Source: Coriobacteriales bacterium (GTDB taxonomy: Bacteria > Actinomycetota > Coriobacteriia > Coriobacteriales > UMGS124). From it: 61,709 nucleotides of DNA. Made by a program: the position numbers and the translations under genes. Below, piece by piece: positions 1 to 61,709 of this stretch; the first letter of the stretch is position 1, and each line of letters starts with the position of its first letter. A model generated the notes under the pieces. It searched no databases. It was not told the DNA's origin and saw nothing but the letters and a program-made list of their open reading frames with translations. The DNA lies in contig JAFWFL010000073.1 of the NCBI GenBank assembly GCA_017515595.1, positions 1 to 61,709 of the forward strand, written 5' to 3'.

Positions 1-82
1 ATTTGTTTTAATAGTGTAATAAGCTTTTACCTGGCATTATATTGATTGTCGAAAAAGCAATATCTGAGTAAGAGCCTGCATG

Positions 83-330
83 AGACAACGAATCGTCACC
101 TTTTTGCCATTTGCACTTGTCAGAGAGATAAAATTCTGGCTTCAAGACAACGAATCCTCACCTTTTTGCCATCAGCCTTTAGCCGAGAAACCCCAAACTC
201 TCGTCTGAGACAACGGATCCTCACCTTTTTGCCATCAGCCTTTAGCCGAGAAACCCCAAACTCTCGTCTGAGACAACGGATCCTCACCTTTTTGCCACCA
301 GCCTTTGGTTGAGGAGCCCTTAACTCTCCC
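83..330. repeat. Tandem repeat, about 63-bp period, four copies
   Basis: Units start at 83, 145, 208 and 271 with AGACAACG and continue with a CTCACCTTTTTGCCA block. Copies 2 and 3 are nearly identical over the whole unit. Copy 1 matches only in its first ~27 bp and copy 4 degrades after ~300. Units 2 and 3 each contain GCCGAGAA (182 and 245), the word over-represented across the window. An open frame runs through the array (46-312) only because 63 is divisible by 3. It has no ribosome binding site and I do not call it a gene. The rest of 1-498 holds no gene; the promoter of the downstream operon must lie between 330 and 480. Confidence 0.85.
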
Positions 331-456
331 GAGAAGCCCTTACCTATTGTTTGAAATAGATAATTCTGCCAAGTTGGCTCAACATTGGTAATCCAGTTAG
401 ATCATAAATGTCTATTTGGATTATATGATTGGGTAACTGCCGTGATATAGTGACAG

Positions 457-474
457 TAAATAGTTTACTATTTA
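457..474. promoter_or_regulatory. Perfect 8-bp inverted repeat upstream of the ECF operon (candidate operator)
   Basis: TAAATAGT-TT-ACTATTTA is a perfect palindrome with a 2-bp centre. It ends 11 bp before the GAGGAGG ribosome binding site (485-491) of the first ECF gene. Its position suits a repressor or activator site. The AraC-type gene inside the operon, or an iron-responsive regulator encoded elsewhere, could bind it. It does not match a standard Fur or DtxR box well. The palindrome is seen directly; its role is inferred. Confidence 0.5.
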
Positions 475-498
475 TAACTCTTATGAGGAGGCAGTATT

Positions 499-1092
499 AT
501 GAGCAGCGCAGAAATATCAAAAAGACTGAACGGCAGAGACCTTATTAACATAGGTATCTACACGGCTATTTATTTTGTGGTTGTTATGGCATTGGCTATG
601 ACCGGCCTCATTCCCATTTGTTTGATTCTCTTATCTTCAATGATTGCTGTTGTGGGCGGCATTCCCTTCATGCTCTTTCTTACCAAGGTCAAAAAGCCCG
701 GCATGATTTTGATAATGAGTGTCATCATGGGCATTATTATGTTTGTGACCGGCATGACCTGGATGCCTATTCCGGTTTCGATTGTAACGGGATTGATTGC
801 CGAGTTTGTTTACTGGCGCGGTAACTACAGCAGCATCAAAAGCGCAATACTTACCACAGGCGTATTCCCCTTATGGGCATGCGGAAACTACTTACCCCTG
901 TTTTTACAACGTGAACAGTATTTTGCGGATCGTGCAAGCTACGGAGAAGAATATGCCGCACAGGTGATGCAGCTGACGCCTGACTGGATGTTTATTGTTC
1001 TTGTGGTTGCAACATTTGTGTGCGGCATTATTGGCGGACTCATTGGCAAGGCGCTGCTCAAAAAGCATTTTGAAAAGGCAGGTATCGCGTAA
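499..1092 (+). CDS. ECF transporter substrate-binding S component, MptS/Trep_Strep type
   Basis: A 197-residue integral membrane protein with about six hydrophobic segments and few polar stretches, matching the size of the Trep_Strep/MptD S components of energy-coupling-factor importers. S components bind the small-molecule substrate in the membrane and dock onto the T component. The ATG at 499 follows GAGGAGG at a good distance. The stop codon overlaps the start of the T component, so this is the first gene of a tight S-T-A operon. In streptococci and lactobacilli, S-T-A genes next to a pair of half ABC transporters have been linked to heme uptake. The substrate here is inferred from that order only; a metal chelate or vitamin is possible. 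Confidence 0.85.
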   Translation: MSSAEISKRLNGRDLINIGIYTAIYFVVVMALAMTGLIPICLILLSSMIAVVGGIPFMLFLTKVKKPGMILIMSVIMGIIMFVTGMTWMPIPVSIVTGLIAEFVYWRGNYSSIKSAILTTGVFPLWACGNYLPLFLQREQYFADRASYGEEYAAQVMQLTPDWMFIVLVVATFVCGIIGGLIGKALLKKHFEKAGIA

Positions 1093-1814
1093 TGCTGCCG
1101 GAGGCGTCTATCAAAAAGAAGCCGTTTGCGCTTGATCCGCGAACCAAACTGCTGCTCGTATTTATGGAAGCGGTTTTTGTTCTTGCCACAGCCGGAGGAG
1201 AGCATCTCTTCTTTATGCGCATCGCGTTAACCGCTCTGCCGTTTTTGCTGCTGCTTACTGCAAGACGGTACAAAACATGCGCGATTGGTCTTGCGGTGCT
1301 GGGAGTCTGTACTGTCCTGGAATACCTCGTGTTCCCTCAGGTAAGCGGTGTTTTGGCTGCATTTTTACTGATTATCATCACCATAGTTACGAGGTTTTTC
1401 CCTGCGTACATGATGGGTGTTTACGTTATTAAAACAACAACGGTAAGCGAGTTCAAAGCTGCCATGGAACGTATGCATGTGCCCGATGAGCTCACCATAC
1501 CTTTGTGCGTAATGTTTAGATTTTTCCCGACCGTGCACGAGGAAGCAGTCTCTATCAACGCAGCTATGCGCATGCGTGGCATACAGTTTGGCGGAGGTAA
1601 AGCTCTCAGCATGCTCGAGTACCGCTTAGTGCCTATGATCTCTTGCTCGGCGAAAATCGGAGAAGAGCTGAGCGCCGCTGCACTTACCAGAGGACTCGGC
1701 AAATCAAGAAAACGCACCAACATATGCCGCATTGGTTTTGGAGTATTTGATTGGTGCGTTATAGCGTTTGCGCTTGCTATTATTGTTTATTGGGCCTGGG
1801 GGTTTGTGCAGTGA
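1092..1814 (+). CDS. ECF transporter transmembrane T component (CbiQ/EcfT family)
   Basis: A 240-residue membrane protein of the CbiQ/EcfT family, which couples ATP hydrolysis by the A subunits to movement of the S component. Hydrophobic segments cluster at the N-terminus and around residues 60-120. The cytoplasmic coupling region carries short Arg-rich helices, including a MRMRGI stretch near residue 157 and a SAAALTRGLG stretch near 195, like the Ala-Arg-Gly motifs that contact EcfA. The ATG overlaps the TAA of the S gene (TAATG). The TGA overlaps the GTG start of the ATPase, which implies translational coupling. Confidence 0.88.
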   Translation: MLPEASIKKKPFALDPRTKLLLVFMEAVFVLATAGGEHLFFMRIALTALPFLLLLTARRYKTCAIGLAVLGVCTVLEYLVFPQVSGVLAAFLLIIITIVTRFFPAYMMGVYVIKTTTVSEFKAAMERMHVPDELTIPLCVMFRFFPTVHEEAVSINAAMRMRGIQFGGGKALSMLEYRLVPMISCSAKIGEELSAAALTRGLGKSRKRTNICRIGFGVFDWCVIAFALAIIVYWAWGFVQ

Positions 1815-3232
1815 TTGAGTTTAGCCACGTTTCTTTTGCATATGCGGCAAACCCCGGGCAGCAAAGTCTCTGTGATGTTTCGCTTACCGTACATGACGGA
1901 GAATGCGTGCTCTTAACAGGCAGCTCGGGATGCGGAAAATCAACCTTTTTGCGCCTGCTCAACGGACTTATTCCTGAATTCTACCCGGGTGAGCGCACAG
2001 GTACCGTTACCATAGACAATACGCTGCTGACCTCGGCTTCAGTTTATGAGATGGTGGGAAAAATTGGGACTGTGTTCCAAAACCCGCGTTCTCAGTTTTT
2101 TACCGTAGATACTACCAGTGAGCTTGCTTTTGGATGCGAAAATCTCGCCCTGCCCGAGAAGGAAATACTTAACCGCATACATTCAACCGTTCAGCGATTT
2201 GATATTGAGTACCTTGTGGATCGTGACATTTTTAAACTGTCCGGCGGAGAAAAACAAAAAATCGCCTGTGCCTCCGTTGACGTTTTGCAACCGGGCATTA
2301 TTTTGCTTGATGAGCCAAGCGCCAATCTCGATTACAAAGCCGCTGATGATTTGCGCAAACTCATTCAAGCTTGGAAGTCTGCCGGTAAAACAATTCTCAT
2401 TGCCGAGCATAGAATCAATTACGTATGGGATCTCTGCGACCGGGTGGTTATTTTGCAGGACGGAGCCGTTGCGGAGGATCTTAATGCGCAGCAAAAAGAA
2501 GCTTTAACAAACAGGCAGCTCAATGAGTGGCATTTGCGGTCGCGCGCGAGGGTTTCTCCGCAGGAGCTTGTGGCTGTGCGGCTTACGGATCTGCGGGAGA
2601 ATTCAGAAACGGAATCAATTGAATTACGAGGGTTTTCTTACCAATATACCAAAGACAGGAAGCTCTTTGCGCTTGATGATATGCATATACAAACCAATGC
2701 CGTAACAGCGCTTGTGGGGAACAACGGCGCAGGTAAAACAACGTTTCTTGAATGCTTGTGCGGCATTCGCAAATGTCCCGGCATTCTGCGCTATAAAGAC
2801 AAAGAGTATCGTGCAAAAGAGCGCCGGGGTTTGGTGTTTATGGTTATGCAGGACCCCAACCACCAGCTGTTTACCGAGTCGGTTTTGGATGAGGTACTTA
2901 TCAGCCAGCCGGAACAGGACAAAGAAGCCGCCCGTGGCATTCTCGAGAAACTCGATCTTTTGCCGTTTGCGGAGCGCCACCCCATGTCGCTTTCTGGCGG
3001 ACAAAAACAGCGCGTGGCCATAGCCTGCGCGGTTGCATCAGAGTGTCCCATTCTTTTGTTTGACGAGCCTACGAGCGGGCTTGATTATGACTCAATGCGA
3101 AAGGTTTCGGCCATTATGAAGCAGCTCAAGGATACCGGTCATACTATCATAACCGTAACGCATGACACTGAGTTTATTGAGACCTGTTGCGACTATGCGC
3201 TCAGCTTTGGGGGGCCGGCTTATGACAGGTAA
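1811..3232 (+). CDS. Fused two-domain ECF ATPase (EcfA-EcfA')
   Basis: A 473-residue protein with two ABC ATPase domains in one chain. Domain 1 has Walker A GSSGCGKST, signature LSGGEKQK and Walker B ILLDEP. Domain 2 has GNNGAGKTT, LSGGQKQR and LLFDEP followed by TSGLD. It therefore replaces the usual EcfA1/EcfA2 pair. I place the start at the GTG at 1811, which overlaps the TGA of the T gene (GTGA) and gives the normal VIEFSHVSF N-terminus. An upstream in-frame ATG at 1751 would add 20 residues read out of the T gene. The gene overlaps the next one by 11 bp. Confidence 0.88.
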   Translation: MIEFSHVSFAYAANPGQQSLCDVSLTVHDGECVLLTGSSGCGKSTFLRLLNGLIPEFYPGERTGTVTIDNTLLTSASVYEMVGKIGTVFQNPRSQFFTVDTTSELAFGCENLALPEKEILNRIHSTVQRFDIEYLVDRDIFKLSGGEKQKIACASVDVLQPGIILLDEPSANLDYKAADDLRKLIQAWKSAGKTILIAEHRINYVWDLCDRVVILQDGAVAEDLNAQQKEALTNRQLNEWHLRSRARVSPQELVAVRLTDLRENSETESIELRGFSYQYTKDRKLFALDDMHIQTNAVTALVGNNGAGKTTFLECLCGIRKCPGILRYKDKEYRAKERRGLVFMVMQDPNHQLFTESVLDEVLISQPEQDKEAARGILEKLDLLPFAERHPMSLSGGQKQRVAIACAVASECPILLFDEPTSGLDYDSMRKVSAIMKQLKDTGHTIITVTHDTEFIETCCDYALSFGGPAYDR

Positions 3233-4202
3233 TCAAACAATATGGGAGACATTTCAGAGTTTTCAGGAGCGCGGCTCGTTCAGGCTTCTTGCAAATACTC
3301 CTAACACCGTGGTGATTCGCGTAGAAAACGAAACCGGCGAAGGAGACATGATTGTTTACCGGGTATTTGACGGTATTTATCTCATGTTTAACGACTACCA
3401 CATGGCCTACTACGACTCCACTTTTCAGGCGGCTCATACGGTATTTGCGGTTGATTATTGCCGGGAAGGCCACCTTGTGATGGAGTGCGAAAACGGGTTA
3501 TGCCAGGTCAAAAAAGCAGGAAGCGTATGTATTGATTCGCGGGTGCACCATAAAGGGGTCGCAAGGTTTCCCACCAGCCATTATCACGGTATAACCATAG
3601 GGTTCGAAAGCAATCTTGCCGGCAAAACTCTTGACGATACCATGAGTTCAATACCGGTTGACCTCACGGCAATCCGTGAAAAGTATTGCAGTGCGGACGG
3701 ATTCTATATTATGAATGACCAGGATACCCTCAACCGCATTTTTATGGATCTCTACCACGCGCCGGAAAAAGCAAAGATCTCATGGTTTCGTGCCAAGATT
3801 ATGGAGCTTCTCATTTGCCTGCAGGTCATGGAGCCGCAAAGCCTCAACGGCGAACGTCCGTATTTTTATAAAGACCAGGTTGAGAAGGTACACGCGGCAG
3901 CTAAACTGCTTACCGAGGATTTGCGCGAAGATCACACCATAGAAGAGCTTGCCCGAACATTTAATATTTCGCTCACTGCATTTAAGAATTGTTTTAAAAG
4001 CGTGTACGGTAAGCCCGTTTTTACCTGGCTTACTGCCCAGAGAATGCAAAAAGCGTGCGAACTCTTGCTTGAACAGCCCAACATGCCGGTTAGTGATATT
4101 GCCTATGAGATTGGTTACGAGAACGTGGGCAAATTCTGCGGTGTTTTTAAGCGCACGTACGGCATGAGCCCACGCGAATATCGCAACAACAGAGGAGGAT
4201 GA
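3222..4202 (+). CDS. AraC-family transcriptional regulator
   Basis: A 326-residue regulator with an N-terminal effector domain of about 220 residues and a C-terminal double helix-turn-helix. The latter includes TIEELARTFNISLTAFKNCF and the family hallmark near the end, DIAYEIGYENVGKFCGVFKR followed by YGMSPREYR. The ATG at 3222 overlaps the ATPase gene by 11 bp; an earlier in-frame ATG at 3162 lies deep in that gene and is unlikely. AraC regulators beside paired half ABC transporters occur in siderophore loci such as ybtA-ybtPQ. It probably activates its own operon in response to the imported ligand. Confidence 0.88.
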   Translation: MTGNQTIWETFQSFQERGSFRLLANTPNTVVIRVENETGEGDMIVYRVFDGIYLMFNDYHMAYYDSTFQAAHTVFAVDYCREGHLVMECENGLCQVKKAGSVCIDSRVHHKGVARFPTSHYHGITIGFESNLAGKTLDDTMSSIPVDLTAIREKYCSADGFYIMNDQDTLNRIFMDLYHAPEKAKISWFRAKIMELLICLQVMEPQSLNGERPYFYKDQVEKVHAAAKLLTEDLREDHTIEELARTFNISLTAFKNCFKSVYGKPVFTWLTAQRMQKACELLLEQPNMPVSDIAYEIGYENVGKFCGVFKRTYGMSPREYRNNRGG

Positions 4203-4205
4203 TGT

Positions 4206-5960
4206 ATGACAACAAATAAACAGACCGCCCTTGGCTGGGTACTGGGCCAGACGGGCGATCATAAAAAGCAGTTTGTGCTCGCGGTTGCGCTCGCTGTTTT
4301 GGGCGTTATTTGCGCGGTAGCCCCGTACTTTTTTGTGGCAGACATTGTGCGCGGTATAATGAACGGTATCAAAGAGCTTGACTATTATGTGGTGAGATGC
4401 ATTTATATTGCGGTGTTTTGGCTGGCACGAGTGCTGTTCCATTCGTTTTCGACCGCTACAAGCCATAGGGCGACGTTTACCGTTCTTGGCGAGATTCGTA
4501 AGCGCGCAACCGAGAAGCTCACTAAAATGCCGTTGGGCACCGTTCTTTCGCAAAGCTCGGGGTCGCTAAAGAATACGCTCATTGAGCGTATTGATTCCAT
4601 AGAGACAACGCTTGCCCACATAGTGCCTGAGTTTACAGCGAATCTCCTGGTTCCTCTCGTCATTATTGTGTATATCTTTACCATTGATTGGCGCATGGGT
4701 CTCGCATCGCTGCTCACGGTCCCCCTTGGGCTCTTTTGTTACGTCTTTATGATGAAAGGCAGCGCCGGTTTTTACGAGAAGACGGTTGCCGCAACAAAAG
4801 CGCTCAACAATACAGCTGTTGAGTACATTAACGGCATTCAGGTGATCAAGGTATTTGGCAAAACCAAATCAAGCTATGAACGTTTTGTGACTGATGCCGT
4901 TGCCGCTGCAAGCAGTTTTATAGACTGGATGCGCTCGAGCATTATTCCCTTTACGTTTGCTATGGTTATTATGCCTTCCACCATGGTCTCGGTGCTCCCT
5001 ATAGGAGGGCTTTTGGTGCAGGGCGGAACGCTTGACCCGGCAGATTTTGTGACAATAATCATTCTCTCGGTAGGTGTTATTGCCCCCATCATTACCTGTA
5101 TGAGCTATTCTGATGACATCCGCACCATGGGTACCATCATTGGCGAGGTCAGAAGCATTGTTGATGCTCCTGAGATGACCCGTCCGCTCAAGGGCAGTGT
5201 TCCCCAAAAGAATGATCTTGACCTTGAGAATGTGACGTTTAGCTATGAAGACAAAGAGGTGCTTCATGGTATTAACATGCACATCCCCGAGGGCAGCTTT
5301 GTGGCGCTGGTAGGACCCTCAGGCAGTGGCAAAAGCACAATCGCCCGTCTCATCGCATCTCTGTGGGATGTAGACGACGGGAGCATTTCTTTGGGAGAAA
5401 CCAATATAAAGGACATCCCGCTTGAAGATTATGCTGACAAAATGGCCTTTGTATCGCAGGATAATTACCTGTTTAATATGACTGTGCGCGAGAATATTCG
5501 CATTGGGCGTGCTGACGCAACAGATGAAGAAGTCGAGCAAGCCGCTAAAATGAGCGGTTGTCATGAGTTTATTTGCAGTTTGGAAAACGGCTATGACACC
5601 CTTGTGGGTTCCGGTGGCGGGCATCTCTCGGGAGGAGAGCGTCAGAGAATCTCAATAGCGCGGGCTATGCTTAAAAATGCTCCTATCATTATTTTGGACG
5701 AAGCAACCGCATACACCGACCCCGAGAACGAGGCCATTATCCAGCGCTCGGTGAGCAACCTTACCAAAGGTAAAACGCTGATTGTTATTGCCCACCGGCT
5801 TTCTACCGTTACCGACGCAGATACGATCTATGTTGTGGAGGACGGCATGATCTCTGACCAAGGTACGCATGAAGAGCTTTTGCAACATGGCGGACTCTAT
5901 GCGGCTATGTACGCAGCCCATATGGCAGTCAAAGACGGTGAGGTGGACGTCAATGCTTAA
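4206..5960 (+). CDS. Half ABC transporter, permease-ATPase fusion (first of a pair)
   Basis: A 584-residue half transporter with an N-terminal six-helix membrane domain (residues ~15-310) and a C-terminal ATPase. The ATPase shows Walker A GPSGSGKST, signature LSGGERQRISIARAML, Walker B IIILDEAT and the switch histidine in IVIAHRLST. It starts 4 bp after the AraC stop with GAGGAGGATG as ribosome binding site. The next gene encodes a similar protein and overlaps by 8 bp, so the two likely form a heterodimer. Such pairs (YbtPQ/IrtAB-like) can import metal-siderophores although they have an exporter fold. Direction and substrate are inferred from context. Confidence 0.88.
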   Translation: MTTNKQTALGWVLGQTGDHKKQFVLAVALAVLGVICAVAPYFFVADIVRGIMNGIKELDYYVVRCIYIAVFWLARVLFHSFSTATSHRATFTVLGEIRKRATEKLTKMPLGTVLSQSSGSLKNTLIERIDSIETTLAHIVPEFTANLLVPLVIIVYIFTIDWRMGLASLLTVPLGLFCYVFMMKGSAGFYEKTVAATKALNNTAVEYINGIQVIKVFGKTKSSYERFVTDAVAAASSFIDWMRSSIIPFTFAMVIMPSTMVSVLPIGGLLVQGGTLDPADFVTIIILSVGVIAPIITCMSYSDDIRTMGTIIGEVRSIVDAPEMTRPLKGSVPQKNDLDLENVTFSYEDKEVLHGINMHIPEGSFVALVGPSGSGKSTIARLIASLWDVDDGSISLGETNIKDIPLEDYADKMAFVSQDNYLFNMTVRENIRIGRADATDEEVEQAAKMSGCHEFICSLENGYDTLVGSGGGHLSGGERQRISIARAMLKNAPIIILDEATAYTDPENEAIIQRSVSNLTKGKTLIVIAHRLSTVTDADTIYVVEDGMISDQGTHEELLQHGGLYAAMYAAHMAVKDGEVDVNA

Positions 5961-7701
5961 AATAATTCGCAGATTTTTTGCCTTTTGCGGAGAAGAAAAC
6001 CGCCGCAAATTTTATATGTCCATTGTACTGGGACTCTTCCAGGCAATTTTTGATGCACTTAAGATTCCCGCCATTGCCGTCATGATTATGGCGCTTATGA
6101 ACGGCCGGGTAGAAACCGGCGATATCCTGCTTTCGCTTGGCATTATGCTTATCAGCATCATTGGGGCCGGTCTCTTTAAATCAAAAGCCACTATGCTCCA
6201 AACCGAGGGAGGCTATGATACCTGTGCCAAAAAGCGCATCGAGATTGCCGAACACATGCGCTACCTGCCCATGGGCTATTTTAACAGCAACAGCCTCGGC
6301 CAAATTACCTCTGTTACCACCAATGTGATGCAGAATCTTGAGAACGTGGCAACCCGTGTGGTCATGCTTGTCTGCGAAGGCCTGCTCACAACCGCAGTGA
6401 TTATTGTGATGCTTGTCTTTTTTGACTGGCGCATCGCGCTTGTGCTCTTATGCGGCCTCATAGTATTCCTGGGTGCAAATACCCTGCTTCAAAAAGCAGC
6501 GGGCAAGCTCTCGCAAAAGAAGGTCGCAAGCGATGCCAAGCTTGTCGAGAAGGTCCTCGAATACCTTCAGGGTATGGCCGAGGTAAAGTCGTACCATTTA
6601 AGCGGCGCAAAAAGCAGGGAGCTCAATGAGGCTATTGCTGATAACGTTGCTGTTAACACCCGCATGGAGATGCAGCTCATTCCCCGTATGAGTTTGCAGA
6701 GTTATATTTCAAAACTAACCGGTGTTGCCATGGTATTCTTCTCGTGCTTGTTTTACGCACAGGGTACTATGGAGCCGCTTATTGCCGTAGTAATGGTTAT
6801 CAGCGCGTTTATTGTATATGCGAGTCTCGAAACCGCCGGTAATTACTCGGCATTATTGCGCGTTGTTGATGTAAGCGTTGACCGTGCACAGGAGATTCTT
6901 GATACTCCGCAGATGGACATTGAGGGCAAAGATATAGTGCCGGTTACACATACGCTTGCCGCGAACCATATTGACTTTAGCTACGAGCAACGCAAGGTTA
7001 TTGATGATGTGAGCATCACGATTCCGCAGCGTACAACCACTGCGATTGTTGGTCCCAGCGGCAGCGGAAAGACGACCCTCGTCAATTTGCTTGCACGTTT
7101 TTGGGATGTAGAAAAAGGTACTGTCGAGCTTGATGGACACAATGTCCGGGAGTACAGCATGGACAGCCTTATGTCAAACTTTAGTTTTGTCTTCCAGAAT
7201 GTCTATTTGTTCAAAGATACCATTGCCAACAATATTCGCTTTGGCCGCCCGGAAGCCGGTATGGACGAGGTTATAGCAGCAGCTCAAAAGGCGTGCTGTC
7301 ACGACTTTATTATGCAGTTGCCGCAAGGCTATGATACGATTATTGGCGAGGGCGGGCAAAGCCTCTCGGGAGGCGAGCGCCAGCGTATCTCAATTGCCCG
7401 GGCCATCATGAAAAACGCCCCGGTTATTTTCCTGGACGAAGCAACCGCCAATATTGACCCCGAGAACGAAAACGAACTCATGCACGCAATCGAAGCGCTT
7501 ACGCACGAGAAAACCGTCATCATGATCGCGCACCGCCTCAAGACCGTTGAACATGCCAATCTGATTCTTGTTATGGATAAAGGCAAAATAGTGCAACAAG
7601 GCACACACGCCGAGCTTATGCAGCAAGAAGGCATTTACAAAACCTTCATTGGAGAGCGCCGCGAAGCCGCCAGCTGGAAACTCGGCAGCAAAAACACGTG
7701 A
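5953..7701 (+). CDS. Half ABC transporter, permease-ATPase fusion (second of a pair)
   Basis: A 582-residue partner of the preceding half transporter with the same layout: Walker A GPSGSGKTT, signature LSGGERQRISIARAIM, Walker B VIFLDEAT and IMIAHRLKT. I choose the ATG at 5953, preceded by GAGGTGG and overlapping the upstream stop. A longer frame from 5869 would run inside the previous gene. It is the last gene of the operon; a strong terminator follows at 7746. The equivalent two-gene module sits beside ECF genes in known Gram-positive heme loci, which is the basis for the heme or siderophore inference. Confidence 0.88.
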   Translation: MLKIIRRFFAFCGEENRRKFYMSIVLGLFQAIFDALKIPAIAVMIMALMNGRVETGDILLSLGIMLISIIGAGLFKSKATMLQTEGGYDTCAKKRIEIAEHMRYLPMGYFNSNSLGQITSVTTNVMQNLENVATRVVMLVCEGLLTTAVIIVMLVFFDWRIALVLLCGLIVFLGANTLLQKAAGKLSQKKVASDAKLVEKVLEYLQGMAEVKSYHLSGAKSRELNEAIADNVAVNTRMEMQLIPRMSLQSYISKLTGVAMVFFSCLFYAQGTMEPLIAVVMVISAFIVYASLETAGNYSALLRVVDVSVDRAQEILDTPQMDIEGKDIVPVTHTLAANHIDFSYEQRKVIDDVSITIPQRTTTAIVGPSGSGKTTLVNLLARFWDVEKGTVELDGHNVREYSMDSLMSNFSFVFQNVYLFKDTIANNIRFGRPEAGMDEVIAAAQKACCHDFIMQLPQGYDTIIGEGGQSLSGGERQRISIARAIMKNAPVIFLDEATANIDPENENELMHAIEALTHEKTVIMIAHRLKTVEHANLILVMDKGKIVQQGTHAELMQQEGIYKTFIGERREAASWKLGSKNT

Positions 7702-7745
7702 CAGAGGGATTTTCTCGGTCTATAACTTGAACACGGTCATTCTTC

Positions 7746-7784
7746 AAAACCACCCCGCACATTTTGGTTGTGCGGGGTGGTTTT
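7746..7784 (+). terminator. Rho-independent terminator of the ECF/ABC operon
   Basis: The arms AAAACCACCCCGCAC and GTGCGGGGTGGTTTT form a 15-bp perfect stem with a 9-nt loop, ending in a T run. It lies 45 bp after the stop of the last ABC gene and before the ECF sigma promoter. Confidence 0.93.
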
Positions 7785-7846
7785 GAGTATAATCCGACAT
7801 GCAAAAACTCCGCTTGTGGGAAGTTCTAAAATTTTTTGATTTTTCT

Positions 7847-7874
7847 TGTAACGAAACTCGGATTTGTACGTCTA
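7847..7874 (+). promoter_or_regulatory. Candidate ECF-sigma promoter (TGTAAC-N16-CGTCTA)
   Basis: TGTAAC at 7847-7852, a 16-bp spacer and CGTCTA at 7869-7874 match the general ECF-type promoter with an AAC -35 and a CGTC -10. It lies 34 bp upstream of the GTG start of the ECF sigma gene, which suggests the sigma factor reads its own operon. The match is seen; autoregulation is inferred from the usual behaviour of such genes. Confidence 0.65.
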
Positions 7875-7907
7875 ATTGATGTAAGGCCGGGAAGGAGGTG
7901 ATGATGT

Positions 7908-8399
7908 GTGAGCAGTGAGAGTTGGGAACAGCTATATAACGTCTATTATATGAGAGTTTTCTCGTTTGTCATGACGCTGGCGGCTGACCGGAACCTCGCA
8001 GAAGAAATAACCCAGGAAGCGTTTTTAAAGGCAATGTCAAAAGCAGACAGCTTCAGGGGCGAGGCTGACGAGGCAACATGGCTGTGTACGATCGCCAAGA
8101 ATTGCTTTACTGACGAGATGCGCAGGCGGAGCAAAACAGAACCTATCCCAGAAGAATTGCCTGCAGAGGGCAAGGATCTGGACGAGAATGCTCAGGACAA
8201 AGATTTTTCCTTCAGGATTCATGTAGCGCTGCATGCCCTGGAGGAACCGTATCGGGAAGTATTTGAACTGCGAGTCTTTGGCGAATTACCATTTGCCCAA
8301 ATTGGAACCATTTTTGAGAAGACCGAGAATTGGGCACGAGTCACATATCATCGGGCCCGGTTAAAACTACAGGAAAGGATGCGCGAACATGACAACTGA
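7908..8399 (+). CDS. ECF-family RNA polymerase sigma factor
   Basis: A 163-residue sigma-70 factor with only regions 2 and 4. Region 2 covers residues ~10-75, with the TQEAFLKAM core-binding stretch. Region 4 covers ~105-160, with PYREVFELRVFGELPFAQIG and a recognition helix near WARVTYHRAR. The GTG start at 7908 follows GAAGGAGGTG; an ATG at 7901 hits a stop after five codons. The 3' end overlaps the anti-sigma gene by 11 bp. It sits in the membrane-stress type triad of sigma, zinc-finger anti-sigma and DUF4097 protein. Confidence 0.9.
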   Translation: MSSESWEQLYNVYYMRVFSFVMTLAADRNLAEEITQEAFLKAMSKADSFRGEADEATWLCTIAKNCFTDEMRRRSKTEPIPEELPAEGKDLDENAQDKDFSFRIHVALHALEEPYREVFELRVFGELPFAQIGTIFEKTENWARVTYHRARLKLQERMREHDN

Positions 8400-9126
8400 T
8401 TGCGATGTGATCCGCGATTTGCTGCCGCTTTACGCGGATGATGTATGCAGTGACGCAAGCCGGCGCATCATAGAGGAACATCTCTTGGAGTGCCCCGAGT
8501 GCGCAGCCATGTTGGGCCAACTGCGAACAAGAGAAATCGAAGACAACCTAAGGAGTGAAACCGTGGAGGTTATTGCAAATCAAGAATTGCGGTTCAAGCG
8601 CCGCAGCGCCCAGGTGGGTTCGGTTATTGCGGGGATATTTATGATTCCCATTCTCGTGTGCCTGATTGTTAACTTGGCTTTGGGCGCAACACTCAGCTGG
8701 TTCTTTATAGTACTGGGCGGCCTGGCCGTGGCTGCTTCTCTTATTATTGTGCCGCTTATGGTGCCAAAAGACAAACCGTTCTGGACTCTTTGCGCGTTTT
8801 GCGTAAGCCTTATTGCTCTTCTGGCAATTTGTTGTGCTGTTACACACGGCAATTGGTTCTTTACGGCAGCCTCGGCTTCGCTCTTTGGACTCTCGGTTAT
8901 CTTTTTGCCCTTTGTTTTGCGTGCCGAGCCGGTAAAGCAGCGAATTGGGAGCTTTAGCCACGTGCTCATTTACGGAGCGGTTAATATCATTCTGTTTGCA
9001 AACATGATGAACATGATTACGTTATATACCAAAAGCCCATTTTCAACAGCCGTAATGGCCCTGCTTTGCATCGCCGGACTTGCGCTTCTGATTTATGCCA
9101 TCAAGACAAAAAGAGAGGAACAATAA
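8389..9126 (+). CDS. Anti-sigma factor with N-terminal zinc finger (zf-HC2) and membrane domain
   Basis: A 245-residue protein. The N-terminal ~45 residues contain the zinc-binding anti-sigma motif His-x3-Cys-x2-Cys (EHLLECPEC) after an upstream Cys (DCDVIRDLLPLYADD). Four to six hydrophobic segments follow from residue ~75 to the C-terminus. It should hold the upstream sigma factor at the membrane until a signal releases it. It overlaps the sigma gene by 11 bp and the next gene by 1 bp, so all three are translationally coupled. Confidence 0.88.
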   Translation: MTTDCDVIRDLLPLYADDVCSDASRRIIEEHLLECPECAAMLGQLRTREIEDNLRSETVEVIANQELRFKRRSAQVGSVIAGIFMIPILVCLIVNLALGATLSWFFIVLGGLAVAASLIIVPLMVPKDKPFWTLCAFCVSLIALLAICCAVTHGNWFFTAASASLFGLSVIFLPFVLRAEPVKQRIGSFSHVLIYGAVNIILFANMMNMITLYTKSPFSTAVMALLCIAGLALLIYAIKTKREEQ

Positions 9127-10115
9127 TGAGTAAGTCTTCTATAGTGATTGCCGCGCTGATTGTTTGTCTTGTGCTTTTAGCGGCAGGCGCTTGGGTGTTG
9201 TTTGGCCAGGCTACCGGGTTTGACTATGCTCATGCAGACGAGTACACCGCCGGAGATGCAACTGTCACTGATCCCATCGAGAATCTTGATGTCAATTGGT
9301 TAAACGGCAAAGTAAACATTGAGTACCACGAGGGTTCCGGCGTTTATGTCTCAGAAACCGCCTTGGGAAGCATTTCTGAAGATATGCAGCTCAGATGGTG
9401 GCTGGATGGCACCACGCTGCGTATTCAATATGCCAAGCCGGGACTGCATTTGTTTGTCAACATACAAAAGTACCTGACTGTTTCGCTTCCTCAAGGAATA
9501 ACGCTCAAAAGCGCTGTTATTAAGGCAACCTCGGCTGACCTGAATATTCCGTCGCTTATGGCAGAAACAACGGTCTTGGAAACTACTTCAGGTAATATGT
9601 GTACCGGAGTTACAACCGGCAAGCTAACCGCTTCTTCAACCTCGGGCAGCATGGATATAAGCCAGATGGGCGATGCCGAGAAGGTCGTGTTTTCTGTTAC
9701 TTCAGGCAATATCAATGCACAACTCAATAATGCAAAGGAGCTTGTTACCAATAGCACATCAGGCAGTATCACGTTGCACGGGACCGGCAGCACAGACTCT
9801 ATGGGCCTCCACTCGACTTCAGGAAACATCTATGCTGAGTTTGATAAGGTAAATAAGGCAGAAATTTCTTCCACCAGTGGGGCAATAACCACCAAGTTTG
9901 GAGCCTGCGACCGTCTCTCAATCAACGCAACCTCAGGCGATGTAACTGCATTCCTGCCCGTAGAGCCAGGATTCTCCTGCACGGTTAACACCGCGAGCGG
10001 AGGCTTTGAAAGCGACATCCCCCTTGAAAAGCGTGGTAACACCTATACCTGCGGCAACGGAAGCGCACAATACCAAATCAACACAACCTCAGGTTCCATC
10101 CACATAGCGCAATAA
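9126..10115 (+). CDS. DUF4097-family beta-helix surface protein
   Basis: A 329-residue protein with an N-terminal membrane anchor or signal segment (residues ~5-27) and a repetitive C-terminal half. From residue ~150 to the end, a ~20-residue repeat centred on T-S-G recurs nine times (for example TTSGNM, STSGSM, VTSGNI, TSGDV), typical of the DUF4097 parallel beta-helix. DUF4097 proteins are common third members of ECF sigma/anti-sigma operons and are thought to act in envelope stress. The ATG at 9126 overlaps the TAA of the anti-sigma gene; the longer frame from 9066 lies inside that gene. Confidence 0.85.
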   Translation: MSKSSIVIAALIVCLVLLAAGAWVLFGQATGFDYAHADEYTAGDATVTDPIENLDVNWLNGKVNIEYHEGSGVYVSETALGSISEDMQLRWWLDGTTLRIQYAKPGLHLFVNIQKYLTVSLPQGITLKSAVIKATSADLNIPSLMAETTVLETTSGNMCTGVTTGKLTASSTSGSMDISQMGDAEKVVFSVTSGNINAQLNNAKELVTNSTSGSITLHGTGSTDSMGLHSTSGNIYAEFDKVNKAEISSTSGAITTKFGACDRLSINATSGDVTAFLPVEPGFSCTVNTASGGFESDIPLEKRGNTYTCGNGSAQYQINTTSGSIHIAQ

Positions 10116-10132
10116 CTAGAGAATAAGATAGA

Positions 10133-10172
10133 CGGCAGGATGGGGAGACAAGAAAAACTCTCCATACTGCCG
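10133..10172 (+). terminator. Imperfect hairpin after the DUF4097 gene
   Basis: CGGCAGGATGGGGAG (10133-10147) pairs with CTCTCCATACTGCCG (10158-10172) through G-C and G-U pairs around an A-rich loop. No T run follows directly, so it is a weak terminator candidate. Confidence 0.4.
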
Positions 10173-10264
10173 CCCTGCGCGGGTTTCTCGGACAATTCCT
10201 GCACATAAATAGCGGGTGAGGGGTTATACTTATACGATTGTTTTTGTAGATACTCTTATGCGGG

Positions 10265-11641
10265 ATGAGGTTTGAGAACATGCTATTTGATGACCACGCG
10301 GGTTTGGACAGCAGTACGCAGCGTGCATATATTGACCTGCTTGAATACGAGCTTGAATGTGCACTTGGATGCACCGAGCCCATTGCTTTGGCATATGCGG
10401 GTGCTTTGGCGGTGCGGTTTTTGGGCGAGCCGTTCACAAAACTCGAAGTGGTTTGCAGCGGTAACATTGTTAAGAATGTTAAAAGTGTGGCCGTGCCCAA
10501 CGCCGAGGGTCTTAAGGGTATTGAGGTCGCCTGCATATTAGGCGCGGTTGCCGGAGACGCAGATGCCCGGCTCGAAGTCCTTAAGTCAGTGACTCATGCT
10601 GATGTTGAGCGCACCCGCGAGCTCCTGTCCCAAGGCATTTGCGCGGTTGATTTAGCGAAGGATGTGCCGAATCTCTATGTAAGCTGCACAGCTCGCGGAG
10701 AAACCCGCACCGCGACAATTGAGATTGAGGAGCGCCACACCAATGTGACGCGAATTCTCGCGAACGGCATTCCTTTGGACCAGGCAGCAATCCATGCGGT
10801 ATGTCCTACTGTTTCTGAAGGCGAAACGGAGGGTAGCGGCAGAGAAGAGCGCGTTGTCGCCACAGCACAGCAGCTCACCATGTCATCTATCTGCGCATTT
10901 GCACACTCTGTAGACATAGAGGCTGTTCGCACTTTGCTCGAGCGCCAGGCGACGTATAACATGGCTATTGCCGAGGAGGGCTTGCGCGGGCACTGGGGTT
11001 CCCAGATTGGCCGGACGCTTGTGGCTTCTCAGCCTCTCGACATTGTCGCAAGAATGCGTGCATATGCGGCTGCCGGTTCTGATGCCCGTATGGGAGGGTG
11101 CTCGCTCCCGGTTGTTATTAACTCAGGGTCGGGCAACCAGGGCATTTGTGCCTCGGTTCCGGTTGTGATATATGCTCGGGCAATTCATGCAAGTGACGAG
11201 CAGCTCTTGCGCGCTCTCTGTATTTCGAACCTCACGGCGATCCATCTCAAGCACTATATTGGCAGTCTCTCGGCATTTTGCGGCGTTGTGTGTGCCGCAG
11301 CCGGAGCGGGCGCCGCAATTACCTACCTGGCAGGCGGTGATGATAGCAAAATTGGTGCAACTGTAGTAAACACCATTGCGAACGTGGGCGGCATCATGTG
11401 CGACGGAGCAAAAGCAAGCTGCGCCGCCAAGATTGCGAGTTCGGTAGATGCTGCCATGCTCGCGCACACCATGGCTATGCTCGACGAGGACTTTTGCGCC
11501 GGAGACGGCCTTGTGGCAAGCGATGTCGAGACATCAATCATGTCGATGGGCTATGTTGGCCGCGTAGGTATGAAGTCAACTGACGTGGAGATCATCAAGA
11601 TTATGCTCGGACAAACCGGTCCGGAAGATATGCGCTGCTAG
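10265..11641 (+). CDS. L-cysteine desulfidase / serine dehydratase-like protein (CyuA, UPF0597 family)
   Basis: A 458-residue protein of the UPF0597/CyuA family, iron-sulfur enzymes that break L-cysteine (or a similar amino acid) into pyruvate, ammonia and sulfide. It has the N-terminal LGCTEPIALAYA motif (residues ~35-46) with the presumed cluster cysteine, the central SGSGNQG motif (~residue 288) and a Gly-rich C-terminal region with further Cys (MCDGAKASC). The start may be ATG 10265, or ATG 10280 with a better spaced GAGG. An NhaC-type carrier follows 10 bp downstream, so an amino-acid uptake and breakdown unit is plausible. Substrate is not certain. Confidence 0.82.
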   Translation: MRFENMLFDDHAGLDSSTQRAYIDLLEYELECALGCTEPIALAYAGALAVRFLGEPFTKLEVVCSGNIVKNVKSVAVPNAEGLKGIEVACILGAVAGDADARLEVLKSVTHADVERTRELLSQGICAVDLAKDVPNLYVSCTARGETRTATIEIEERHTNVTRILANGIPLDQAAIHAVCPTVSEGETEGSGREERVVATAQQLTMSSICAFAHSVDIEAVRTLLERQATYNMAIAEEGLRGHWGSQIGRTLVASQPLDIVARMRAYAAAGSDARMGGCSLPVVINSGSGNQGICASVPVVIYARAIHASDEQLLRALCISNLTAIHLKHYIGSLSAFCGVVCAAAGAGAAITYLAGGDDSKIGATVVNTIANVGGIMCDGAKASCAAKIASSVDAAMLAHTMAMLDEDFCAGDGLVASDVETSIMSMGYVGRVGMKSTDVEIIKIMLGQTGPEDMRC

Positions 11642-11651
11642 GAGCTATGTT

Positions 11652-12974
11652 GTGAGCGTTGCGGTTCTCTTGCTCTTTGTGACATCACTCGTGGTTTGTG
11701 TGGCATGCGGAACTTCTGTTTTGTATGCACTTGCGTTTGGCTTTGTGCTTTTTAGCGCATATGCACTGGCCAAAGGCAATACGCTGCGGCAGGTAGCCGG
11801 CATGTGGTGGCAGGGCATAAGGACCATTGGTAACATCCTTATGATCTTTGTGCTGGTAGGCAGCCTTACCGCGCTGTGGCGTGCCTGCGGGACGGTTGGC
11901 GGGATTATTGTCTGGACATTACCGCTCATTCAGTCTTCGATGGTGCTGATCGCGGTATTTCTGTTGAACAGCCTCATGTCGGCGCTGTTTGGCACATCGT
12001 TTGGAACAGTCGCAACTATGGGCGTCATTTGCATGGCGCTCTGTACAACGCTGGGTATTAACCCTGCTTATGCGGGTGGCGCCATTCTGAGCGGCATCTA
12101 TTTTGGTGACCGGTGTTCGCCTCTCTCGTCAAGTGCGGCTTTGGTCTGCACGCTCACGCATACCAATATCTTTGACAATATCCGCCTTATGGTGCGTACG
12201 GCATTTGTTCCGTTTATTGCGGCATGTGCAGTGTATCTCATACTTGGAATTGCGACGGCTCCCCAGGTTGATGCTTTGGTTTCAGGGCAGCAGGCTACGG
12301 CGATATCATCTATAACCTCAGTGTTTGAGTCTGTGTATACGCTGAACTGGCTTGTGATTATTCCGGCAGTGGTTGTTTTGGCGCTCGCACTCTTTAAGCT
12401 GAATGTCAAGCTTATTATGGGGCTGAGTATTCTTGCAGCCGCGGTTCTTTGTGTGGCGCTCCAGGGGATGAGTGTGCCAGAGCTTTTTTCGGCTATGTTG
12501 TTTGGATATTCATGCCCCAATGAACAAGCAGCAGCGATGCTCAACGGGGGCGGTATCTGCTCGATGTTCGAGGTCTCTGTGATCATTGTGATCTCATCTG
12601 CGTATGCGGGCATCTTCCAGGCTACGGGCCTGCTCAAAGGTCTTGAGGAGGCTGTCACAAAACTAAGCGCGCATACCTCGGTATTTGCCGGTGTTTTTGC
12701 CACAGCGGTTACAACGGTTGTTGTCTCGTGTAACCAGACGCTCTCGACCATTCTTACGCATCAGATATGCCATAAAATCGAGCCATCCGAGAAGTCCATG
12801 ATGATTGATCTCGAAGACTCGGTTATTGTGATTGCAGCCCTTATACCCTGGTCAATTGCCGCCAGTGTCCCAATCGCCACCATAGCCGCCCCAACCACAG
12901 CCATCCTGTTCGCAGTATATCTCTGGTTCCTCCCCCTCTGGCGCCGGGCTGCAAAGAGACCAGTAGGCGCGTGA
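11652..12974 (+). CDS. NhaC-family Na+/H+ antiporter-like membrane carrier
   Basis: A 440-residue protein with about ten membrane segments. It carries the NhaC-family stretches LFGTSFGTVATMGV and SGIYFGDRCSPLSSSAALV (residues ~115-165), which form the ion-binding part of the fold. NhaC relatives include sodium/proton antiporters and sodium-coupled metabolite exchangers such as malate-lactate antiporters. The tight link to the cysteine desulfidase-like gene suggests either amino-acid transport or ion balance during its catabolism. The GTG at 11652 is chosen because the ATG at 11647 gives a stop after two codons. Confidence 0.82.
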   Translation: MSVAVLLLFVTSLVVCVACGTSVLYALAFGFVLFSAYALAKGNTLRQVAGMWWQGIRTIGNILMIFVLVGSLTALWRACGTVGGIIVWTLPLIQSSMVLIAVFLLNSLMSALFGTSFGTVATMGVICMALCTTLGINPAYAGGAILSGIYFGDRCSPLSSSAALVCTLTHTNIFDNIRLMVRTAFVPFIAACAVYLILGIATAPQVDALVSGQQATAISSITSVFESVYTLNWLVIIPAVVVLALALFKLNVKLIMGLSILAAAVLCVALQGMSVPELFSAMLFGYSCPNEQAAAMLNGGGICSMFEVSVIIVISSAYAGIFQATGLLKGLEEAVTKLSAHTSVFAGVFATAVTTVVVSCNQTLSTILTHQICHKIEPSEKSMMIDLEDSVIVIAALIPWSIAASVPIATIAAPTTAILFAVYLWFLPLWRRAAKRPVGA

Positions 12975-13150
12975 TGGACAACGGGTGGGACAACGGGGAC
13001 AGGTGTTATTGTCCGGGATTAAGGACAACGGGTTTAAGGACAACTGGGAAAGGTGTTATTGTCCGCGGAATAAGACAACAGTGCCTCCGTTCGTGTTGTC
13101 TTATTCCGTGGACAATAACACCTGTCCCCGTTGTCCTAACCCGTTGTCCT
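12975..13150. repeat. REP cluster (BIME-like), family A
   Basis: Three copies of a ~40-bp element built on GGACAACGG and GGTGTTATTGTCC lie at 12976-13015 and 13023-13066 (direct) and 13107-13150 (inverted). Copies 2 and 3, plus the arms GGAATAAGACAACA and TGTTGTCTTATTCC, form a stem of about 58 bp around a 13-nt loop (13081-13093). The same element flanks the transposase at 19.2-20.1 kb, so these are REPs mobilised by that enzyme. They fill the space between the convergent antiporter and reductase genes. Confidence 0.9.
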
Positions 13151-13158
13151 CCAGACAG

Positions 13159-13185
13159 CGTGTCAGAGAATCGATCCCTGACACA
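13159..13185. repeat. Short hairpin resembling half of REP family B
   Basis: GTGTCAG-(11 nt)-CTGACAC forms a 7-bp stem whose left arm reads GTGTCAGAGAA, the core also seen at 29.8 kb and 32.0 kb. It lies 22 bp beyond the 3' end of the reverse-strand reductase gene and may end its transcript. Confidence 0.5.
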
Positions 13186-13206
13186 CTGAATACTTCTTTA
13201 AAACTT

Positions 13207-14904
13207 TTATCTTTCTGATGCATTTATTGCTGCGATATAAGCAAATGTTGTGCCAAATCCGCAATTCAAGCCACCGTAATACCACGGATATGTCATGCCG
13301 TACATTCCACCGGCATCATTGCCTGCTACATAGAGTCCTTTGATCGCAGAACCGTCGGGACGAATAGCCTCAACTTTGTTGTTCACACGAATACCGTCGA
13401 GGTTATTGATGATTGCTGGATTCATGAGTACTGCGTAATAGGGTGGCTGGTTTAGGTGTTGCAGACGGAATCCAATCTTGCCAAAGTCTTCATCAACGCC
13501 CTTGTCGGCCAGCTCGTTATAGCGTTCGATGGTAGCCTTGAGAGTATCGAAATCCATGCGGTTATCGATTACCTTCATGTTTTCGACAAGCTCTTCGAGC
13601 GTTTCGCCCTCGGCCAAAAAGCCCTTATCGCGAACCTTTTGAATATAGCGATCTGCGAATTCCTCGGCACTTTGGCAAACATTGCTCGAGTTAATGGCTC
13701 CAAGGACAGGATAGCTGCGTGAGCAAATGGTAGTGTGATTCTGCTCGAGTTGGGTCCAGTAGTTATTGTCGAAGAAGATCCACCACTTGTGATCAGGCTG
13801 CATTGAGCCTGCATAACCTATGTAATCGTAAGGGCCGTCTTCATTGCAGAAGCGGTTGCCATAGATATTGGTATGAAGCCAGGGCTGGCTACCCGGGACC
13901 CATTTACTACCATCAGGCAAACCGCGGTCGCTGTCGCACCACCAATGTACGTCGCTCATAAAACCGCCAACCTGCATAGCCATTTTAATACCATCACCCA
14001 TGTATTTACCGTTACCAAAGCTTACTGATGTTGTGGCTTCTTGAACAGGATTGAGTGCCTGACGCATCACATCATTATGTACATAACCGCCGGTGCTAAG
14101 TAAGACGCCTTTTGACGCATTGATGCGCAGAACGCCTCCGTCTTCAGGCAGGTCAGCGTAAATGCCTATGACGTTACCATCCTCATCAGTAATAAGCTCA
14201 CGGCCACGCGTATCAAAGCGAAGATCAAGCCCGTTTTTCTCGGCACGGGTAATAATAACGTCGTTGGCACGCCAAATGCCATTAGGGTTGGGGCCCATTG
14301 GCTTGAAGGGAGCCTCAACGGGACTGTGTGCAATGGCTGGGCTCAGGTGCTTTCCGCCGGTATCCTTGAGGTCAGTTTCGATAGCGATCTCAACCTCTCC
14401 GGTTGACTCGGCAACATCACAATACCAGTCCATCATCTCACCGGAACGATCAAACCAAAGCTGGATGAGTTTTTGGTCAGCGCGATAGTTAGCATACCAC
14501 ATAAGGTCATTTACGATTTCAGCACGGTCAAGCAAAACACCGGCGTCATTCATCTTACGAGAACCCACAGCTGCTATCCATTGTGGGCCGGTGGGAAGGG
14601 CTGGACCTGCATCAATGGCAATAGTTTTCATGCCAAGATCAACCGCTTTTGCAGCAGCGACTACGCCGGAGACACCCACGCCTACAACACAAAAATCTAC
14701 ATCGACTACCTCAGTTACCTTGGACTCGTCAACAGGCTCAGGCATAGTGCACCATGAGGGAAGTCCGTTGGTCTCAGTAGCTGTAACAGCTTCGTCTGCT
14801 ATTGAAACAGTCATACCCATGGCACTGGCTGCACCGGCAAGTCCGCTTGCGGCAGCACCGGCTAAAAATGCCCGTCTTGAAACTGAGGAATCTAATAATT
14901 GCAT
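13207..14904 (-). CDS. Tat-exported FAD-dependent reductase (fumarate reductase flavoprotein superfamily)
   Basis: A 565-residue flavoprotein. The Tat signal has SRRAFLAG at residues 9-16 followed by an Ala/Gly-rich helix. FAD-binding GVGVSG lies at 75-80, and the C-terminal FAD motif is GLYVAGNDAGG. The superfamily reduces double bonds of organic acids, with FAD as the hydride donor. The canonical fumarate-binding HHTMGG and HGxNRLGGN motifs are replaced here by INNLDG and YGMTYPWYYGGLN, so fumarate is unlikely to be the substrate. Start ATG follows AAGGAGA. It lies 49 bp downstream of the double-FMN gene in the same direction; both are divergent from a membrane LuxR regulator. It has no heme or FMN domain of its own and needs an external donor. 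Confidence 0.87.
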   Translation of the reverse strand: MQLLDSSVSRRAFLAGAAASGLAGAASAMGMTVSIADEAVTATETNGLPSWCTMPEPVDESKVTEVVDVDFCVVGVGVSGVVAAAKAVDLGMKTIAIDAGPALPTGPQWIAAVGSRKMNDAGVLLDRAEIVNDLMWYANYRADQKLIQLWFDRSGEMMDWYCDVAESTGEVEIAIETDLKDTGGKHLSPAIAHSPVEAPFKPMGPNPNGIWRANDVIITRAEKNGLDLRFDTRGRELITDEDGNVIGIYADLPEDGGVLRINASKGVLLSTGGYVHNDVMRQALNPVQEATTSVSFGNGKYMGDGIKMAMQVGGFMSDVHWWCDSDRGLPDGSKWVPGSQPWLHTNIYGNRFCNEDGPYDYIGYAGSMQPDHKWWIFFDNNYWTQLEQNHTTICSRSYPVLGAINSSNVCQSAEEFADRYIQKVRDKGFLAEGETLEELVENMKVIDNRMDFDTLKATIERYNELADKGVDEDFGKIGFRLQHLNQPPYYAVLMNPAIINNLDGIRVNNKVEAIRPDGSAIKGLYVAGNDAGGMYGMTYPWYYGGLNCGFGTTFAYIAAINASER

Positions 14905-14953
14905 TATTTTCTCCTTATCATTGTGTGGTCTATGAAAAGCTATGGTGTTAGTA

Positions 14954-17425
14954 TTAAATCGAAGCGGGGTTTACGGGAATATCGCTGAGAGGCTCGGGTA
15001 CTATGGTAAGACCATAGTTTTTATTTACGTAGTCTACAACCTTTGGACCTGCAACATAGCCTGAGGTCAAAACCCAGCCTTGAGCAACACCGCCAAAGCT
15101 GCAATAATTCTTTTCGCGGTTCAGAAGCACGCCATATGAGTCGCTGCCCAAGGCATAGAGACCGTTGATAGGGGTCTCATGATCAGCCTTAAGAACACGC
15201 AGGTCTGCATCAATGTCCAGGCCACCACCGGAGCAATAGGGGTTGGGATTGATTTTGACTGCATAGTATGGGCCTTCGCCAATATGGATGAGGTATTGCG
15301 GGTCTTTTTGGAACTCGAAATCTTCACCGGCATCGACATAGGTGTTATAAGCGTCATAGGATTCCTGAAGTGTGGCAGCATCCAGGTCGAGCATTCCTGC
15401 AAGCTCCTCAAGAGTATCTGCTTTCCACATAAGGCCCTCTTCGATGGCTACATCGATAACTTCATAGATATTTTCTACCGGACCTTCAATAACATCACCT
15501 TGGGTACCATACTTTTGCCAGCTCTTAACGCGGGTGAAACCAATCTCTTTGATCTCATCGACCTGGGGTGTTGACCAAATAGCGTAGTAGTAAGGACCGG
15601 CGGCATAGGCAATCCAACCAGAAGAATTTGGATCTCCCGCAAACGACTTAACCATTGCCTCGTTGCCAAAACGTTTTGCGTTACGGTTAACATACATTGT
15701 GTCGCTGGCACAGCCAAACATCATAGGAATATCGTTCAGGGTTTCTACACTTACGCGGCCTGAGGTTTTGTTGAGTGAGCCCGGCTTTTCAACAATGGGG
15801 AAGCGGTACATTTGATGAGGTAAAGTAATGCCCATGACCATTGGCGGCATCTCGCAGTTCCAAGTGCCGGCACCTGCATTAAGTGCGGCTTGGAACATCA
15901 TACCGGTATCCTGACCAGTAGTAATAAGATTATAAGAGCCTGCATACTGAGGTGCTAATAACGTGCTCATAAGCTCGGTGTTGAGGCCATAGCCACCGGT
16001 GTTCATGATAACGGCTCCGGCATTAATGATGTACTCCAGACCTGTCACGCGGCTACGGGCTTTAGCGCCTTTGCAGGTATCACCATCCATAATGAGTTCA
16101 TAGCCCTCGGTCTCAAGCATAATGCGGGCGCCTTGAGCTTCGCAGCGCTTAACCATAGAGCGACAGAAGCCGTCAACTGCCAGTCGGCGGTCCTCCATAG
16201 TACCTTGATCCTGGCGGTCCGTATAGACAGAGTTGAACGACACGGTACCGTTGACAGCGGCGCGTGAGGTCAGCGTGCCAAAACGCCAATCATTCTCAAA
16301 ATACAGCCAATCGATAGCATTGCCCGACTCGGCAAAGAATAAATCGACACACTCATCTTTTGCGCTTTGTTCACCGCTGGATGTCATGGTGTAATTACGC
16401 CACATTTCACGGTACTCATTGGCATCAATGTACTGTTTGCCACCGTTGAAGACATCCATATAATGCTGAGGGTTAATAGCATTATATTCATGGGTCATAC
16501 ACGACTTGCCGCCCACTTTGCCCGCGCGGTCAATGCCTACAAAGTTGACCTTGCGCCCGCCGTTAAGCTCGCGAGCCCGCTCAATTGCACGCCTCATGGC
16601 AAACAGGCCTGCCGTGCCCAAACCAACAAAAAGAATATCGCAGTCAATAATTTCTGTTTGGCCTTCGCCCTCTTTAACCGGAACAGTATAGAAACGGCTT
16701 ATCGCACTTTCATCATTACCTGCAGCTTTAATTGCCTGACGAAGTGCATTCTCGACAGCCATCTTAACGCCATTACTGGTAACAGATGCACCGGTGACTG
16801 CGTCAACCTTGACTGATTGGTTCTTAATAATACGCGGAAACAGGGTCTCTTTAACATTCTTGAGCATAACCTCTGTATCGCTATGAGCAAAACGATCATC
16901 AGGCACTGAAATGTCGATAATCGAGTTTTCATTAACAGTTACAGTAACGGGAAGGTCCTTTGAACCCCAATATCCTCTGGAATACGCTGTATATTGACCG
17001 GGGACCATCAGTGCTTCTCCAATAACTGCGCCTTTAGTAATACCGCAAATCTTGTCAATAGCCATTTGTCCGGCAGTAAGAATTGCCTGGGAGGTTACTG
17101 AAGCGCCGCTCACGCCATCAATATTTAATGTACCGGTTTCAATAATTGCACCAGGCATTGAAGCAATTGCGCGGCCACCGCGTTCAGGGGTCTCAAAGTC
17201 ACCAACTGCTACACAGTCAGTAATTACACCATTAGTAAGAGTAATGGTGACACTAACATCTCCGCCAAACCCTGGAATAGTAGCGGTGGCAGTTCCGCTG
17301 GCACCGGATGCTTCTTCAGCAACAGAAATTGCCGAGACACCCGCAAGACCACAGGCTGCAAGTACGCTCGCAGCACTGCCTTCAATAAACCCTCTGCGCG
17401 AAATTCCTTTGTTTCTGAGTTCCAT
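14954..17425 (-). CDS. Tat-exported flavoprotein reductase with two FMN-binding domains
   Basis: An 823-residue protein in ordered modules: Tat signal (SRRGFIEG, residues 9-16); FMN-binding domain 1 with the flavinylation motif DGVSGASVT (103-111); FMN-binding domain 2 with DAVTGASVT (208-216); then an FAD reductase domain from ~260 with GLGTAG at 268-273. The threonine in each motif should carry covalent FMN added by an ApbE transferase, which is not in this window. This resembles urocanate reductase and related proteins, but those usually have one FMN domain. The substrate loop reads YCSGGG, not HHTMGG. Start ATG follows AAAGGAG. It likely forms an operon with the next reductase and is controlled by the divergent LuxR gene. 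Confidence 0.9.
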   Translation of the reverse strand: MELRNKGISRRGFIEGSAASVLAACGLAGVSAISVAEEASGASGTATATIPGFGGDVSVTITLTNGVITDCVAVGDFETPERGGRAIASMPGAIIETGTLNIDGVSGASVTSQAILTAGQMAIDKICGITKGAVIGEALMVPGQYTAYSRGYWGSKDLPVTVTVNENSIIDISVPDDRFAHSDTEVMLKNVKETLFPRIIKNQSVKVDAVTGASVTSNGVKMAVENALRQAIKAAGNDESAISRFYTVPVKEGEGQTEIIDCDILFVGLGTAGLFAMRRAIERARELNGGRKVNFVGIDRAGKVGGKSCMTHEYNAINPQHYMDVFNGGKQYIDANEYREMWRNYTMTSSGEQSAKDECVDLFFAESGNAIDWLYFENDWRFGTLTSRAAVNGTVSFNSVYTDRQDQGTMEDRRLAVDGFCRSMVKRCEAQGARIMLETEGYELIMDGDTCKGAKARSRVTGLEYIINAGAVIMNTGGYGLNTELMSTLLAPQYAGSYNLITTGQDTGMMFQAALNAGAGTWNCEMPPMVMGITLPHQMYRFPIVEKPGSLNKTSGRVSVETLNDIPMMFGCASDTMYVNRNAKRFGNEAMVKSFAGDPNSSGWIAYAAGPYYYAIWSTPQVDEIKEIGFTRVKSWQKYGTQGDVIEGPVENIYEVIDVAIEEGLMWKADTLEELAGMLDLDAATLQESYDAYNTYVDAGEDFEFQKDPQYLIHIGEGPYYAVKINPNPYCSGGGLDIDADLRVLKADHETPINGLYALGSDSYGVLLNREKNYCSFGGVAQGWVLTSGYVAGPKVVDYVNKNYGLTIVPEPLSDIPVNPASI

Positions 17426-17743
17426 AATTCATACTCCTTTTGGTTGTGTGTACAAACTCTTGTAAACCAAATTGCGAGCATCATGATAGCCGGGAGTTCA
17501 AAAAATGGGTTCCCCAGATGTGGGTGTCACATGTCACCCGAAGCTGGTGATTTATTATATGTCCTGGTAATTGGTGTATAGTTTGCCTTGTTTTGAGTCT
17601 CTGTTATTGAGACCATATTGACGTATGCCTCGCTATGGTTTTTGCGGCTGATATATAATATGAACTTCAGCCAGACTTAAAACCGTTATACTGATTTTTG
17701 TAATACAGCAAATTGGTATGTCGCTTGATCACGAGGAAGCTTC
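17426..17743. promoter_or_regulatory. Divergent promoter region of the first reductase cassette
   Basis: This 318-bp gap separates the reverse-strand flavoprotein operon from the forward LuxR gene. It must hold both promoters. The interrupted palindrome at 17522-17539 (GGGTG-TCACATGT-CACCC) is the best operator candidate. Nothing else in it looks like a gene. Confidence 0.4.
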
Positions 17744-19201
17744 ATGGACACTGCCGAGCCAAAAACAACTTATTCTTTTACACATAAAGTCTTGATTGTT
17801 GTTGGTATGGCTCTTGTTGGTATTCTCTCCAACAGTTTGCAAACAGCGTTTTTTGTTGCTAACGCAGATATATTTAATGGATTGTCACCTGTTGTTTTCT
17901 CAATGATCTGTACCGTATTAACTGCTGTTTGGCTAATATGCATAGCTGTTCTGGTTTCTCACAAACCCGGACTTTCCTCATGGGTACCCACTGCTTTTCT
18001 TGTTACAACAGGTATCGGTGTAGCACTGCTTTTCTGTGCTTTCCTTTTTGCATCTCCGCTTGTTATACCGGCACTTATAATGCTTTCATGTGGAATTGCC
18101 TTGGGTTTTTTGTTTTGGCTTGTCTTAACGGCGCGGGTTTCTCTGCAAGATGCGTTGATAATTCTCATTGTATTCAGGATACTTTCGGCTTGCGGTGCTC
18201 TTCTTATGAAAACTCTAAGTTTTCAAACCGAGTGGTTGGTGGCTCTTGTTGTGATTTATATCGCTTCTGTCGCTCTCGTGAAGACTGTACTTAATCAAGA
18301 TGCTCGTAATAGCTTTGTTGTGAGTTCCCAAACAAATGTTGATCTTTTTAGTATTAAAACCATTATAAAAGACCTTTGGGAACCGATTCTCTTTGTTTCA
18401 CTTTTAGGTTTTTCAAGCGGAACCATGCGGGCGTTTTTTCAACCTGACAACGCATTGTCATCAAGTCTCATTATCTTTTTTAGTACGCTTGCCGGCGTTT
18501 TAGTATTTTATTTGTTTATTGTTTTACAAGAGAGGTCAAAAAAGGCAACTGATACTCTCATTATTAAACTTGCTGTACTTTTAGGTATTACGCTTTTATA
18601 CCTTTCGCTGCCGTTTGTTGACCAAAAGTTTTGGGTGATATATGCTGGTGTTGTTGACCTGTGTTATGTTGCGGGAAGCATGATTATGAACTGGCTGTGT
18701 GTTAAAGAGTCACAAGATATCCCCGTCCGCGCAATCATTGTTTTGGGTGTATTTAAAGGGACAGTGTTCTTGTCAATTGCTTTGGGGTTTATTGCAAACA
18801 ATACTCTGGGTATGCTGGTACAAGAAAATACAACTCTTTCATTTGTGCTTTCCCTCATGGGGGTTTATATTATTTTGCTTACGACAGTAGTTGTTGTATT
18901 GAGGCGGCTCAGGCTTGCACTGGCTACAAGCAACACCCAGAACAGTCAAATTTTGGTAAACATGACAGAAGATCAGCTTCGCAATAATAAAGAACTTCAA
19001 GATACCTATGGCATAACCGGCCGCGAGATGGATGTATTGGTACTTGCTGTCGCAGGGTACAACATATCAGGCATAGGTAAACAACTATATATATCCGAGA
19101 ATACCGTAAAAACCTATCTCAAACGCATATATACCAAATTAGATGTACATAGCAGAGATGACCTGAGAACCTTTGTTACCAGCCTAACCAAAACCGCATA
19201 A
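17744..19201 (+). CDS. Membrane-bound LuxR-family regulator (12 membrane segments plus HTH)
   Basis: A 485-residue protein. Twelve hydrophobic segments span residues ~12-390, followed by a C-terminal LuxR/FixJ helix-turn-helix (YGITGREMDVLVLAVAGYNI, then SENTVKTYLKRIYTKLDVHS). The N-terminal part resembles a transporter-like fold rather than a receiver domain, so it probably senses a ligand in the membrane. This type is strongly expanded in Eggerthellaceae next to reductase genes. It is divergent from the double-FMN operon and probably controls it. Start ATG follows GAGGAAG. The stop is directly abutted by a REP element. Confidence 0.87.
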   Translation: MDTAEPKTTYSFTHKVLIVVGMALVGILSNSLQTAFFVANADIFNGLSPVVFSMICTVLTAVWLICIAVLVSHKPGLSSWVPTAFLVTTGIGVALLFCAFLFASPLVIPALIMLSCGIALGFLFWLVLTARVSLQDALIILIVFRILSACGALLMKTLSFQTEWLVALVVIYIASVALVKTVLNQDARNSFVVSSQTNVDLFSIKTIIKDLWEPILFVSLLGFSSGTMRAFFQPDNALSSSLIIFFSTLAGVLVFYLFIVLQERSKKATDTLIIKLAVLLGITLLYLSLPFVDQKFWVIYAGVVDLCYVAGSMIMNWLCVKESQDIPVRAIIVLGVFKGTVFLSIALGFIANNTLGMLVQENTTLSFVLSLMGVYIILLTTVVVVLRRLRLALATSNTQNSQILVNMTEDQLRNNKELQDTYGITGREMDVLVLAVAGYNISGIGKQLYISENTVKTYLKRIYTKLDVHSRDDLRTFVTSLTKTA

Positions 19202-19202
19202 A

Positions 19203-19243
19203 GGACAACGGGCGGACAACGGGGACAGGTGTTATTGTCCGCG
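19203..19243 (+). repeat. REP element, family A, upstream of the transposase
   Basis: GGACAACGGG repeated twice and then GGACAGGTGTTATTGTCC, matching the copies at 12976-13066. It begins two bases after the LuxR stop and ends 49 bp before the transposase start. Confidence 0.9.
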
Positions 19244-19292
19244 CTGATGATGTATAATGACCCACATAAAAGGAATACGGAGAGGAGACACT

Positions 19293-20051
19293 ATGGTTCG
19301 TACGATGCGTGTTTGCGGAGAATCCAATGTTTACCATGTTGTTACGCGTGGCGCGGGGCATTGTCTTATTTTTGAGGATAATGCCGACCGAGAGCATTAT
19401 CTTGCGTTGCTGGATACAGCTTGCGAACAAAACAATATCTCTTTGCTCGCCTGGTGCCTTATGAGTAACCATGTTCACCTTCTTGTTGAAGCTCCTATGG
19501 AACACATATCACAAATGATGCGCATGATTGGCTCGGCTTATGCTTTGTATTTTAACAGGCGTCATGGACGCATGGGTCCCCTTTTCCAAGGCCGGTTTAA
19601 AAGTGAACCGGTTGAAACTGACGAATACCTTTGTACTGTGGTACGCTACATCCATCGCAATCCTTTAAAGGCAGGTGTTGCCAACATAGATAAGTATCCT
19701 TGGAGTAGTTATTGCGAGTACATAAAGCAGCCAAAACGCGTTGATACTAGCCAGATACTTGCGCTTATGGATGGCAGGCCCGGTTTTATCGAGTTTCATA
19801 TGCAAGATGACCCAAGCGCGCCTTGTATTGACATTGAACGGGGTAGAAAGGTTATAGCAGATGATGAAGCGCTTAGTATAGCCCAAAGCGCTCTTCCCGG
19901 TGTTTCAATTGAAAGTATCTACTGTATGGATCGTGCATCACGAGATGAATCTTTGCGCAAGCTTAGTGCATCTCATTTATCTATTCGACAGATTGAGCGG
20001 TTAACCGGAGTTGCCAGGAGCGTCGTGAGTAAGGCAGCGCGCGGACAATAG
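19293..20051 (+). CDS. REP-associated tyrosine transposase (RAYT, IS200-like HUH nuclease)
   Basis: A 252-residue single-strand DNA transposase of the TnpA-REP type. The HUH metal site is in LMSNHVHLLVE (His60, His62) and the catalytic tyrosine is probably Tyr119 in RYIHRNPLKAG, the RAYT hallmark. The C-terminal ~60 residues (LSIRQIERLTGVARSVVSKA) form a helix-turn-helix-like tail. The ATG at 19293 follows GAGGAGA; a longer frame from 19257 lacks a ribosome binding site. The gene lies between two inverted REPs, and its last codons overlap the downstream REP. RAYTs are usually single-copy, domesticated enzymes that spread REPs through the genome. Confidence 0.92.
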   Translation: MVRTMRVCGESNVYHVVTRGAGHCLIFEDNADREHYLALLDTACEQNNISLLAWCLMSNHVHLLVEAPMEHISQMMRMIGSAYALYFNRRHGRMGPLFQGRFKSEPVETDEYLCTVVRYIHRNPLKAGVANIDKYPWSSYCEYIKQPKRVDTSQILALMDGRPGFIEFHMQDDPSAPCIDIERGRKVIADDEALSIAQSALPGVSIESIYCMDRASRDESLRKLSASHLSIRQIERLTGVARSVVSKAARGQ

Positions 20052-20076
20052 CACCCGTCCCCGTTGACCCGTTGAC
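20040..20076 (-). repeat. REP element, family A, inverted, at the 3' end of the transposase gene
   Basis: GCGGACAATAGCACCCGTCC followed by CCGTTGACCCGTTGACC is an inverted, slightly diverged copy of the upstream REP. It overlaps the stop codon of the transposase gene, so the pair 19203-19243 and 20040-20076 brackets the gene. Confidence 0.85.
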
Positions 20077-20081
20077 CGTGA

Positions 20082-20345
20082 TTATATTTCCCAAATGCCT
20101 GCGAAATCAAAGTCAGCATTTTCGAGAAGGGCTTTTATGCGCGGGCGGGCATTGAGAGGACTGCGCCAGGCGTAGCCACAGCCGGCCGAGATTTCGCGCG
20201 GGACACTTACCAAGCGTCCTTCTACTCCCTCTGTGGTAAGCAGGTCTTTGCAAGCAATGGCGTCGGTAGTGCTGTCGAAGGCGATGTACAGCTGCTTTTG
20301 ACCCGGCATATTATGAGATTGAGAATTACAGCGAAGCAGGCTCAT
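20082..20345 (-). CDS. DUF3343 protein (putative Se/S-binding)
   Basis: A protein of 87 residues, or 75 if it starts at the second Met (20309). It has the DUF3343 pattern: an N-terminal beta strand (LYIAFDSTTDAIA), an alpha helix, VPREISAGCGYAWR with the conserved Ser-Ala-Gly-Cys-Gly, and a C-terminal acidic helix. DUF3343 proteins nearly always sit by yedE/yedF-type genes and are thought to bind a sulfur or selenium atom on the Cys. No strong ribosome binding site marks either start. A hairpin at 20379-20418 separates it from yedF. Confidence 0.75.
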   Translation of the reverse strand: MSLLRCNSQSHNMPGQKQLYIAFDSTTDAIACKDLLTTEGVEGRLVSVPREISAGCGYAWRSPLNARPRIKALLENADFDFAGIWEI

Positions 20346-20378
20346 GCATAGTTCCGTTCAGTTTGCAATATCCTTGCG

Positions 20379-20418
20379 TGCCGAGAAACCCTGCCGGTTC
20401 TGCGAGGGTTTCTCGGCA
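20379..20418. terminator. Hairpin terminator built from an inverted pair of TGCCGAGAA
   Basis: TGCCGAGAAACCCT pairs perfectly with AGGGTTTCTCGGCA around a 12-nt loop. It lies just past the yedF stop on the reverse strand. It is one of four intergenic hairpins in the window whose stem contains GCCGAGAA. Confidence 0.85.
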
Positions 20419-20429
20419 TATTACGTGTT

Positions 20430-20636
20430 TTACTCGATGGTGATTACAAAGATATCGCCTTGCTCAACGTATGAGGCTTTGCGGCCTGAGCGCTCGGCGA
20501 GTTTGATGATGTTATCGCGCGGGGTGGCGCGGTCAGACTCAACGCGAATGGTGTCCTTGGGATGGTCCTTGAGGGCGTCCTGGACCATGAGCACGGGCTC
20601 GGGGCACGAGAGGCCTTTGGTATCGACTTCTATCAT
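20430..20636 (-). CDS. yedF: TusA/YedF-like sulfur (selenium) carrier protein
   Basis: A 68-residue protein of the TusA family with the defining motif DTKGLSCPEPVLMVQDAL (Cys11-Pro12-x-Pro). The cysteine carries a persulfide or selenide. Immediate linkage to the yedE gene (12 bp apart) points to the selenium-metabolism version, YedF. That family often has a C-terminal DsrE-like domain which is absent here, so this is a short form. Start ATG follows AAGGAGATGTAACC. Confidence 0.83.
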   Translation of the reverse strand: MIEVDTKGLSCPEPVLMVQDALKDHPKDTIRVESDRATPRDNIIKLAERSGRKASYVEQGDIFVITIE

Positions 20637-20648
20637 GGTTACATCTCC

Positions 20649-21707
20649 TTAAGCTTTGCGCTTCATGTTCACGAAGGCTATGACAAACAGAATAACAATG
20701 CAGGCTATGCAGGCAATGCGTCCGGCCTCGGTGGTTCCGGCGGCGCTTGAAGCAAGACCAAAGTTATGAGCGCAGGCTGCACCAACCAAAAATCCGAGGA
20801 AGGTCACGGCCGAGTCGGTCTCGCCGTTGCCAACAAGCACGAGCTGACGGAGCGGGCACCCGCCCAGAAGAACGGCGCCAAAGCCAACCACATACATGCC
20901 GAGGATGTTCCAGAGCGCCTCGGTATGGGCGATGGGCTGTGCCTCAAAAGCGAGGTTAAAGTGGCCGCTCACAAGGTTGTAAATGAGGACGCCGGCAAAA
21001 AGTATACCAATGACAATGAGTCCGCCAAAGTCATGAATGAGGAAGGCATCGCGAATGCTGCCGCCAAAGCACATGCGCGAGCGCTGGGCTACGGCGCCAA
21101 ATACGAGGCCTGCTACAATCGAGAGGATAACAGGGGCATGCATGCTGCCAGGGCCCTCGGTAGAAGCGGCAAAGAGGGTGGTGGCGATGCTCAGAATAAA
21201 GAGTACGAGCATGACAATGGGGAGCACAAAGCCCTCGGCCTTTTTAACGGCCTGAGCTCTGCCCAGCGAGAAGCCCTTCTTAAGGAAGAATGTACCGGTT
21301 GCGATACCGGCCACAAAGCCCACCAAAGCAACCCATGCATTAAGGTCGCCGGCTGTCATGCGCAAAACCATGCGGAGCGGGCAACCCAAAAAGATAAGCG
21401 CACCAATCATGACGGTCATGCCCAGGATAAAGCGCGTAAAGGGCGAGGAACCCGCGCTCGCTTTATACTCCTTGGTCGCAACCGCGGTGATAAGTGCACC
21501 AAGAATGATACCCACAATCTCGGGGCGCAGATACTGCACAACCGGAGCCGTATGAAGCTTTAAGGCGCCGGCTGTGTCTCGGATAAAACATGCAATGCAA
21601 ATAGCCATGTTCCCGGGGTTTCCGCTCATGGCAAGCACAATGGCGACTGCGGCTGCGAGTACACCGCAAATACCAATGGTAATGTAGTTCTTGGTCTTTG
21701 AGTCCAC
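20649..21707 (-). CDS. yedE: YedE-type sulfur/selenium-related membrane transporter
   Basis: A 352-residue membrane protein of the YeeE/YedE family, with about ten segments and two internal halves, each with a conserved Cys motif: LGCPLRMVLRMTAGD near residue ~102 and LGGCPLRQLVLVGNGETDS near ~285. A further RMCFGG cysteine lies at ~213. YeeE relatives import thiosulfate; YedE is the paralogue associated with selenium metabolism. The operon yedE-yedF, with DUF3343 nearby, supports the selenium role. Transcription starts in the gap shared with the forward reductase array. Confidence 0.85.
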   Translation of the reverse strand: MDSKTKNYITIGICGVLAAAVAIVLAMSGNPGNMAICIACFIRDTAGALKLHTAPVVQYLRPEIVGIILGALITAVATKEYKASAGSSPFTRFILGMTVMIGALIFLGCPLRMVLRMTAGDLNAWVALVGFVAGIATGTFFLKKGFSLGRAQAVKKAEGFVLPIVMLVLFILSIATTLFAASTEGPGSMHAPVILSIVAGLVFGAVAQRSRMCFGGSIRDAFLIHDFGGLIVIGILFAGVLIYNLVSGHFNLAFEAQPIAHTEALWNILGMYVVGFGAVLLGGCPLRQLVLVGNGETDSAVTFLGFLVGAACAHNFGLASSAAGTTEAGRIACIACIVILFVIAFVNMKRKA

Positions 21708-22337
21708 GAGAAATCTCCAGTGCTCAGTTGGGCCTTGGCGCTGTGAACAGGCGGTATACGGTCACTGCAGAGAGCCGCATAAAGCCGGATAGCACAAAGG
21801 CATCCTATATGAATAGAATCAGCAGAGGTTTTGATGTCTGCGCAAGAGCCCGTTGCAGAGTTACGAGCCTGCTCGCAGATAATGTAAACGCATAGTGTAG
21901 CCGTTTTGACTCAAAAGACACGCAGGAATCCGTAAGCGGTAGGTGAAATTATGCGTCAACCTTTTTTGACAGAACCAACATGGTGCAAGTTTTGACGGGT
22001 GCTAGCATGACGAGAAGCCAAAATCGAAGGGTTTCTCGGCAAAAGGCCTGGTAATTGAAATCATGAGAAATTTGATCATGCTAGCGCCCGTCAAAACTTG
22101 CACCATGTCAGATTATCCGTCTCTCAGCCTACAGTCAAGGTAGTATGGGACTCGTTCTTATCGCTCAAAATCTTTTGCAATTGATGCCTGTTTTTGGGAG
22201 CGCTCACCGCTTTCATACGTAAATCCAAGACGAGTCATACTCATTTGTATTATATTCATTCTTACCAAGATGCGTGTCTTCTGCGTTTTGGGCCGAATTT
22301 GTTTTTGCATAAGGAAGAACAGGAACAAGGAGGAAAC
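21708..22337. other. 630-bp intergenic region between yedE and the reductase array
   Basis: No convincing gene. It must hold the divergent promoters of yedE and of the first array reductase. A long inverted repeat fills 21979-22107. The reductase start at 22338 has an AAGGAGG ribosome binding site at 22327-22333. Confidence 0.7.
21979..22107. repeat. Long inverted repeat A (32-bp arms, one mismatch)
   Basis: The left arm 21979-22010 (begins CATGGTGCAAGTTTTGACGG) is repeated in reverse at 22076-22107, with a single T/C difference. The 65-bp interior contains one TTCTCGGC (22033) with a degenerate partner CGAGAAGCC. No flanking target duplication is visible. It could be a mobile-element relic (MITE-like), a regulatory stem or an RNA gene. 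Confidence 0.9.
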
Positions 22338-23984
22338 ATGGAAGATGTAACAAGAAGGTCTTTTGTAGCCGCAACCGCCGCAACCGCTGCTGTTGCCGCA
22401 GCCGGACTGGCTGTGAACCCGTCTCTCAGCAAAGCAGTTGCTGACGAGAAGCCCATCATGACGCTTCGCGGTGACCTGGATGCACGCTATGACATTAGCG
22501 CAACAGCCGCCATCAAAGAGCCCATTGCCGATGATGCCATCGCAGAGACCAAGGAAGCCGATGTCATCATTGTTGGCGCGGGTATCTCGGGAGCTATTGC
22601 TGCCGCTGTCTGCGCTGAGAACGGCAAGTCCTGCATCGTGCTCCAAAAGCATGATGGCGCATTCTCCAACGGCTGGGGTATTGCTGCATGCAATTCCCGC
22701 GCCCAAAAAGAGGCCGGCTATGAGTGCGACTGGATGGAAGCCATCAACAAGTGGAACCGCGCAGGCGAGAACCGCGCCAATATGCCCATGGTTATTAAGA
22801 ACTGGCTTGGTTACTCCGGCCAAATGATTGACTGGCTCTATGACCGCTGCAACGATGCTGAGGGCGCAGGTCCCATGATTGCCCCGCCCAACATGAAAGC
22901 CACCTATGAGGATGACTGGACATTCACCTATGCAACCGCTCATGGCTGGATGGGCCAGATGCCCGGCGTTGCTCAGTATCTTATTGACTATGCAATTGGC
23001 CTGGGCCAATGCGAAGTTCTGTACGAGACACCCGGCGTTCAGCTGAAGACCAATGAGGCCGGCGACGTTATTGGTGTTATTGGCCAGGCTCCCGATGGTT
23101 CCTTTATTCTGTGCCTTGGCGAGAACACCATTCTTGCTGCCGGTGACTATGGTCACAACGAGGGTCTTCGCAATGAGTTTATGCCCCACATCGAGGGCCT
23201 TCCCTCGGCATATCCCACCAAAGAAAACACCGGCGACGGTATTTTGATGGGCTACTGGATTGGCGGCGTTATCCAAAAGGCTCCGCACTGCGGCAATATC
23301 CATTATGATCCGCCGGTAAATGTACCTGATGTTTCAGGTTCAGGCCAGCCGTGGCTCTCGGTGAACCAGCATGGCAAGCGCTTCGCAAACGAGGACGTTG
23401 TTTACGGTCAGATTTACGCTCAGGATATGAACCAGCCCGGCCTTATGCACTGGCAGATTTTTGACGGTGACTTCAAGGCCCAGTGCGGCACCATTGGCTC
23501 AGGCATGATGCGTACCGAGCCGTTCCCCGGCTATGGCGACGCCATTGAAGCCGCAGCTGATGAAGGCAAGTGCAAGCGCGCCGATACCCTCGAAGAGCTT
23601 GCAGCTCAGATGGGCTTTGATGAGGAAGCTACCGCCAACTTCATCGCTACCGTTGATCGCTATAACGAGCTCTTTGACAAGGGTATTGACGAGGACTTTG
23701 GCAAGAAGGCCGCATACCTCACCGCTATCCGCAAGCCTCCGTTCTACGCTGTTGCACGTCAGGCCGGTGTTCTCTGCACTTTGAGCGGTCTTTTGACCAA
23801 TGAAGATCTCCAGGTTATCCGCGAGGACGAGAGCGTTATTGGCGGCCTCTACGCCGTTGGTAACTGCCAGGGCGGATGGTTTGGCGGTCTCGAGCATCAG
23901 ATGATGATCCCCGGTATGAGCCTTGGCCGCGCAGCCACCACCGGCTATGTCGCTGCTCTCCGCATCTGCGGCGTTATCGAGTAA
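22338..23984 (+). CDS. Tat-exported FAD-dependent reductase (array member 1)
   Basis: A 548-residue flavoprotein with Tat motif TRRSFVAA (residues 5-12), FAD-binding GAGISG (80-85) and C-terminal GLYAVGNCQGGWFGG. The acidic residue that usually contacts the FAD ribose after beta-strand 2 is Gln (VLQKHD). The substrate loop reads LCTLSG instead of HHTMGG, and the usual HGxNRLGGN is absent. It is an organic-acceptor reductase of unknown substrate outside the membrane. Start ATG at 22338 has AAGGAGG; a longer frame from 22194 has none. It is the first of four tandem relatives in the same direction, 46 bp before the next. Confidence 0.88.
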   Translation: MEDVTRRSFVAATAATAAVAAAGLAVNPSLSKAVADEKPIMTLRGDLDARYDISATAAIKEPIADDAIAETKEADVIIVGAGISGAIAAAVCAENGKSCIVLQKHDGAFSNGWGIAACNSRAQKEAGYECDWMEAINKWNRAGENRANMPMVIKNWLGYSGQMIDWLYDRCNDAEGAGPMIAPPNMKATYEDDWTFTYATAHGWMGQMPGVAQYLIDYAIGLGQCEVLYETPGVQLKTNEAGDVIGVIGQAPDGSFILCLGENTILAAGDYGHNEGLRNEFMPHIEGLPSAYPTKENTGDGILMGYWIGGVIQKAPHCGNIHYDPPVNVPDVSGSGQPWLSVNQHGKRFANEDVVYGQIYAQDMNQPGLMHWQIFDGDFKAQCGTIGSGMMRTEPFPGYGDAIEAAADEGKCKRADTLEELAAQMGFDEEATANFIATVDRYNELFDKGIDEDFGKKAAYLTAIRKPPFYAVARQAGVLCTLSGLLTNEDLQVIREDESVIGGLYAVGNCQGGWFGGLEHQMMIPGMSLGRAATTGYVAALRICGVIE

Positions 23985-24030
23985 AACTGATTTGCTCTCT
24001 ATCCGTTCCATCTATATGAAAGGGGTTTTG

Positions 24031-25623
24031 ATGGATACTAAGCTGTCGAGAAGGTCGTTTGTGGCAGGTTCAGCGGTTGCGGCAGGAGCAGCTGCCCTTG
24101 GTGCAACAGGTATAGCAAGCGCAGATGAACCGGCGGCTCCCGTAAGCTCATGGAAGATTGCACCGGAGCCTATTGGCGATGATCAGATAGCCGAGACCTT
24201 TGAGGCTGATCTTGTTGTTGTGGGAGCTGGCGCAGCAGGCTGCATGGCAACCGCGACCGCCGTTGATGACGGCGCTTCCGTAATCTTGCTCCAAAAGGAT
24301 GAGGAGCCGTTCTGCCATGGCTACGCATTCGCAGCCAACGGAACCTCAAAGCAAAAAGAGGCCGGCGTGGAGGTTGACGGCTGGGAAGTTATGAACCACA
24401 TTAACCTCCTGAGCGAGAACAAAGCCAAGACAGAGGTCATCCGTAACTGGGTTAAGTACAGCGGTGAAATGACCGACTGGCTTGCCGAGAAGATCGACGG
24501 TGTCGAGGGCGTCGGCCCCATCATCCTCGAGAGTCCCGAGCCTGCCGATGACGAGTGGAACTACACCTTCACGGTAACCCACCTGCCCGTTGGTAACTTT
24601 ACCCCCATTGGCAGTGTGCCTCCGGTTATCAAGTACCTCATTGCCGAATGTGACCCCGCTCTTCTCGACGCTCACTATAACACCCCGGCAGTACAACTCC
24701 GCAAGGATGAGAGCGGCAGGGTTACCGGTGTTATCGCCCAGCGCGAGGATGGCAGCTATATTCTCTGCAACGCAAAGAAGGGCGTTATCCTTTGTGCAGG
24801 CGACTACGGCAATGACCTGGAGATGCGCGATGAGCTGATGCCGTACGCAAAGGGTCTGCCGGCAGGATACGCCAAAAAGACCGATACCGGTGACGGCCAC
24901 AAGATGGCAGTTTGGATTGGCGCAGCGATGGAGCCGGCGCCCCACGCCTGCAATATCCACTACGACCCCGAGCTCAAGTACCCCAACTACCAGGGTACCG
25001 TTATGCCGTGGCTCCGTGTAAACGCAAACGGCGAGCGTTTCTCGAATGAAGACGTGCCCTACGAGCAAATCTATGCCAAGGACATGCATAACCCAGGTCT
25101 CATGCACTTCCAGGTCTTTGATGCTGATTACACCACCACCTGGAAAGAAATGGGCAAGGGCGGCGCTATGCGCGCTAACTGGGATGAGATTGTTCCCCAG
25201 GCGCTTGAAGCCGGCGACCTGCGCGTGGGCGAGACGCTCGAAGAGCTTGCCGAGGCAATGGAAGTGCCTGTTGATGTATTTGTCGCAACGGTCGAGCGCT
25301 ATAACGAGCTTTGCGACAAGGGTTATGACGAGGACTTTGGCAAGCAGGCTGCACGTATGAAGAAGGTTGCGACACCTCCGTTCTACGCGTTTGCACGTCA
25401 GGCAAGCTGCCTTACTCCTCTCGGTGGTCTCGAGATCTACGGCAACATGCAGGTTCTCGACGAGAGCGGCAAGCCCATCGAGGGTCTGTATGCCGCAGGC
25501 AACAACTCCGGCAATTTCTTTGGCGGTTTTGTACAGCGCATGTGCGCTCCAGGCTTTGGCGTAGGCCGCGCATTCCTAACCGGCCGCGTAGCAGCCAAAC
25601 GCGCCATCGGAGCTGAGTACTAG
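24031..25623 (+). CDS. Tat-exported FAD-dependent reductase (array member 2)
   Basis: A 530-residue flavoprotein with SRRSFVAG at residues 6-13, GAGAAG at 65-70 and C-terminal GLYAAGNNSGNFFGGF. The FAD-ribose position is again Gln (LLQKDEE), and the following Gly-Tyr-Ala-Phe-Ala region resembles member 1, so the two arose by duplication. The substrate loop is LTPLGG, differing from member 1. Start ATG 24031 has AAAGGGG. It is likely co-transcribed with member 1. Substrate unknown. Confidence 0.88.
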   Translation: MDTKLSRRSFVAGSAVAAGAAALGATGIASADEPAAPVSSWKIAPEPIGDDQIAETFEADLVVVGAGAAGCMATATAVDDGASVILLQKDEEPFCHGYAFAANGTSKQKEAGVEVDGWEVMNHINLLSENKAKTEVIRNWVKYSGEMTDWLAEKIDGVEGVGPIILESPEPADDEWNYTFTVTHLPVGNFTPIGSVPPVIKYLIAECDPALLDAHYNTPAVQLRKDESGRVTGVIAQREDGSYILCNAKKGVILCAGDYGNDLEMRDELMPYAKGLPAGYAKKTDTGDGHKMAVWIGAAMEPAPHACNIHYDPELKYPNYQGTVMPWLRVNANGERFSNEDVPYEQIYAKDMHNPGLMHFQVFDADYTTTWKEMGKGGAMRANWDEIVPQALEAGDLRVGETLEELAEAMEVPVDVFVATVERYNELCDKGYDEDFGKQAARMKKVATPPFYAFARQASCLTPLGGLEIYGNMQVLDESGKPIEGLYAAGNNSGNFFGGFVQRMCAPGFGVGRAFLTGRVAAKRAIGAEY

Positions 25624-25740
25624 TGATATACTTTTTATGCCTTGTAAGGCGCAACCAATAGGGATCGCATCCCGGCGATGCGCTTAACGCTGTCGCCGCA
25701 CGGGGTAGTCATTATTCGTCTCATTATGCAGGAGGAAACA

Positions 25741-27399
25741 ATGGAACTTACCAGAAGGAACTTTGTTGAAGGTGCTGCCGCTCTGACCGGTGCCGCCGCT
25801 TTTGCGAGCCTTGCTCCGGCCGCTTTGGCCGAGGAGGCCGAGTACGACCGCCCGTGGGAGCACGCCCCCGAACCCATTACCGACGCTGTTGACGGCGGTA
25901 CCTATGACATTCTGGTCATTGGTGCCGGTATTGGTGGCGTTGCTGCAGCCGAAGCAGCGAGCACCAACGGCGCCTCCGTCTTGGTTGTTGAGCAGGCCGA
26001 GGGCCTTACCTGCCATGGTGTTGACCTGGGTCATGTGGGCAGCAAGTGGCAAAAGGAAAACGGCTTTGATATTGATCCTGCAGATGCTGCCATGCTTGTG
26101 TATCGCTGGTCACAGTAGACCGCAAACTATAACCTCATCCGCACCTGGGCCGAGCGTTCCGGCAAAGTCTTTGATTACCTGCAAGAGCTTGCCGCCAAGG
26201 ATGACATCAAGATGGTAAAGGCTCTCTCGCCCACTTCAAAGTGGGGCTGGGACAAGCTTGATGACTACTGGCGCCTGCTCCCGTCTGCTGTTTCCTTTGT
26301 CAAAGAGGGCGACGGCATGATCACCACCGAGGGCAAGATGGTCACCTCCCGCATCATCGAGTGCCTCGCCAAGAACGCCACAGCCAACGGTGCCGAGTTT
26401 ATCTTCAATACCAAGGCTGAGCAGCTGGTCAAAGACGACTCCGGCAAGGTCTGCGGTGTCATCGCTACCGCAGAAGACGGCAGCCATGTCCAGTACAACG
26501 CTGTCAAGGGCGTTATCCTCGCTACCGGCGACATCTCAGGCAACAAAGCCATGCTCAAGGACTGGGCTCCCATCACCCTGCGCGCCGACGTATGCGGTTA
26601 CTACCCCGCAGGCGGCAACATGGGCGACGGTATCACCATGGGCTTGTGGGCCGGCGCCGCTCTTTCCAAGTCACCATCTGCCCCGATGGTCCACCTGTCC
26701 AACCAGCAGTCTGTGCTCTCGGCCCGTCTTATGTGCTGGCTTGCTGTTAACCGCGAGGGTCTGCGCTATGGCGCCGAGATGCCCGTCGAGCCGCTTATTA
26801 CCAACGCCCGTATGAACCAGCCCGGCAATGTGGCCTGGTCCATTTATGACGGCAACTTTGCTCAGTTTGTCCAGCAGCAGAACCCCGAGTCCTACGAGTC
26901 CATGCTGTACTCCATCGACAGGGCTACCGGCGAGCAGGTTTACATCCAGTCCAAGATTGATAACGCCGTCAATAACGGTCTGATCATCACTGCCGATACC
27001 CTCGAAGAGCTGGCCGAAGAAGTCGGGATGCCTGTTGACACCTTCCTGGCCACCGTCGAGCGCTACAACAAGTGGTGTGATTCCGGCGTTGACGAGGACT
27101 TTGGTGTACCCGCCAACTGGCTGAGCAAGATTGGCGTCCCGCCGTTCTACGCAGAGCCCGTTCCCACCACCATGCTTGTTTGCATCATGGGTCTCCATGT
27201 GAACAATGATTCCCAGGTTTGCAATGCTGATGACGAGCCCATTCCCGGCCTCTTCGCCGTTGGCAACGTTCAGGGCGACTTCTTTGGCAACAGCTACACC
27301 GTCCATTGCCCGGGCATCAGCCATGGCCGCGCCATTACCTTTGGCAACCTCGTTGGCGCCGCACTGGCTCAAGACACCGTCATCTCCAAGACCGCATAG
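25741..27399 (+). pseudogene. FAD-dependent reductase (array member 3) interrupted by an in-frame amber codon
   Basis: One frame from the ATG at 25741 (AGGAGGAAACA upstream) to 27399 encodes a 552-codon reductase, broken only by TAG at 26116-26118 (codon 126). Before it: Tat motif TRRNFVEG, FAD-binding GAGIGG (61-66), acidic ribose residue present (VVEQAEG). After it, without frame change: TANYNLIRTWAERSGK, VKGVILATGD and C-terminal GLFAVGNVQGDFFGNSY. Related genes have a sense codon there; CAG to TAG is the simplest change. An internal ATG at 26212 cannot give a working enzyme because the FAD site is lost. The rest of the frame is intact, so the lesion is recent or suppressed. Confidence 0.85.
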
Positions 27400-27443
27400 T
27401 CTCCAAGCACAAGCGTTTAAATAATCTCATATAAAGAAACAAA

Positions 27444-27475
27444 CAGGGCAGAGGATTTCAAATCCCTCCGCCCTG
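27444..27475 (+). terminator. Terminator after array member 3
   Basis: CAGGGC and GCCCTG arms, extended by GAGG/CCTC, form a stem around ATTTCAAAT, followed by TTATTAT. It lies 45 bp past the stop of the interrupted reductase. Confidence 0.75.
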
Positions 27476-28110
27476 CTTATTATGCCAGAAAATGTTCCGA
27501 TACACTCAGCCTGAGAATTAATTAATGGCACAGATACCACTTTATGAGAGGATGAGTGGATGAGATTCCCCTTTTCGAGAGGCGCTCTGGCACAAACTCG
27601 AGCGTTTGCACAACCTGTTGGCACAAACTCAAGTGTTTGCACGTCCTGCTGGTGTGATCTTGATGAAAAGGGCAGCGTAATCAGCAAGGGTTTCTCCGCC
27701 GCTTATTAAAAGACCAGGTAATAATACTGCCGATTAGAGAAGTCCTTGCTACTCATTCCTTTAAGGTGTGCAAACGCTTGAATTTGCGCCAGCGAGTTGT
27801 GCAAACGCTTGAATTTGCGCCAGCAGGCCTCTCACAAAGGCAGATCTCATCCACCGATCCTTTCGAAAACCCAGATCTCTCATCCACTAATCTTCTTAGA
27901 ACCGGAGCGGTGCAAGGTTGTTTGTGTGCAGATGATGTTTTGGGCGGGTCACAAATTATATGGGAGACTGTTGCTTGTAGCAGGACCTTTAGATTTCTCC
28001 CGTGTTTTATGGGAGAGGCGCTTCTGTTTTATGGGCTATCTTTTGCCCCACATTCTGCCGGGTGCAGATGGTTTGGTTTCTTGTTACTTTTTTTGGAAAG
28101 GGGCACTATC
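27476..28110. other. 635-bp intergenic region upstream of array member 4
   Basis: No gene supported; frames that extend upstream of 28111 run through repeat DNA. It contains inverted repeat B (27540-27895) and, after it, about 200 bp of leader or promoter sequence for the next reductase. I see no riboswitch motif I recognise. Confidence 0.65.
27540..27895. repeat. Long imperfect inverted repeat B (arms of about 110-125 bp)
   Basis: The left arm at ~27540-27660 and the right arm at ~27768-27895 are inverted copies. Shared pieces are CTCATCCAC, a CTTTTCGA/CCTCTC block and two tandem GTGCAAACGCTTGA-type units with GCCAG tails. In the right arm the 31-bp unit (27768 and 27799) is exactly duplicated over most of its length. 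The ~107-bp interior has no recognised content. It could be a decayed insertion or a large RNA hairpin. Confidence 0.75.
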
Positions 28111-29715
28111 ATGGAGCTTAACAGAAGGGACTTCCTTAAGGGTACATCGGCCGTTGCTGCCGCTACTGTTGCTGCCGGCGCTTTTTCAGGTGCTGCATTT
28201 GCTGACGAGGCTGTTGCCGAGCCCGCCGGTTACGAGGGACTTTTTGCAGAGTCGCGCGTTATCCTTGGCGACATTCCTGAGGATCAGTATATCGCTTCTT
28301 ATGACTATGACCTCGTTGTTATTGGCGCAGGTACCTCGGGCGTAACTGCCGCAACCATCGCTGCCGAGAAGGGCGTTGGCAAGGTTGCCGTACTCCAGAA
28401 CTTTGGTCTCGCCATCAGCCAAGGCAACATGGGCAGCGGCCTTATTCGCGAGGAGAGCGACGAGCTCGCACTTCAGCGCTTTAAGCAGGCTTGGAATGAG
28501 CTTTATCATTACAGCAATGACCAGAACCTCATTGACAACTATCTTCTCTACTCCGGCGACGCCGCAATGTTCATCGCCGAGAAAGCCCAGGAGGGAGGCA
28601 TTCCTGCTCAGAACTTCATGATGGCTGACGACATCATTGATTACGGCGAGGATGGCAAGGTTTGCTCACGCCGCGTCTTCTTTATGGACAAGCCCGTTAC
28701 TTATGCCGAGGGCATGCAGGCTATCGCTACTCTTGGTCCCAAGATGGGTATCGACTACTACTACAATACCCCCGGCTGCAAGGTTCTCCAGGACGAGAGC
28801 GGTGCCGTTATTGGTGCTGTGGGCATGAGCGATGACGGTCTTATTCGCTTCAACGCTCCCAAGGTTATCCTTACCTGCGGTTGCTTTGCAAATAACCAGG
28901 CCATGCTCAAGCGTTACTGCCCTGATGCACTTGGCTTCCTTGCCAAGGTTGGCGACCGTCGCGGCGACGGCCACCTCATGGCAATCGCAGCCGGCGGACA
29001 TCTCTCCAACGGCTCATATGCCAAGATGATCCACGACAACGATGCAGGCCCCATGCAGGACGTTCCGTTCCTCGGTGTGAACGACAACGGCGAGCGCTTC
29101 ATGAACGAGGATGTTGACAGCATTCTCTGGAACGACGTAGTACGTGATCAGCCCAACAAGCGTTTCACGAGCGTATGGGATGCTAACTTCCAGGAGATTG
29201 CCTCCAAGGCTGGCGGCCGTCCGTTCTCGATTGAGCAGCTTCCTGCATACCAGCCCGGTACCCCCGAGTCTGAGGCCAAGGGCGTTTATGGCAACTTTGT
29301 TGCAACCTATACCGCTGACACCCTTGAGGAGCTCGCAGAGCAGGTAGGCATCCCTGCCGAGACCTTTGTCGCAACCGTTGAGCGTTACAACGAGATCGCA
29401 GCTTCCGGTGTAGATACTGACTTTGGCAAGAAGAGCAAGTGGCTCGCTCCCATCGATACCCCGCCGTTCTTTGCAGCACATCGCTGGCCGAGGCTTTCCA
29501 CCATTCTCTCGGGTGTAGACGTTGACAAGTACATGCGCGTTCTCACCGCTGAGGGCGAGGTTATCCCCGGTCTTTACGCCGCCGGTAACTGCGGTGGCCG
29601 TCCCGCATCAGGCGCCGGCGACTGGCTCCAGGTATCTCTCGGTGAGTCCCTCGGCTTCGCATTCACCGGTGGCTACGTAGCCGGTATGCACGCAGCCGGA
29701 GCAATCGGCGAGTAA
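28111..29715 (+). CDS. Tat-exported FAD-dependent reductase (array member 4)
   Basis: A 534-residue flavoprotein with NRRDFLKG (residues 4-11), GAGTSG at 72-77 and C-terminal GLYAAGNCGGRPASGAG. As in members 1 and 2, the FAD-ribose position is Gln (VLQNFG). The substrate loop is STILSG, and the C-terminal segment (DWLQVSLGESLG) differs from all other paralogues here, so it probably has its own substrate. Start ATG follows GGAAAGGGG. It has its own upstream region of 635 bp and its own terminator, so it is probably transcribed separately from members 1-3. Confidence 0.88.
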   Translation: MELNRRDFLKGTSAVAAATVAAGAFSGAAFADEAVAEPAGYEGLFAESRVILGDIPEDQYIASYDYDLVVIGAGTSGVTAATIAAEKGVGKVAVLQNFGLAISQGNMGSGLIREESDELALQRFKQAWNELYHYSNDQNLIDNYLLYSGDAAMFIAEKAQEGGIPAQNFMMADDIIDYGEDGKVCSRRVFFMDKPVTYAEGMQAIATLGPKMGIDYYYNTPGCKVLQDESGAVIGAVGMSDDGLIRFNAPKVILTCGCFANNQAMLKRYCPDALGFLAKVGDRRGDGHLMAIAAGGHLSNGSYAKMIHDNDAGPMQDVPFLGVNDNGERFMNEDVDSILWNDVVRDQPNKRFTSVWDANFQEIASKAGGRPFSIEQLPAYQPGTPESEAKGVYGNFVATYTADTLEELAEQVGIPAETFVATVERYNEIAASGVDTDFGKKSKWLAPIDTPPFFAAHRWPRLSTILSGVDVDKYMRVLTAEGEVIPGLYAAGNCGGRPASGAGDWLQVSLGESLGFAFTGGYVAGMHAAGAIGE

Positions 29716-29772
29716 AAGCACATTTCGCAGAGGGAATAGCCCCCCGGAAAAGGCTATATCCCGATTTTTTTG

Positions 29773-29816
29773 AAAGTCCTTCTCGGCAACCAGTAGTGTT
29801 GCCGAGAAGGACTTTT
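29773..29816 (+). terminator. Terminator built from an inverted pair of TTGCCGAGAAGGAC
   Basis: AAAGTCCTTCTCGGCAAC pairs with GTTGCCGAGAAGGACTTT (18 bp perfect) around a 7-nt loop, then TTT. It contains the inverted GCCGAGAA pair (29780 and 29801). It ends the array member 4 transcript. Confidence 0.93.
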
Positions 29817-29818
29817 TG

Positions 29819-29891
29819 ATGTGCCAGAGAACCGTCCCCCCGACACGCCCAAATTGATAGGGTGTGTCGGGGGGATGGTTCTCTGGCACAC
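29819..29891. repeat. REP-like palindrome, family B
   Basis: The arms of about 31 bp begin TGTGCCAGAGAACCGTCCCC and end in the mirrored GGATGGTTCTCTGGCACA, with a GACACGCCC/GGGTGTGTC inner stem and a 9-nt loop. Degenerate copies occur at 31957-32020 and 13159-13185. No transposase for this family is in the window. Confidence 0.85.
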
Positions 29892-30046
29892 TACATTCCA
29901 AATTGACAGTCATCCTTGATAAATTGAATTAAGTTTTTATGAATGATGCCATTGCGTTTTTGTAAAAGGCGGTCACAGGTGAGAAGATATTTGGGATAGC
30001 CGTCGCTTATGTGTTCAAGTGAAGCATATTCGCGTTCTTCTATTGT
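29891..30046 (-). pseudogene. C-terminal remnant of a DUF4143-type ATPase
   Basis: The reverse strand encodes a ~50-residue tail ending at a TAG (29891-29893), with REYASLEHISDGYPKYLL and NGIIHKNLIQFIKDD. This is the typical C-terminus of the AAA/DUF4143 ATPase family. It is cut upstream by a stop near 30055, with no family sequence beyond. It is a relic of a third such gene near the intact ones at 30.6 and 34.7 kb. Its stop sits at the edge of a REP, so the deletion or insertion endpoints may be REP-linked. Recognition rests on my memory of the family tail. Confidence 0.55.
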
Positions 30047-30405
30047 GCGCTACCTTATGGCATATTGAGCTTGATGAAGCCCATGAACATAAAGGCGGAC
30101 TCATGCTTCATGATATGATAATGGTGCCGGCTCAAAAAAACAAAGCCTATGGATATGATATCGACCTATTCCGTTCATCTCAACAAAAGATGCGTGAGTC
30201 CGGAAGTATTGGAATGCAAATAGCAATACATCCGGGCACAGAATATGAAATGCATGTACCCTATTCTCCTCCTGCCGGAAAACAGATTTTAATAAATGAT
30301 AAATACTATCCTATCTCCTATTGTGAACCAATTAAAGATACCTATTTTGAACTACGTCTCTCCAACTCGCCAATTTGCCACCTGGTAGACATTAATCTGG
30401 CATAG
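30019..30405 (+). CDS. Hypothetical protein, possibly truncated
   Basis: An open frame of 128 codons. The more protein-like part begins at the Met at 30103 or later (VPAQKNKAYGYDIDLFRS onward) and ends with YFELRLSNSPICHLVDINLA. I do not recognise the family. There is no clear ribosome binding site. The N-terminal 25 residues overlap the reverse-strand ATPase remnant, so the gene may itself be the 3' piece of a larger gene left by a rearrangement. A terminator hairpin follows at 30472. Confidence 0.35.
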   Translation: MKHIRVLLLCATLWHIELDEAHEHKGGLMLHDMIMVPAQKNKAYGYDIDLFRSSQQKMRESGSIGMQIAIHPGTEYEMHVPYSPPAGKQILINDKYYPISYCEPIKDTYFELRLSNSPICHLVDINLA

Positions 30406-30471
30406 CTTGTTTTTTGCAAGGTATAACCGCATAGAAAAACCTGGTGTCACGAATTATGTGCACGGGAGCAG

Positions 30472-30507
30472 AACCTGACAAAAGGTGCGTTCTCTTGTCA
30501 GGTTTTT
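30472..30507. terminator. Hairpin AACCTGACAAAAG...CTTGTCAGGTT
   Basis: A stem of about 13 bp with an 8-10 nt loop and a TTTTT tail. An almost identical hairpin occurs at 36377-36415; both lie next to DUF4143-type ATPase genes. Confidence 0.85.
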
Positions 30508-30530
30508 ATAAGTAAAGATCAAATATATTG

Positions 30531-30581
30531 TATAATAGTACATAATATTCTACTATTCTATGTAGTAATACTACATAGAAT
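30531..30581 (+). promoter_or_regulatory. Promoter -10 box and perfect 13-bp inverted-repeat operator
   Basis: TATAAT at 30531-30536 is followed at 30555-30581 by ATTCTATGTAGTA-A-TACTACATAGAAT, a perfect 27-bp palindrome with a 1-bp centre. It lies at about +12 to +38 from the expected transcription start and 17 bp before the ATPase start codon. This position suits repression of the gene at 30598. The regulator is unknown. Confidence 0.65.
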
Positions 30582-30597
30582 ATGATTGTGAGTCTCT

Positions 30598-31950
30598 ATG
30601 ATATCAATGAAACGCAAGCTGGAGCAAACATTTGAACAATGGGCACAAGGAACGGATTCACGGCCCATCCTTATTCAGGGTGCACGCCGGGTAGGCAAGA
30701 CATTTCTTGTTGAAACCTGTGGGAAAAGGCTTTTTGGAGAGTCGTTTGTTAAGCTGGATTTCCAGACAGACCTTGAGCGTGTATCTGCAATATTTGATGG
30801 ACCCACAGATGATACTGAACGCATAATTTCGCGTATTTGTGAGTATAAACGCGTTACCTTAAAACCGGAATCTTCACTTCTTCTCTTTGACGAAGTCCAG
30901 CTCTGCGAAAAAGCACTCAACTCATTACGGTTTTTTGCTGCTTCTCCCTGGCGTATAGCAGCTACCGGGAGTTTATTGGGTGTGACAGTCAAACAAAGAA
31001 AGCTACCCTTCCCGTCTGAAGTACGGCACATAAGGATGTATCCTCTCACATTTGAGGAGTTCCTTTGGGCTTTGGGTGAGGAAGAAATGGCCCAAGATAT
31101 ACGTGTGCATGCTCAAATCGGTGAGCCCTATATCCTTCACGACCGTGCAATGGAATACTATGAACGGTATCTTGTTATTGGAGGCATGCCAAAAGCAGCC
31201 AGAACATATTGTGAAACAGGCTCATTTGAAGCAGTCCGAGAAGTGCTCGAAGAAATCAATATTACTTATACCGCAGATATGACTGATCCGGACAACGGGA
31301 TAAGCGCTGCTGCTGCGAAGCGAATTTGGGAGAGCCTCCCCAAACAGCTGCTCAGGGCGTCTACCAAGAAATTCAAATACTCTGAAGTGATAAGAGGAGG
31401 CCGTCGCACACAGTTTCTCGAGCCCTTGGAATGGCTTGAAGCGGCGGGTGTTATTCTTAGAAACGATCTTACTTGTGACACCTTAGCTCCTCTTGTTGCA
31501 TTTAATGATGACGAAGGGAGCTTTTTTAAGGAGTATATAAGCGATACCGGACTTATGTTTTATAAATTTGGCATCGACGCAGAAGTATTCCTGGATCCAA
31601 AGCTCAAAAGCCTCTTATCTTCTGATTTCCGAGGCGCTCTTGCCGAGAATAGCGTTATGCAAACATTGCGTGCGAACTGTCTTAGCACGTATTACTGGAT
31701 GCCGTCAGAGAAAGTTGGGCAAGGTGAGATAGACTTTGTATATCAAGACCGTTTGGGCAGACTTATACCTGTAGAGGTTAAATCAGGCCGCAATGTAGCT
31801 GCAAAGAGTTTGGCTCGCTTTATGAAAGACGGCCGTTCACCAAAAGCATACCGCTTAAGCGAGAATAATTTCTCGGCCGTAATTCATGACAATGAATCCT
31901 ATACCATGTATAACCTACCTCTCTATGCAGCATTCTGTTTAGAGACGTAA
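30598..31950 (+). CDS. AAA ATPase with DUF4143 C-terminal nuclease-like domain
   Basis: A 450-residue protein of the AAA_14/DUF4143 family. Walker A is GARRVGKT (residues ~29-36), Walker B is LLLFDEVQ (~95), sensor 1 is IAATGSLLG, followed by PLTFEEFL and GGMPKAA. The C-terminal DUF4143 region has GEIDFVYQDRLG and IPVEVKSGRN, the Asp and Glu-x-Lys of a PD-(D/E)xK nuclease-like fold. The biochemical role of this widespread family is poorly known; it is often found in accessory DNA. Starts at 30598 or 30607 are both possible. A strong palindromic operator overlaps the leader. Confidence 0.85.
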   Translation: MISMKRKLEQTFEQWAQGTDSRPILIQGARRVGKTFLVETCGKRLFGESFVKLDFQTDLERVSAIFDGPTDDTERIISRICEYKRVTLKPESSLLLFDEVQLCEKALNSLRFFAASPWRIAATGSLLGVTVKQRKLPFPSEVRHIRMYPLTFEEFLWALGEEEMAQDIRVHAQIGEPYILHDRAMEYYERYLVIGGMPKAARTYCETGSFEAVREVLEEINITYTADMTDPDNGISAAAAKRIWESLPKQLLRASTKKFKYSEVIRGGRRTQFLEPLEWLEAAGVILRNDLTCDTLAPLVAFNDDEGSFFKEYISDTGLMFYKFGIDAEVFLDPKLKSLLSSDFRGALAENSVMQTLRANCLSTYYWMPSEKVGQGEIDFVYQDRLGRLIPVEVKSGRNVAAKSLARFMKDGRSPKAYRLSENNFSAVIHDNESYTMYNLPLYAAFCLET

Positions 31951-31956
31951 ACATAT

Positions 31957-32098
31957 TGTGCCAGAAGGTTCAGAAATGCAAGAATGTGTCAGAGAACGGT
32001 TCTCCCCGACACAAATTAAAGAGCATGGTATATTTTTGTAACGGGAGACGAGCTGTTTATGTTCTGAGAGTTATCACAAAATGGTATCCTGACACACT
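31957..32098. repeat. Degenerate REP family B copy in the ATPase/LuxR intergenic region
   Basis: TGTGCCAGAAGG (31957) and TGTCAGAGAACGGTTCTCC with CCCGACAC (31988-32015) are pieces of the family B palindrome at 29819, and CCTGACACACTA (32088-32099) is another half-end. The pieces look like a rearranged or decayed BIME. The inner AGAACGGTTCT is itself a short palindrome. Confidence 0.6.
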
Positions 32099-32106
32099 AT
32101 GCACAA

Positions 32107-33687
32107 TCAGGGTTGTCTTACGAGGTCAATGAGTTCTTGGCGGGTATGGATGTTGAGTTTGCGGTAGATGTTCTTGAGGTGGGTTTGGACGGTGCCAATT
32201 GAGATGCCGAGTTCCTCGGCAATGCGCTTTTGGCTGTTGCCAGCTGCGAGCAGGGCGGCAACCTCAGATTCTTTTTCGGTCAGGAAATAGGTGGCTGAGA
32301 TACTGTCGAGATTATGCTGAAGGGGGTCTGTCTGCGGTAGAGAACTTTTATCTGAGGCAGACGTGTCCGGAATGCCCGGTACTGACGGAGTTGAATCAGA
32401 AGAACCGGTTTTCTCTGCAAAGGCGGGAGCTGTAAACGCAAAGACCGAGGCTGCCATCATTACCAATGCCATGCCGGCAGCAAGCGCGGGGGCGAGGTTT
32501 GCCGCGTCGATTCCCGCCAAACTCACAAGTGCCGGTACAATCAGGTATCCGAGCAGAGAAGACAGTATGTCGCATCCTAAGAAGCAGCACGAGAATACAA
32601 AGATGGGATTCACATGGGTTTGGTGTACTTCTCCCACAAGGAGCAGCCACAGAAGGACGCTCAAACAGGTGCGCCCCATCATCATAATGGCTGATCCCAA
32701 GCTGTCATGTCCGCTTCCAAAAAGCATCATGAGCAGGATGCCTGCAAACAGAACTACCATGGTAAGCGGCCAGATCATACTGAGTTTGCGCTTATGCGCT
32801 ACGGGAGTCGCCATAAAACCGAGAAAGATTCCCGAGTAAACAATAGAGAGAATGTCCTGTGTCAAGGGAGGGCTGGCGAGTGCGCTGTCAACGCCGCCAT
32901 TAACAACACCGCGAAGCACACTGCTTGCGAGCAGGGAGAGCATAAGAACAATGATGGCGCGGTCAGAGTGCCAGGTAAATGAAGTTGGCGTTTCTACAGA
33001 GGTGGCAGCGGTATTCTCTGCAGCGATCTTGCCCGAGCCGGCAATCTCATTGAGTATCACAAGAATTCCCAATGAAATCACGGGTAAAAATGCTGTTATG
33101 ATTTCAGGAACAGGCCTGGGCAGCCATCCTATCTGCTGGATCAAAAAGCTCAGAATAAACCCGCCAACAGACACTATAGCCGCTCGTGAGAGAGACAGCT
33201 TACAAACATAAGACGCCCAAAGAAGAGTAAGAGAGACAAAGACTGCCGGGAAGAGCAGGGCATCAGCGACAGCGGCAATTGTCGCGACCACACCCTCTAG
33301 CTGTAAGGTGCATGAGATTACTTTAAGCAGGGCTTGGGCAGAAAATATGGCTATAAGCGCATTCCGGTTGTTTAGGGTAATGTCGCGATTATGTTTGCAA
33401 CGGTACACAACAAGTACCACAAGCGCCGTAAGACAAGCCAGGTAAAGGCAGAAAAGAGGTGTCATTCCCGTGAGACTCGCGTCATGGCCTCCCAGCACGT
33501 GGAAGAGGACATTGCGGCGTAAAAGCGGCCAAAAGAGCGCCATACCAATGATCGCAAGAACATCGTTCCGCGCAAGTCCGCGGATCCCAGCAGCGGCAGC
33601 GCCTGTCTTCTCGGCAGGCTGCTCTTCTATAAAACTCTTCTCTGTACCGGCATTTTGAGCCGGTACGCTGACTATGTCCCGAGCCAT
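32107..33687 (-). CDS. Membrane-bound LuxR-family regulator
   Basis: A 526-residue protein with about twelve hydrophobic segments (residues ~38-420), a Ser/Thr/Pro-rich linker (~425-450) and a C-terminal LuxR HTH (FLTEKESEVAALLAAGNSQK, then GTVQTHLKNIYRKLNIHT). I choose the ATG at 33687 because AAGGAG lies 9 bp upstream; the longer frame from 33726 lacks a site. Unlike the other three regulators of this type in the window, it is not next to a reductase. The nearest reductases are the array ending at 29715, separated by the ATPase and REP insertions. It may still be their regulator. Confidence 0.86.
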   Translation of the reverse strand: MARDIVSVPAQNAGTEKSFIEEQPAEKTGAAAAGIRGLARNDVLAIIGMALFWPLLRRNVLFHVLGGHDASLTGMTPLFCLYLACLTALVVLVVYRCKHNRDITLNNRNALIAIFSAQALLKVISCTLQLEGVVATIAAVADALLFPAVFVSLTLLWASYVCKLSLSRAAIVSVGGFILSFLIQQIGWLPRPVPEIITAFLPVISLGILVILNEIAGSGKIAAENTAATSVETPTSFTWHSDRAIIVLMLSLLASSVLRGVVNGGVDSALASPPLTQDILSIVYSGIFLGFMATPVAHKRKLSMIWPLTMVVLFAGILLMMLFGSGHDSLGSAIMMMGRTCLSVLLWLLLVGEVHQTHVNPIFVFSCCFLGCDILSSLLGYLIVPALVSLAGIDAANLAPALAAGMALVMMAASVFAFTAPAFAEKTGSSDSTPSVPGIPDTSASDKSSLPQTDPLQHNLDSISATYFLTEKESEVAALLAAGNSQKRIAEELGISIGTVQTHLKNIYRKLNIHTRQELIDLVRQP

Positions 33688-33778
33688 GAGACAAGTCTCC
33701 TTAGGCATAAAACAGCAATCCCTCATTGCGTATATTATATGCCTAAGTTTTATAAAACAGCGAGAAAAAATAAGGTTA

Positions 33779-34459
33779 TTAGGCTCCGTTGACGTTGCGG
33801 ATGTATTCCTCTTTGGGAATCATTGGCGCTTCGAGCTCAGCAACTGTTTGTGCCGAGAGGGAGAGCGTGGCAGCATATTCTTCGCCGGCTGCCTTAAAGC
33901 GTGCAAGGAGAGGGTCAGCTACAACTGCGGCTGCCGGTATGTTGAGCAGGGGAGTCTCGGGCACACAGAGCATATCGGGGTTACAGAAGCAGATGTTGCA
34001 CATAGTCCTGATACTGTCAAAGTTGCCATCCCAGTTAGGGAAGCCGCAGCCACAGATAACAAGCGTATGGATTTTAGAGAAATCAGCCAACGCCTCATGG
34101 CGGACCGCTCCGTTTGCTTCCTGCACCATGCGCATTTTGATGAGGGGAATAGTGCGGTCGAGCACCGCTTTTAGATGAGAGGGCATACCGTAGCAATAAA
34201 GCGGGAAGCTCCAGATGATAACGTCAGAGCTCTGGTAAAGATCAAGAATCTCGTTTTGGTCATCAGCGATCACGCAGTGTCCGTCCGCGCGCTCCCAGCA
34301 GCCAAAACATCCCCTGCAAGGCGCGATGTTCTTCTCGATAACATGTACCACGTGCACTTCATGCTCCTGGTTTTTGTTCATGCCCCGCAAAAAAGCATCT
34401 GTCAGACGGAACGTATCGCTCTTCTTTTTGGGACTTCCGTTTAATACGAGTATTTTCAT
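33779..34459 (-). CDS. NADPH-dependent FMN reductase / flavodoxin-like oxidoreductase
   Basis: A 226-residue flavodoxin-fold protein. The N-terminal MKILVLNGSPKKKSDT is the FMN phosphate-binding loop. APCRGCFGCWERADGHCVI (residues ~48-66) holds four Cys as in iron-sulfur flavoprotein-like oxidoreductases, and SFPLYCYGMPSHLKAVLDR is the second FMN loop. A role as an electron carrier or quinone/aromatic reductase is possible. The ATG at 34459 follows GAGGAG; nine codons upstream in frame are unlikely to be translated. It stands alone. Confidence 0.82.
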   Translation of the reverse strand: MKILVLNGSPKKKSDTFRLTDAFLRGMNKNQEHEVHVVHVIEKNIAPCRGCFGCWERADGHCVIADDQNEILDLYQSSDVIIWSFPLYCYGMPSHLKAVLDRTIPLIKMRMVQEANGAVRHEALADFSKIHTLVICGCGFPNWDGNFDSIRTMCNICFCNPDMLCVPETPLLNIPAAAVVADPLLARFKAAGEEYAATLSLSAQTVAELEAPMIPKEEYIRNVNGA

Positions 34460-34691
34460 GATCAATCTCCTCATCCATATAAGCACGCTGTTTCTTTACT
34501 GCTCAACAATACTATGAAGGCAAGTAAACCGCAACCTACGCAAGGTAGAGTGCATGAGTTTCTGGCGAATACCTTAAGGGCAGTATGAGCTGGGATCCGG
34601 CATAAATCGCAGGAGTGGTTAGTAACCCCCTTACGGCAAAAAGCGCTGTGTTTTGATGTAATAAGAATCCCAAAGAATTCGATGAACCAAC

Positions 34692-35981
34692 TTAAGGTTT
34701 AAGCGCTGTTATGGGAACAACGTAGACGCTGTCATCTCTTTGATATGCGGCGTTTGACAGGCCGCAAATAACGCACATTGATCTTGGTCCTTTCCCGCTG
34801 TTCTGTATAAGTGTGTTTTTAATTTTGATAAGATTATCTGCGGCTTTGTCAATTTGGTTGGCGCCAAGTTTAATCTCGAAAGCACACCACTCGCCGTCAT
34901 CTGTTTCTATGACAGCATCAATTTCATTGTTTTTATAATCTTGGTAGTGGTATAACTGTGCTCCAAATGACTGGGCATATATTCTCAGATCTCTTTCTAC
35001 CAGTGCTTCAAACATAAAGCCAAATGATTCAAGGTCATTTTCCAGTTTTGCAGGTGTGAGTTTAAGAGCGGCGCAAGCAAGAGCTGGATCGCAAAAATGT
35101 CTTTTTTCTTGCTGTTTTATGCGAATAGATGACCGAATATTAGGTGAAAACGGTTTTTGGTTATCGATGAGGAACAACCGTAAGAATGAATTTAGATACC
35201 TGGCGATTGTTTCATTGGACAATATTTCACCATCTTGTTGCGAAATATCTTTTGACAGCGAAAGAACTGATGCAGTGGTTGACTCATTTCTTGCCAATGA
35301 TCTGAGTAACAGTCTAAGTTTGGGAATATCGTATCTGACATTCTCATCAAGCCTTTGAATATCATCATTTATCACGGTTTCAAGATAGCTATTTGGCATG
35401 ATAGAAATATTTCTTTCTTTAGTATTCAAATTGTCGGGCCAACCACCCCTGCATATCATGCATGAAAGATCGTGAAGTTTCTTTTGGCCGGTTAGAATCA
35501 TTCCTTTGAATTCCCCGGAGCAAATTGATTGCAAAGAAATATCTCCTGTAGAATCTCCTGATTCATATAGACTCATGGTATGCATTCGTATTCTTGCAAT
35601 CCTACCTGTTCCAGAATGCATAATGCCTTTATTGGTGGGAGTTGATGAGCCGGTAAGGATGAATTGCCCTTTTTTATTACTTTTATCAGCAGTCATTCTG
35701 ACTGCATCCCAAAGCGCAGGGACTTCTTGCCATTCGTCAATCAGTCTTGGGTTTTCACCAACAAGAACTGCAGAAGGTTCCATCTCTGCAAGGTGCCTAT
35801 TTTGGAAATTACGATCAGGATCGCCCACAAGAAATTCTGAATTAGCATGGTATGAAGATGTCCATGTTTTGCCACACCACTTTGGCCCTTCAATGCAGAG
35901 AGCTTTTGCTGTATCAAGATACTCGTTGATCGTGTTGTCAATAAGCCTTGGTTTATAGCTATTGATATCGACAATTTTCAT
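34692..35981 (-). CDS. AAA ATPase with DUF4143 domain
   Basis: A 429-residue relative of the protein at 30598 but from a different subgroup. Walker A is GPKWCGKT (~residue 33), then RLIDEWQEVPALWDAVR and sensor FILTGSSTP, GGWPDNL, and the C-terminal nuclease-like NEIDAVIETDDGEW with CAFEIKLG. The ATG at 35981 follows GGGGGCTGC; the frame upstream of it is AT-rich and unlikely to be coding. It is flanked by AT-rich DNA and a hairpin shared with the other ATPase locus, which marks this as accessory DNA. Function unknown. Confidence 0.82.
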   Translation of the reverse strand: MKIVDINSYKPRLIDNTINEYLDTAKALCIEGPKWCGKTWTSSYHANSEFLVGDPDRNFQNRHLAEMEPSAVLVGENPRLIDEWQEVPALWDAVRMTADKSNKKGQFILTGSSTPTNKGIMHSGTGRIARIRMHTMSLYESGDSTGDISLQSICSGEFKGMILTGQKKLHDLSCMICRGGWPDNLNTKERNISIMPNSYLETVINDDIQRLDENVRYDIPKLRLLLRSLARNESTTASVLSLSKDISQQDGEILSNETIARYLNSFLRLFLIDNQKPFSPNIRSSIRIKQQEKRHFCDPALACAALKLTPAKLENDLESFGFMFEALVERDLRIYAQSFGAQLYHYQDYKNNEIDAVIETDDGEWCAFEIKLGANQIDKAADNLIKIKNTLIQNSGKGPRSMCVICGLSNAAYQRDDSVYVVPITALKP

Positions 35982-36511
35982 AAGCAGCCCCCATTCAAAA
36001 TACTTGTAAATATTGTAATTATACAAAAGTATAATATACAGGTAATATGGAAATATTTATAAGATATACATGGCAATATTATGATAATATACTTAGAAAT
36101 ATTATCACCTATTAGACGCCATCGCACCATACCTCATGATTTGTTCTTTGATACGAAAGTTGGGCCTGTACTGGAGGCGGTCAATACAAGCGAATCCGCA
36201 CCCGCAGCAGCGGCAGAAGGTCAGGGCAACGGTCAACCTCAGCCTCCACAGACGTTTGACACAAATCGCGAGACACAACCAAGCTCCGGTATGCGCACAG
36301 ATTTTTATATGCAAGATAAAGTCAACGCCTTTTCAGGCATTACAGCCATAGCGTAAAACTAGACATCTAGCAAAAAGAAAACCTGACAAAAGGACAGACC
36401 TCTTGTCAGGTTTTTGACTTTTAATTATCCTCTGATATACAATCTGCTCAGAACATGGAATTGGGATTGGGAGGTGCGATGGACATATAGGAAGCATCAC
36501 TTGCTTGGAGA
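35982..36511. other. AT-rich intergenic region, 530 bp
   Basis: 35990-36110 is very AT-rich, with repeated AATATT and TATA words, and probably holds the ATPase promoter. Open frames at 36081-36356 (+) and 36105-36314 (-) have no ribosome binding site or recognisable content; I do not call either. A hairpin lies at 36377-36415. Confidence 0.6.
36377..36415. terminator. Hairpin AAAACCTGACAAAAGG...CTTGTCAGGTTTTT
   Basis: Near-identical to the hairpin at 30472-30507 in both stem and T tail, differing mainly in the loop. It lies between the reverse-strand ATPase and the small forward gene at 36512. Confidence 0.85.
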
Positions 36512-36889
36512 GTGACAAAGAAAGAAGCCAAAGCCATCTGCAAGCATATGGGCATCGACAAAGACAATATTCCTGAGGACACTGTCCCCGTATATGTGCC
36601 TGATCCGGTGGTTCTCAATGATTCTCACCGGGTTTACATCTCCCTGCTCGACGTTATAGGCAATCCAAAATTGGAACTCGAAGGAATTGACAAAGACCTC
36701 ATAGTAACCGCTCTTGGAGAGCTAAAGCAAAAAGGGCTGATCACCATCATACAAGGCCGCGATCCCAATTCAACAGACTATCATGATTACATGATGTCCG
36801 CGAATCGTGCAGAATTCATTAACTGGTACTTCTGCCGAGCCAATGAAGACATGGGTATTATAAAGAAAATCACCTCCCTGTTCACATAA
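36512..36889 (+). CDS. Hypothetical small protein, winged-helix-like C-terminus
   Basis: A 125-residue soluble protein I do not recognise. The middle (LDVIGNPKLELEGIDKDLIV then ALGELKQKGLITII) reads like a short winged helix, in which a recognition helix is followed by a 'KGLI' turn. The C-terminus is amphipathic. The GTG start at 36512 is preceded by TTGGAG and directly followed by Thr-Lys-Lys-Glu. It is 110 bp upstream of an acetyltransferase gene in the same direction. No function can be assigned. Confidence 0.55.
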   Translation: MTKKEAKAICKHMGIDKDNIPEDTVPVYVPDPVVLNDSHRVYISLLDVIGNPKLELEGIDKDLIVTALGELKQKGLITIIQGRDPNSTDYHDYMMSANRAEFINWYFCRANEDMGIIKKITSLFT

Positions 36890-36999
36890 TATCCCCCCAG
36901 AAACCCGGCATTGGTTGATTTGATGACACAAGAGAAGAACCCTCCTCAGCCCCTTGTTCTCAATGGATTATTATATATCAAAATCTCAACGGAGTTTAA

Positions 37000-37692
37000 G
37001 TGAAAGCCTTGATAGGGATGGACAATATTGCGATAGATTATTTGGGAATTGAACGTGTGTTACAGCGGGGAACAGGAACAATTCTCGAGCAACGCAATGA
37101 CGCGCTTTTGGTAAGAGACAGCGTGAGTGGAGCATACCTTTTGGCATGCGGGGATGTGGGCCTTGGGATTTCACTGCTTGACAAACATATAAGCCGGGAG
37201 TGCAACCTGCTCATGGTTTCAAACGTACTTCTCGGAAGAAGAGCTTACGAGAAGTACGGGTTTGCCGAGAAGCTCGAATGCTATCAAGTCGCATATTATG
37301 GTGAAGCCCCGGCTATCGATACTCGAATCTCCGTGCGGACAGCCACAAAGAGCGATCTTGCGCTTCTCGTAGAAACCTATCATTTAATCAGTCCTGAAGA
37401 AATGGAAATTGTTATATCGAGAGAAGCGCTTCTCCTGGGTTATGTCCAAAATCAGCTGGTAGGGTTTATTGGAGAACACCTTGAAGGAAGCATGGGACTG
37501 TTGTATGTCTTCCCGGAGTTCAGGCGTCAGGGGTTTGCTACCGAGCTCGAAAAGATTTATATCGCAAAAACAATGGAACAAGGATATGTACCCTTTGGCC
37601 AGGCAGAAAAGAATAACAAAGAATCCCTGGCCCTCCAGAAAAAGCTCGGCATGACACAGTCCCAAAATCTCATATGCTGGATGTGGAAATAA
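37000..37692 (+). CDS. GNAT-family N-acetyltransferase
   Basis: A 230-residue protein with a C-terminal GNAT fold. The acetyl-CoA pyrophosphate loop is RRQGFA in LYVFPEFRRQGFATELEKIY (residues ~168-187), preceded by beta strands VGFIGEHLEGSMG. The N-terminal ~110 residues form a second, GNAT-like half with no intact loop. The GTG at 37000 follows GGAG; an ATG at 37018 is an alternative. The substrate is unknown. It converges on the nucleotidase gene, 4 bp away. Confidence 0.8.
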   Translation: MKALIGMDNIAIDYLGIERVLQRGTGTILEQRNDALLVRDSVSGAYLLACGDVGLGISLLDKHISRECNLLMVSNVLLGRRAYEKYGFAEKLECYQVAYYGEAPAIDTRISVRTATKSDLALLVETYHLISPEEMEIVISREALLLGYVQNQLVGFIGEHLEGSMGLLYVFPEFRRQGFATELEKIYIAKTMEQGYVPFGQAEKNNKESLALQKKLGMTQSQNLICWMWK

Positions 37693-37696
37693 ACCT

Positions 37697-39679
37697 TTAC
37701 ATAGTAATGACAGGCCAGGAGCACATTTCGTTTTGGACTAAGCCATAGCCCACATAGTTATTAACATAAGTCTCATCAATGCGAGTGGCAGGATCTGTAT
37801 CTTCCGGAGGCATGATCGCAAGGGAATGAGGACCATCTTCGAGCTCAATGGATACAAATCCCTGCTCATCTGAGGTTACGTCAACAGAGTCGCCGCTGTC
37901 AATCTGGATACTGGCAGAGGTATTCGCAAGGGGCTGGCCGGTGTTGTCTGCAAGGATTATTTTTGCGGTCCACGTAGGCGCGGGTTCAAAGCCCTCTGTT
38001 CTAAACAGAATATTTCCTTTTGTACCCGTCAGGAGCGGAAGACCGTTAAAATTATTGAGTTCGTTTAAATATGCAATATATTTCTCAAGAGCTTCGAGAA
38101 TACCGCCAATCTCGGCAACAAGTTCGACATCTGCCAACGGTGTATAACCGCCGGTCATGACAAAAGAATTGGATACCAGTATAACTGGTGTTTGATCATC
38201 TGTCAGGTCGAGTGGTTCAGAAGCACCGTCGAGAGTAATCGAAACCACACGGCTGCCTACTGCCATGTTGGCATCAACTACTACGGTAAGACCGCTGGTC
38301 TGCATAAAATTACTGAATGCCTCTTTTTGTAACAGCATGCCGGTCTGTATATCCTGTCCGTTACAATTAGAAAAACCAAATTCAAATACACCCTTGAGAA
38401 ACGCCGGAGTAACCCTTTTTATCATGACCGTATTTGCATAGGGGCTGATACTTACAAGATCGCCCTTTGTAAGCATGCCTCTGGTTAGAATATCGCGCGA
38501 ATTACCTCCGTTCATAACGCTAACCATTGCCGCGTCATCAGCGCCAATGCTTTTGAGGTATTCAGAAGCAACATAAAGGTATGATTCGCAGACGAGATCG
38601 CCGTAGTTTGACTCGACAATGCGAGCAGACGAGACGCTGCACCAGCTGCCATGTTGTCCGGCCCAGAGGGTAGTTGGGTTCAGACAAATTTCAGCGCTCA
38701 GGATTTTTTGCTGGCCGGCAGAAACCCTGTCAAGCTCCTGGGTAACCTCATCGTTTGGCTGAGTGGTATTGATTACCGTAGTGAGTTCCAAAAGCTCTTC
38801 TGTGCAAGAGACAACGTCGTTTCCAAAGTTGAGCGTAAGCTTGCCGACCGCGCTGAGATAGCAGCCGGTCTGAACAACTGCTATACCATGTACCACGGTG
38901 TTTTCTACGGAATGACTATGTCCGTCAATGATTGCCGTTAATTTGGATGCTGCTTCATCTGAGAGGTACTGGGCAAGTTGGGTTCCTTCGCACGGAACAG
39001 AGTTATCGCCCAGATGAGCTAAGCATATAATGGCATCAACGTTTTGCTGAGCGAGTTCTGCTATCTGGGCTTCAGCGGTTTTGATTTCGTCTATAAACGT
39101 GATACCCTGAATTACATCAGGCAATACAGACCAAGCGGTTGCGTTGGTTGTGAGACCAAACACGCCAATACGTCTTCCTCCGCATTCAAGCACTGCCGAG
39201 GCTCCGTTCCCGCTGCAGCCGGTATTGGCGGTGACAGGGATACCTTCGCTGTTTATGACATTCGCACTGAGCATAGGAAAGCCGGCTGCCGCAGCACGTT
39301 CCAAAAGGATGTCAATGCCATAATCAAATTCATGATTTCCCAGGCACATGGCATCATAGCCTGTCTTATTCATAACCTCTATACAGTCTTCACCTTTGGT
39401 AAGCGATGCAAACGGGGAACCTTGTATCTCATCGCCGGCATCAACCAAAAGGGCATTTGGTACACTATTTTTGAGGGCAGATACGTAGTCTGCTCCGATA
39501 ACGCTTTTACCGTTGCCGACTAAATACCCGTGCATATCGTTAGTGTGGAATATGACAATCTCCTGGGCAGGGGATTCCTGAGAAGCAAATGCGGCGTCAC
39601 AAGTTTTTCCTACCGCAGCAAGCCCCATTGTTGCCAAACTTGCCTTGGTAAACTCCCGCCTGCTGATCACGCGATACAT
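37697..39679 (-). CDS. Tat-exported 5'-nucleotidase/metallophosphatase (UshA-like)
   Basis: A 660-residue exported phosphatase. The Tat signal SRREFTKAS is at residues 6-14. The metallophosphatase motifs are FHTNDMHGY (~45), DAGDEIQGSP (~80), GNHEFDYG (~115), AHLGDNSVP and DGHSHS. The 5'-nucleotidase C-terminal domain starts near ~345, with NGGNSRDI and ISPYANTV. It ends in an extra Ig-like or Cna-B-like domain of ~70 residues (LADNTGQPLANTSASIQI). It should release phosphate and nucleosides from nucleotides outside the cell. The ATG at 39679 follows GGGGAGC. The extra C-terminal domain may anchor it to the envelope. Confidence 0.87.
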   Translation of the reverse strand: MYRVISRREFTKASLATMGLAAVGKTCDAAFASQESPAQEIVIFHTNDMHGYLVGNGKSVIGADYVSALKNSVPNALLVDAGDEIQGSPFASLTKGEDCIEVMNKTGYDAMCLGNHEFDYGIDILLERAAAAGFPMLSANVINSEGIPVTANTGCSGNGASAVLECGGRRIGVFGLTTNATAWSVLPDVIQGITFIDEIKTAEAQIAELAQQNVDAIICLAHLGDNSVPCEGTQLAQYLSDEAASKLTAIIDGHSHSVENTVVHGIAVVQTGCYLSAVGKLTLNFGNDVVSCTEELLELTTVINTTQPNDEVTQELDRVSAGQQKILSAEICLNPTTLWAGQHGSWCSVSSARIVESNYGDLVCESYLYVASEYLKSIGADDAAMVSVMNGGNSRDILTRGMLTKGDLVSISPYANTVMIKRVTPAFLKGVFEFGFSNCNGQDIQTGMLLQKEAFSNFMQTSGLTVVVDANMAVGSRVVSITLDGASEPLDLTDDQTPVILVSNSFVMTGGYTPLADVELVAEIGGILEALEKYIAYLNELNNFNGLPLLTGTKGNILFRTEGFEPAPTWTAKIILADNTGQPLANTSASIQIDSGDSVDVTSDEQGFVSIELEDGPHSLAIMPPEDTDPATRIDETYVNNYVGYGLVQNEMCSWPVITM

Positions 39680-39753
39680 ATGCTCCCCTTCCACCATAAT
39701 AACTGTTGTTTTTGGAGTATATCACTTTTTTTACAAACCTGTCAGTTTCTTTG

Positions 39754-40386
39754 TTATCTTTTCTTGATGGGATGTCTGATTACGGTTTTGAGCTTTTCGG
39801 GGGCGACCTTTCTTGCATCGCTTAGATATATTTCATGGTGGAGTCTTTGAGTGGTGATATCGAGAGCATAGCCTTCTTGCTCCATATATTGATGCATGAG
39901 TGCAACGGTCGCGGGTTCCTCGTCATAAAAGCCAATATGCATACATTGGACGCATAATCCCTCGTTATAGGTGTAAAATTCAACTTTTGAGAAATCCATT
40001 TTCTTTTTCTTGGTTGCTTCTTCAACGGCCCAGTCAAACTCTGCTTTGGTAACAAAATCAGGAAGACGGATGACGGATATCCATTTGAAGTCTTCTTTAT
40101 GGGTATAGTCAATTCCGGTTATGCCATCCTGCCACCAAAAGCCTTCGAGCGGAGGCACAACGTAATCAAAATAACCATCAATTTGGTGACTGCCCATCTT
40201 ACTCATTTTGATGGTAAAAGCGATGCCATATAACAGGCCAATGGACTGTTTGTACTCGCCGTCCTCAACATTTGGGTCACCCTGGCCGCGAACCGCTATA
40301 TAGTTCATGCTTGGCACGGTTACAATACCAGGCTTGTTCTTTGGCATATAGAACTCTTTGTATTCCTTTTTGTAATCAAAAGCCAT
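39754..40386 (-). CDS. GyrI-like small-molecule-binding domain protein
   Basis: A 210-residue protein of the GyrI-like/SHS2 family: YKEFYMPKNKPGIVTVPSMN near the N-terminus, then YIAVRGQGDPN, WWQDGITGIDY and a C-terminal HHEIYLSDARKVAPEKLKTV. Members bind small hydrophobic compounds; some are stand-alone relatives of drug-binding domains of AraC/MerR regulators. There is no DNA-binding domain here. The ATG at 40386 follows AGGGAG; the longer frame from 40446 has no site. It stands alone between two intergenic gaps. Confidence 0.83.
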   Translation of the reverse strand: MAFDYKKEYKEFYMPKNKPGIVTVPSMNYIAVRGQGDPNVEDGEYKQSIGLLYGIAFTIKMSKMGSHQIDGYFDYVVPPLEGFWWQDGITGIDYTHKEDFKWISVIRLPDFVTKAEFDWAVEEATKKKKMDFSKVEFYTYNEGLCVQCMHIGFYDEEPATVALMHQYMEQEGYALDITTQRLHHEIYLSDARKVAPEKLKTVIRHPIKKR

Positions 40387-40641
40387 TGTTACTCCCTCTG
40401 TAGAAACTGGTTGAGCAATCTGGACCCATTGTATCATTGTTTTCAAGAAGGGGGAAACAGAGAAAGCTGACTGGATTCATGGAGAGCGACCAGTCTGGAT
40501 AACGTCTCAGATAAGCGAATGATTGCCGATTCTAAGATAAATGTGAACTTAAGGTAACTTTTCGGATGTGAATCTTGATTTCGCAATAATATGTATGATA
40601 AAATATATTTGTATCAAACATAATTAACGAGTGAGGGAGTT

Positions 40642-41088
40642 ATGGAATACGATTATCATGAAGCGATGAAGCTTTCTCATCAGCTTTGCTTTCCGCTCTA
40701 TGCTGCAGCAAGGAACGTGACTAACCTTTACACGCCCTGGTTAAAGCCGTTGGGCTTAACCTATACGCAATACATTGTCTTTTTGGTCTTATGGGAAAAA
40801 GATGGTATCTCTGTCTCGGAGATCGGAGAAAAGCTGATGCTTGACAACGGTACGCTTTCTCCCTTACTGAAAAAGATGGAGCAAGCAGGCTATATTATGA
40901 GACGGCGGTGCCGTGATGATGACCGTGTGGTCGAGATCACCCTTACAGATGAAGGCAGGGCATTGCAAGAAAAAGCAAAAGATATTCCTGCTCAGGTAGC
41001 AAATTGCATTAACCTGCCGTCTGAAAAAGCACAAATGCTGTATACGCTTCTTTATGAACTGTTGCATAACAGTCAATCAAAAAACTGA
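40642..41088 (+). CDS. MarR-family transcriptional regulator
   Basis: A 148-residue winged-helix regulator with the MarR core: TYTQYIVFLVLWEKDGISVS, then EIGEKLMLDNGTLSPLLKKMEQAGYI and a basic wing RRRCRDDDRVVEITLT. Its first ~25 residues include one Cys (LSHQLCFPLY), as in OhrR-type peroxide sensors, whose reactive Cys lies in a similar place. With a glutathione peroxidase 13 bp downstream, it is probably an OhrR-like peroxide-responsive repressor of this operon. Start ATG follows GAGGGAG. Confidence 0.88.
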   Translation: MEYDYHEAMKLSHQLCFPLYAAARNVTNLYTPWLKPLGLTYTQYIVFLVLWEKDGISVSEIGEKLMLDNGTLSPLLKKMEQAGYIMRRRCRDDDRVVEITLTDEGRALQEKAKDIPAQVANCINLPSEKAQMLYTLLYELLHNSQSKN

Positions 41089-41101
41089 AGGGAGTTATCA
41101 A

Positions 41102-41653
41102 ATGAAAACCGTATATGATTTTACCGTAAAGGACAGACAAGGAAACGATGTAAGCCTCTCTGAGTATCAGGGAAAGGTGCTCCTGATTGTCAACACGGCG
41201 ACCGGGTGCGGATTCACACCGCATTACGACCCGCTTGAGGCTATGTATAAGGACTTCAGGGAGCAGGGCTTTGAGATTCTCGACTTCCCCTGCAATCAAT
41301 TTGCGAATCAAGCGCCGGGAACTGACAGCGAGATTCATGATTTTTGTACGCTCAAATTTGGGACGGAGTTTCCGCAGTTCGCAAAGATTGATGTCAATGG
41401 CGAAAACGCCGATCCGCTGTTTGCATATCTTGCGGGAGAAAAACCGTTTGGGGGTTTTGGTAAAGGGATTAAAAGCACAGCAATGAATAAATTCGCTGCT
41501 ATGAATAACAAGCAATTTGGTGACAAGGCGTACATCAAGTGGAATTTCACGAAGTTTTTGATTGATAGGGAAGGCAAGGTTGTTGCCAGATTTGAACCTA
41601 CTGTAGACATGGCTGACGTTCGAGCGGCGGTAGCTGTGGAATTGGATAAATAA
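41102..41653 (+). CDS. Glutathione peroxidase family protein (Cys type)
   Basis: A 183-residue thiol peroxidase. The peroxidatic Cys36 is in NTATGCGFTPHY, Gln67 is in DFPCNQFANQAPG, and the Trp-Asn pair is in YIKWNFTKFLI. The active-site residue is Cys, not selenocysteine. Bacterial members normally use thioredoxin. The ATG at 41102 follows GAAGGGAG; it overlaps the next gene by one base. In this anaerobe it would remove peroxides, with the MarR gene as its sensor. Confidence 0.92.
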   Translation: MKTVYDFTVKDRQGNDVSLSEYQGKVLLIVNTATGCGFTPHYDPLEAMYKDFREQGFEILDFPCNQFANQAPGTDSEIHDFCTLKFGTEFPQFAKIDVNGENADPLFAYLAGEKPFGGFGKGIKSTAMNKFAAMNNKQFGDKAYIKWNFTKFLIDREGKVVARFEPTVDMADVRAAVAVELDK

Positions 41654-42753
41654 TGACTATTGAAAATAGTTTTGACATTCAGCGTTATTTGGTTGAAGGC
41701 GTAGAAAGCTTGATGCGCGATGTGTTGCGGGCGACGCTGAGTGATCCGCGTGAAAGCGCATTTATGACACGCTTTGCTGCAGCGTCGGCTTTGGCATCAA
41801 AGCGCAGAGAGAATCAAGAAAAAGAAGGGCTCCATGTTCCCTCGTTTCTGATTGCAAGCATTACCTCATCTTGCAATCTCCACTGTGCCGGATGTTACTC
41901 ACGCGCCAATCATGCAACAGAGGATTGTGCACCAAAAAGCCAGCTTACCAGCGATCAATGGCTTGAAATTTTTTCACAGGCACAGAAGCTTGGCGTGAGT
42001 TTTATTCTTCTGGCGGGTGGTGAGCCGTTGCTGAGACCTGACATCATTGAATGCGCAGGGAAAATGGGTAGTATCCTGTTTCCTATCTTCACAAACGGCA
42101 TTTTAATTGATAATACATACCTGAATATCTTTGACAAGTACCGGAATCTCTTCCCTATCTTGAGCATCGAGGGAGATCGGGGGATCACAGGTGTCCGGCG
42201 CGGTGCCGGTGTGTATGACAAGCTCATGAGAAGTATGGAAAAGCTTCAGCAGAAGGGACTGCTGTTTGGCTGTTCCATCACTGTGACAACGGAGAACCTC
42301 GACGAGGTTCTTTCCGATACATTCGTGCAGTCCCTTGCGGAGAAGGGCTGTAAAGTCGTGTTCTATATCAAATATGTTCCCGTCACGGAGGAGGCGGCTC
42401 ATCTTGCTCCGGGGGATAAAGAGCGTGAGATTATAAAAACAGGTATTAACCGCCTCCGCACAGAGCATAACGATATTGTGTTTGTTTCTTTCCCCGGAGA
42501 TGAGAAGGCCTCTGGCGGTTGTCTTGCAGCGGGAAGAGGCTTCTTCCACATTAACTCACACGGAGGCGCTGAACCCTGCCCGTTCTCGCCGTATTCTGAT
42601 ATCAATGTTGTAGAGACTTCTCTGAAGGATGCCCTGAATTCCAAATTGTTCCTGGAACTGCGTGATGGAGGCTATTTGCTGGAGGATCATGCGGGCGGTT
42701 GCGTTCTCTATGAGAAACAAAAGCAAGTAGAAGAGATAGTATCGAGGCAATAG
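41653..42753 (+). CDS. Radical SAM protein
   Basis: A 366-residue radical SAM enzyme. The [4Fe-4S] motif CNLHCAGC is at residues ~74-81, the SAM-binding GGEP at ~116, and the rest is a TIM-barrel half. The C-terminal ~75 residues hold further Cys (SGGCLAAGRG, EPCPFSPYSD, GGCVLYEKQ), suggesting an auxiliary cluster (SPASM/twitch-like). The start overlaps the peroxidase stop (TAATG), so it is translationally coupled. The link of a radical SAM enzyme to a peroxidase and MarR regulator is notable; the substrate is unknown. Confidence 0.87.
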   Translation: MTIENSFDIQRYLVEGVESLMRDVLRATLSDPRESAFMTRFAAASALASKRRENQEKEGLHVPSFLIASITSSCNLHCAGCYSRANHATEDCAPKSQLTSDQWLEIFSQAQKLGVSFILLAGGEPLLRPDIIECAGKMGSILFPIFTNGILIDNTYLNIFDKYRNLFPILSIEGDRGITGVRRGAGVYDKLMRSMEKLQQKGLLFGCSITVTTENLDEVLSDTFVQSLAEKGCKVVFYIKYVPVTEEAAHLAPGDKEREIIKTGINRLRTEHNDIVFVSFPGDEKASGGCLAAGRGFFHINSHGGAEPCPFSPYSDINVVETSLKDALNSKLFLELRDGGYLLEDHAGGCVLYEKQKQVEEIVSRQ

Positions 42754-42807
42754 TAAGTCTGAGTGTGAAAACAACCGGGAATGGATTGGAATTTTCTTTC
42801 TGATACC

Positions 42808-43392
42808 TTAAAGTTTCTTTTTGAACAGGCCGTGGTGGTTGCAATATGCGTAGAGATACTTTACCCGGTTGATTTTGAATCTTGCCTCGGCGCTGCCTTC
42901 AGGGTAGAGTTTTACAAATTGAATCCCCTGGTCAGATACTGCAGCTAAGAACGAGATGTAGTGATCTTTGGTCATGGGATGGTTGACGGTTACGTAGTAT
43001 TCGTCTTCGACAATCTCTATCTGCAACTCGTGGGATAAATCTTCCTCTTCCGGCTCGAGCGGTGGCAGGCTTATTCCACAGCAGCAAATAACGGCTTCAC
43101 CGGTTGCCTGTATCACATTGCCGCAAACCGGACATACATAAAAACGAGCTTTCTTGATATTGGATGATCTGTTTCTGTTTGTGACGGTATCGCCCGAGAA
43201 CAGCTCTATAACAGAGATGTCGAGTGCCTTTGCGAGCGGCTCTAAAAGAGTAATATCCGGCAGTCCCTGGCCGGTCTCCCACTTGCTTACCGCTTTGCTG
43301 CTCACAAAGATCTTCTCGGCAAGCTCTTCTTGCGTAAGCTTTTTATTTTCGCGAAGCTTGCGAATCACAGCTCCGGTAACATACCTATCCAT
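42808..43392 (-). CDS. XRE-type HTH regulator fused to a desulfoferrodoxin-like domain
   Basis: A 194-residue protein in three parts. The HTH_3 domain (residues 5-60) includes LTQEELAEKIFVSSKAVSKW. A desulforedoxin-like centre spans 85-106, with Cys87-x2-Cys90 and Cys104-Cys105. A superoxide-reductase-like domain spans 118-190. The five SOR iron ligands have candidates at the right spacing: His121, His138 (NHPM), His144 (DHY), Cys184 and His187 (YCNHHG). It probably senses superoxide or redox state and regulates transcription directly, or detoxifies as well. Start ATG follows GAGGAGG. It converges on the peroxidase operon, so it may control that region. Confidence 0.83.
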   Translation of the reverse strand: MDRYVTGAVIRKLRENKKLTQEELAEKIFVSSKAVSKWETGQGLPDITLLEPLAKALDISVIELFSGDTVTNRNRSSNIKKARFYVCPVCGNVIQATGEAVICCCGISLPPLEPEEEDLSHELQIEIVEDEYYVTVNHPMTKDHYISFLAAVSDQGIQFVKLYPEGSAEARFKINRVKYLYAYCNHHGLFKKKL

Positions 43393-43491
43393 TGATTGTA
43401 CCTCCTCATGCTTTAAACTTGTATTTTAAGCCTATCATATGCATGCTGAAGCTACAACCTACGCATCGTGGATGATGTTTTTCACTTTGAA

Positions 43492-43532
43492 AGCGGGCCC
43501 ACGGTAAATATAAAGCCGTGGGTCCGCTTTTG
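43492..43532. terminator. Terminator hairpin after the exported-protein gene
   Basis: AAGCGGGCCCACGG pairs with CCGTGGGTCCGCTT (one G-U) around TAAATATAAAG, with T/A tails on both sides. It lies 24 bp beyond the 3' end of the gene at 43556. Confidence 0.85.
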
Positions 43533-43555
43533 ATAATCAGTGCTTTTCAGAAGGA

Positions 43556-44482
43556 TTAATCAATATCGTCTACAAGCTCAGCGAGAACTTGTGCGTCAAG
43601 GCCATAGTCGCTGTCGCCGCCGAGGCCCTCGCAGTTAATGGAGTAATCAAAACCATCGTTTTCCCAGATAATCTTGATTGCTTTGTCCTCCTGGTTGCCG
43701 GAGCAAATAGCTATGAGGTCATCGTCAATATCCTGAGTCCAGGTAAGGGCATACTGATTGTAGTCGCCCGAGATATCATCGCCCTCGACCGGGGAACCCT
43801 TGCGGACGGTTATACGAGCTGCGCCAAGTTCATACCTGACCTCTGCAATACCCTTCATGCAGCGATAAATTGTCTCATAACCGCGACCCAGGCCATACTC
43901 CTCGAGGGTCTCGGGTACATCAAACTCATCAAAACCGGCGCCACTTGCGGCTTCGTCTGCGCTTGCAACCTCACTCCATGGGTTGGGCAAACCCACAAAC
44001 TCAGCATTGGGATCAGGCGCTGCTGCGTTCTCAAGCGGGAAGATCTTGAGATAACCGAGCGTACCGAGATCATAGGTATGTACGGAATCATATGGGGCAA
44101 GACCCTCTGTTGCGTTATATTTCTGCTCACGGGTAATAGTGATGCTGGCCTTAGCATCTGCCTGAGCATCATAATTGAAACTGCCGTTGTCTTCAAACTT
44201 GTAAGTACCGGTGCTGAAAACAAAAGCCGCATCATCGTCAAATACATACTGGGTAAAGGTCATATCATCAAAATAGACCCATACGGTGTCGAGATGGTCT
44301 GTGTCTCCGTCTTTCTCGACAAAAGCCTGCTTTTCTACACCCAAATAGATTGCAGCGACAGACGGGCCGTTCGCAGCTTCATTGGCGCGCGCAAACCCCG
44401 CGCCTACCAGTCCGGCAAATGTAAGTGCGCCACCTGCTAAACCCTTAACAAAAGACTTCCTGGTAAACAGTGATTTTGACAT
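43556..44482 (-). CDS. Exported protein of unknown function (Tat-like signal, Arg-Lys pair)
   Basis: A 308-residue protein with a Tat-like signal that has Arg-Lys instead of Arg-Arg (FTRKSFVKGLAGGALTFAG) and a cleavage site near ARANEA (~33). The mature part is acidic, with several Asp-rich stretches and beta-strand-like sequence (VWVYFDDMTFTQYVFDDDAA). I do not recognise a family. Start ATG follows AGAAAGGG. It is monocistronic with its own terminator. An extracytoplasmic binding role is possible. Confidence 0.75.
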   Translation of the reverse strand: MSKSLFTRKSFVKGLAGGALTFAGLVGAGFARANEAANGPSVAAIYLGVEKQAFVEKDGDTDHLDTVWVYFDDMTFTQYVFDDDAAFVFSTGTYKFEDNGSFNYDAQADAKASITITREQKYNATEGLAPYDSVHTYDLGTLGYLKIFPLENAAAPDPNAEFVGLPNPWSEVASADEAASGAGFDEFDVPETLEEYGLGRGYETIYRCMKGIAEVRYELGAARITVRKGSPVEGDDISGDYNQYALTWTQDIDDDLIAICSGNQEDKAIKIIWENDGFDYSINCEGLGGDSDYGLDAQVLAELVDDID

Positions 44483-44641
44483 AACAAACCCTTTCTCTAC
44501 ATGTTGCCGGCGGCTAATTCCGCTGGCAGCTTTCCAATGATTCTACTGCTATATACGCCCGCTATTCATCCTTATGTCTCAGTCTCAATACATCATTCAT
44601 GATAGTTCCATATGACTTGAAACAGAGAATACATTAATATC

Positions 44642-44953
44642 CTATTTATGTTTTGATGCAGGGAGTTCACTATACATCGCTTCGAAAAGATCCCGCAGGA
44701 ACTCTTTGTCTTCAACATTGTCCACAGCAATCATTTCTTTTGCGCCTTCATAGGGAAGCTCTTTACTTGCGGTTGGCATCATTGCCTGGGCTGACATGGT
44801 GGGTTTTACCAAAAAGCGGTCATCGTAAATACCGCCTATTACTTTACCGCGGTAGTAAATAATATATTCTCCCATCATTGCCCGGTAAGTTACATCGCCT
44901 GCTTCTTCAAGCTGCTCCATAATGAAATCCAAATAATCTTTGCTAGATGCCAT
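44642..44953 (-). CDS. TfoX/Sxy N-terminal domain protein
   Basis: A 103-residue stand-alone TfoX_N protein: DYLDFIMEQLEEAGDVTYRA, then MMGEYIIYYRGKVIGGIYDD, and a C-terminal helix. In gammaproteobacteria the two-domain Sxy/TfoX controls competence; stand-alone N-terminal domains in Gram-positives have no proven role there. It should not be read as evidence of competence, though it is worth noting beside the uptake-sequence-like word in this window. The ATG at 44953 follows AGAAAGGG; the longer frame from 45046 is unlikely. Confidence 0.82.
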   Translation of the reverse strand: MASSKDYLDFIMEQLEEAGDVTYRAMMGEYIIYYRGKVIGGIYDDRFLVKPTMSAQAMMPTASKELPYEGAKEMIAVDNVEDKEFLRDLFEAMYSELPASKHK

Positions 44954-45337
44954 CGCTTTGCCCTTTCTGATGAATGCTAAACACAATATATTCTCATTTG
45001 ATTCATGGCTCGATTTTGACACACTCAAAGATTTTTGCAAAACCATAGAAAGTGTATTCTCAAATAATACCGAACAACGCCCCTGGTTCGCAAAAGCCGC
45101 AGCTCAACAATTTGAACTGCGGCTGAGGTATCTGCGGGAGCTCTAAGGTAGAAAAGAGACTCTTCATTGTCTCTTTTTGGTCGTTTGTCCTATGTGAAAA
45201 GGTATATCTGCATTTTACAACAGGTATTTGAGTTTGATCTGACTTGTTTTTGCGTTTTGTATAGGCTATTCTTGCCATAGCCGAGAAGAACGGCTTTGCG
45301 GTGTCTCTGTTGATATCTTAAGGGAAAGTGAAAGACT
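44954..45337. other. 384-bp intergenic region with two hairpins
   Basis: Hairpins lie at 45095-45124 (AGCCGCAG/CTGCGGCT) and 45152-45179 (AAAGAGAC/GTCTCTTT with a T run). The second looks like a terminator and shares GGTAGAAAAGAGAC with 49476-49490. One GCCGAGAA occurs at 45280. An open frame at 44940-45146 has no ribosome binding site and is not called. The last ~60 bp should hold the promoter of the gene at 45338. Confidence 0.6.
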
Positions 45338-46348
45338 ATGGGATCACGAGTTCTGGTTACCAGGCGTTGCGCAATTGCTATGGCAGGAATTGCATCTGTT
45401 GCGGCTTTGTTTATGGCAAAGACGCCGTTGCGCGCACAGGCAAGCATCATAGATATCCTAACAGGTAAGAATCTGCTGCCATCAGAAACAACTAAGACAC
45501 CAAAGTTACCGGCTGAGGTTGATCTGTGGACAAGCCGTACGTTTTATTCCAAGGATGGCATCCGCACTACAGTTCTTAGGCGTTCATATGATGATAACGG
45601 TAACATTCTCGAGCATGTTACCGAGCGCTTTGAGGCAGATGGCAGCCTGGATTATAGCACTAACATAACCTATACATATAAAGACGGCATCCCTGTAAAC
45701 AGATCGATTTCAAGTTTTGATGGTTCTCACGCTACTGATTCCCCGCTTACAACAGAATTCGATGATGACGGATTCCCCATTATGGTAGCTTGGTATGAAG
45801 ACGACCGGAGCACAGCCAGTTATCATAGCAGCGGATACGTAGAGTCAGAGATCGAACTTGACAATTCAGGAGATTCGCCAATCGCTGTATGCTCGTACTA
45901 CGACGAGCAAGGCTATCCTACCGGTCTCACCTTTGGATCGAACGAACCATACCTTAAGGCTGCCTGGGAATTTGATGAGAAAAACCATGCCGCAATACTA
46001 ACAGTACAGTCAACAGAGGCATACTGGCTCAATGAAACAGTGTATCAGTTAGCCAAGCTTGTGCTTGCCGGTGAATCAATTGCCCTGGATTCAGAACTCT
46101 CTGACTTCCTTAAGGAGTATGAAGTTTCATTCATGCCAACACCTGATGGAGGAGCTCTTGTTTATATCGCAGACAACTTCAGACCATATGGTGTTTACTA
46201 CTGTGAAACCGATGATCGCAGCAATATCACTGCAGTTTATGACGAAAACGGAATCTTGCGTTACGAAGCAACGCACGAGACGTTCCAAAACCCCACCGGC
46301 TGGGCTATGTATATGTCAGCGTATCGCTTTGTACTCGGCATACTGTAG
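45338..46348 (+). CDS. Exported protein with YD/RHS-like repeats, function unknown
   Basis: A 336-residue protein with an N-terminal signal containing Arg-Arg (VTRRCAIAMAGIASVAALFM) and likely cleavage near RAQA (~35). The mature half has tandem segments of the form 'YDDNGN ... ETF.ADG', 'FDDDGFPI', 'YYDEQGYPTG' and 'YDENGILRYE', resembling short YD/RHS beta repeats. These are usually structural and bind carbohydrate or wrap other domains. It is followed by a bidirectional terminator and converges on a reductase gene. Start ATG follows AAGGGAA. Confidence 0.75.
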   Translation: MGSRVLVTRRCAIAMAGIASVAALFMAKTPLRAQASIIDILTGKNLLPSETTKTPKLPAEVDLWTSRTFYSKDGIRTTVLRRSYDDNGNILEHVTERFEADGSLDYSTNITYTYKDGIPVNRSISSFDGSHATDSPLTTEFDDDGFPIMVAWYEDDRSTASYHSSGYVESEIELDNSGDSPIAVCSYYDEQGYPTGLTFGSNEPYLKAAWEFDEKNHAAILTVQSTEAYWLNETVYQLAKLVLAGESIALDSELSDFLKEYEVSFMPTPDGGALVYIADNFRPYGVYYCETDDRSNITAVYDENGILRYEATHETFQNPTGWAMYMSAYRFVLGIL

Positions 46349-46417
46349 GTTAAACAATGGGTTGATGAGTGACTGTTCATCCCATGTTACTATGTATCAT
46401 TACCCCATAAGAAAGCA

Positions 46418-46468
46418 ATGCCGAGAAACCCTCCGAGGCTATTATCCTCAGAGGGTTTCTCGGCATTA
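46418..46468. terminator. Bidirectional terminator with inverted TGCCGAGAAACCCTC pair
   Basis: AATGCCGAGAAACCCTC pairs with GAGGGTTTCTCGGCATT (17 bp) around a loop that holds a minor CGAGG/CCTC stem. A and T runs flank both sides. It lies between the convergent genes ending at 46348 and 46495 and contains GCCGAGAA at 46420 and, inverted, at 46457. Confidence 0.95.
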
Positions 46469-46494
46469 TTTATGATGATGTAAGCAGTAAATCT

Positions 46495-48075
46495 TTATGC
46501 AAGCTGCTCAGCAATTGCCTCAGCCATGATACGGCCGGAGTTGCAGGCCCAGCTTGACTGTGAACCCGGAGCCTTGTTAACGTCGTAGCAGTCGCCGTAA
46601 AGACCGCCGGCATCGCAGCCGACGGCATAAAGGCCGGTGATAACATTACCCTCGGTGTCGAGTACCTGACAGTTAGTATTGATCTTAACGCCGCCAACGG
46701 TGCAGTAATAGCCGAGGCCAATCTCTGCTACATAGAACGGACCTTCCTCGATGGCATGCATCTTCTCAGGATTCTTGTCGAAGTCCGGGTCAACGCCTGC
46801 TGCGCAGTACTCGTTGTACTTGGCAACAGCGGCAACCAAAGTCTCTGGGTCAAGACCGGCAGCAGCTGCGGCTTCTTCGAGGGTGTCGCCCTTGTGGACG
46901 CTCTCGAGGTCTTCTACAGCCTCGGTAAAGCCCTGCATGGGCTCGCCGGCTGCAACAAAGCTGAAGCAGGTGCCATATACACCCTCGTTCTCCCATGCGT
47001 CAAGGTCGCCCTTGCAGAATACGGAGTAGGTGCGGGTCTGGTTGCGCTGAGCAATACCGGTGCGGGCGAAGTCGTTCTCCCACTTATCTTCGTTAACAAA
47101 GCGCTCGCACTTCTCGTTAATCCAAAGAACAGGCTGAGTTGAGGCGATGTAGTCTGCCTGACCCCAGTGCGAACCAACCATAACGGGGCCGCACCACATA
47201 ACGGTGCCCAGGCCCTCGGCCATATCAGCGCCTGCAGCGCGAGCCATCTTGATGCCGTCAGCGTCGCGGCCAACCATACCCTGGGGCTCAAGAATTTCAT
47301 TCTTAGCCTCTGAAACAGCATAGAGGAAGTCGAGGTTGTTGGCATAACCGCCGGTTGCCAAAACAACGGCAGGGGCTTCAACCTTAACAACGGTACCGTC
47401 AGCACGCTGGCAAAGAACGCCTGCTACCTTACCGTCCTCCATGATGAGCTTTTTGCCGGGGCACTCAAGCTCAATCTGAACACCAAGGTTCTCGGCAGCC
47501 TTTGCAAATGAGTCCATAAAGCTTACGCCCGGGCCCATGTCGAGGTTGCGCTTAAAGATGTGCCATGCCTTGTGGTCGCCGTACTGTTGTACATGATCGA
47601 ACTCAATGCCAAGGCTCTCAAGCCATTCAATGGTACTTGCGGTCTTACCAAAGAACTTGAGGTACAGTCCGTGGTCCGGTACCCAGTGGTGGAAGTCCAT
47701 GCAGTTGTTAATGGCCTCAGCGATGGTCTGGGTCTCGCCGGCTTCCTCGGTCCAATGGGTCTCTACACCAAAGCTGCCCTCAACGCCAACAAATGAACCG
47801 CCGGTCCAGCCAAACTTCTCAAATACGATGGGCTCAAGACCAAGCTGCTTGGCCTGGCATGCGCAGGCAAGACCGGTGCCACCGCCGCCGAGAATAGCAA
47901 CGTCGCAGGTAAGTGTCTCAGTAGGCTCACCAATCTCATCAAGGTCCCAAGCGCTTGAGGTCTCGGCAATAATCTTGGCTTCTGCCTTGGATGCGGTGGC
48001 AGCAACGGCTGCAATACCGGCGGTAGCGGCTGCAGCAGTAACAAACGAACGACGGGTCATAGTGGACTCGGACAT
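46495..48075 (-). CDS. Tat-exported FAD-dependent reductase
   Basis: A 526-residue flavoprotein with TRRSFVTA (residues 7-14), GGGGTG (63-68), normal FAD-ribose Glu (VFEKFGWTGG) and C-terminal GLYAVGCDAGGLYGDCY. The substrate loop reads YCTVGG, closest in this window to canonical TMGG but lacking the His pair; the C-terminal Arg motif is missing too. Substrate unknown. Start ATG follows GAAGGG. The divergent LysR gene lies 403 bp away, so this reductase is probably under LysR-type control rather than membrane LuxR control. Confidence 0.88.
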   Translation of the reverse strand: MSESTMTRRSFVTAAAATAGIAAVAATASKAEAKIIAETSSAWDLDEIGEPTETLTCDVAILGGGGTGLACACQAKQLGLEPIVFEKFGWTGGSFVGVEGSFGVETHWTEEAGETQTIAEAINNCMDFHHWVPDHGLYLKFFGKTASTIEWLESLGIEFDHVQQYGDHKAWHIFKRNLDMGPGVSFMDSFAKAAENLGVQIELECPGKKLIMEDGKVAGVLCQRADGTVVKVEAPAVVLATGGYANNLDFLYAVSEAKNEILEPQGMVGRDADGIKMARAAGADMAEGLGTVMWCGPVMVGSHWGQADYIASTQPVLWINEKCERFVNEDKWENDFARTGIAQRNQTRTYSVFCKGDLDAWENEGVYGTCFSFVAAGEPMQGFTEAVEDLESVHKGDTLEEAAAAAGLDPETLVAAVAKYNEYCAAGVDPDFDKNPEKMHAIEEGPFYVAEIGLGYYCTVGGVKINTNCQVLDTEGNVITGLYAVGCDAGGLYGDCYDVNKAPGSQSSWACNSGRIMAEAIAEQLA

Positions 48076-48478
48076 GCAGATTTCCCTTCTTTACGAGCCA
48101 AGGAACGCGCGCATTTGCGCACTTGCGGTCCAAGGCACATTGATATAAAAATGATTCGTTGCAACGATTGCGTACTATATTGCCACGCTGCCCGCATGGA
48201 ATGCAAGTAGTTTGCACCATCTAATTTTGGGGTACCCCAACCAGTGGTTGGTTTCATTTTTCAGCCAGTTATGGTAGAAAATAAACTGAATAAATATCTA
48301 CTACGATATTGGGATCAGAAGGCATGTAAAGGAAACAAAAGATATCTGGCTCATTGCATACTTCCCCCTTGTTTGCATTGTACTGCTCATGTTGCGCCTT
48401 TTTAACATGCCTTCTGATCCCAATATCGTAGTAAGATTCATCCGTATGTCATTGTAAGACTCAAGGAGGATGGTTATC
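48076..48478. other. 403-bp divergent promoter region with inverted repeat
   Basis: It separates the reductase gene (-) from the LysR gene (+). Near the reductase lies GGGGTACCCC (~48228), a 10-bp palindrome followed by ACCAGTGGTTGG, a possible LysR site. The 29-bp inverted repeat (48299-48433) lies nearer to the LysR gene. No gene is called. Confidence 0.6.
48299..48433. repeat. Long inverted repeat C (29-bp perfect arms)
   Basis: The left arm 48299-48327 (begins TACTACGATATTGGGATCAG) is repeated in reverse without mismatch at 48405-48433, around a 77-bp interior. The right arm ends 30 bp before the LysR ribosome binding site. The interior reads as a hydrophobic peptide frame but has no start codon. 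It is comparable in layout to inverted repeat A. Confidence 0.93.
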
Positions 48479-49387
48479 TTGAACAGCGAGCAGCTTCATT
48501 ACTTTGAGCTGGTGTATGAGCTTCACAGTTATGCTGCCGCCGCTCGACAGGTACCTATGTCTCCGCAAGGTTTGACCAAAGCGGTCAGGGCATTGCAAAC
48601 CGAACTTGCCGTTCCGCTTTTTGAGCTTGATGATACAGCAAGCCATGTGCCCACCGCATTTGCCCATGAACTCTATGAGTTTGTTGGGGTTACCAAGAGC
48701 AATAAACGCCTGCTTGACGAGGCGTTTCAGCGCATTAAGGGCGAGCAGCAATATGAGATTAAACTCGGATGCTCGTTAGGCGTTATTGGTGCGTTGGGTC
48801 CTGATTTTCTCGAAGGATTCAGGGAGTTGCATCCTCATATACATGTGCTCTATTGGGAGACCAATGATGAGCTTTGTGACCAGGGACTTCTTGAAGGCCG
48901 TTATGATTTGGCACTTGCGGTTACTCCTTTTGCTCCAGTATTTACCTCCAAACAACTGTACCGCTGTCCCGTTTATTTTTGGGTGAATGCACAAAGTCCG
49001 CTCGCCCAAAAAGAATCCATGACACTCATGGATCTCGCAGGTTATGATATTGCGATACCGGGTGAAGGATTTAAATGCTACGAAAACCTCAAAAGTCAGG
49101 ATGCTCAGCAGCACATTGGGATTGGTCACATTTTTGAGATGAGCGAAATCTTCCATCTCTATGAATTCGCAGCAAGTGGCCGTGGCGTTGGTTTTACGGC
49201 CAGGCATCACCTGGGCCTCTCCATGTTTGCACATGACGAGCGTGTAAAGGCTGTCCCTCTTGAAGGCGTCGACTGGGGTTTTGGCCTCGAGCGCCTGGCA
49301 ACCCATGCCCTTACAGACCCAGAAAACGCCTTTTGGCAATGGTGTATATCCTATGCTAAAAAACTCCCGACTGATCCGGTAGAATAA
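48479..49387 (+). CDS. LysR-family transcriptional regulator
   Basis: A 302-residue regulator. The N-terminal winged helix (residues 1-60) has EQLHYFELVYELHSYAAAAR, with the LysR signature at SPQGLTKAVRALQTEL. The effector domain runs from ~90, with a periplasmic-binding-protein fold. I choose the TTG at 48479, which lies 9 bp after AAGGAGG and gives the usual LNSEQLHYF start; an ATG at 48470 overlaps that ribosome binding site. It is divergent from the reductase at 46495 and presumably senses that enzyme's substrate. Confidence 0.85.
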   Translation: MNSEQLHYFELVYELHSYAAAARQVPMSPQGLTKAVRALQTELAVPLFELDDTASHVPTAFAHELYEFVGVTKSNKRLLDEAFQRIKGEQQYEIKLGCSLGVIGALGPDFLEGFRELHPHIHVLYWETNDELCDQGLLEGRYDLALAVTPFAPVFTSKQLYRCPVYFWVNAQSPLAQKESMTLMDLAGYDIAIPGEGFKCYENLKSQDAQQHIGIGHIFEMSEIFHLYEFAASGRGVGFTARHHLGLSMFAHDERVKAVPLEGVDWGFGLERLATHALTDPENAFWQWCISYAKKLPTDPVE

Positions 49388-49483
49388 CAGGCCCTGGCAG
49401 CTGCCAGATTTATTTGATATAAGTTGTTAAGTCTTTGAAAGTATACTTCTGTTATATACTCACTCAGATGTGGGTGGTAGAAA

Positions 49484-49741
49484 AGAGACGATGGAGAGTC
49501 TCGAAACTCGAATCTGGCTTCTTCTTTGCGCATAAAATTAACTTGATTTTAGCCACAAATTTTGAATGTGTGGCCATTTTTAGCTTTCAGATCAGTTTAT
49601 TTTGCTTCAAATCAAAATTGCCGAGAAGCCCGCTTCTTTGAGCTGCGGGTTCTTCTCGGCTTATAAATCAATAATTAAAACGTGGTCACACGTTCAAAAA
49701 ATGTGGCCAAAATTCGAGTAAAACTGTGCGCAAAGAGTCTC
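49484..49741. repeat. Imperfect inverted repeat D enclosing a GCCGAGAA hairpin
   Basis: Pieces on the left (AAGAGAC at 49484, TTTGCGCA at ~49525, GATTTTAGCCAC and GAATGTGTGGCCA to ~49577) recur inverted on the right (TGGTCACACGTTC from 49682, GTGGCCAAAATTCGAG, TGCGCAAAGAGTCTCTT to 49741). The GCCGAGAA hairpin 49620-49660 lies in the middle. The outermost right arm touches the 3' end of the cytochrome gene. Most of the 354-bp gap 49388-49741 is this element; no gene is called there. Confidence 0.7.
49620..49660. terminator. Hairpin with inverted GCCGAGAA pair
   Basis: GCCGAGAAGCCCGC (49620) pairs with GCGGGTTCTTCTCGGC (ending 49660) with a small bulge. It lies downstream of both convergent genes (LysR and the cytochrome) and can act as a terminator. 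Confidence 0.75.
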
Positions 49742-50404
49742 TTACGAGTGGCAGGTGTAGCACTCGTAGACATCTTCATGGTGGCAGTCGCTGCAGAGTG
49801 TGGGGGCTTTTGCTTTGGGCGAAAGCTCGGAGTGCATCTTGTGGCAGCTGCCGCAGTTAAATTTCTTATGATCTTTTACATCAGGGATATCGTGGGGGTT
49901 TACCACAGTGCCTTCTGAGTCAACAAGCGCTTTGCTCTCGGCGCCTGCTTTGATGAGTGCTTCTGATGTGTGGCAGGTTGTGCAGCCTTCAACCGTCAAT
50001 TTACTCTTCTTGAGTTTGGTAGGCACTTTTGCGTTTGCTTTTGCATTTGCATGGACGTCAATGAGGGCATCGTCGGCATGACAGGTAATGCAGGCTACTT
50101 CGAGAAGACTGTGGACATACATGCCGCATTTCTCATTGTCTGCTGAGGCTGCCTCGTTGGTATGACAAGCGGTGCAGGGGCGGTCTTCTGCCCAGGCGAG
50201 AAGCTCGTCGCTTGGGCCGGCGTATTCCTCAGCAGCCTTGTCCTTCCCAGCATCTTTCCCGGCAGTTGCTTTTGAGCTGTCTGTTGCGGTAGCATCACTC
50301 TTGGTGTCTGTTGTTGACGTTGTATTGCTTGCTGCCAAAGCAGCCGGCAAAAGCGAAAGCATAAGGATGCAGGCGAATATAATCGCGAGCTTTTTGGCTT
50401 TCAT
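49742..50404 (-). CDS. Exported hexaheme c-type cytochrome
   Basis: A 220-residue protein with a signal peptide (residues 1-25) and six CxxCH heme sites: CTACH 77-81, CITCH 105-109, CTTCH 141-145, CGSCH 184-188, CSDCH 204-208 and CYTCH 215-219. A Ser/Thr/Lys-rich linker follows the signal. Extra His and the CGMYVH stretch may supply axial ligands. It is encoded 90 bp downstream of a Tat flavoprotein and should pass electrons to it, as in Shewanella flavocytochromes, where heme and flavin domains are fused. The ATG at 50404 follows GGGAGGAGA. Confidence 0.9.
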   Translation of the reverse strand: MKAKKLAIIFACILMLSLLPAALAASNTTSTTDTKSDATATDSSKATAGKDAGKDKAAEEYAGPSDELLAWAEDRPCTACHTNEAASADNEKCGMYVHSLLEVACITCHADDALIDVHANAKANAKVPTKLKKSKLTVEGCTTCHTSEALIKAGAESKALVDSEGTVVNPHDIPDVKDHKKFNCGSCHKMHSELSPKAKAPTLCSDCHHEDVYECYTCHS

Positions 50405-50423
50405 TACTGTTTCTCCTCCCATG

Positions 50424-50462
50424 CGACCCGCACCCGGGGATTTAATCCCAAGGTGCGGGTCG
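50424..50462. terminator. Intercistronic hairpin between flavoprotein and cytochrome genes
   Basis: CGACCCGCACC pairs with GGTGCGGGTCG around a loop that holds CGGGGATTTAATCCCAA. It lies between the two reverse-strand genes and may be an attenuator that sets their ratio, or a terminator. Confidence 0.7.
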
Positions 50463-50494
50463 TTTCCGGTTATTTATTCAGAGCAAACGTGCGC

Positions 50495-52174
50495 TTATGC
50501 CCAGGGCTCAAGAGCGCTTACAGCTTGGCCTGCGACCATGCCGTTTACAAAGCCTTCGCAGACGTTTCCGCCGCCGGCATAGTAATGATAGAACAGTGAG
50601 CCAAACTCGCCGGCTTCGTACAGACGAGGAATGGGGTTACCCTTCCAATCCTTGATCTGCATCTCAACAGTGCGGTCGCCGCCGCCGTTGGTGTTGAGGT
50701 AGGAGAGGCATACACGGGTTGCATAGAACGGGCCGTCGGTGATGCCCATGCCTACGCCATCCTCAGCGCTCTCTGCCTTGGTGGGAGTACGGCCAAACTC
50801 GGGATCCTCGCCATTGGCACCATTCTCGTTGTAGTTGTTTACGGTGTCAATGAAGTTCTGGAGATCTTCGCCCTCAAAGCCCATCTTCTCGCCGAGTTCC
50901 TCAATAGTGTCAGCCATAAGCACAATGCCCATGTCGACTTCTTCGAGGTTGTCATCGCTCCACTGATGAATACCAGCGTCAGGACCATGGATACCAATCC
51001 AGCCCTGGCCCTCAATGGGGTTCGACCAGTTAAAGATTGTCTTAATGCCACGGCGGGTCTCGTCATAAACCATCCACCAAGGATAGTTTGCGGTCTCAAG
51101 TGACGGAGCTTCCTGGATGAAGCAGGGCTCGGGGTAACGCTTGTCATGTGCAGGCCAGCGGACGTTCTCATTGTAGAAGCGCTTGCCATGGTTGTTAACA
51201 TAGATCATATGGGTAAGGTCGCCGGCGTCCCAAACGGAGCAGGACTGATGATACTGCTTGGAGAGGTCATACTGGCAGGCTGAGCCATACTCAACGGCAG
51301 CCATGTGGCGGAGTTTAGCGCCAATTTCCATAAGCATGAGAATACCGTCACCGGTGTTGTAGGGTGAGCCAATCTGGAACTGTTCATAATGCTGACGCAC
51401 GAACTCACGAACCATGTCGTAGTTGTTCTCAAAACCGCCGCATGCCATGATAACGCCCTTGCGAGCCTTAACGGTCTTCTCGACACCGTCCATCTCAACG
51501 CGAACGCCAAAAACTTCCTTGGTCTGCGGGTCAAAGATGAGGTGGGTTACGGGAGAATCATAGTTAACGGTAATGGAGTCGGCATAACGCTCAGTGATGA
51601 CGTCATGAAGAGCATGCCACTTGTTGTAGCCCTCGCCCTTGTCGTAGTTGGTCTTGATCTGCATGTTAATAACGTTAGCCTGCTCATAGGTTACGCCATT
51701 AAAGCTCTTGCTCTGACGCTCAGGAGCGTTTTCGCTGATTTCAACCTCAAAGACGTTGTCGTTGAACCACTGGGGCATAAGAGCGCAGTTGTCAGCCATG
51801 GCCTGGCACTCTTCCTCGGGCGCTCCGTCCCAGGCGATTGCACGCCAGTAATTTACTGCGCCGGGGCCGGTTGAGAGCTGAATGAAGCCGCAGCATACGT
51901 GGCTGTTGCCGCCGGCGTAAAGCTCGGGTGACTTCTCGAATACCTGAACCTGCGAACCTGCTGCTGCAGCGCTGATGGCGCTTGCTTCGCCTGCGAAGCC
52001 GTAGCCCATAACTACAACGTCGGTCTCAATATCCCATACCTCGGGGGCGTCATTGATGTGCAAGGGTGCCTCGGCATAAGCCTTGTTGGTTGCAGCGGCG
52101 AGAGCTGCGGAGAGGGACATACCGCCTGCGATGGCGCCTGCGATGAAGTCACGACGACTGGTTGTTGCTGACAT
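50495..52174 (-). CDS. Tat-exported FAD-dependent reductase paired with a cytochrome c
   Basis: A 559-residue flavoprotein with SRRDFIAG (residues 6-13), GYGFAG (57-62), FAD-ribose Glu in VFEKSPELYAGG and a C-terminal RLYEAGEFGSLFYHYYAGGG. The FAD motif reads GYG instead of GAG, a small departure. The substrate loop is LNTNGG. It is the only reductase here with an adjacent heme protein. Start ATG follows AGAAGGAG. It is divergent from a membrane LuxR regulator 280 bp away. Confidence 0.88.
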   Translation of the reverse strand: MSATTSRRDFIAGAIAGGMSLSAALAAATNKAYAEAPLHINDAPEVWDIETDVVVMGYGFAGEASAISAAAAGSQVQVFEKSPELYAGGNSHVCCGFIQLSTGPGAVNYWRAIAWDGAPEEECQAMADNCALMPQWFNDNVFEVEISENAPERQSKSFNGVTYEQANVINMQIKTNYDKGEGYNKWHALHDVITERYADSITVNYDSPVTHLIFDPQTKEVFGVRVEMDGVEKTVKARKGVIMACGGFENNYDMVREFVRQHYEQFQIGSPYNTGDGILMLMEIGAKLRHMAAVEYGSACQYDLSKQYHQSCSVWDAGDLTHMIYVNNHGKRFYNENVRWPAHDKRYPEPCFIQEAPSLETANYPWWMVYDETRRGIKTIFNWSNPIEGQGWIGIHGPDAGIHQWSDDNLEEVDMGIVLMADTIEELGEKMGFEGEDLQNFIDTVNNYNENGANGEDPEFGRTPTKAESAEDGVGMGITDGPFYATRVCLSYLNTNGGGDRTVEMQIKDWKGNPIPRLYEAGEFGSLFYHYYAGGGNVCEGFVNGMVAGQAVSALEPWA

Positions 52175-52353
52175 ACTAACTCCTTCTCATAATAGATGTG
52201 GAACACCTTTTTGAGAGCTGCGATTGCGCAAATCTCTTGAGGTGCTTTGGCCTTGCGGCTTGATGCACACAATACGCGAAAAGATATGGAGGAATCAAGA
52301 CCCGTCCGGTGTTGAATTAAAATAGACGTATGAACAGGGAGAATATACGTCAA

Positions 52354-52368
52354 GACACGAATCGTGTC
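52354..52368. promoter_or_regulatory. Candidate operator in the divergent region, 7-bp inverted repeat
   Basis: GACACGA-A-TCGTGTC is a perfect palindrome 86 bp upstream of the LuxR start and 180 bp from the reductase start. Its centre suits a dimeric HTH regulator. A second, longer-spaced pair (ACGTAT at 52327 and ATACGT at ~52345) lies just before it. Confidence 0.5.
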
Positions 52369-52454
52369 ATATTGAATTTCATTGTTGTGAGTGACTGTAC
52401 GGGTATCTGCTATACTAATAATTGGCATAAAACCGTGTCGAGAAGGACGTGTGC

Positions 52455-53906
52455 ATGGAAGTGTCACAAGAGGTTGCCGGAACACAGAGCGGCGGTACAT
52501 TGGGAAATTTACATGCTCCCGGCGTGCTCGCGCTGCCTTTTAAGGCTATCTGGCCGCTTTTAGGCATCTGGACCATGCACGTTTGGATTTTTTGGTTCAA
52601 TACAACGCCATTACGCAGAGGTTTTGAGGTACCTTGGTGGTTTTCTATTTATGGTGTCATGACCGTAACCATGCTCTCATTGTGCCTTGTTTTTAAGCGT
52701 ATAAAAACACCAAAGATCAAAACATCAACATTTGATATACCGGTATTCACGGCTATGGTACTCTGCGTTATCACAATAGCGGCGAACGGTCTTATTGGGC
52801 GGCTGCCGGCTGTCAATATCTGTTGTATTATTATTGGCGGAATCTGCATGTCTTGGGGTTATTTGCGCTGGGCAGAGGTGTATACAACGCTGAGCATGCG
52901 AGATGCTGTTGCATGCCTTGCGCTCTCGTACATCTTTGGTTCTTCGCTCAAGATAGTTTTTGAGATTGTTCCGGATCTGGTTGGCGTGTTAATTGCGCTC
53001 TTGATTCCTGTTGCCGCGTTGGTTTGTCTCCGCCGCGCCGAGTTACGTGATGTGCCGGAGATACAGCCTAAAGGTGAGATTATTTATACATCAGGGAACT
53101 ATAAGGTGCTTGTGCGTGTTGGTGTATCAATCTTTTTCTTTATATTCCTTGCCCGGCTTGCTATTGCGTTGTCGCAGGCAGCCGGTGCGGCAACACCAAC
53201 TGTCCAGGTCAATATTATGTGTCATGTTATAGAGATTCTTCTTGCGATTGTGGCGCTTGTATGGGTGTTTGGCTTAGGCAATGAGCTTGATTTTCCCATG
53301 CTCTGGCGGTTTGTGTTCTTATTTTTTGCCTCGGCCATTGTGCTCATGCACATGGGTCCTGCCGGAGAAGCAGCGTCACATTGCTGTAGCCAGGTTGCGG
53401 TAAGTCTGACTGTCATGCTCCTGTGGCTTTTTCTTACTGACGTCTCTCACCACTGCTCATGGCACCCAATAGCCATCTTTGGTTTGGGCTGGTGTGCTTA
53501 TGTAGGCGCAACCTGGATGGTACGAATCCTCTCTCACATCCTCAGCGGAGTAATTTATCAACCCGTTCTTGACCTTGTGGTACTGTGGAGCCTAAGCATG
53601 GTGATTGTGTTCCTTATGGGGGCGAGTAATCCTGATATCAAACGTTTTCTTGAGGATGTTCAACCCGTACCGGTTTTATCCGAAGAACAGACCCTTGAAC
53701 AGGCCTGTGAAAAGCTTGCCGAGAAATACGGGCTTACTGAGCGTGAGCTCGAGGTATTTGAGCTTTTGGCCCGTGGACGCAGCAAAGCGTATATTGCCGA
53801 GAAACTCGTGCTCAGCGAGAACACTATTCGTGGCCACTCTAAGCGGATTTATGCAAAACTCGGCATCCATACCCGCGACGAGTTACAATCACTGCTTGAC
53901 GAGTGA
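52455..53906 (+). CDS. Membrane-bound LuxR-family regulator
   Basis: A 483-residue protein with about twelve membrane segments (residues ~25-385) and a C-terminal LuxR HTH (YGLTERELEVFELLARGRSK, then SENTIRGHSKRIYAKLGIHT). I choose the ATG at 52455, 8 bp after AGAAGG; the GTG at 52449 lies too near. It is divergent from the cytochrome-linked reductase and co-directional with the reductase at 54134, so it could govern both. Two GCCGAGAA words (53718, 53796) encode Ala-Glu-Lys in and near its HTH. Confidence 0.87.
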   Translation: MEVSQEVAGTQSGGTLGNLHAPGVLALPFKAIWPLLGIWTMHVWIFWFNTTPLRRGFEVPWWFSIYGVMTVTMLSLCLVFKRIKTPKIKTSTFDIPVFTAMVLCVITIAANGLIGRLPAVNICCIIIGGICMSWGYLRWAEVYTTLSMRDAVACLALSYIFGSSLKIVFEIVPDLVGVLIALLIPVAALVCLRRAELRDVPEIQPKGEIIYTSGNYKVLVRVGVSIFFFIFLARLAIALSQAAGAATPTVQVNIMCHVIEILLAIVALVWVFGLGNELDFPMLWRFVFLFFASAIVLMHMGPAGEAASHCCSQVAVSLTVMLLWLFLTDVSHHCSWHPIAIFGLGWCAYVGATWMVRILSHILSGVIYQPVLDLVVLWSLSMVIVFLMGASNPDIKRFLEDVQPVPVLSEEQTLEQACEKLAEKYGLTERELEVFELLARGRSKAYIAEKLVLSENTIRGHSKRIYAKLGIHTRDELQSLLDE

Positions 53907-54133
53907 GAACGGTTATAAATAAAAGGGACGAGAAACAAGAACTGCCCACGCTTTTGGCAGATTGGTTTTTCTGCAGCTCTGTCTTCTGCATCGCTCTGCC
54001 TTCAGTTAGTATCACAATTTAATTATTATTGTGAGACGTTTCTTACTCAAAATGTTTTATGATATACGTTGGCCCGGTTCGGGTTTAAAAGAATGTCAGG
54101 AATTTGGTTTTGTTAAAAAAGAGGAGAGATACA

Positions 54134-55849
54134 ATGAATCAAATGACTACTTCAAGACGTTCCTTTGTTAAGGGTTCCGCAGCACTTGCTGCAGGAGCTG
54201 CTGCCGGTGCTTTGGTTGCGCCGGCTATGGCTGATGAGGCCCAGGTGACCCTCAACGCCCAAAATGTCAATTTAGTCAAGTGGGATTTTGAGATTCCGCC
54301 TGCACCTATTACTGATGACATGATCAAAGAAACCGTTCCTTGCGAGATCGTAATTGTAGGCGCTGGTTTCTCGGGTATTGTAACCGCCCTTGCTGCTGCA
54401 GAAGAAGGCGCTAAGGTTACCGTAGTAACCGCCAGTGATGACATTGTTATCCGCGGCGGCTCCATGAACGCCCGTTGGAGCAAGGCCATGGAGGAACTCA
54501 CGGTTGGTATGAAGGTTGCTGACGACCGTCAGTTTATTCGTGAGCAGCTTGCCTGCGCCGGTTACAATGTTGACCAGAAGAAGTGGTGGAAGTTTGTTAA
54601 GTACAGCCCCGAGGCCATGAACTGGCTCATTGACAAAATGGAGGCCGAGGGCTTCATGACCGTTCTCGAGCGCGGCTTTGACATGGGTGGAGACACCTTC
54701 TTTAGCTCACTGCCCGGTTCGCACTCCTGGACAACCGATGACTCCGGCAAGGCGGGTAAGGGCAGCCAGATGAACGTCGTTGAGACGGTTTACAGGGACG
54801 CTCTCGCAGCAGGCGTTGAGTTTGTATTCAGCTGCCCCGCACGTCAGCTTGTCCGCGATGACAATAACACCGGCCGCGTTAGCGCTGTTATTGCACAGAA
54901 TGCCGACGGCGATTACATCAAGTATGAAGCTTCAAAGGCTATTGTTCTTGCTACCGGTGACTTCTCGGCCAACCATGACATGATGGCTAAGTACTGCCCC
55001 GAGTTCCTGCCGCTTATTGATCCGCCTATGGACGAGCCTGATTACAACGTAGGCTTCAAGTTTGGCGGCCTTATGCCCGGTGACGGCCACAAGATGGGTC
55101 TCTGGATTGGCGCTGCATGGCAAAAGACGTATCCTTGCGCACCTATGACCTTTGCTATTGGTACCGCCGGTCCATTCAACCAGCCCTACAGCGGACACCG
55201 CGGCCTCTTGCTCAACAAGTACGGCGAGCGCTATGGCAACGAGGACATTTGCGGCGTATTTGCCGGTGTTGCTCAGGTACATCAGCCTGAGATGAAGGTC
55301 TATGCCATTTGGGGCGCCAACTATGCTGAGGGCGCCGCTCCGTGGATTACCCAGGGCAGCAAGATTGAGGATGCACCTGCAACTCCCGAGTTTATGCTCG
55401 AGAACTGGAAAGAGGGCTTCATGATTCCTGACCCGCAGGATGTTATCATGAGCGATGACCTTGAGGATCTCGTAGCTCAGCTGGGCCTTCCGGTTGAAGA
55501 GACCATGGCTACCATCGCCCGTTACAACGAGCTGTGCGAGAAGGGCGTTGACGAGGACTTCTGCAAGTGCGCCGAGCAAATGGTACCCATTGCCGAGCCT
55601 CCGTACTTTGGCGTTTTGGGCAATCCTCCGCACTTCCTGACCGTTTGCGGCGGTCTTCGCACAGACGACAAGATGCGTGTTTGCGATGCTGATGACAACC
55701 CCATCCCCGGTCTGTACAATGTTGGCACCATGATTGGTGACTACTTTGCCAACATCTACAACTTCATGATTGAGGGCAACAACCTTGGTGCAAATTGCCT
55801 GACCTTTGGTTATCTTACCGGTCGCGGCCTTGCTCAGGGCACCATCTAA
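54134..55849 (+). CDS. Tat-exported FAD-dependent reductase
   Basis: A 571-residue flavoprotein with SRRSFVKG (residues 7-14), GAGFSG (76-81) and C-terminal GLYNVGTMIGDYFANIYNF. The residue after beta-strand 2 is Thr or Ala (VVTASDD), not Glu. The substrate loop is LTVCGG; the GDYFANIYNF segment resembles array member 3 (GDFFGNSY), suggesting related substrates. The ATG at 54134 follows GAGGAGAGA. It stands downstream of the LuxR gene by 227 bp with a weak terminator-like stem between them, so it probably has its own promoter. Confidence 0.88.
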   Translation: MNQMTTSRRSFVKGSAALAAGAAAGALVAPAMADEAQVTLNAQNVNLVKWDFEIPPAPITDDMIKETVPCEIVIVGAGFSGIVTALAAAEEGAKVTVVTASDDIVIRGGSMNARWSKAMEELTVGMKVADDRQFIREQLACAGYNVDQKKWWKFVKYSPEAMNWLIDKMEAEGFMTVLERGFDMGGDTFFSSLPGSHSWTTDDSGKAGKGSQMNVVETVYRDALAAGVEFVFSCPARQLVRDDNNTGRVSAVIAQNADGDYIKYEASKAIVLATGDFSANHDMMAKYCPEFLPLIDPPMDEPDYNVGFKFGGLMPGDGHKMGLWIGAAWQKTYPCAPMTFAIGTAGPFNQPYSGHRGLLLNKYGERYGNEDICGVFAGVAQVHQPEMKVYAIWGANYAEGAAPWITQGSKIEDAPATPEFMLENWKEGFMIPDPQDVIMSDDLEDLVAQLGLPVEETMATIARYNELCEKGVDEDFCKCAEQMVPIAEPPYFGVLGNPPHFLTVCGGLRTDDKMRVCDADDNPIPGLYNVGTMIGDYFANIYNFMIEGNNLGANCLTFGYLTGRGLAQGTI

Positions 55850-55868
55850 TATCAGATATTAATAGCTC

Positions 55869-55903
55869 AAAAAAGGGGGCATCTTTGCGGTGCCCCCTTT
55901 TCT
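55869..55903 (+). terminator. Terminator of the reductase gene
   Basis: AAAAGGGGGCA pairs with TGCCCCCTTTT around CTTTGCG-type loop sequence, followed by CTTTG. It lies 20 bp after the stop. Confidence 0.93.
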
Positions 55904-55939
55904 TTGTTGAGTAGTAATGAGGGTTATCGTCTTGGTATC

Positions 55940-56692
55940 TTAATACCAAATATCAGGGTCTTGGGCGTCGCGCCAGTTGCTGGGGAGGCCTTGGGGGCCG
56001 CTTTGGCCAAATTCCGAGCTTGACTCAAATGAGTAATCTACAATCCGGCCCTCGGCCGTCTCAAGACGCCAGCCAATCTCGGCATCATTATAGGCATAAA
56101 TACGCGAATAGTTATCAGTGTAAAACCAAGCTCCCCATACACCGTCTGTCATGGTCCACGTGGCAATGATTGTGCCCACGCCCGGTAGGATAACATTAAC
56201 CCGTTCGCCTTCTGAGTGGGCATAGGGGTCACGTGCACTTGCTGCAGCCTCACGCGCTTCAATGACTGCTTGCTCGGCAGCACGTTGAGCCTCTGCTTGA
56301 GCAGCCTGGGAAGCTTCCCATTCTGCCTTGCGGCCTGCAATAGCCTCAGCCTGCATACGGTGCTGCTCTTCTGATTTAGCTTCAAGAGCAGCGAGGATTT
56401 CAGGATCAATATATTCGGGTTCAGGCTCAGGCTCGGGTTCGAAATCAACAACCTCGGATTGCCCGGCATCAGACAATGCATCGTCAGAAGATTCGGAATC
56501 AGAGCTGGGAGCAGCGTCATCGCTTTGTGTTTCTGCAAGGTTCGTATCAGATTGATTTACATTGGTTTCTGTACCTGTAGGCTCACATCCGCACAAACAG
56601 CCAAGAATTGCCGCGATGCAAATACCGAGTGTTCCTATAGTAAGATATTTGACAAAAACCGGTACATGGGCTGCATAACAAGAGCTAATCAT
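55940..56692 (-). CDS. Exported lipoprotein with coiled-coil, function unknown
   Basis: A 250-residue protein. A hydrophobic segment (residues ~13-32) ends in a Cys-rich lipobox-like ILGCLCGCEP. It is followed by an acidic low-complexity linker (Ser/Asp/Glu, then EPEPEPEPEY), a helix rich in Ala/Glu/Gln likely to be a coiled coil (residues ~100-155), and a C-terminal beta domain with several Trp and Tyr (WTMTDGVWGAWFYTDNYS). The ATG at 56692 follows GGAAGAG; an upstream TTG is a poorer choice. It is probably anchored outside the membrane. No family recognised. Confidence 0.72.
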   Translation of the reverse strand: MISSCYAAHVPVFVKYLTIGTLGICIAAILGCLCGCEPTGTETNVNQSDTNLAETQSDDAAPSSDSESSDDALSDAGQSEVVDFEPEPEPEPEYIDPEILAALEAKSEEQHRMQAEAIAGRKAEWEASQAAQAEAQRAAEQAVIEAREAAASARDPYAHSEGERVNVILPGVGTIIATWTMTDGVWGAWFYTDNYSRIYAYNDAEIGWRLETAEGRIVDYSFESSSEFGQSGPQGLPSNWRDAQDPDIWY

Positions 56693-56812
56693 GGCGTCTG
56701 TCTCTTCCAAAAACGTACGATAGTAATTAAGTATTAGGATATCACAAAAGTTAAGGTAAGTTGTTGTAAATAATACAGGCGGTGTACTTATCAGTAAGAT
56801 CTGGTACCCCTG

Positions 56813-58175
56813 TTATTGGATGTTCGATATGGTATTCCGGCATATCTTACTTGTACGCTTGGTAAGCCATGGCGCCAAGTTGTCCACAATGCGCAAAAAT
56901 GGCTCGCGTATATCCCGCATGCGGTCCTTGTCCCCATGGAGCGCATGAAGTTCCCGGAGGCATTGCGCCATCATCCTTCCTGCTTCTTGGGGGGTAACAT
57001 GTCCCTCGGTAACAAGCTCTCCAAGGGACGGACCGTCCACGAAATCAAGGACAGTCGCATAACCGCTCTCTGTTCGCACAAGCTCATGAGGACGCGCGAT
57101 GGCCGCGCCGGCTTCAAAGGCTGCCGAAACTGCTTCATATACAGAGCATGCACGCCCGAGAAGCCCTTTTGCTGCCACCGTCTTCAAAATACCGCCATCA
57201 TGCATGCGGTACACTTCCCGGTTCTTCTTGTGGGCCACCACGAGTTGGAGGTCTTTGGTCTGTACCAGGCGCAGAGGCAAGCGCGCAAAGCCTTTCTTTG
57301 GGGGCAGGAGGTCATGCTGCGCCGCACAAAGCATCTCCAGAAACAGCAGCGATACTTTTTCCAGATCATCTTTTGATTGGACAGTGCGTGCCATGGTGAG
57401 GTTCATGGTGCCGCGGTCAAGCTGCAACCGGCGGAGCAGCGAAAGAACTGTGGCGATTGAATAGTGCTCCGCAAGGCAGATGCACGCCAGCATGCGTGCA
57501 AGACGGCCGTTACCGTCGCTAAAAGGGTTGTATATGACCGCAAAGAAAATGCTAGGCGGCGGCCAGCACCTCAAGCGGCAGATCCGTGCGCTTCATGAAT
57601 ATGAGCAGCGCTTTGGTTTCGTTGGGAATGAGCGAGGCCTCTACGGTTTCTTTCCCGGCGGGAGGCTCGGCAGCTTCAAAAGGGTTTTTCCCATGCCCAA
57701 ACGGTACCCGGGATGTACGGAACCGGGCGGTCTCGGTATCCTTATACCAACGCGCCTCGCCCCGCATAGACTCTGACCAGAGGCTGAGCATATCATCGAG
57801 CGAGCGAGGCGTAACAGATCCGCAACGCATGATTCTCCAAAACACGCGAATGCGCTCGCGCATATCGCGCCGCTCGTGTGCCTCACTCCATGGTTCGCCT
57901 GCGAGTGCGAAACAGCGTTGGAATAGTTCATCAGTGTTAATCTGCATGTCTTTGGCCAGAGCGCTTGCAGTACTCACACTATCAATCGCTATCTCGCGGA
58001 CATACTGCTCGAGTGCCGGTTTTCCCATTGCCCGCACAAGGTCCTCGTTAGACCGGGCCAAACGGACGCGCTCGAGCAACTCAAAAGAAACGGTGAGCGT
58101 ACACCAATCAACACCGGTATTCTTTGGAGCTGTTAAAATATCTGCAGGTAACGGTTCCATGCCCTTGCCAATCAT
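56813..58175 (-). pseudogene. Frameshifted Fic-domain gene with a kinase-like 3' part
   Basis: The 5' part (58175-57552) encodes 207 residues of a Fic protein N-terminal region, ending MKRTDLPLEVLAAA at a stop. The 3' part (57571-56813, other frame) continues with FFAVIYNPFSDGNGRLARML, the Fic core. The break lies in a GCCGCCGCC run near 57555-57562; a one-base slip there rejoins the frames. The catalytic His of HPFxxGNGR is Asn (NPFSDGNGR), so AMP transfer would be lost even if repaired. From ~57260 onward the same frame encodes a kinase-like N-lobe (REVYRMHDGGILKTV, ATVLDFVDGPSLGEL), ending without the catalytic loop. Both halves look decayed or fused by deletion. Confidence 0.8.
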
Positions 58176-58239
58176 TCGTTTTCACTCTGAGGTCAGGCAG
58201 CTGATCAGAGTTGTAGAGAGTTTTTATCTTACAGCGTTA

Positions 58240-58279
58240 ACTACCCGGAAGTCCTCTTGAAAGGGCATCCGGGTAGTAT
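58240..58279 (-). terminator. Terminator after the reverse-strand reductase at 58309
   Basis: AACTACCCGGA pairs with TCCGGGTAGTATT around GTCCTCTTGAAAGGGCA, in which a minor CCTC/AGGG stem can also form. It lies 30 bp past the reductase 3' end. Confidence 0.8.
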
Positions 58280-58308
58280 TTATGTAAGGCTTTTATACTA
58301 AATCAGAG

Positions 58309-59847
58309 TTACAGGTTTGCGCAAGCATGGTTCGCTGAGTTGCGGCCCATGTTGACCGAGTTACCGCAGCAGGAGGCCGGAACGTCAATGGTATAAACGT
58401 TGCGGTAGAGCATGCAGCCGTCAACGCCAATGGCATAGAGACCGGGGATGGGGTCGTTATTCTCGTCAAGTGCCTGGCCGTTGATGTCGGTGAATACGGC
58501 GCCAATGGTCATAAGGAAGAGCGTCTCGGGCTTGGTGATGTAGTACGGCGGGTTGGCGATGGGCATCATGAACATGGGATCCTTGCACCAATCCTCGTCA
58601 AAGCCCTGCTCGCAGTACTTATTGTACTTCTCGACCTCTGCAACGAGCGCTTCTGCATCAAGGCCAAAGAATGCGGCGAGCTCCTCAATGGTGTCGGCAG
58701 AATAGAGGCAGTCGCCTTCATTGGTTTCGAGGGATTCCTTCATAATCTGCATGCCTTCTTCGGGGTCAACGCCGTACATGGGGCATGCTGCCTTGTATTG
58801 CTCGGTATCAAAGATGAAGTACCATTCTTTTTGGTTCCAGCGAGGCGGGTTTTGCTGGCAGAAGTTGCTCATGCCGCAGTCTTCGCGTACAAAGCGCTTG
58901 CAGTCCTGATTGATCCATACAAGGTAGCCGCACATGCTGAGGCCACAGTTGGGCATTTGGTCAGGACGCTCATGAGGCATAGCGCGAATATAAGCATGGG
59001 CGTTATCAGCTGAGTGATAGCTAAAGTCCTTGGCTCCCATTTCCATAGCAATACGCCAGCCGCCGCCGTCATTGGTGGGAACGCCAAAGTACCACAGATT
59101 ATCAGGGTTGTAACCAATGCGTGCTACCATCTTGGTGTCGGCGCCGTAACCGCCGGTTGCCAAAATAACAGCCTTTGCGTTGACCTGGAGCCAGCTGCCG
59201 TCTGCACGCTGCGCATAAACACCGGCAATTTTGCCGTCTTTAACTACGGGGTGCTCAGCCTTGGCTTCATAAACAAAGGAAACGCCGAGTTCCTCGGCCT
59301 TTGCAACCATAGGGGTAATATAACCGCCGCCGCCACGGCCTTCAAAGTAATGCATACTCTTAATGCCGCCAGTGCCATAGTCATCTACCTGGCCCGAGAA
59401 CTTAACGCCGTTCTCAATAAGCCAGTCGAGGTTTGCGCCTGAGTTGTCGTAAAGGTTCTTCCAAAGCCTGCCGTCAACACGGTATGCGGTTGCCTTCATC
59501 TCATTCTCGATGATTGAGGGGAAGTCAAAGTCAATGCCCTGCTCGCGCTGGAGTGATGAATCATGGGCGAAGCAACCGCCAATGAGAGCGCCATTGCCGC
59601 CGGGAGCTGATGCTGCTTCAAGAGCAATGACATTTGCACCGTTCTGAGCTGCCTGAACAATGGCTGCCATACCGGCGATACCGGTTCCGCACACAACAAT
59701 ATCGCAATCCATAACCTCGGCGGGCTCGCAGCTAAAGGCTTCTGCTTCTTCGGCGAGAGCGCTTGCAGCGCCTATGCCCATAGCAGCGGCACCCATGGTG
59801 GCAGCTGCGCCTTTCAAAAGATCACGACGGTCAATAGTTGTTTCCAT
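58309..59847 (-). CDS. Tat-exported FAD-dependent reductase
   Basis: A 512-residue flavoprotein with DRRDLLKG (residues 6-13), GTGIAG (54-59), FAD-ribose Glu (ALEAASAPGGNG, the usual E-x(n)-GGN) and C-terminal GLYAIGVDGCMLYRNVYT. The substrate loop is LMTIGA. The C-terminal segment resembles the reductase at 46495 (LYGDCYDVNKAPGS), so these two may be a subfamily. Start ATG follows GAGGAGG. It is divergent from the LuxR gene at 60068, which is its likely regulator. Confidence 0.88.
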   Translation of the reverse strand: METTIDRRDLLKGAAATMGAAAMGIGAASALAEEAEAFSCEPAEVMDCDIVVCGTGIAGMAAIVQAAQNGANVIALEAASAPGGNGALIGGCFAHDSSLQREQGIDFDFPSIIENEMKATAYRVDGRLWKNLYDNSGANLDWLIENGVKFSGQVDDYGTGGIKSMHYFEGRGGGGYITPMVAKAEELGVSFVYEAKAEHPVVKDGKIAGVYAQRADGSWLQVNAKAVILATGGYGADTKMVARIGYNPDNLWYFGVPTNDGGGWRIAMEMGAKDFSYHSADNAHAYIRAMPHERPDQMPNCGLSMCGYLVWINQDCKRFVREDCGMSNFCQQNPPRWNQKEWYFIFDTEQYKAACPMYGVDPEEGMQIMKESLETNEGDCLYSADTIEELAAFFGLDAEALVAEVEKYNKYCEQGFDEDWCKDPMFMMPIANPPYYITKPETLFLMTIGAVFTDINGQALDENNDPIPGLYAIGVDGCMLYRNVYTIDVPASCCGNSVNMGRNSANHACANL

Positions 59848-60067
59848 AGTACATTCCTCCTCTAAACGTACTTATTCCTAACGCATTGCAAAACTTGCAT
59901 GGATGCGTTCGTATTCATTATATATCATCTCAAAGCAGTTAGTTGTTTCAAACCTCTGGTATTGCCTTAAAATATTTGACATGTTAAACGGTTTTGCAGG
60001 GAGACTTCGTGATACAATATCTTGCAAGAAATATATAGAGGGCGAAGTACTAAAGAGGAGTTGAAGC

Positions 60068-61618
60068 GTGTCTCGGCTTACAGCCATGCCGGAGGGTTTG
60101 CGGCTGCTCTTGGTAGAAATTGGATATGCCTGTTTTATTGCATCGGCAAGCAAGGGTTTGCGCGATGTTGCGTATTTAAGCAACTGGACACCAACCGTTT
60201 CCACGCTGCTCATTGTATTTGTCAATATTTCGCTGGTAGTGACACTCGTAGCGTTATCTTTATTTTTCTCTCGAAAGCAAAAGATTCCGTACAGACTTAT
60301 TGGCGGCATGGGCATGGTGCTGCTCTGCCTGGGCTTTCTCTGTTCGCTTGTGATTCCGCTTTTGGATGATGCTCATGTGTTGTTAACAAGCATTTGCGGC
60401 CTTATGTTTGGTATGGGCGGCGCTATGGGGTTTTTTGCCTGGGTTCATATTTTTGAGCTTGAAGATAAAAATGCACCGTATGAGCTCATTGCCGGATCTC
60501 TTTTGGCGGGTGTGGTTTCGCTTGCTATTACCCGGTCTGATATTCAGCCGTATACGCCCTTTGTAGGAATTCTTTTAGCTCTGTTTTCGCTTGTATGCCT
60601 GAGAATTCTTGCCCAAAACACTCAGTACTTTACCAATGACGAAACTATTATAAAGAGTGATACTCCGCAATCCATTCAGAGCGTTGTGAGCATTCCTGCT
60701 ATTCTCAAGAGCGTTTGGCAACCTGCTCTTTGTGTGGGTACGCTCGGTATGATTTCTATTGTCTCTCGCTATCTTGTGGCCGAGCAAGTCTTGGACTTGG
60801 CGCTTATTATCTCGCTTGTGGGTGACATTGTTCCCTGTCTTATACTTTTGGTGTTGTTTACAAAACCGTCGTTTACCGTTGATATAACTCAAATATACAA
60901 AGTGCTGTTCCCAATTGTTGCTCTGTTGTTTGTATTACTGACCTTCCTGGGTGATGTATTGGTAGTACCTGTTGCCATCATCAGCGGAGCGGCTTATCAG
61001 TTTTGCACGATGCTTGTCATTTTGCTGACAGTAAACATTGGGCGTAAACTTAACGTTCCGTCATCTATTGTATACGGTCTTTTTTACGGAATTCAAATGG
61101 CTGTTCTTCTCCTGGGCTACCCGGTTATTCCGCTTGGAAGGGCTTACTTTGGTCTTACGCTGTACCCCGTAGTTGCTGTTTTTGCGGTATATATGCTATC
61201 TATGGGCTTACTTACAGGTCTTATTGGCAAGAAACAAGGGGAACTGTTCCAGATTAAGCATACGTCCGGTATTGAACCTGCGGCAGAAACCGTGCAGAAT
61301 ATCAAGGTTTCACAGCCCAACGCCGAGTATGTTCAGGGTATCTCGGGAGAGGTTGCACAAGCATTACCAAATGAGTTCGTGGAATCTGCCAATCTCTCAG
61401 CCCGGGAGACAGAGATCCTTAAGCTCCTGCTCGCCGGGCGTGACACTCCTCATATTGCCGAGACACTCGTGCTTTCCAAAAATACCATTCGCACCCATGT
61501 AAAAAGCATTTATACAAAATTTGATGTTCATTCCCGGCAGGAACTTCTTGATCTTTTTGAGAATGCTCGCGAAGCAGAGTCACAGGATCAAGGAAATATT
61601 AAAGAATCCTGGGAATAA
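60068..61618 (+). CDS. Membrane-bound LuxR-family regulator
   Basis: A 516-residue protein with about twelve membrane segments (residues ~10-390), a linker of ~55 residues and a C-terminal LuxR HTH (NLSARETEILKLLLAGRDTP, then NTIRTHVKSIYTKFDVHS). The GTG at 60068 follows AGAGGAG. The gap to the divergent reductase is 220 bp. It completes the fifth regulator next to or near a reductase in this window. Downstream DNA is a 44-bp direct repeat. Confidence 0.87.
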   Translation: MSRLTAMPEGLRLLLVEIGYACFIASASKGLRDVAYLSNWTPTVSTLLIVFVNISLVVTLVALSLFFSRKQKIPYRLIGGMGMVLLCLGFLCSLVIPLLDDAHVLLTSICGLMFGMGGAMGFFAWVHIFELEDKNAPYELIAGSLLAGVVSLAITRSDIQPYTPFVGILLALFSLVCLRILAQNTQYFTNDETIIKSDTPQSIQSVVSIPAILKSVWQPALCVGTLGMISIVSRYLVAEQVLDLALIISLVGDIVPCLILLVLFTKPSFTVDITQIYKVLFPIVALLFVLLTFLGDVLVVPVAIISGAAYQFCTMLVILLTVNIGRKLNVPSSIVYGLFYGIQMAVLLLGYPVIPLGRAYFGLTLYPVVAVFAVYMLSMGLLTGLIGKKQGELFQIKHTSGIEPAAETVQNIKVSQPNAEYVQGISGEVAQALPNEFVESANLSARETEILKLLLAGRDTPHIAETLVLSKNTIRTHVKSIYTKFDVHSRQELLDLFENAREAESQDQGNIKESWE

Positions 61619-61703
61619 CACAGAGGGACGGGGGATGTGTGTGGTTTTGAGATAAGGAATAACACAGAGGGACGGGGGATGTGTGTGGTTTTGAGATAAG
61701 ACA
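61612..61703. repeat. 44-bp direct repeat, two copies, at the window edge
   Basis: Copies begin at CAGAGGGACGGGGGATGTGT (61621 and 61665) with GTGGTTTTGAGATAAG following; the AATAACA before each also repeats. The first overlaps the end of the LuxR gene (GGGAATAACA at its stop). It resembles a third REP-like family, but only its start is inside the window. Confidence 0.85.
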
Positions 61704-61709
61704 CGCTGG

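Follow-up and report, generated by a model that had tools for sequence, protein, structure and literature searches.

Introduction

Fusions of a helix-turn-helix (HTH) domain to a superoxide reductase (SOR) have been catalogued before. SORGOdb (2011; PMC3116461) defined a class HTH-Dx-SOR, to which 19 of its 325 catalogued proteins belong, and the available passages of that paper give the class no operator, target or function. The sequence-only reading of the locus described here had noted that such fusions appear in SOR surveys, which this class bears out. The open literature, considered through titles and abstract openings and with most subscription journals lying outside it, offered no other study of an HTH-SOR fusion and no function for one. 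Two characterised proteins were considered as relatives and rejected: TrtA of T. denticola, which has 104 amino acids, is XRE-like up to residue 80, resembles no known functional protein in the rest and shows no SOR part (PMC12724145), and OseR of C. difficile, which is Spx-like and likewise shows no SOR part (PMC11481553).

The present locus lies in a stretch of 61,709 nucleotides from a Coriobacteriales bacterium (contig JAFWFL010000073.1), referred to as the window, within a genome assembly of 3.3 Mb, 134 contigs and 97.7% completeness. What is new here, and was not proposed in the earlier reading, is a pair of probable regulatory targets suggested by sequence comparison, namely the protein's own promoter and an FMN-reductase gene about 9 kb away.

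Domain architecture and fold of the regulator

42808-43392, minus strand: HTH-Dx-SOR regulator, 194 amino acids; HTH at about residues 1-68, Dx-like Cys4 module at about 82-110, SOR fold up to 194

The proposal of an XRE-type HTH joined to a desulforedoxin centre and a SOR-like domain is borne out by Pfam, phmmer and the superposition of an AlphaFold2 model. Pfam matched HTH_3 at residues 10-64 (E 4e-14) and Desulfoferrodox (PF01880) at residues 135-192 (E 9.2e-8), both above the cut-off, while the Dx domain (PF06397) was hinted at below it (E 0.22); the top PDB match by phmmer was desulfoferrodoxin 2ji2 (E 7.9e-11). The model, built from 97 sequences (pLDDT 89.7, pTM 0.68), superposes with residues 4-68 on the P22 c2 repressor 3jxb (Z 13.3), which gives the N-terminus the XRE HTH fold, and with residues 78-193 on its best fold match, the Treponema pallidum SOR 1y07 (Z 15.1, 2.0 Å over 114 residues). 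Residues 81-194 superpose on 1dfx with a Z of 13.8. The protein scores below the cut-off of the NCBIfam equivalog dfx_rbo (52.7 against 146.9 bits).

The residues that had been picked out as ligands, Cys87, Cys90, Cys104 and Cys105 of the Dx-like module and His121, His138, His144, Cys184 and His187 of the SOR domain, are all correctly numbered in the translation, where three cysteines follow one another at 103-105. The claim that their spacings match those of the known iron ligands holds for H138-x5-H144 and C184-x2-H187, which have the canonical form; the Dx motif, by contrast, is CX2CX13CC, and H121 precedes H138 by 17 residues, as against 21 in a second, canonical SOR with Glu-Lys-His which is encoded on another contig of the same genome.

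Metal ligands and catalytic residues among relatives

Ligands were counted in a first set of 97 relatives, the window protein included, and in a second set enlarged by 19 members to 116. All 116 proteins, and hence all 97 of the first set, keep C87, C90, C104, H138, H144 and C184, and the metal-site pattern is therefore not due to chance. The remaining ligands vary: C105 is kept in 109 of 116 and is His in the other 7 (92 of 97 in the first set, with 5 His), H121 is kept in 108 and absent in 8 (96 of 97), and H187 is kept in 100 and absent in 16 (85 of 97, replaced by Asp in 10 and by Asn and Gln in one each). In all 97 relatives of the first set the distances H121-H138, H138-H144, H144-C184 and C184-H187 are identical and the Dx motif is CX2CX13CC, and 84 of the 97 hold the complete set of five SOR ligands (H121, H138, H144, H187 and C184). 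K142, two residues ahead of H144, is Lys in 112 of 116 and Arg in 4.

The members in which Cys105 has become His (CC to CH) are L128, L132, L133, L138, L142, L267 and L268, and L132, L133, L142 and L268 also have Asp for His187; an alternative metal set is possible in these proteins.

Canonical SORs served as the yardstick for what has been lost. In a profile alignment with 12 of them (hhalign probability 99.7, E 3.5e-27), H121 pairs with the canonical His and the regulator shows a three-residue deletion ahead of it, the Glu being among the deleted residues. The catalytic Glu-Lys had been described as replaced by Leu-Ser; the pair is lost, as claimed, but by deletion of three residues including the Glu, with Ser120 standing in the place of the Lys. 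This Lys is missing in 95 of the 97 relatives, the exceptions being L066, with the only Glu-Lys pair, and L014, with Lys alone. Centre II was present in 42 of 42 canonical SOR loci, at least 41 of which also have a Lys immediately preceding the first His (L058 having Lys or Arg), whereas the Glu immediately preceding that Lys occurs in just 15 of the 42, which weakens the argument from the Glu and leaves that from the Lys in place. Superoxide reduction has in addition been reported for a neelaredoxin without the Glu ligand, according to a title in the SORGOdb reference list (PMC3116461), and, given both observations, loss of Glu-Lys alone is no proof of lost activity.

Conservation of the metal ligands together with loss of the catalytic Lys favours sensing, though loss of activity is not proven thereby, and the best reading of these comparisons is that selection for catalysis has ceased to act on the SOR domain. 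The suggestion in the sequence-only reading that sensing is likelier than catalysis gains support from the members that have lost His121 or His187.

A working superoxide reductase which sets its own level through the HTH, with the enzyme as the product that matters, is an unlikely alternative. The five intact ligands in 84 of 97 relatives are those of an enzyme, and K142 could perhaps replace the lost Lys48. In 20 of 46 genomes, which are of unstated completeness, a threshold of E <= 0.001 brought up no further PF01880 match, and HTH-Dx-SOR could thus be the sole SOR there; an operator found almost solely at the regulator's own gene (see below) would suit such an enzyme equally well. Against this, Lys precedes the first His in 2 of 97 members, compared with 41 or more of the 42 canonical loci, His121 or His187 is lost in members which keep both HTH and operator, and a canonical SOR coexists with the regulator in the window's genome and in 26 of the 46 (matches over 50 bits).

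Somewhat less probable again is that the metal sites are structural, holding for example zinc, in a simple autoregulator blind to redox state. Zinc sites tolerate the exchange of Cys for His, as seen at Cys105 in 7 of 116 members, and without His121 the residues H138, H144, C184 and H187 would form a tetrahedral Cys/His site. A structural zinc, however, needs no set of five ligands such as is kept in 84 of 97 relatives, and the target associated with the regulator is a predicted redox flavoprotein.

A predicted operator ahead of the regulator gene

43455-43472, minus strand: operator TCCACGATGCGTAGGTTG, 5' of the regulator, with 0 mismatches to the family consensus
43429-43434, minus strand: -10 box TAGGCT, extended TGATAGGCT, 20 nt past the operator

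The operator includes the palindrome CCACG-ATG-CGTAG at 43459-43471, and the -35 of the regulator promoter, TTGTAG, overlaps its 3' end. Upstream regions throughout the family share the block TCYACGnnnCGTAGGTnG, and 94 of 96 family promoters from Bacillota, Spirochaetota and Actinomycetota have a palindrome, CTACGnnnCGTAGGT, at a fixed distance ahead of their -10 box. These 94 are the regions in which the block was recovered with up to three mismatches allowed: 40 match it exactly, 38 have one mismatch, 12 have two and 4 have three. Of shuffled regions 1.5% contained it, the consensus being derived from the same promoters in which it is counted and the counts ignoring relatedness. It was not found at this threshold upstream of L014 and L016, and L140, where the contig ends, was excluded from the count.

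When 90 promoters were aligned, the columns of the -10 box fell at one distance (first T in 74, A in 84 and last T in 86), with a nearly information-free stretch between block and box; it is on these column counts that the -10 claim rests, and not on the 75 of 94 boxes picked up by a scan 12-20 nt past the site. The -35 is frequently poor, with a mean of 3.1 of 6 matches, which leaves activation open. As the -35 begins with the final TnG of the block, the palindrome would be centred near -43.

The site is closely tied to HTH-Dx-SOR genes. Across 97 loci (1.28 Mb), 79 of the 80 sites with at most one mismatch precede such genes and the 80th precedes the FMN-reductase gene of the window, while the reversed pattern gave a single site. 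A matrix trained without the window scored the regulator operator at 27.3, the site before the FMN-reductase gene at 24.7 and the best unrelated site of the window at 8.8. Among 3.6 million other positions, 107 matches reached 24.7; 99 of these are identical to an operator used for training, and the other 8 comprise six at newly fetched HTH-Dx-SOR genes, one at a truncated copy (L196) and one orphan (L194). A relaxed exact pattern was found at 32 places in 30 of 46 whole genomes and in none of the other 16, the reversed pattern occurring at 14 places. HTH-Dx-SOR genes lie at 31 of the 32, the exception being L217 (G351). Thirty of the places were taken as loci, and a simple pattern detected a family ORF behind 28 of them; at L226 a PF01880 match lies 468 bp behind, and the two places outside the 30, G346:C11 and G355:C136, are both followed closely by a PF01880 match.

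Two isolated sites deserve description. At L196 (G036:C1:1480716-1480950) operator and promoter are intact and the gene is cut down to about 71 amino acids of the SOR C-terminus, with no HTH, in what is a decayed copy. At L194 (G030:C34:93446-93463) an exact operator is followed at the family spacing by a -10-like CATAAT, with no HTH-Dx-SOR gene behind it; it lies upstream of a long ORF and is an orphan or fossil site.

With no more than one mismatch allowed, the genome of the window has just two sites, at 43455-43472 and 34532-34549, some 9 kb apart and both in the window. At up to two mismatches there are 17 (15 of them at two), as against 78 for the reversed pattern, and no wider regulon is thus claimed. 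Among 60 relatives the pattern with up to one mismatch was no commoner than the reversed control, exact matches alone being informative.

Operator type follows HTH type

The right half of the operator changes with the HTH encoded behind it. Ten of the 116 proteins carry KWERG after the recognition helix, and all ten have sites of the CTACGGAGCGTTnnTTG type (CGTTnnTTG) at up to two mismatches. The 102 others counted comprise 93 with the CGTAGGTnG type, 2 (L084 and L278) nearer to CGTT and 7 with none or a tie; the association between HTH type and operator type gave a Fisher p of 2e-12, with relatedness ignored. Right half-sites accompanying the other HTH types are thus CGTTnnTTG or CGTGGATT, the latter in the operons of three KWECG proteins (3 of 3; L330, L331 and L332), where CTACGG(A/G)GCGTGGATT stands ahead of the first gene. 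A fourth protein, L284, is cut short and was grouped with the KWECG proteins by hand.

In L330, L331 and L332 (G367, G643 and G417) the KWECG gene closes a conserved four-gene operon, which encodes in order a small protein, a DUF6530 protein (PF20140), an AAA_5 ATPase that also matches VWA below the threshold, and the regulator, as assigned by Pfam on L332, where the small first protein had no Pfam match.

In 11 genomes the KWERG-type site had 11 exact matches, of which 10 lie at HTH-Dx-SOR or FMN-reductase genes (assigned by position) and one at G367:C12; at one mismatch it was about as common in these genomes as the controls.

That operator type tracks HTH type is the main argument that the HTH-Dx-SOR protein itself would bind the site. 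The palindrome was found by position alone and might belong to another regulator, with HTH-Dx-SOR acting elsewhere; we consider this improbable, as it runs counter both to a right half-site that changes with the HTH type encoded behind it and to the placing of 31 of 32 exact sites at HTH-Dx-SOR genes in the 46 genomes. The G036 copy, which retains the site without an HTH, is what recent decay predicts.

An FMN reductase as predicted second target

33779-34459, minus strand: flavodoxin-fold FMN reductase (PF02525/PF03358), 226 amino acids, with a CX2CX2CX7C motif; predicted second target
34532-34549, minus strand: second operator TCTACCTTGCGTAGGTTG, with 1 mismatch, 72 bp ahead of the FMN-reductase start
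34506-34511, minus strand: -10-like TATTGT, 20 nt past the second operator, at the family spacing

Among solved proteins the FMN reductase matches a single one, 7d38 'Cd1', and that weakly (E 1.5e-4). At E <= 1e-10, 7 homologs, the window's included, were found in 118 loci (1.36 Mb). Five of them adjoin the regulator on the same strand, in L083 (76% identity), L268, L279, L281 and, more weakly, L122 (E 9e-12), and share with the window protein a CX2CX2CX6-7C motif; the sixth homolog outside the window, in L150, lies 1.1 kb from the regulator. In L268 the operator precedes the FMN-reductase gene and the regulator starts 5 bp past its stop, and the two genes of L083 are separated by about 227 bp, which may contain a short ORF.

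A total of 13 homologs was found in 80 regulator-bearing genomes (G036 with the truncated copy only). Four lie in the operon of the regulator (G337, G496, G367 and G609, corresponding to loci L083, L281, L279 and L268), and two, in the KWERG genomes G583 and G533, are on other contigs with CTACGGAGCGTT(T/C)(G/A)TTG upstream. The remaining 7 in these 80 genomes showed neither linkage to the regulator nor an operator. On the sequence comparisons, the link between regulator and FMN reductase is thus real but not universal.

In the window, a LuxR-type (GerE) protein is encoded on the same strand at 32107-33726 (minus), starting about 50 bp past the FMN-reductase gene; transcription from the second operator may include both genes.

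Distribution and genomic neighbourhood

Seventeen orthologs, the window's included, came from a search of 60 genomes (own genome counted), and a scan of named genomes supplied 80 loci of at least 573 relatives. These 80 loci represent Bacillota, Spirochaetota and, with one Eggerthellaceae record, Actinomycetota, and many of them come from ruminant or horse gut records. In an even draw from the phylum of Faecalibacterium longum, 19 of 299 genomes held an HTH-Dx-SOR protein (E <= 1e-40). Two copies, each with its own operator, occur in G346 (L213 and L098) and in G355 (L234 and L114). Further fusions were also seen, to a TipAS antibiotic-recognition domain in L014:123-1124 (G039; E 3.5e-33), where no operator was recognised, and to a GNAT acetyltransferase domain in L123:8001-9143 (Faecalibacterium longum).

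Apart from the FMN reductase, little conserved gene neighbourhood was found in 97 loci; the commonest neighbour cluster, which we take for an ABC transporter, occurs in 9 of the 97 at scattered positions. In the window the regulator is adjoined by a convergent OhrR-GPx-radical-SAM operon (OhrR by NF052638, E 1.4e-44, below the cut-off). The earlier remark that the gene converges on a peroxide-defence operon is right as to position, but the functional link it implied has to be given up: no OhrR or GPx homolog was found in the other 96 loci (E <= 1e-10), radical-SAM homologs occur in two of them (L079, 61%, and L141, 23% identity), and no operator site lies in or ahead of the operon. For all its proximity and convergent orientation, it is very improbable that this operon is what the protein regulates. 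The closest relatives among the matches listed are from Bacillota (77% identity, against 60% within the window's own order), and in a quick tree the window protein falls among Bacillota rows with weak support, so that this spot looks like a landing site and the operon like a chance neighbour.

Proposed mode of action

With a fair degree of confidence, and from sequence comparison, we propose that the protein is an autoregulated, metal-dependent one-component redox regulator of itself and a flavoprotein, and not a SOR enzyme. Comparison supports its architecture, fold, ligands and operator, the match of operator to HTH type and the association with FMN reductase; direct binding, dimerisation, the metal, the signal, the sign of regulation and the chemistry of the flavoprotein are what we infer. 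Through its XRE domain a dimer would bind CTACGnnnCGTAGG, a site that lies immediately ahead of the -35 of the regulator gene and extends into it; in the window's genome it would bind at the FMN-reductase gene in the same manner. The Cys4 (Dx) and His/Cys (SOR) sites would hold a metal, most simply iron, which superoxide, O2 or a related oxidant would oxidise or remove, thereby altering DNA binding and with it the supply of regulator and flavoprotein. Most likely the protein would be a repressor relieved by the oxidant, resulting in more of a flavoprotein which could consume O2 or peroxide. Repression is the sign that we favour, with reasonable confidence, on account of the overlap between operator and -35; an activator, too, could act from a site centred near -43.

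More tentatively, and with rather more doubt than belief, these proteins may constitute a widespread family of sensors of superoxide, O2 or a related oxidant, in which a retired SOR serves as the sensor, operator types (CTACGnnn with CGTAGG, CGTTnn or CGTGGA) evolve with the HTH, and regulons are small, consisting of the regulator itself and an iron-sulfur-type flavoprotein or, in one branch, the operon of DUF6530 and the AAA ATPase.

A named operator and a second target make the regulatory role of the HTH-Dx-SOR class testable. If the SOR domain senses, a retired antioxidant enzyme would here have been turned into a redox sensor, and direct sensing of superoxide or oxygen by the bacteria that carry it would become a testable question.

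Comparison with known systems

With the HTH-Dx-SOR class as described in the available passages of SORGOdb (PMC3116461) the regulator shares the N-terminal HTH before a Dx-SOR module and a centre II of HX5H and CX2H. The architecture is thus already known, whereas the Dx spacing, CX2CX13CC here against CX2CX15CC in SORGOdb, falls outside its strict pattern. With 2Fe-SOR/desulfoferrodoxin (2ji1 of D. baarsii and 1dfx of D. desulfuricans) it has in common the fold, the five iron ligands of centre II and the Cys4 of centre I; it differs in the added HTH, the lost Glu-Lys loop, a shorter stretch from the first to the second His and, two positions ahead of the third His, a Lys that varies hardly at all (to Arg where it does).

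As proposed, the regulator would resemble PerR, SoxR and OhrR, which are metal- or thiol-based one-component redox regulators: it would control its own gene, and redox chemistry at such a site would alter its DNA binding. The folds of these three are unrelated to HTH-Dx-SOR, which differs in combining a SOR sensor domain with an XRE-type HTH. The predicted target resembles the iron-sulfur flavoprotein Isf, a type characterised by bound [4Fe-4S] and FMN, in its flavodoxin/FMN_red fold and compact Cys motif; Isf of methanogens and clostridia has such a compact motif, and proteins of the Isf type consume O2 or peroxide.
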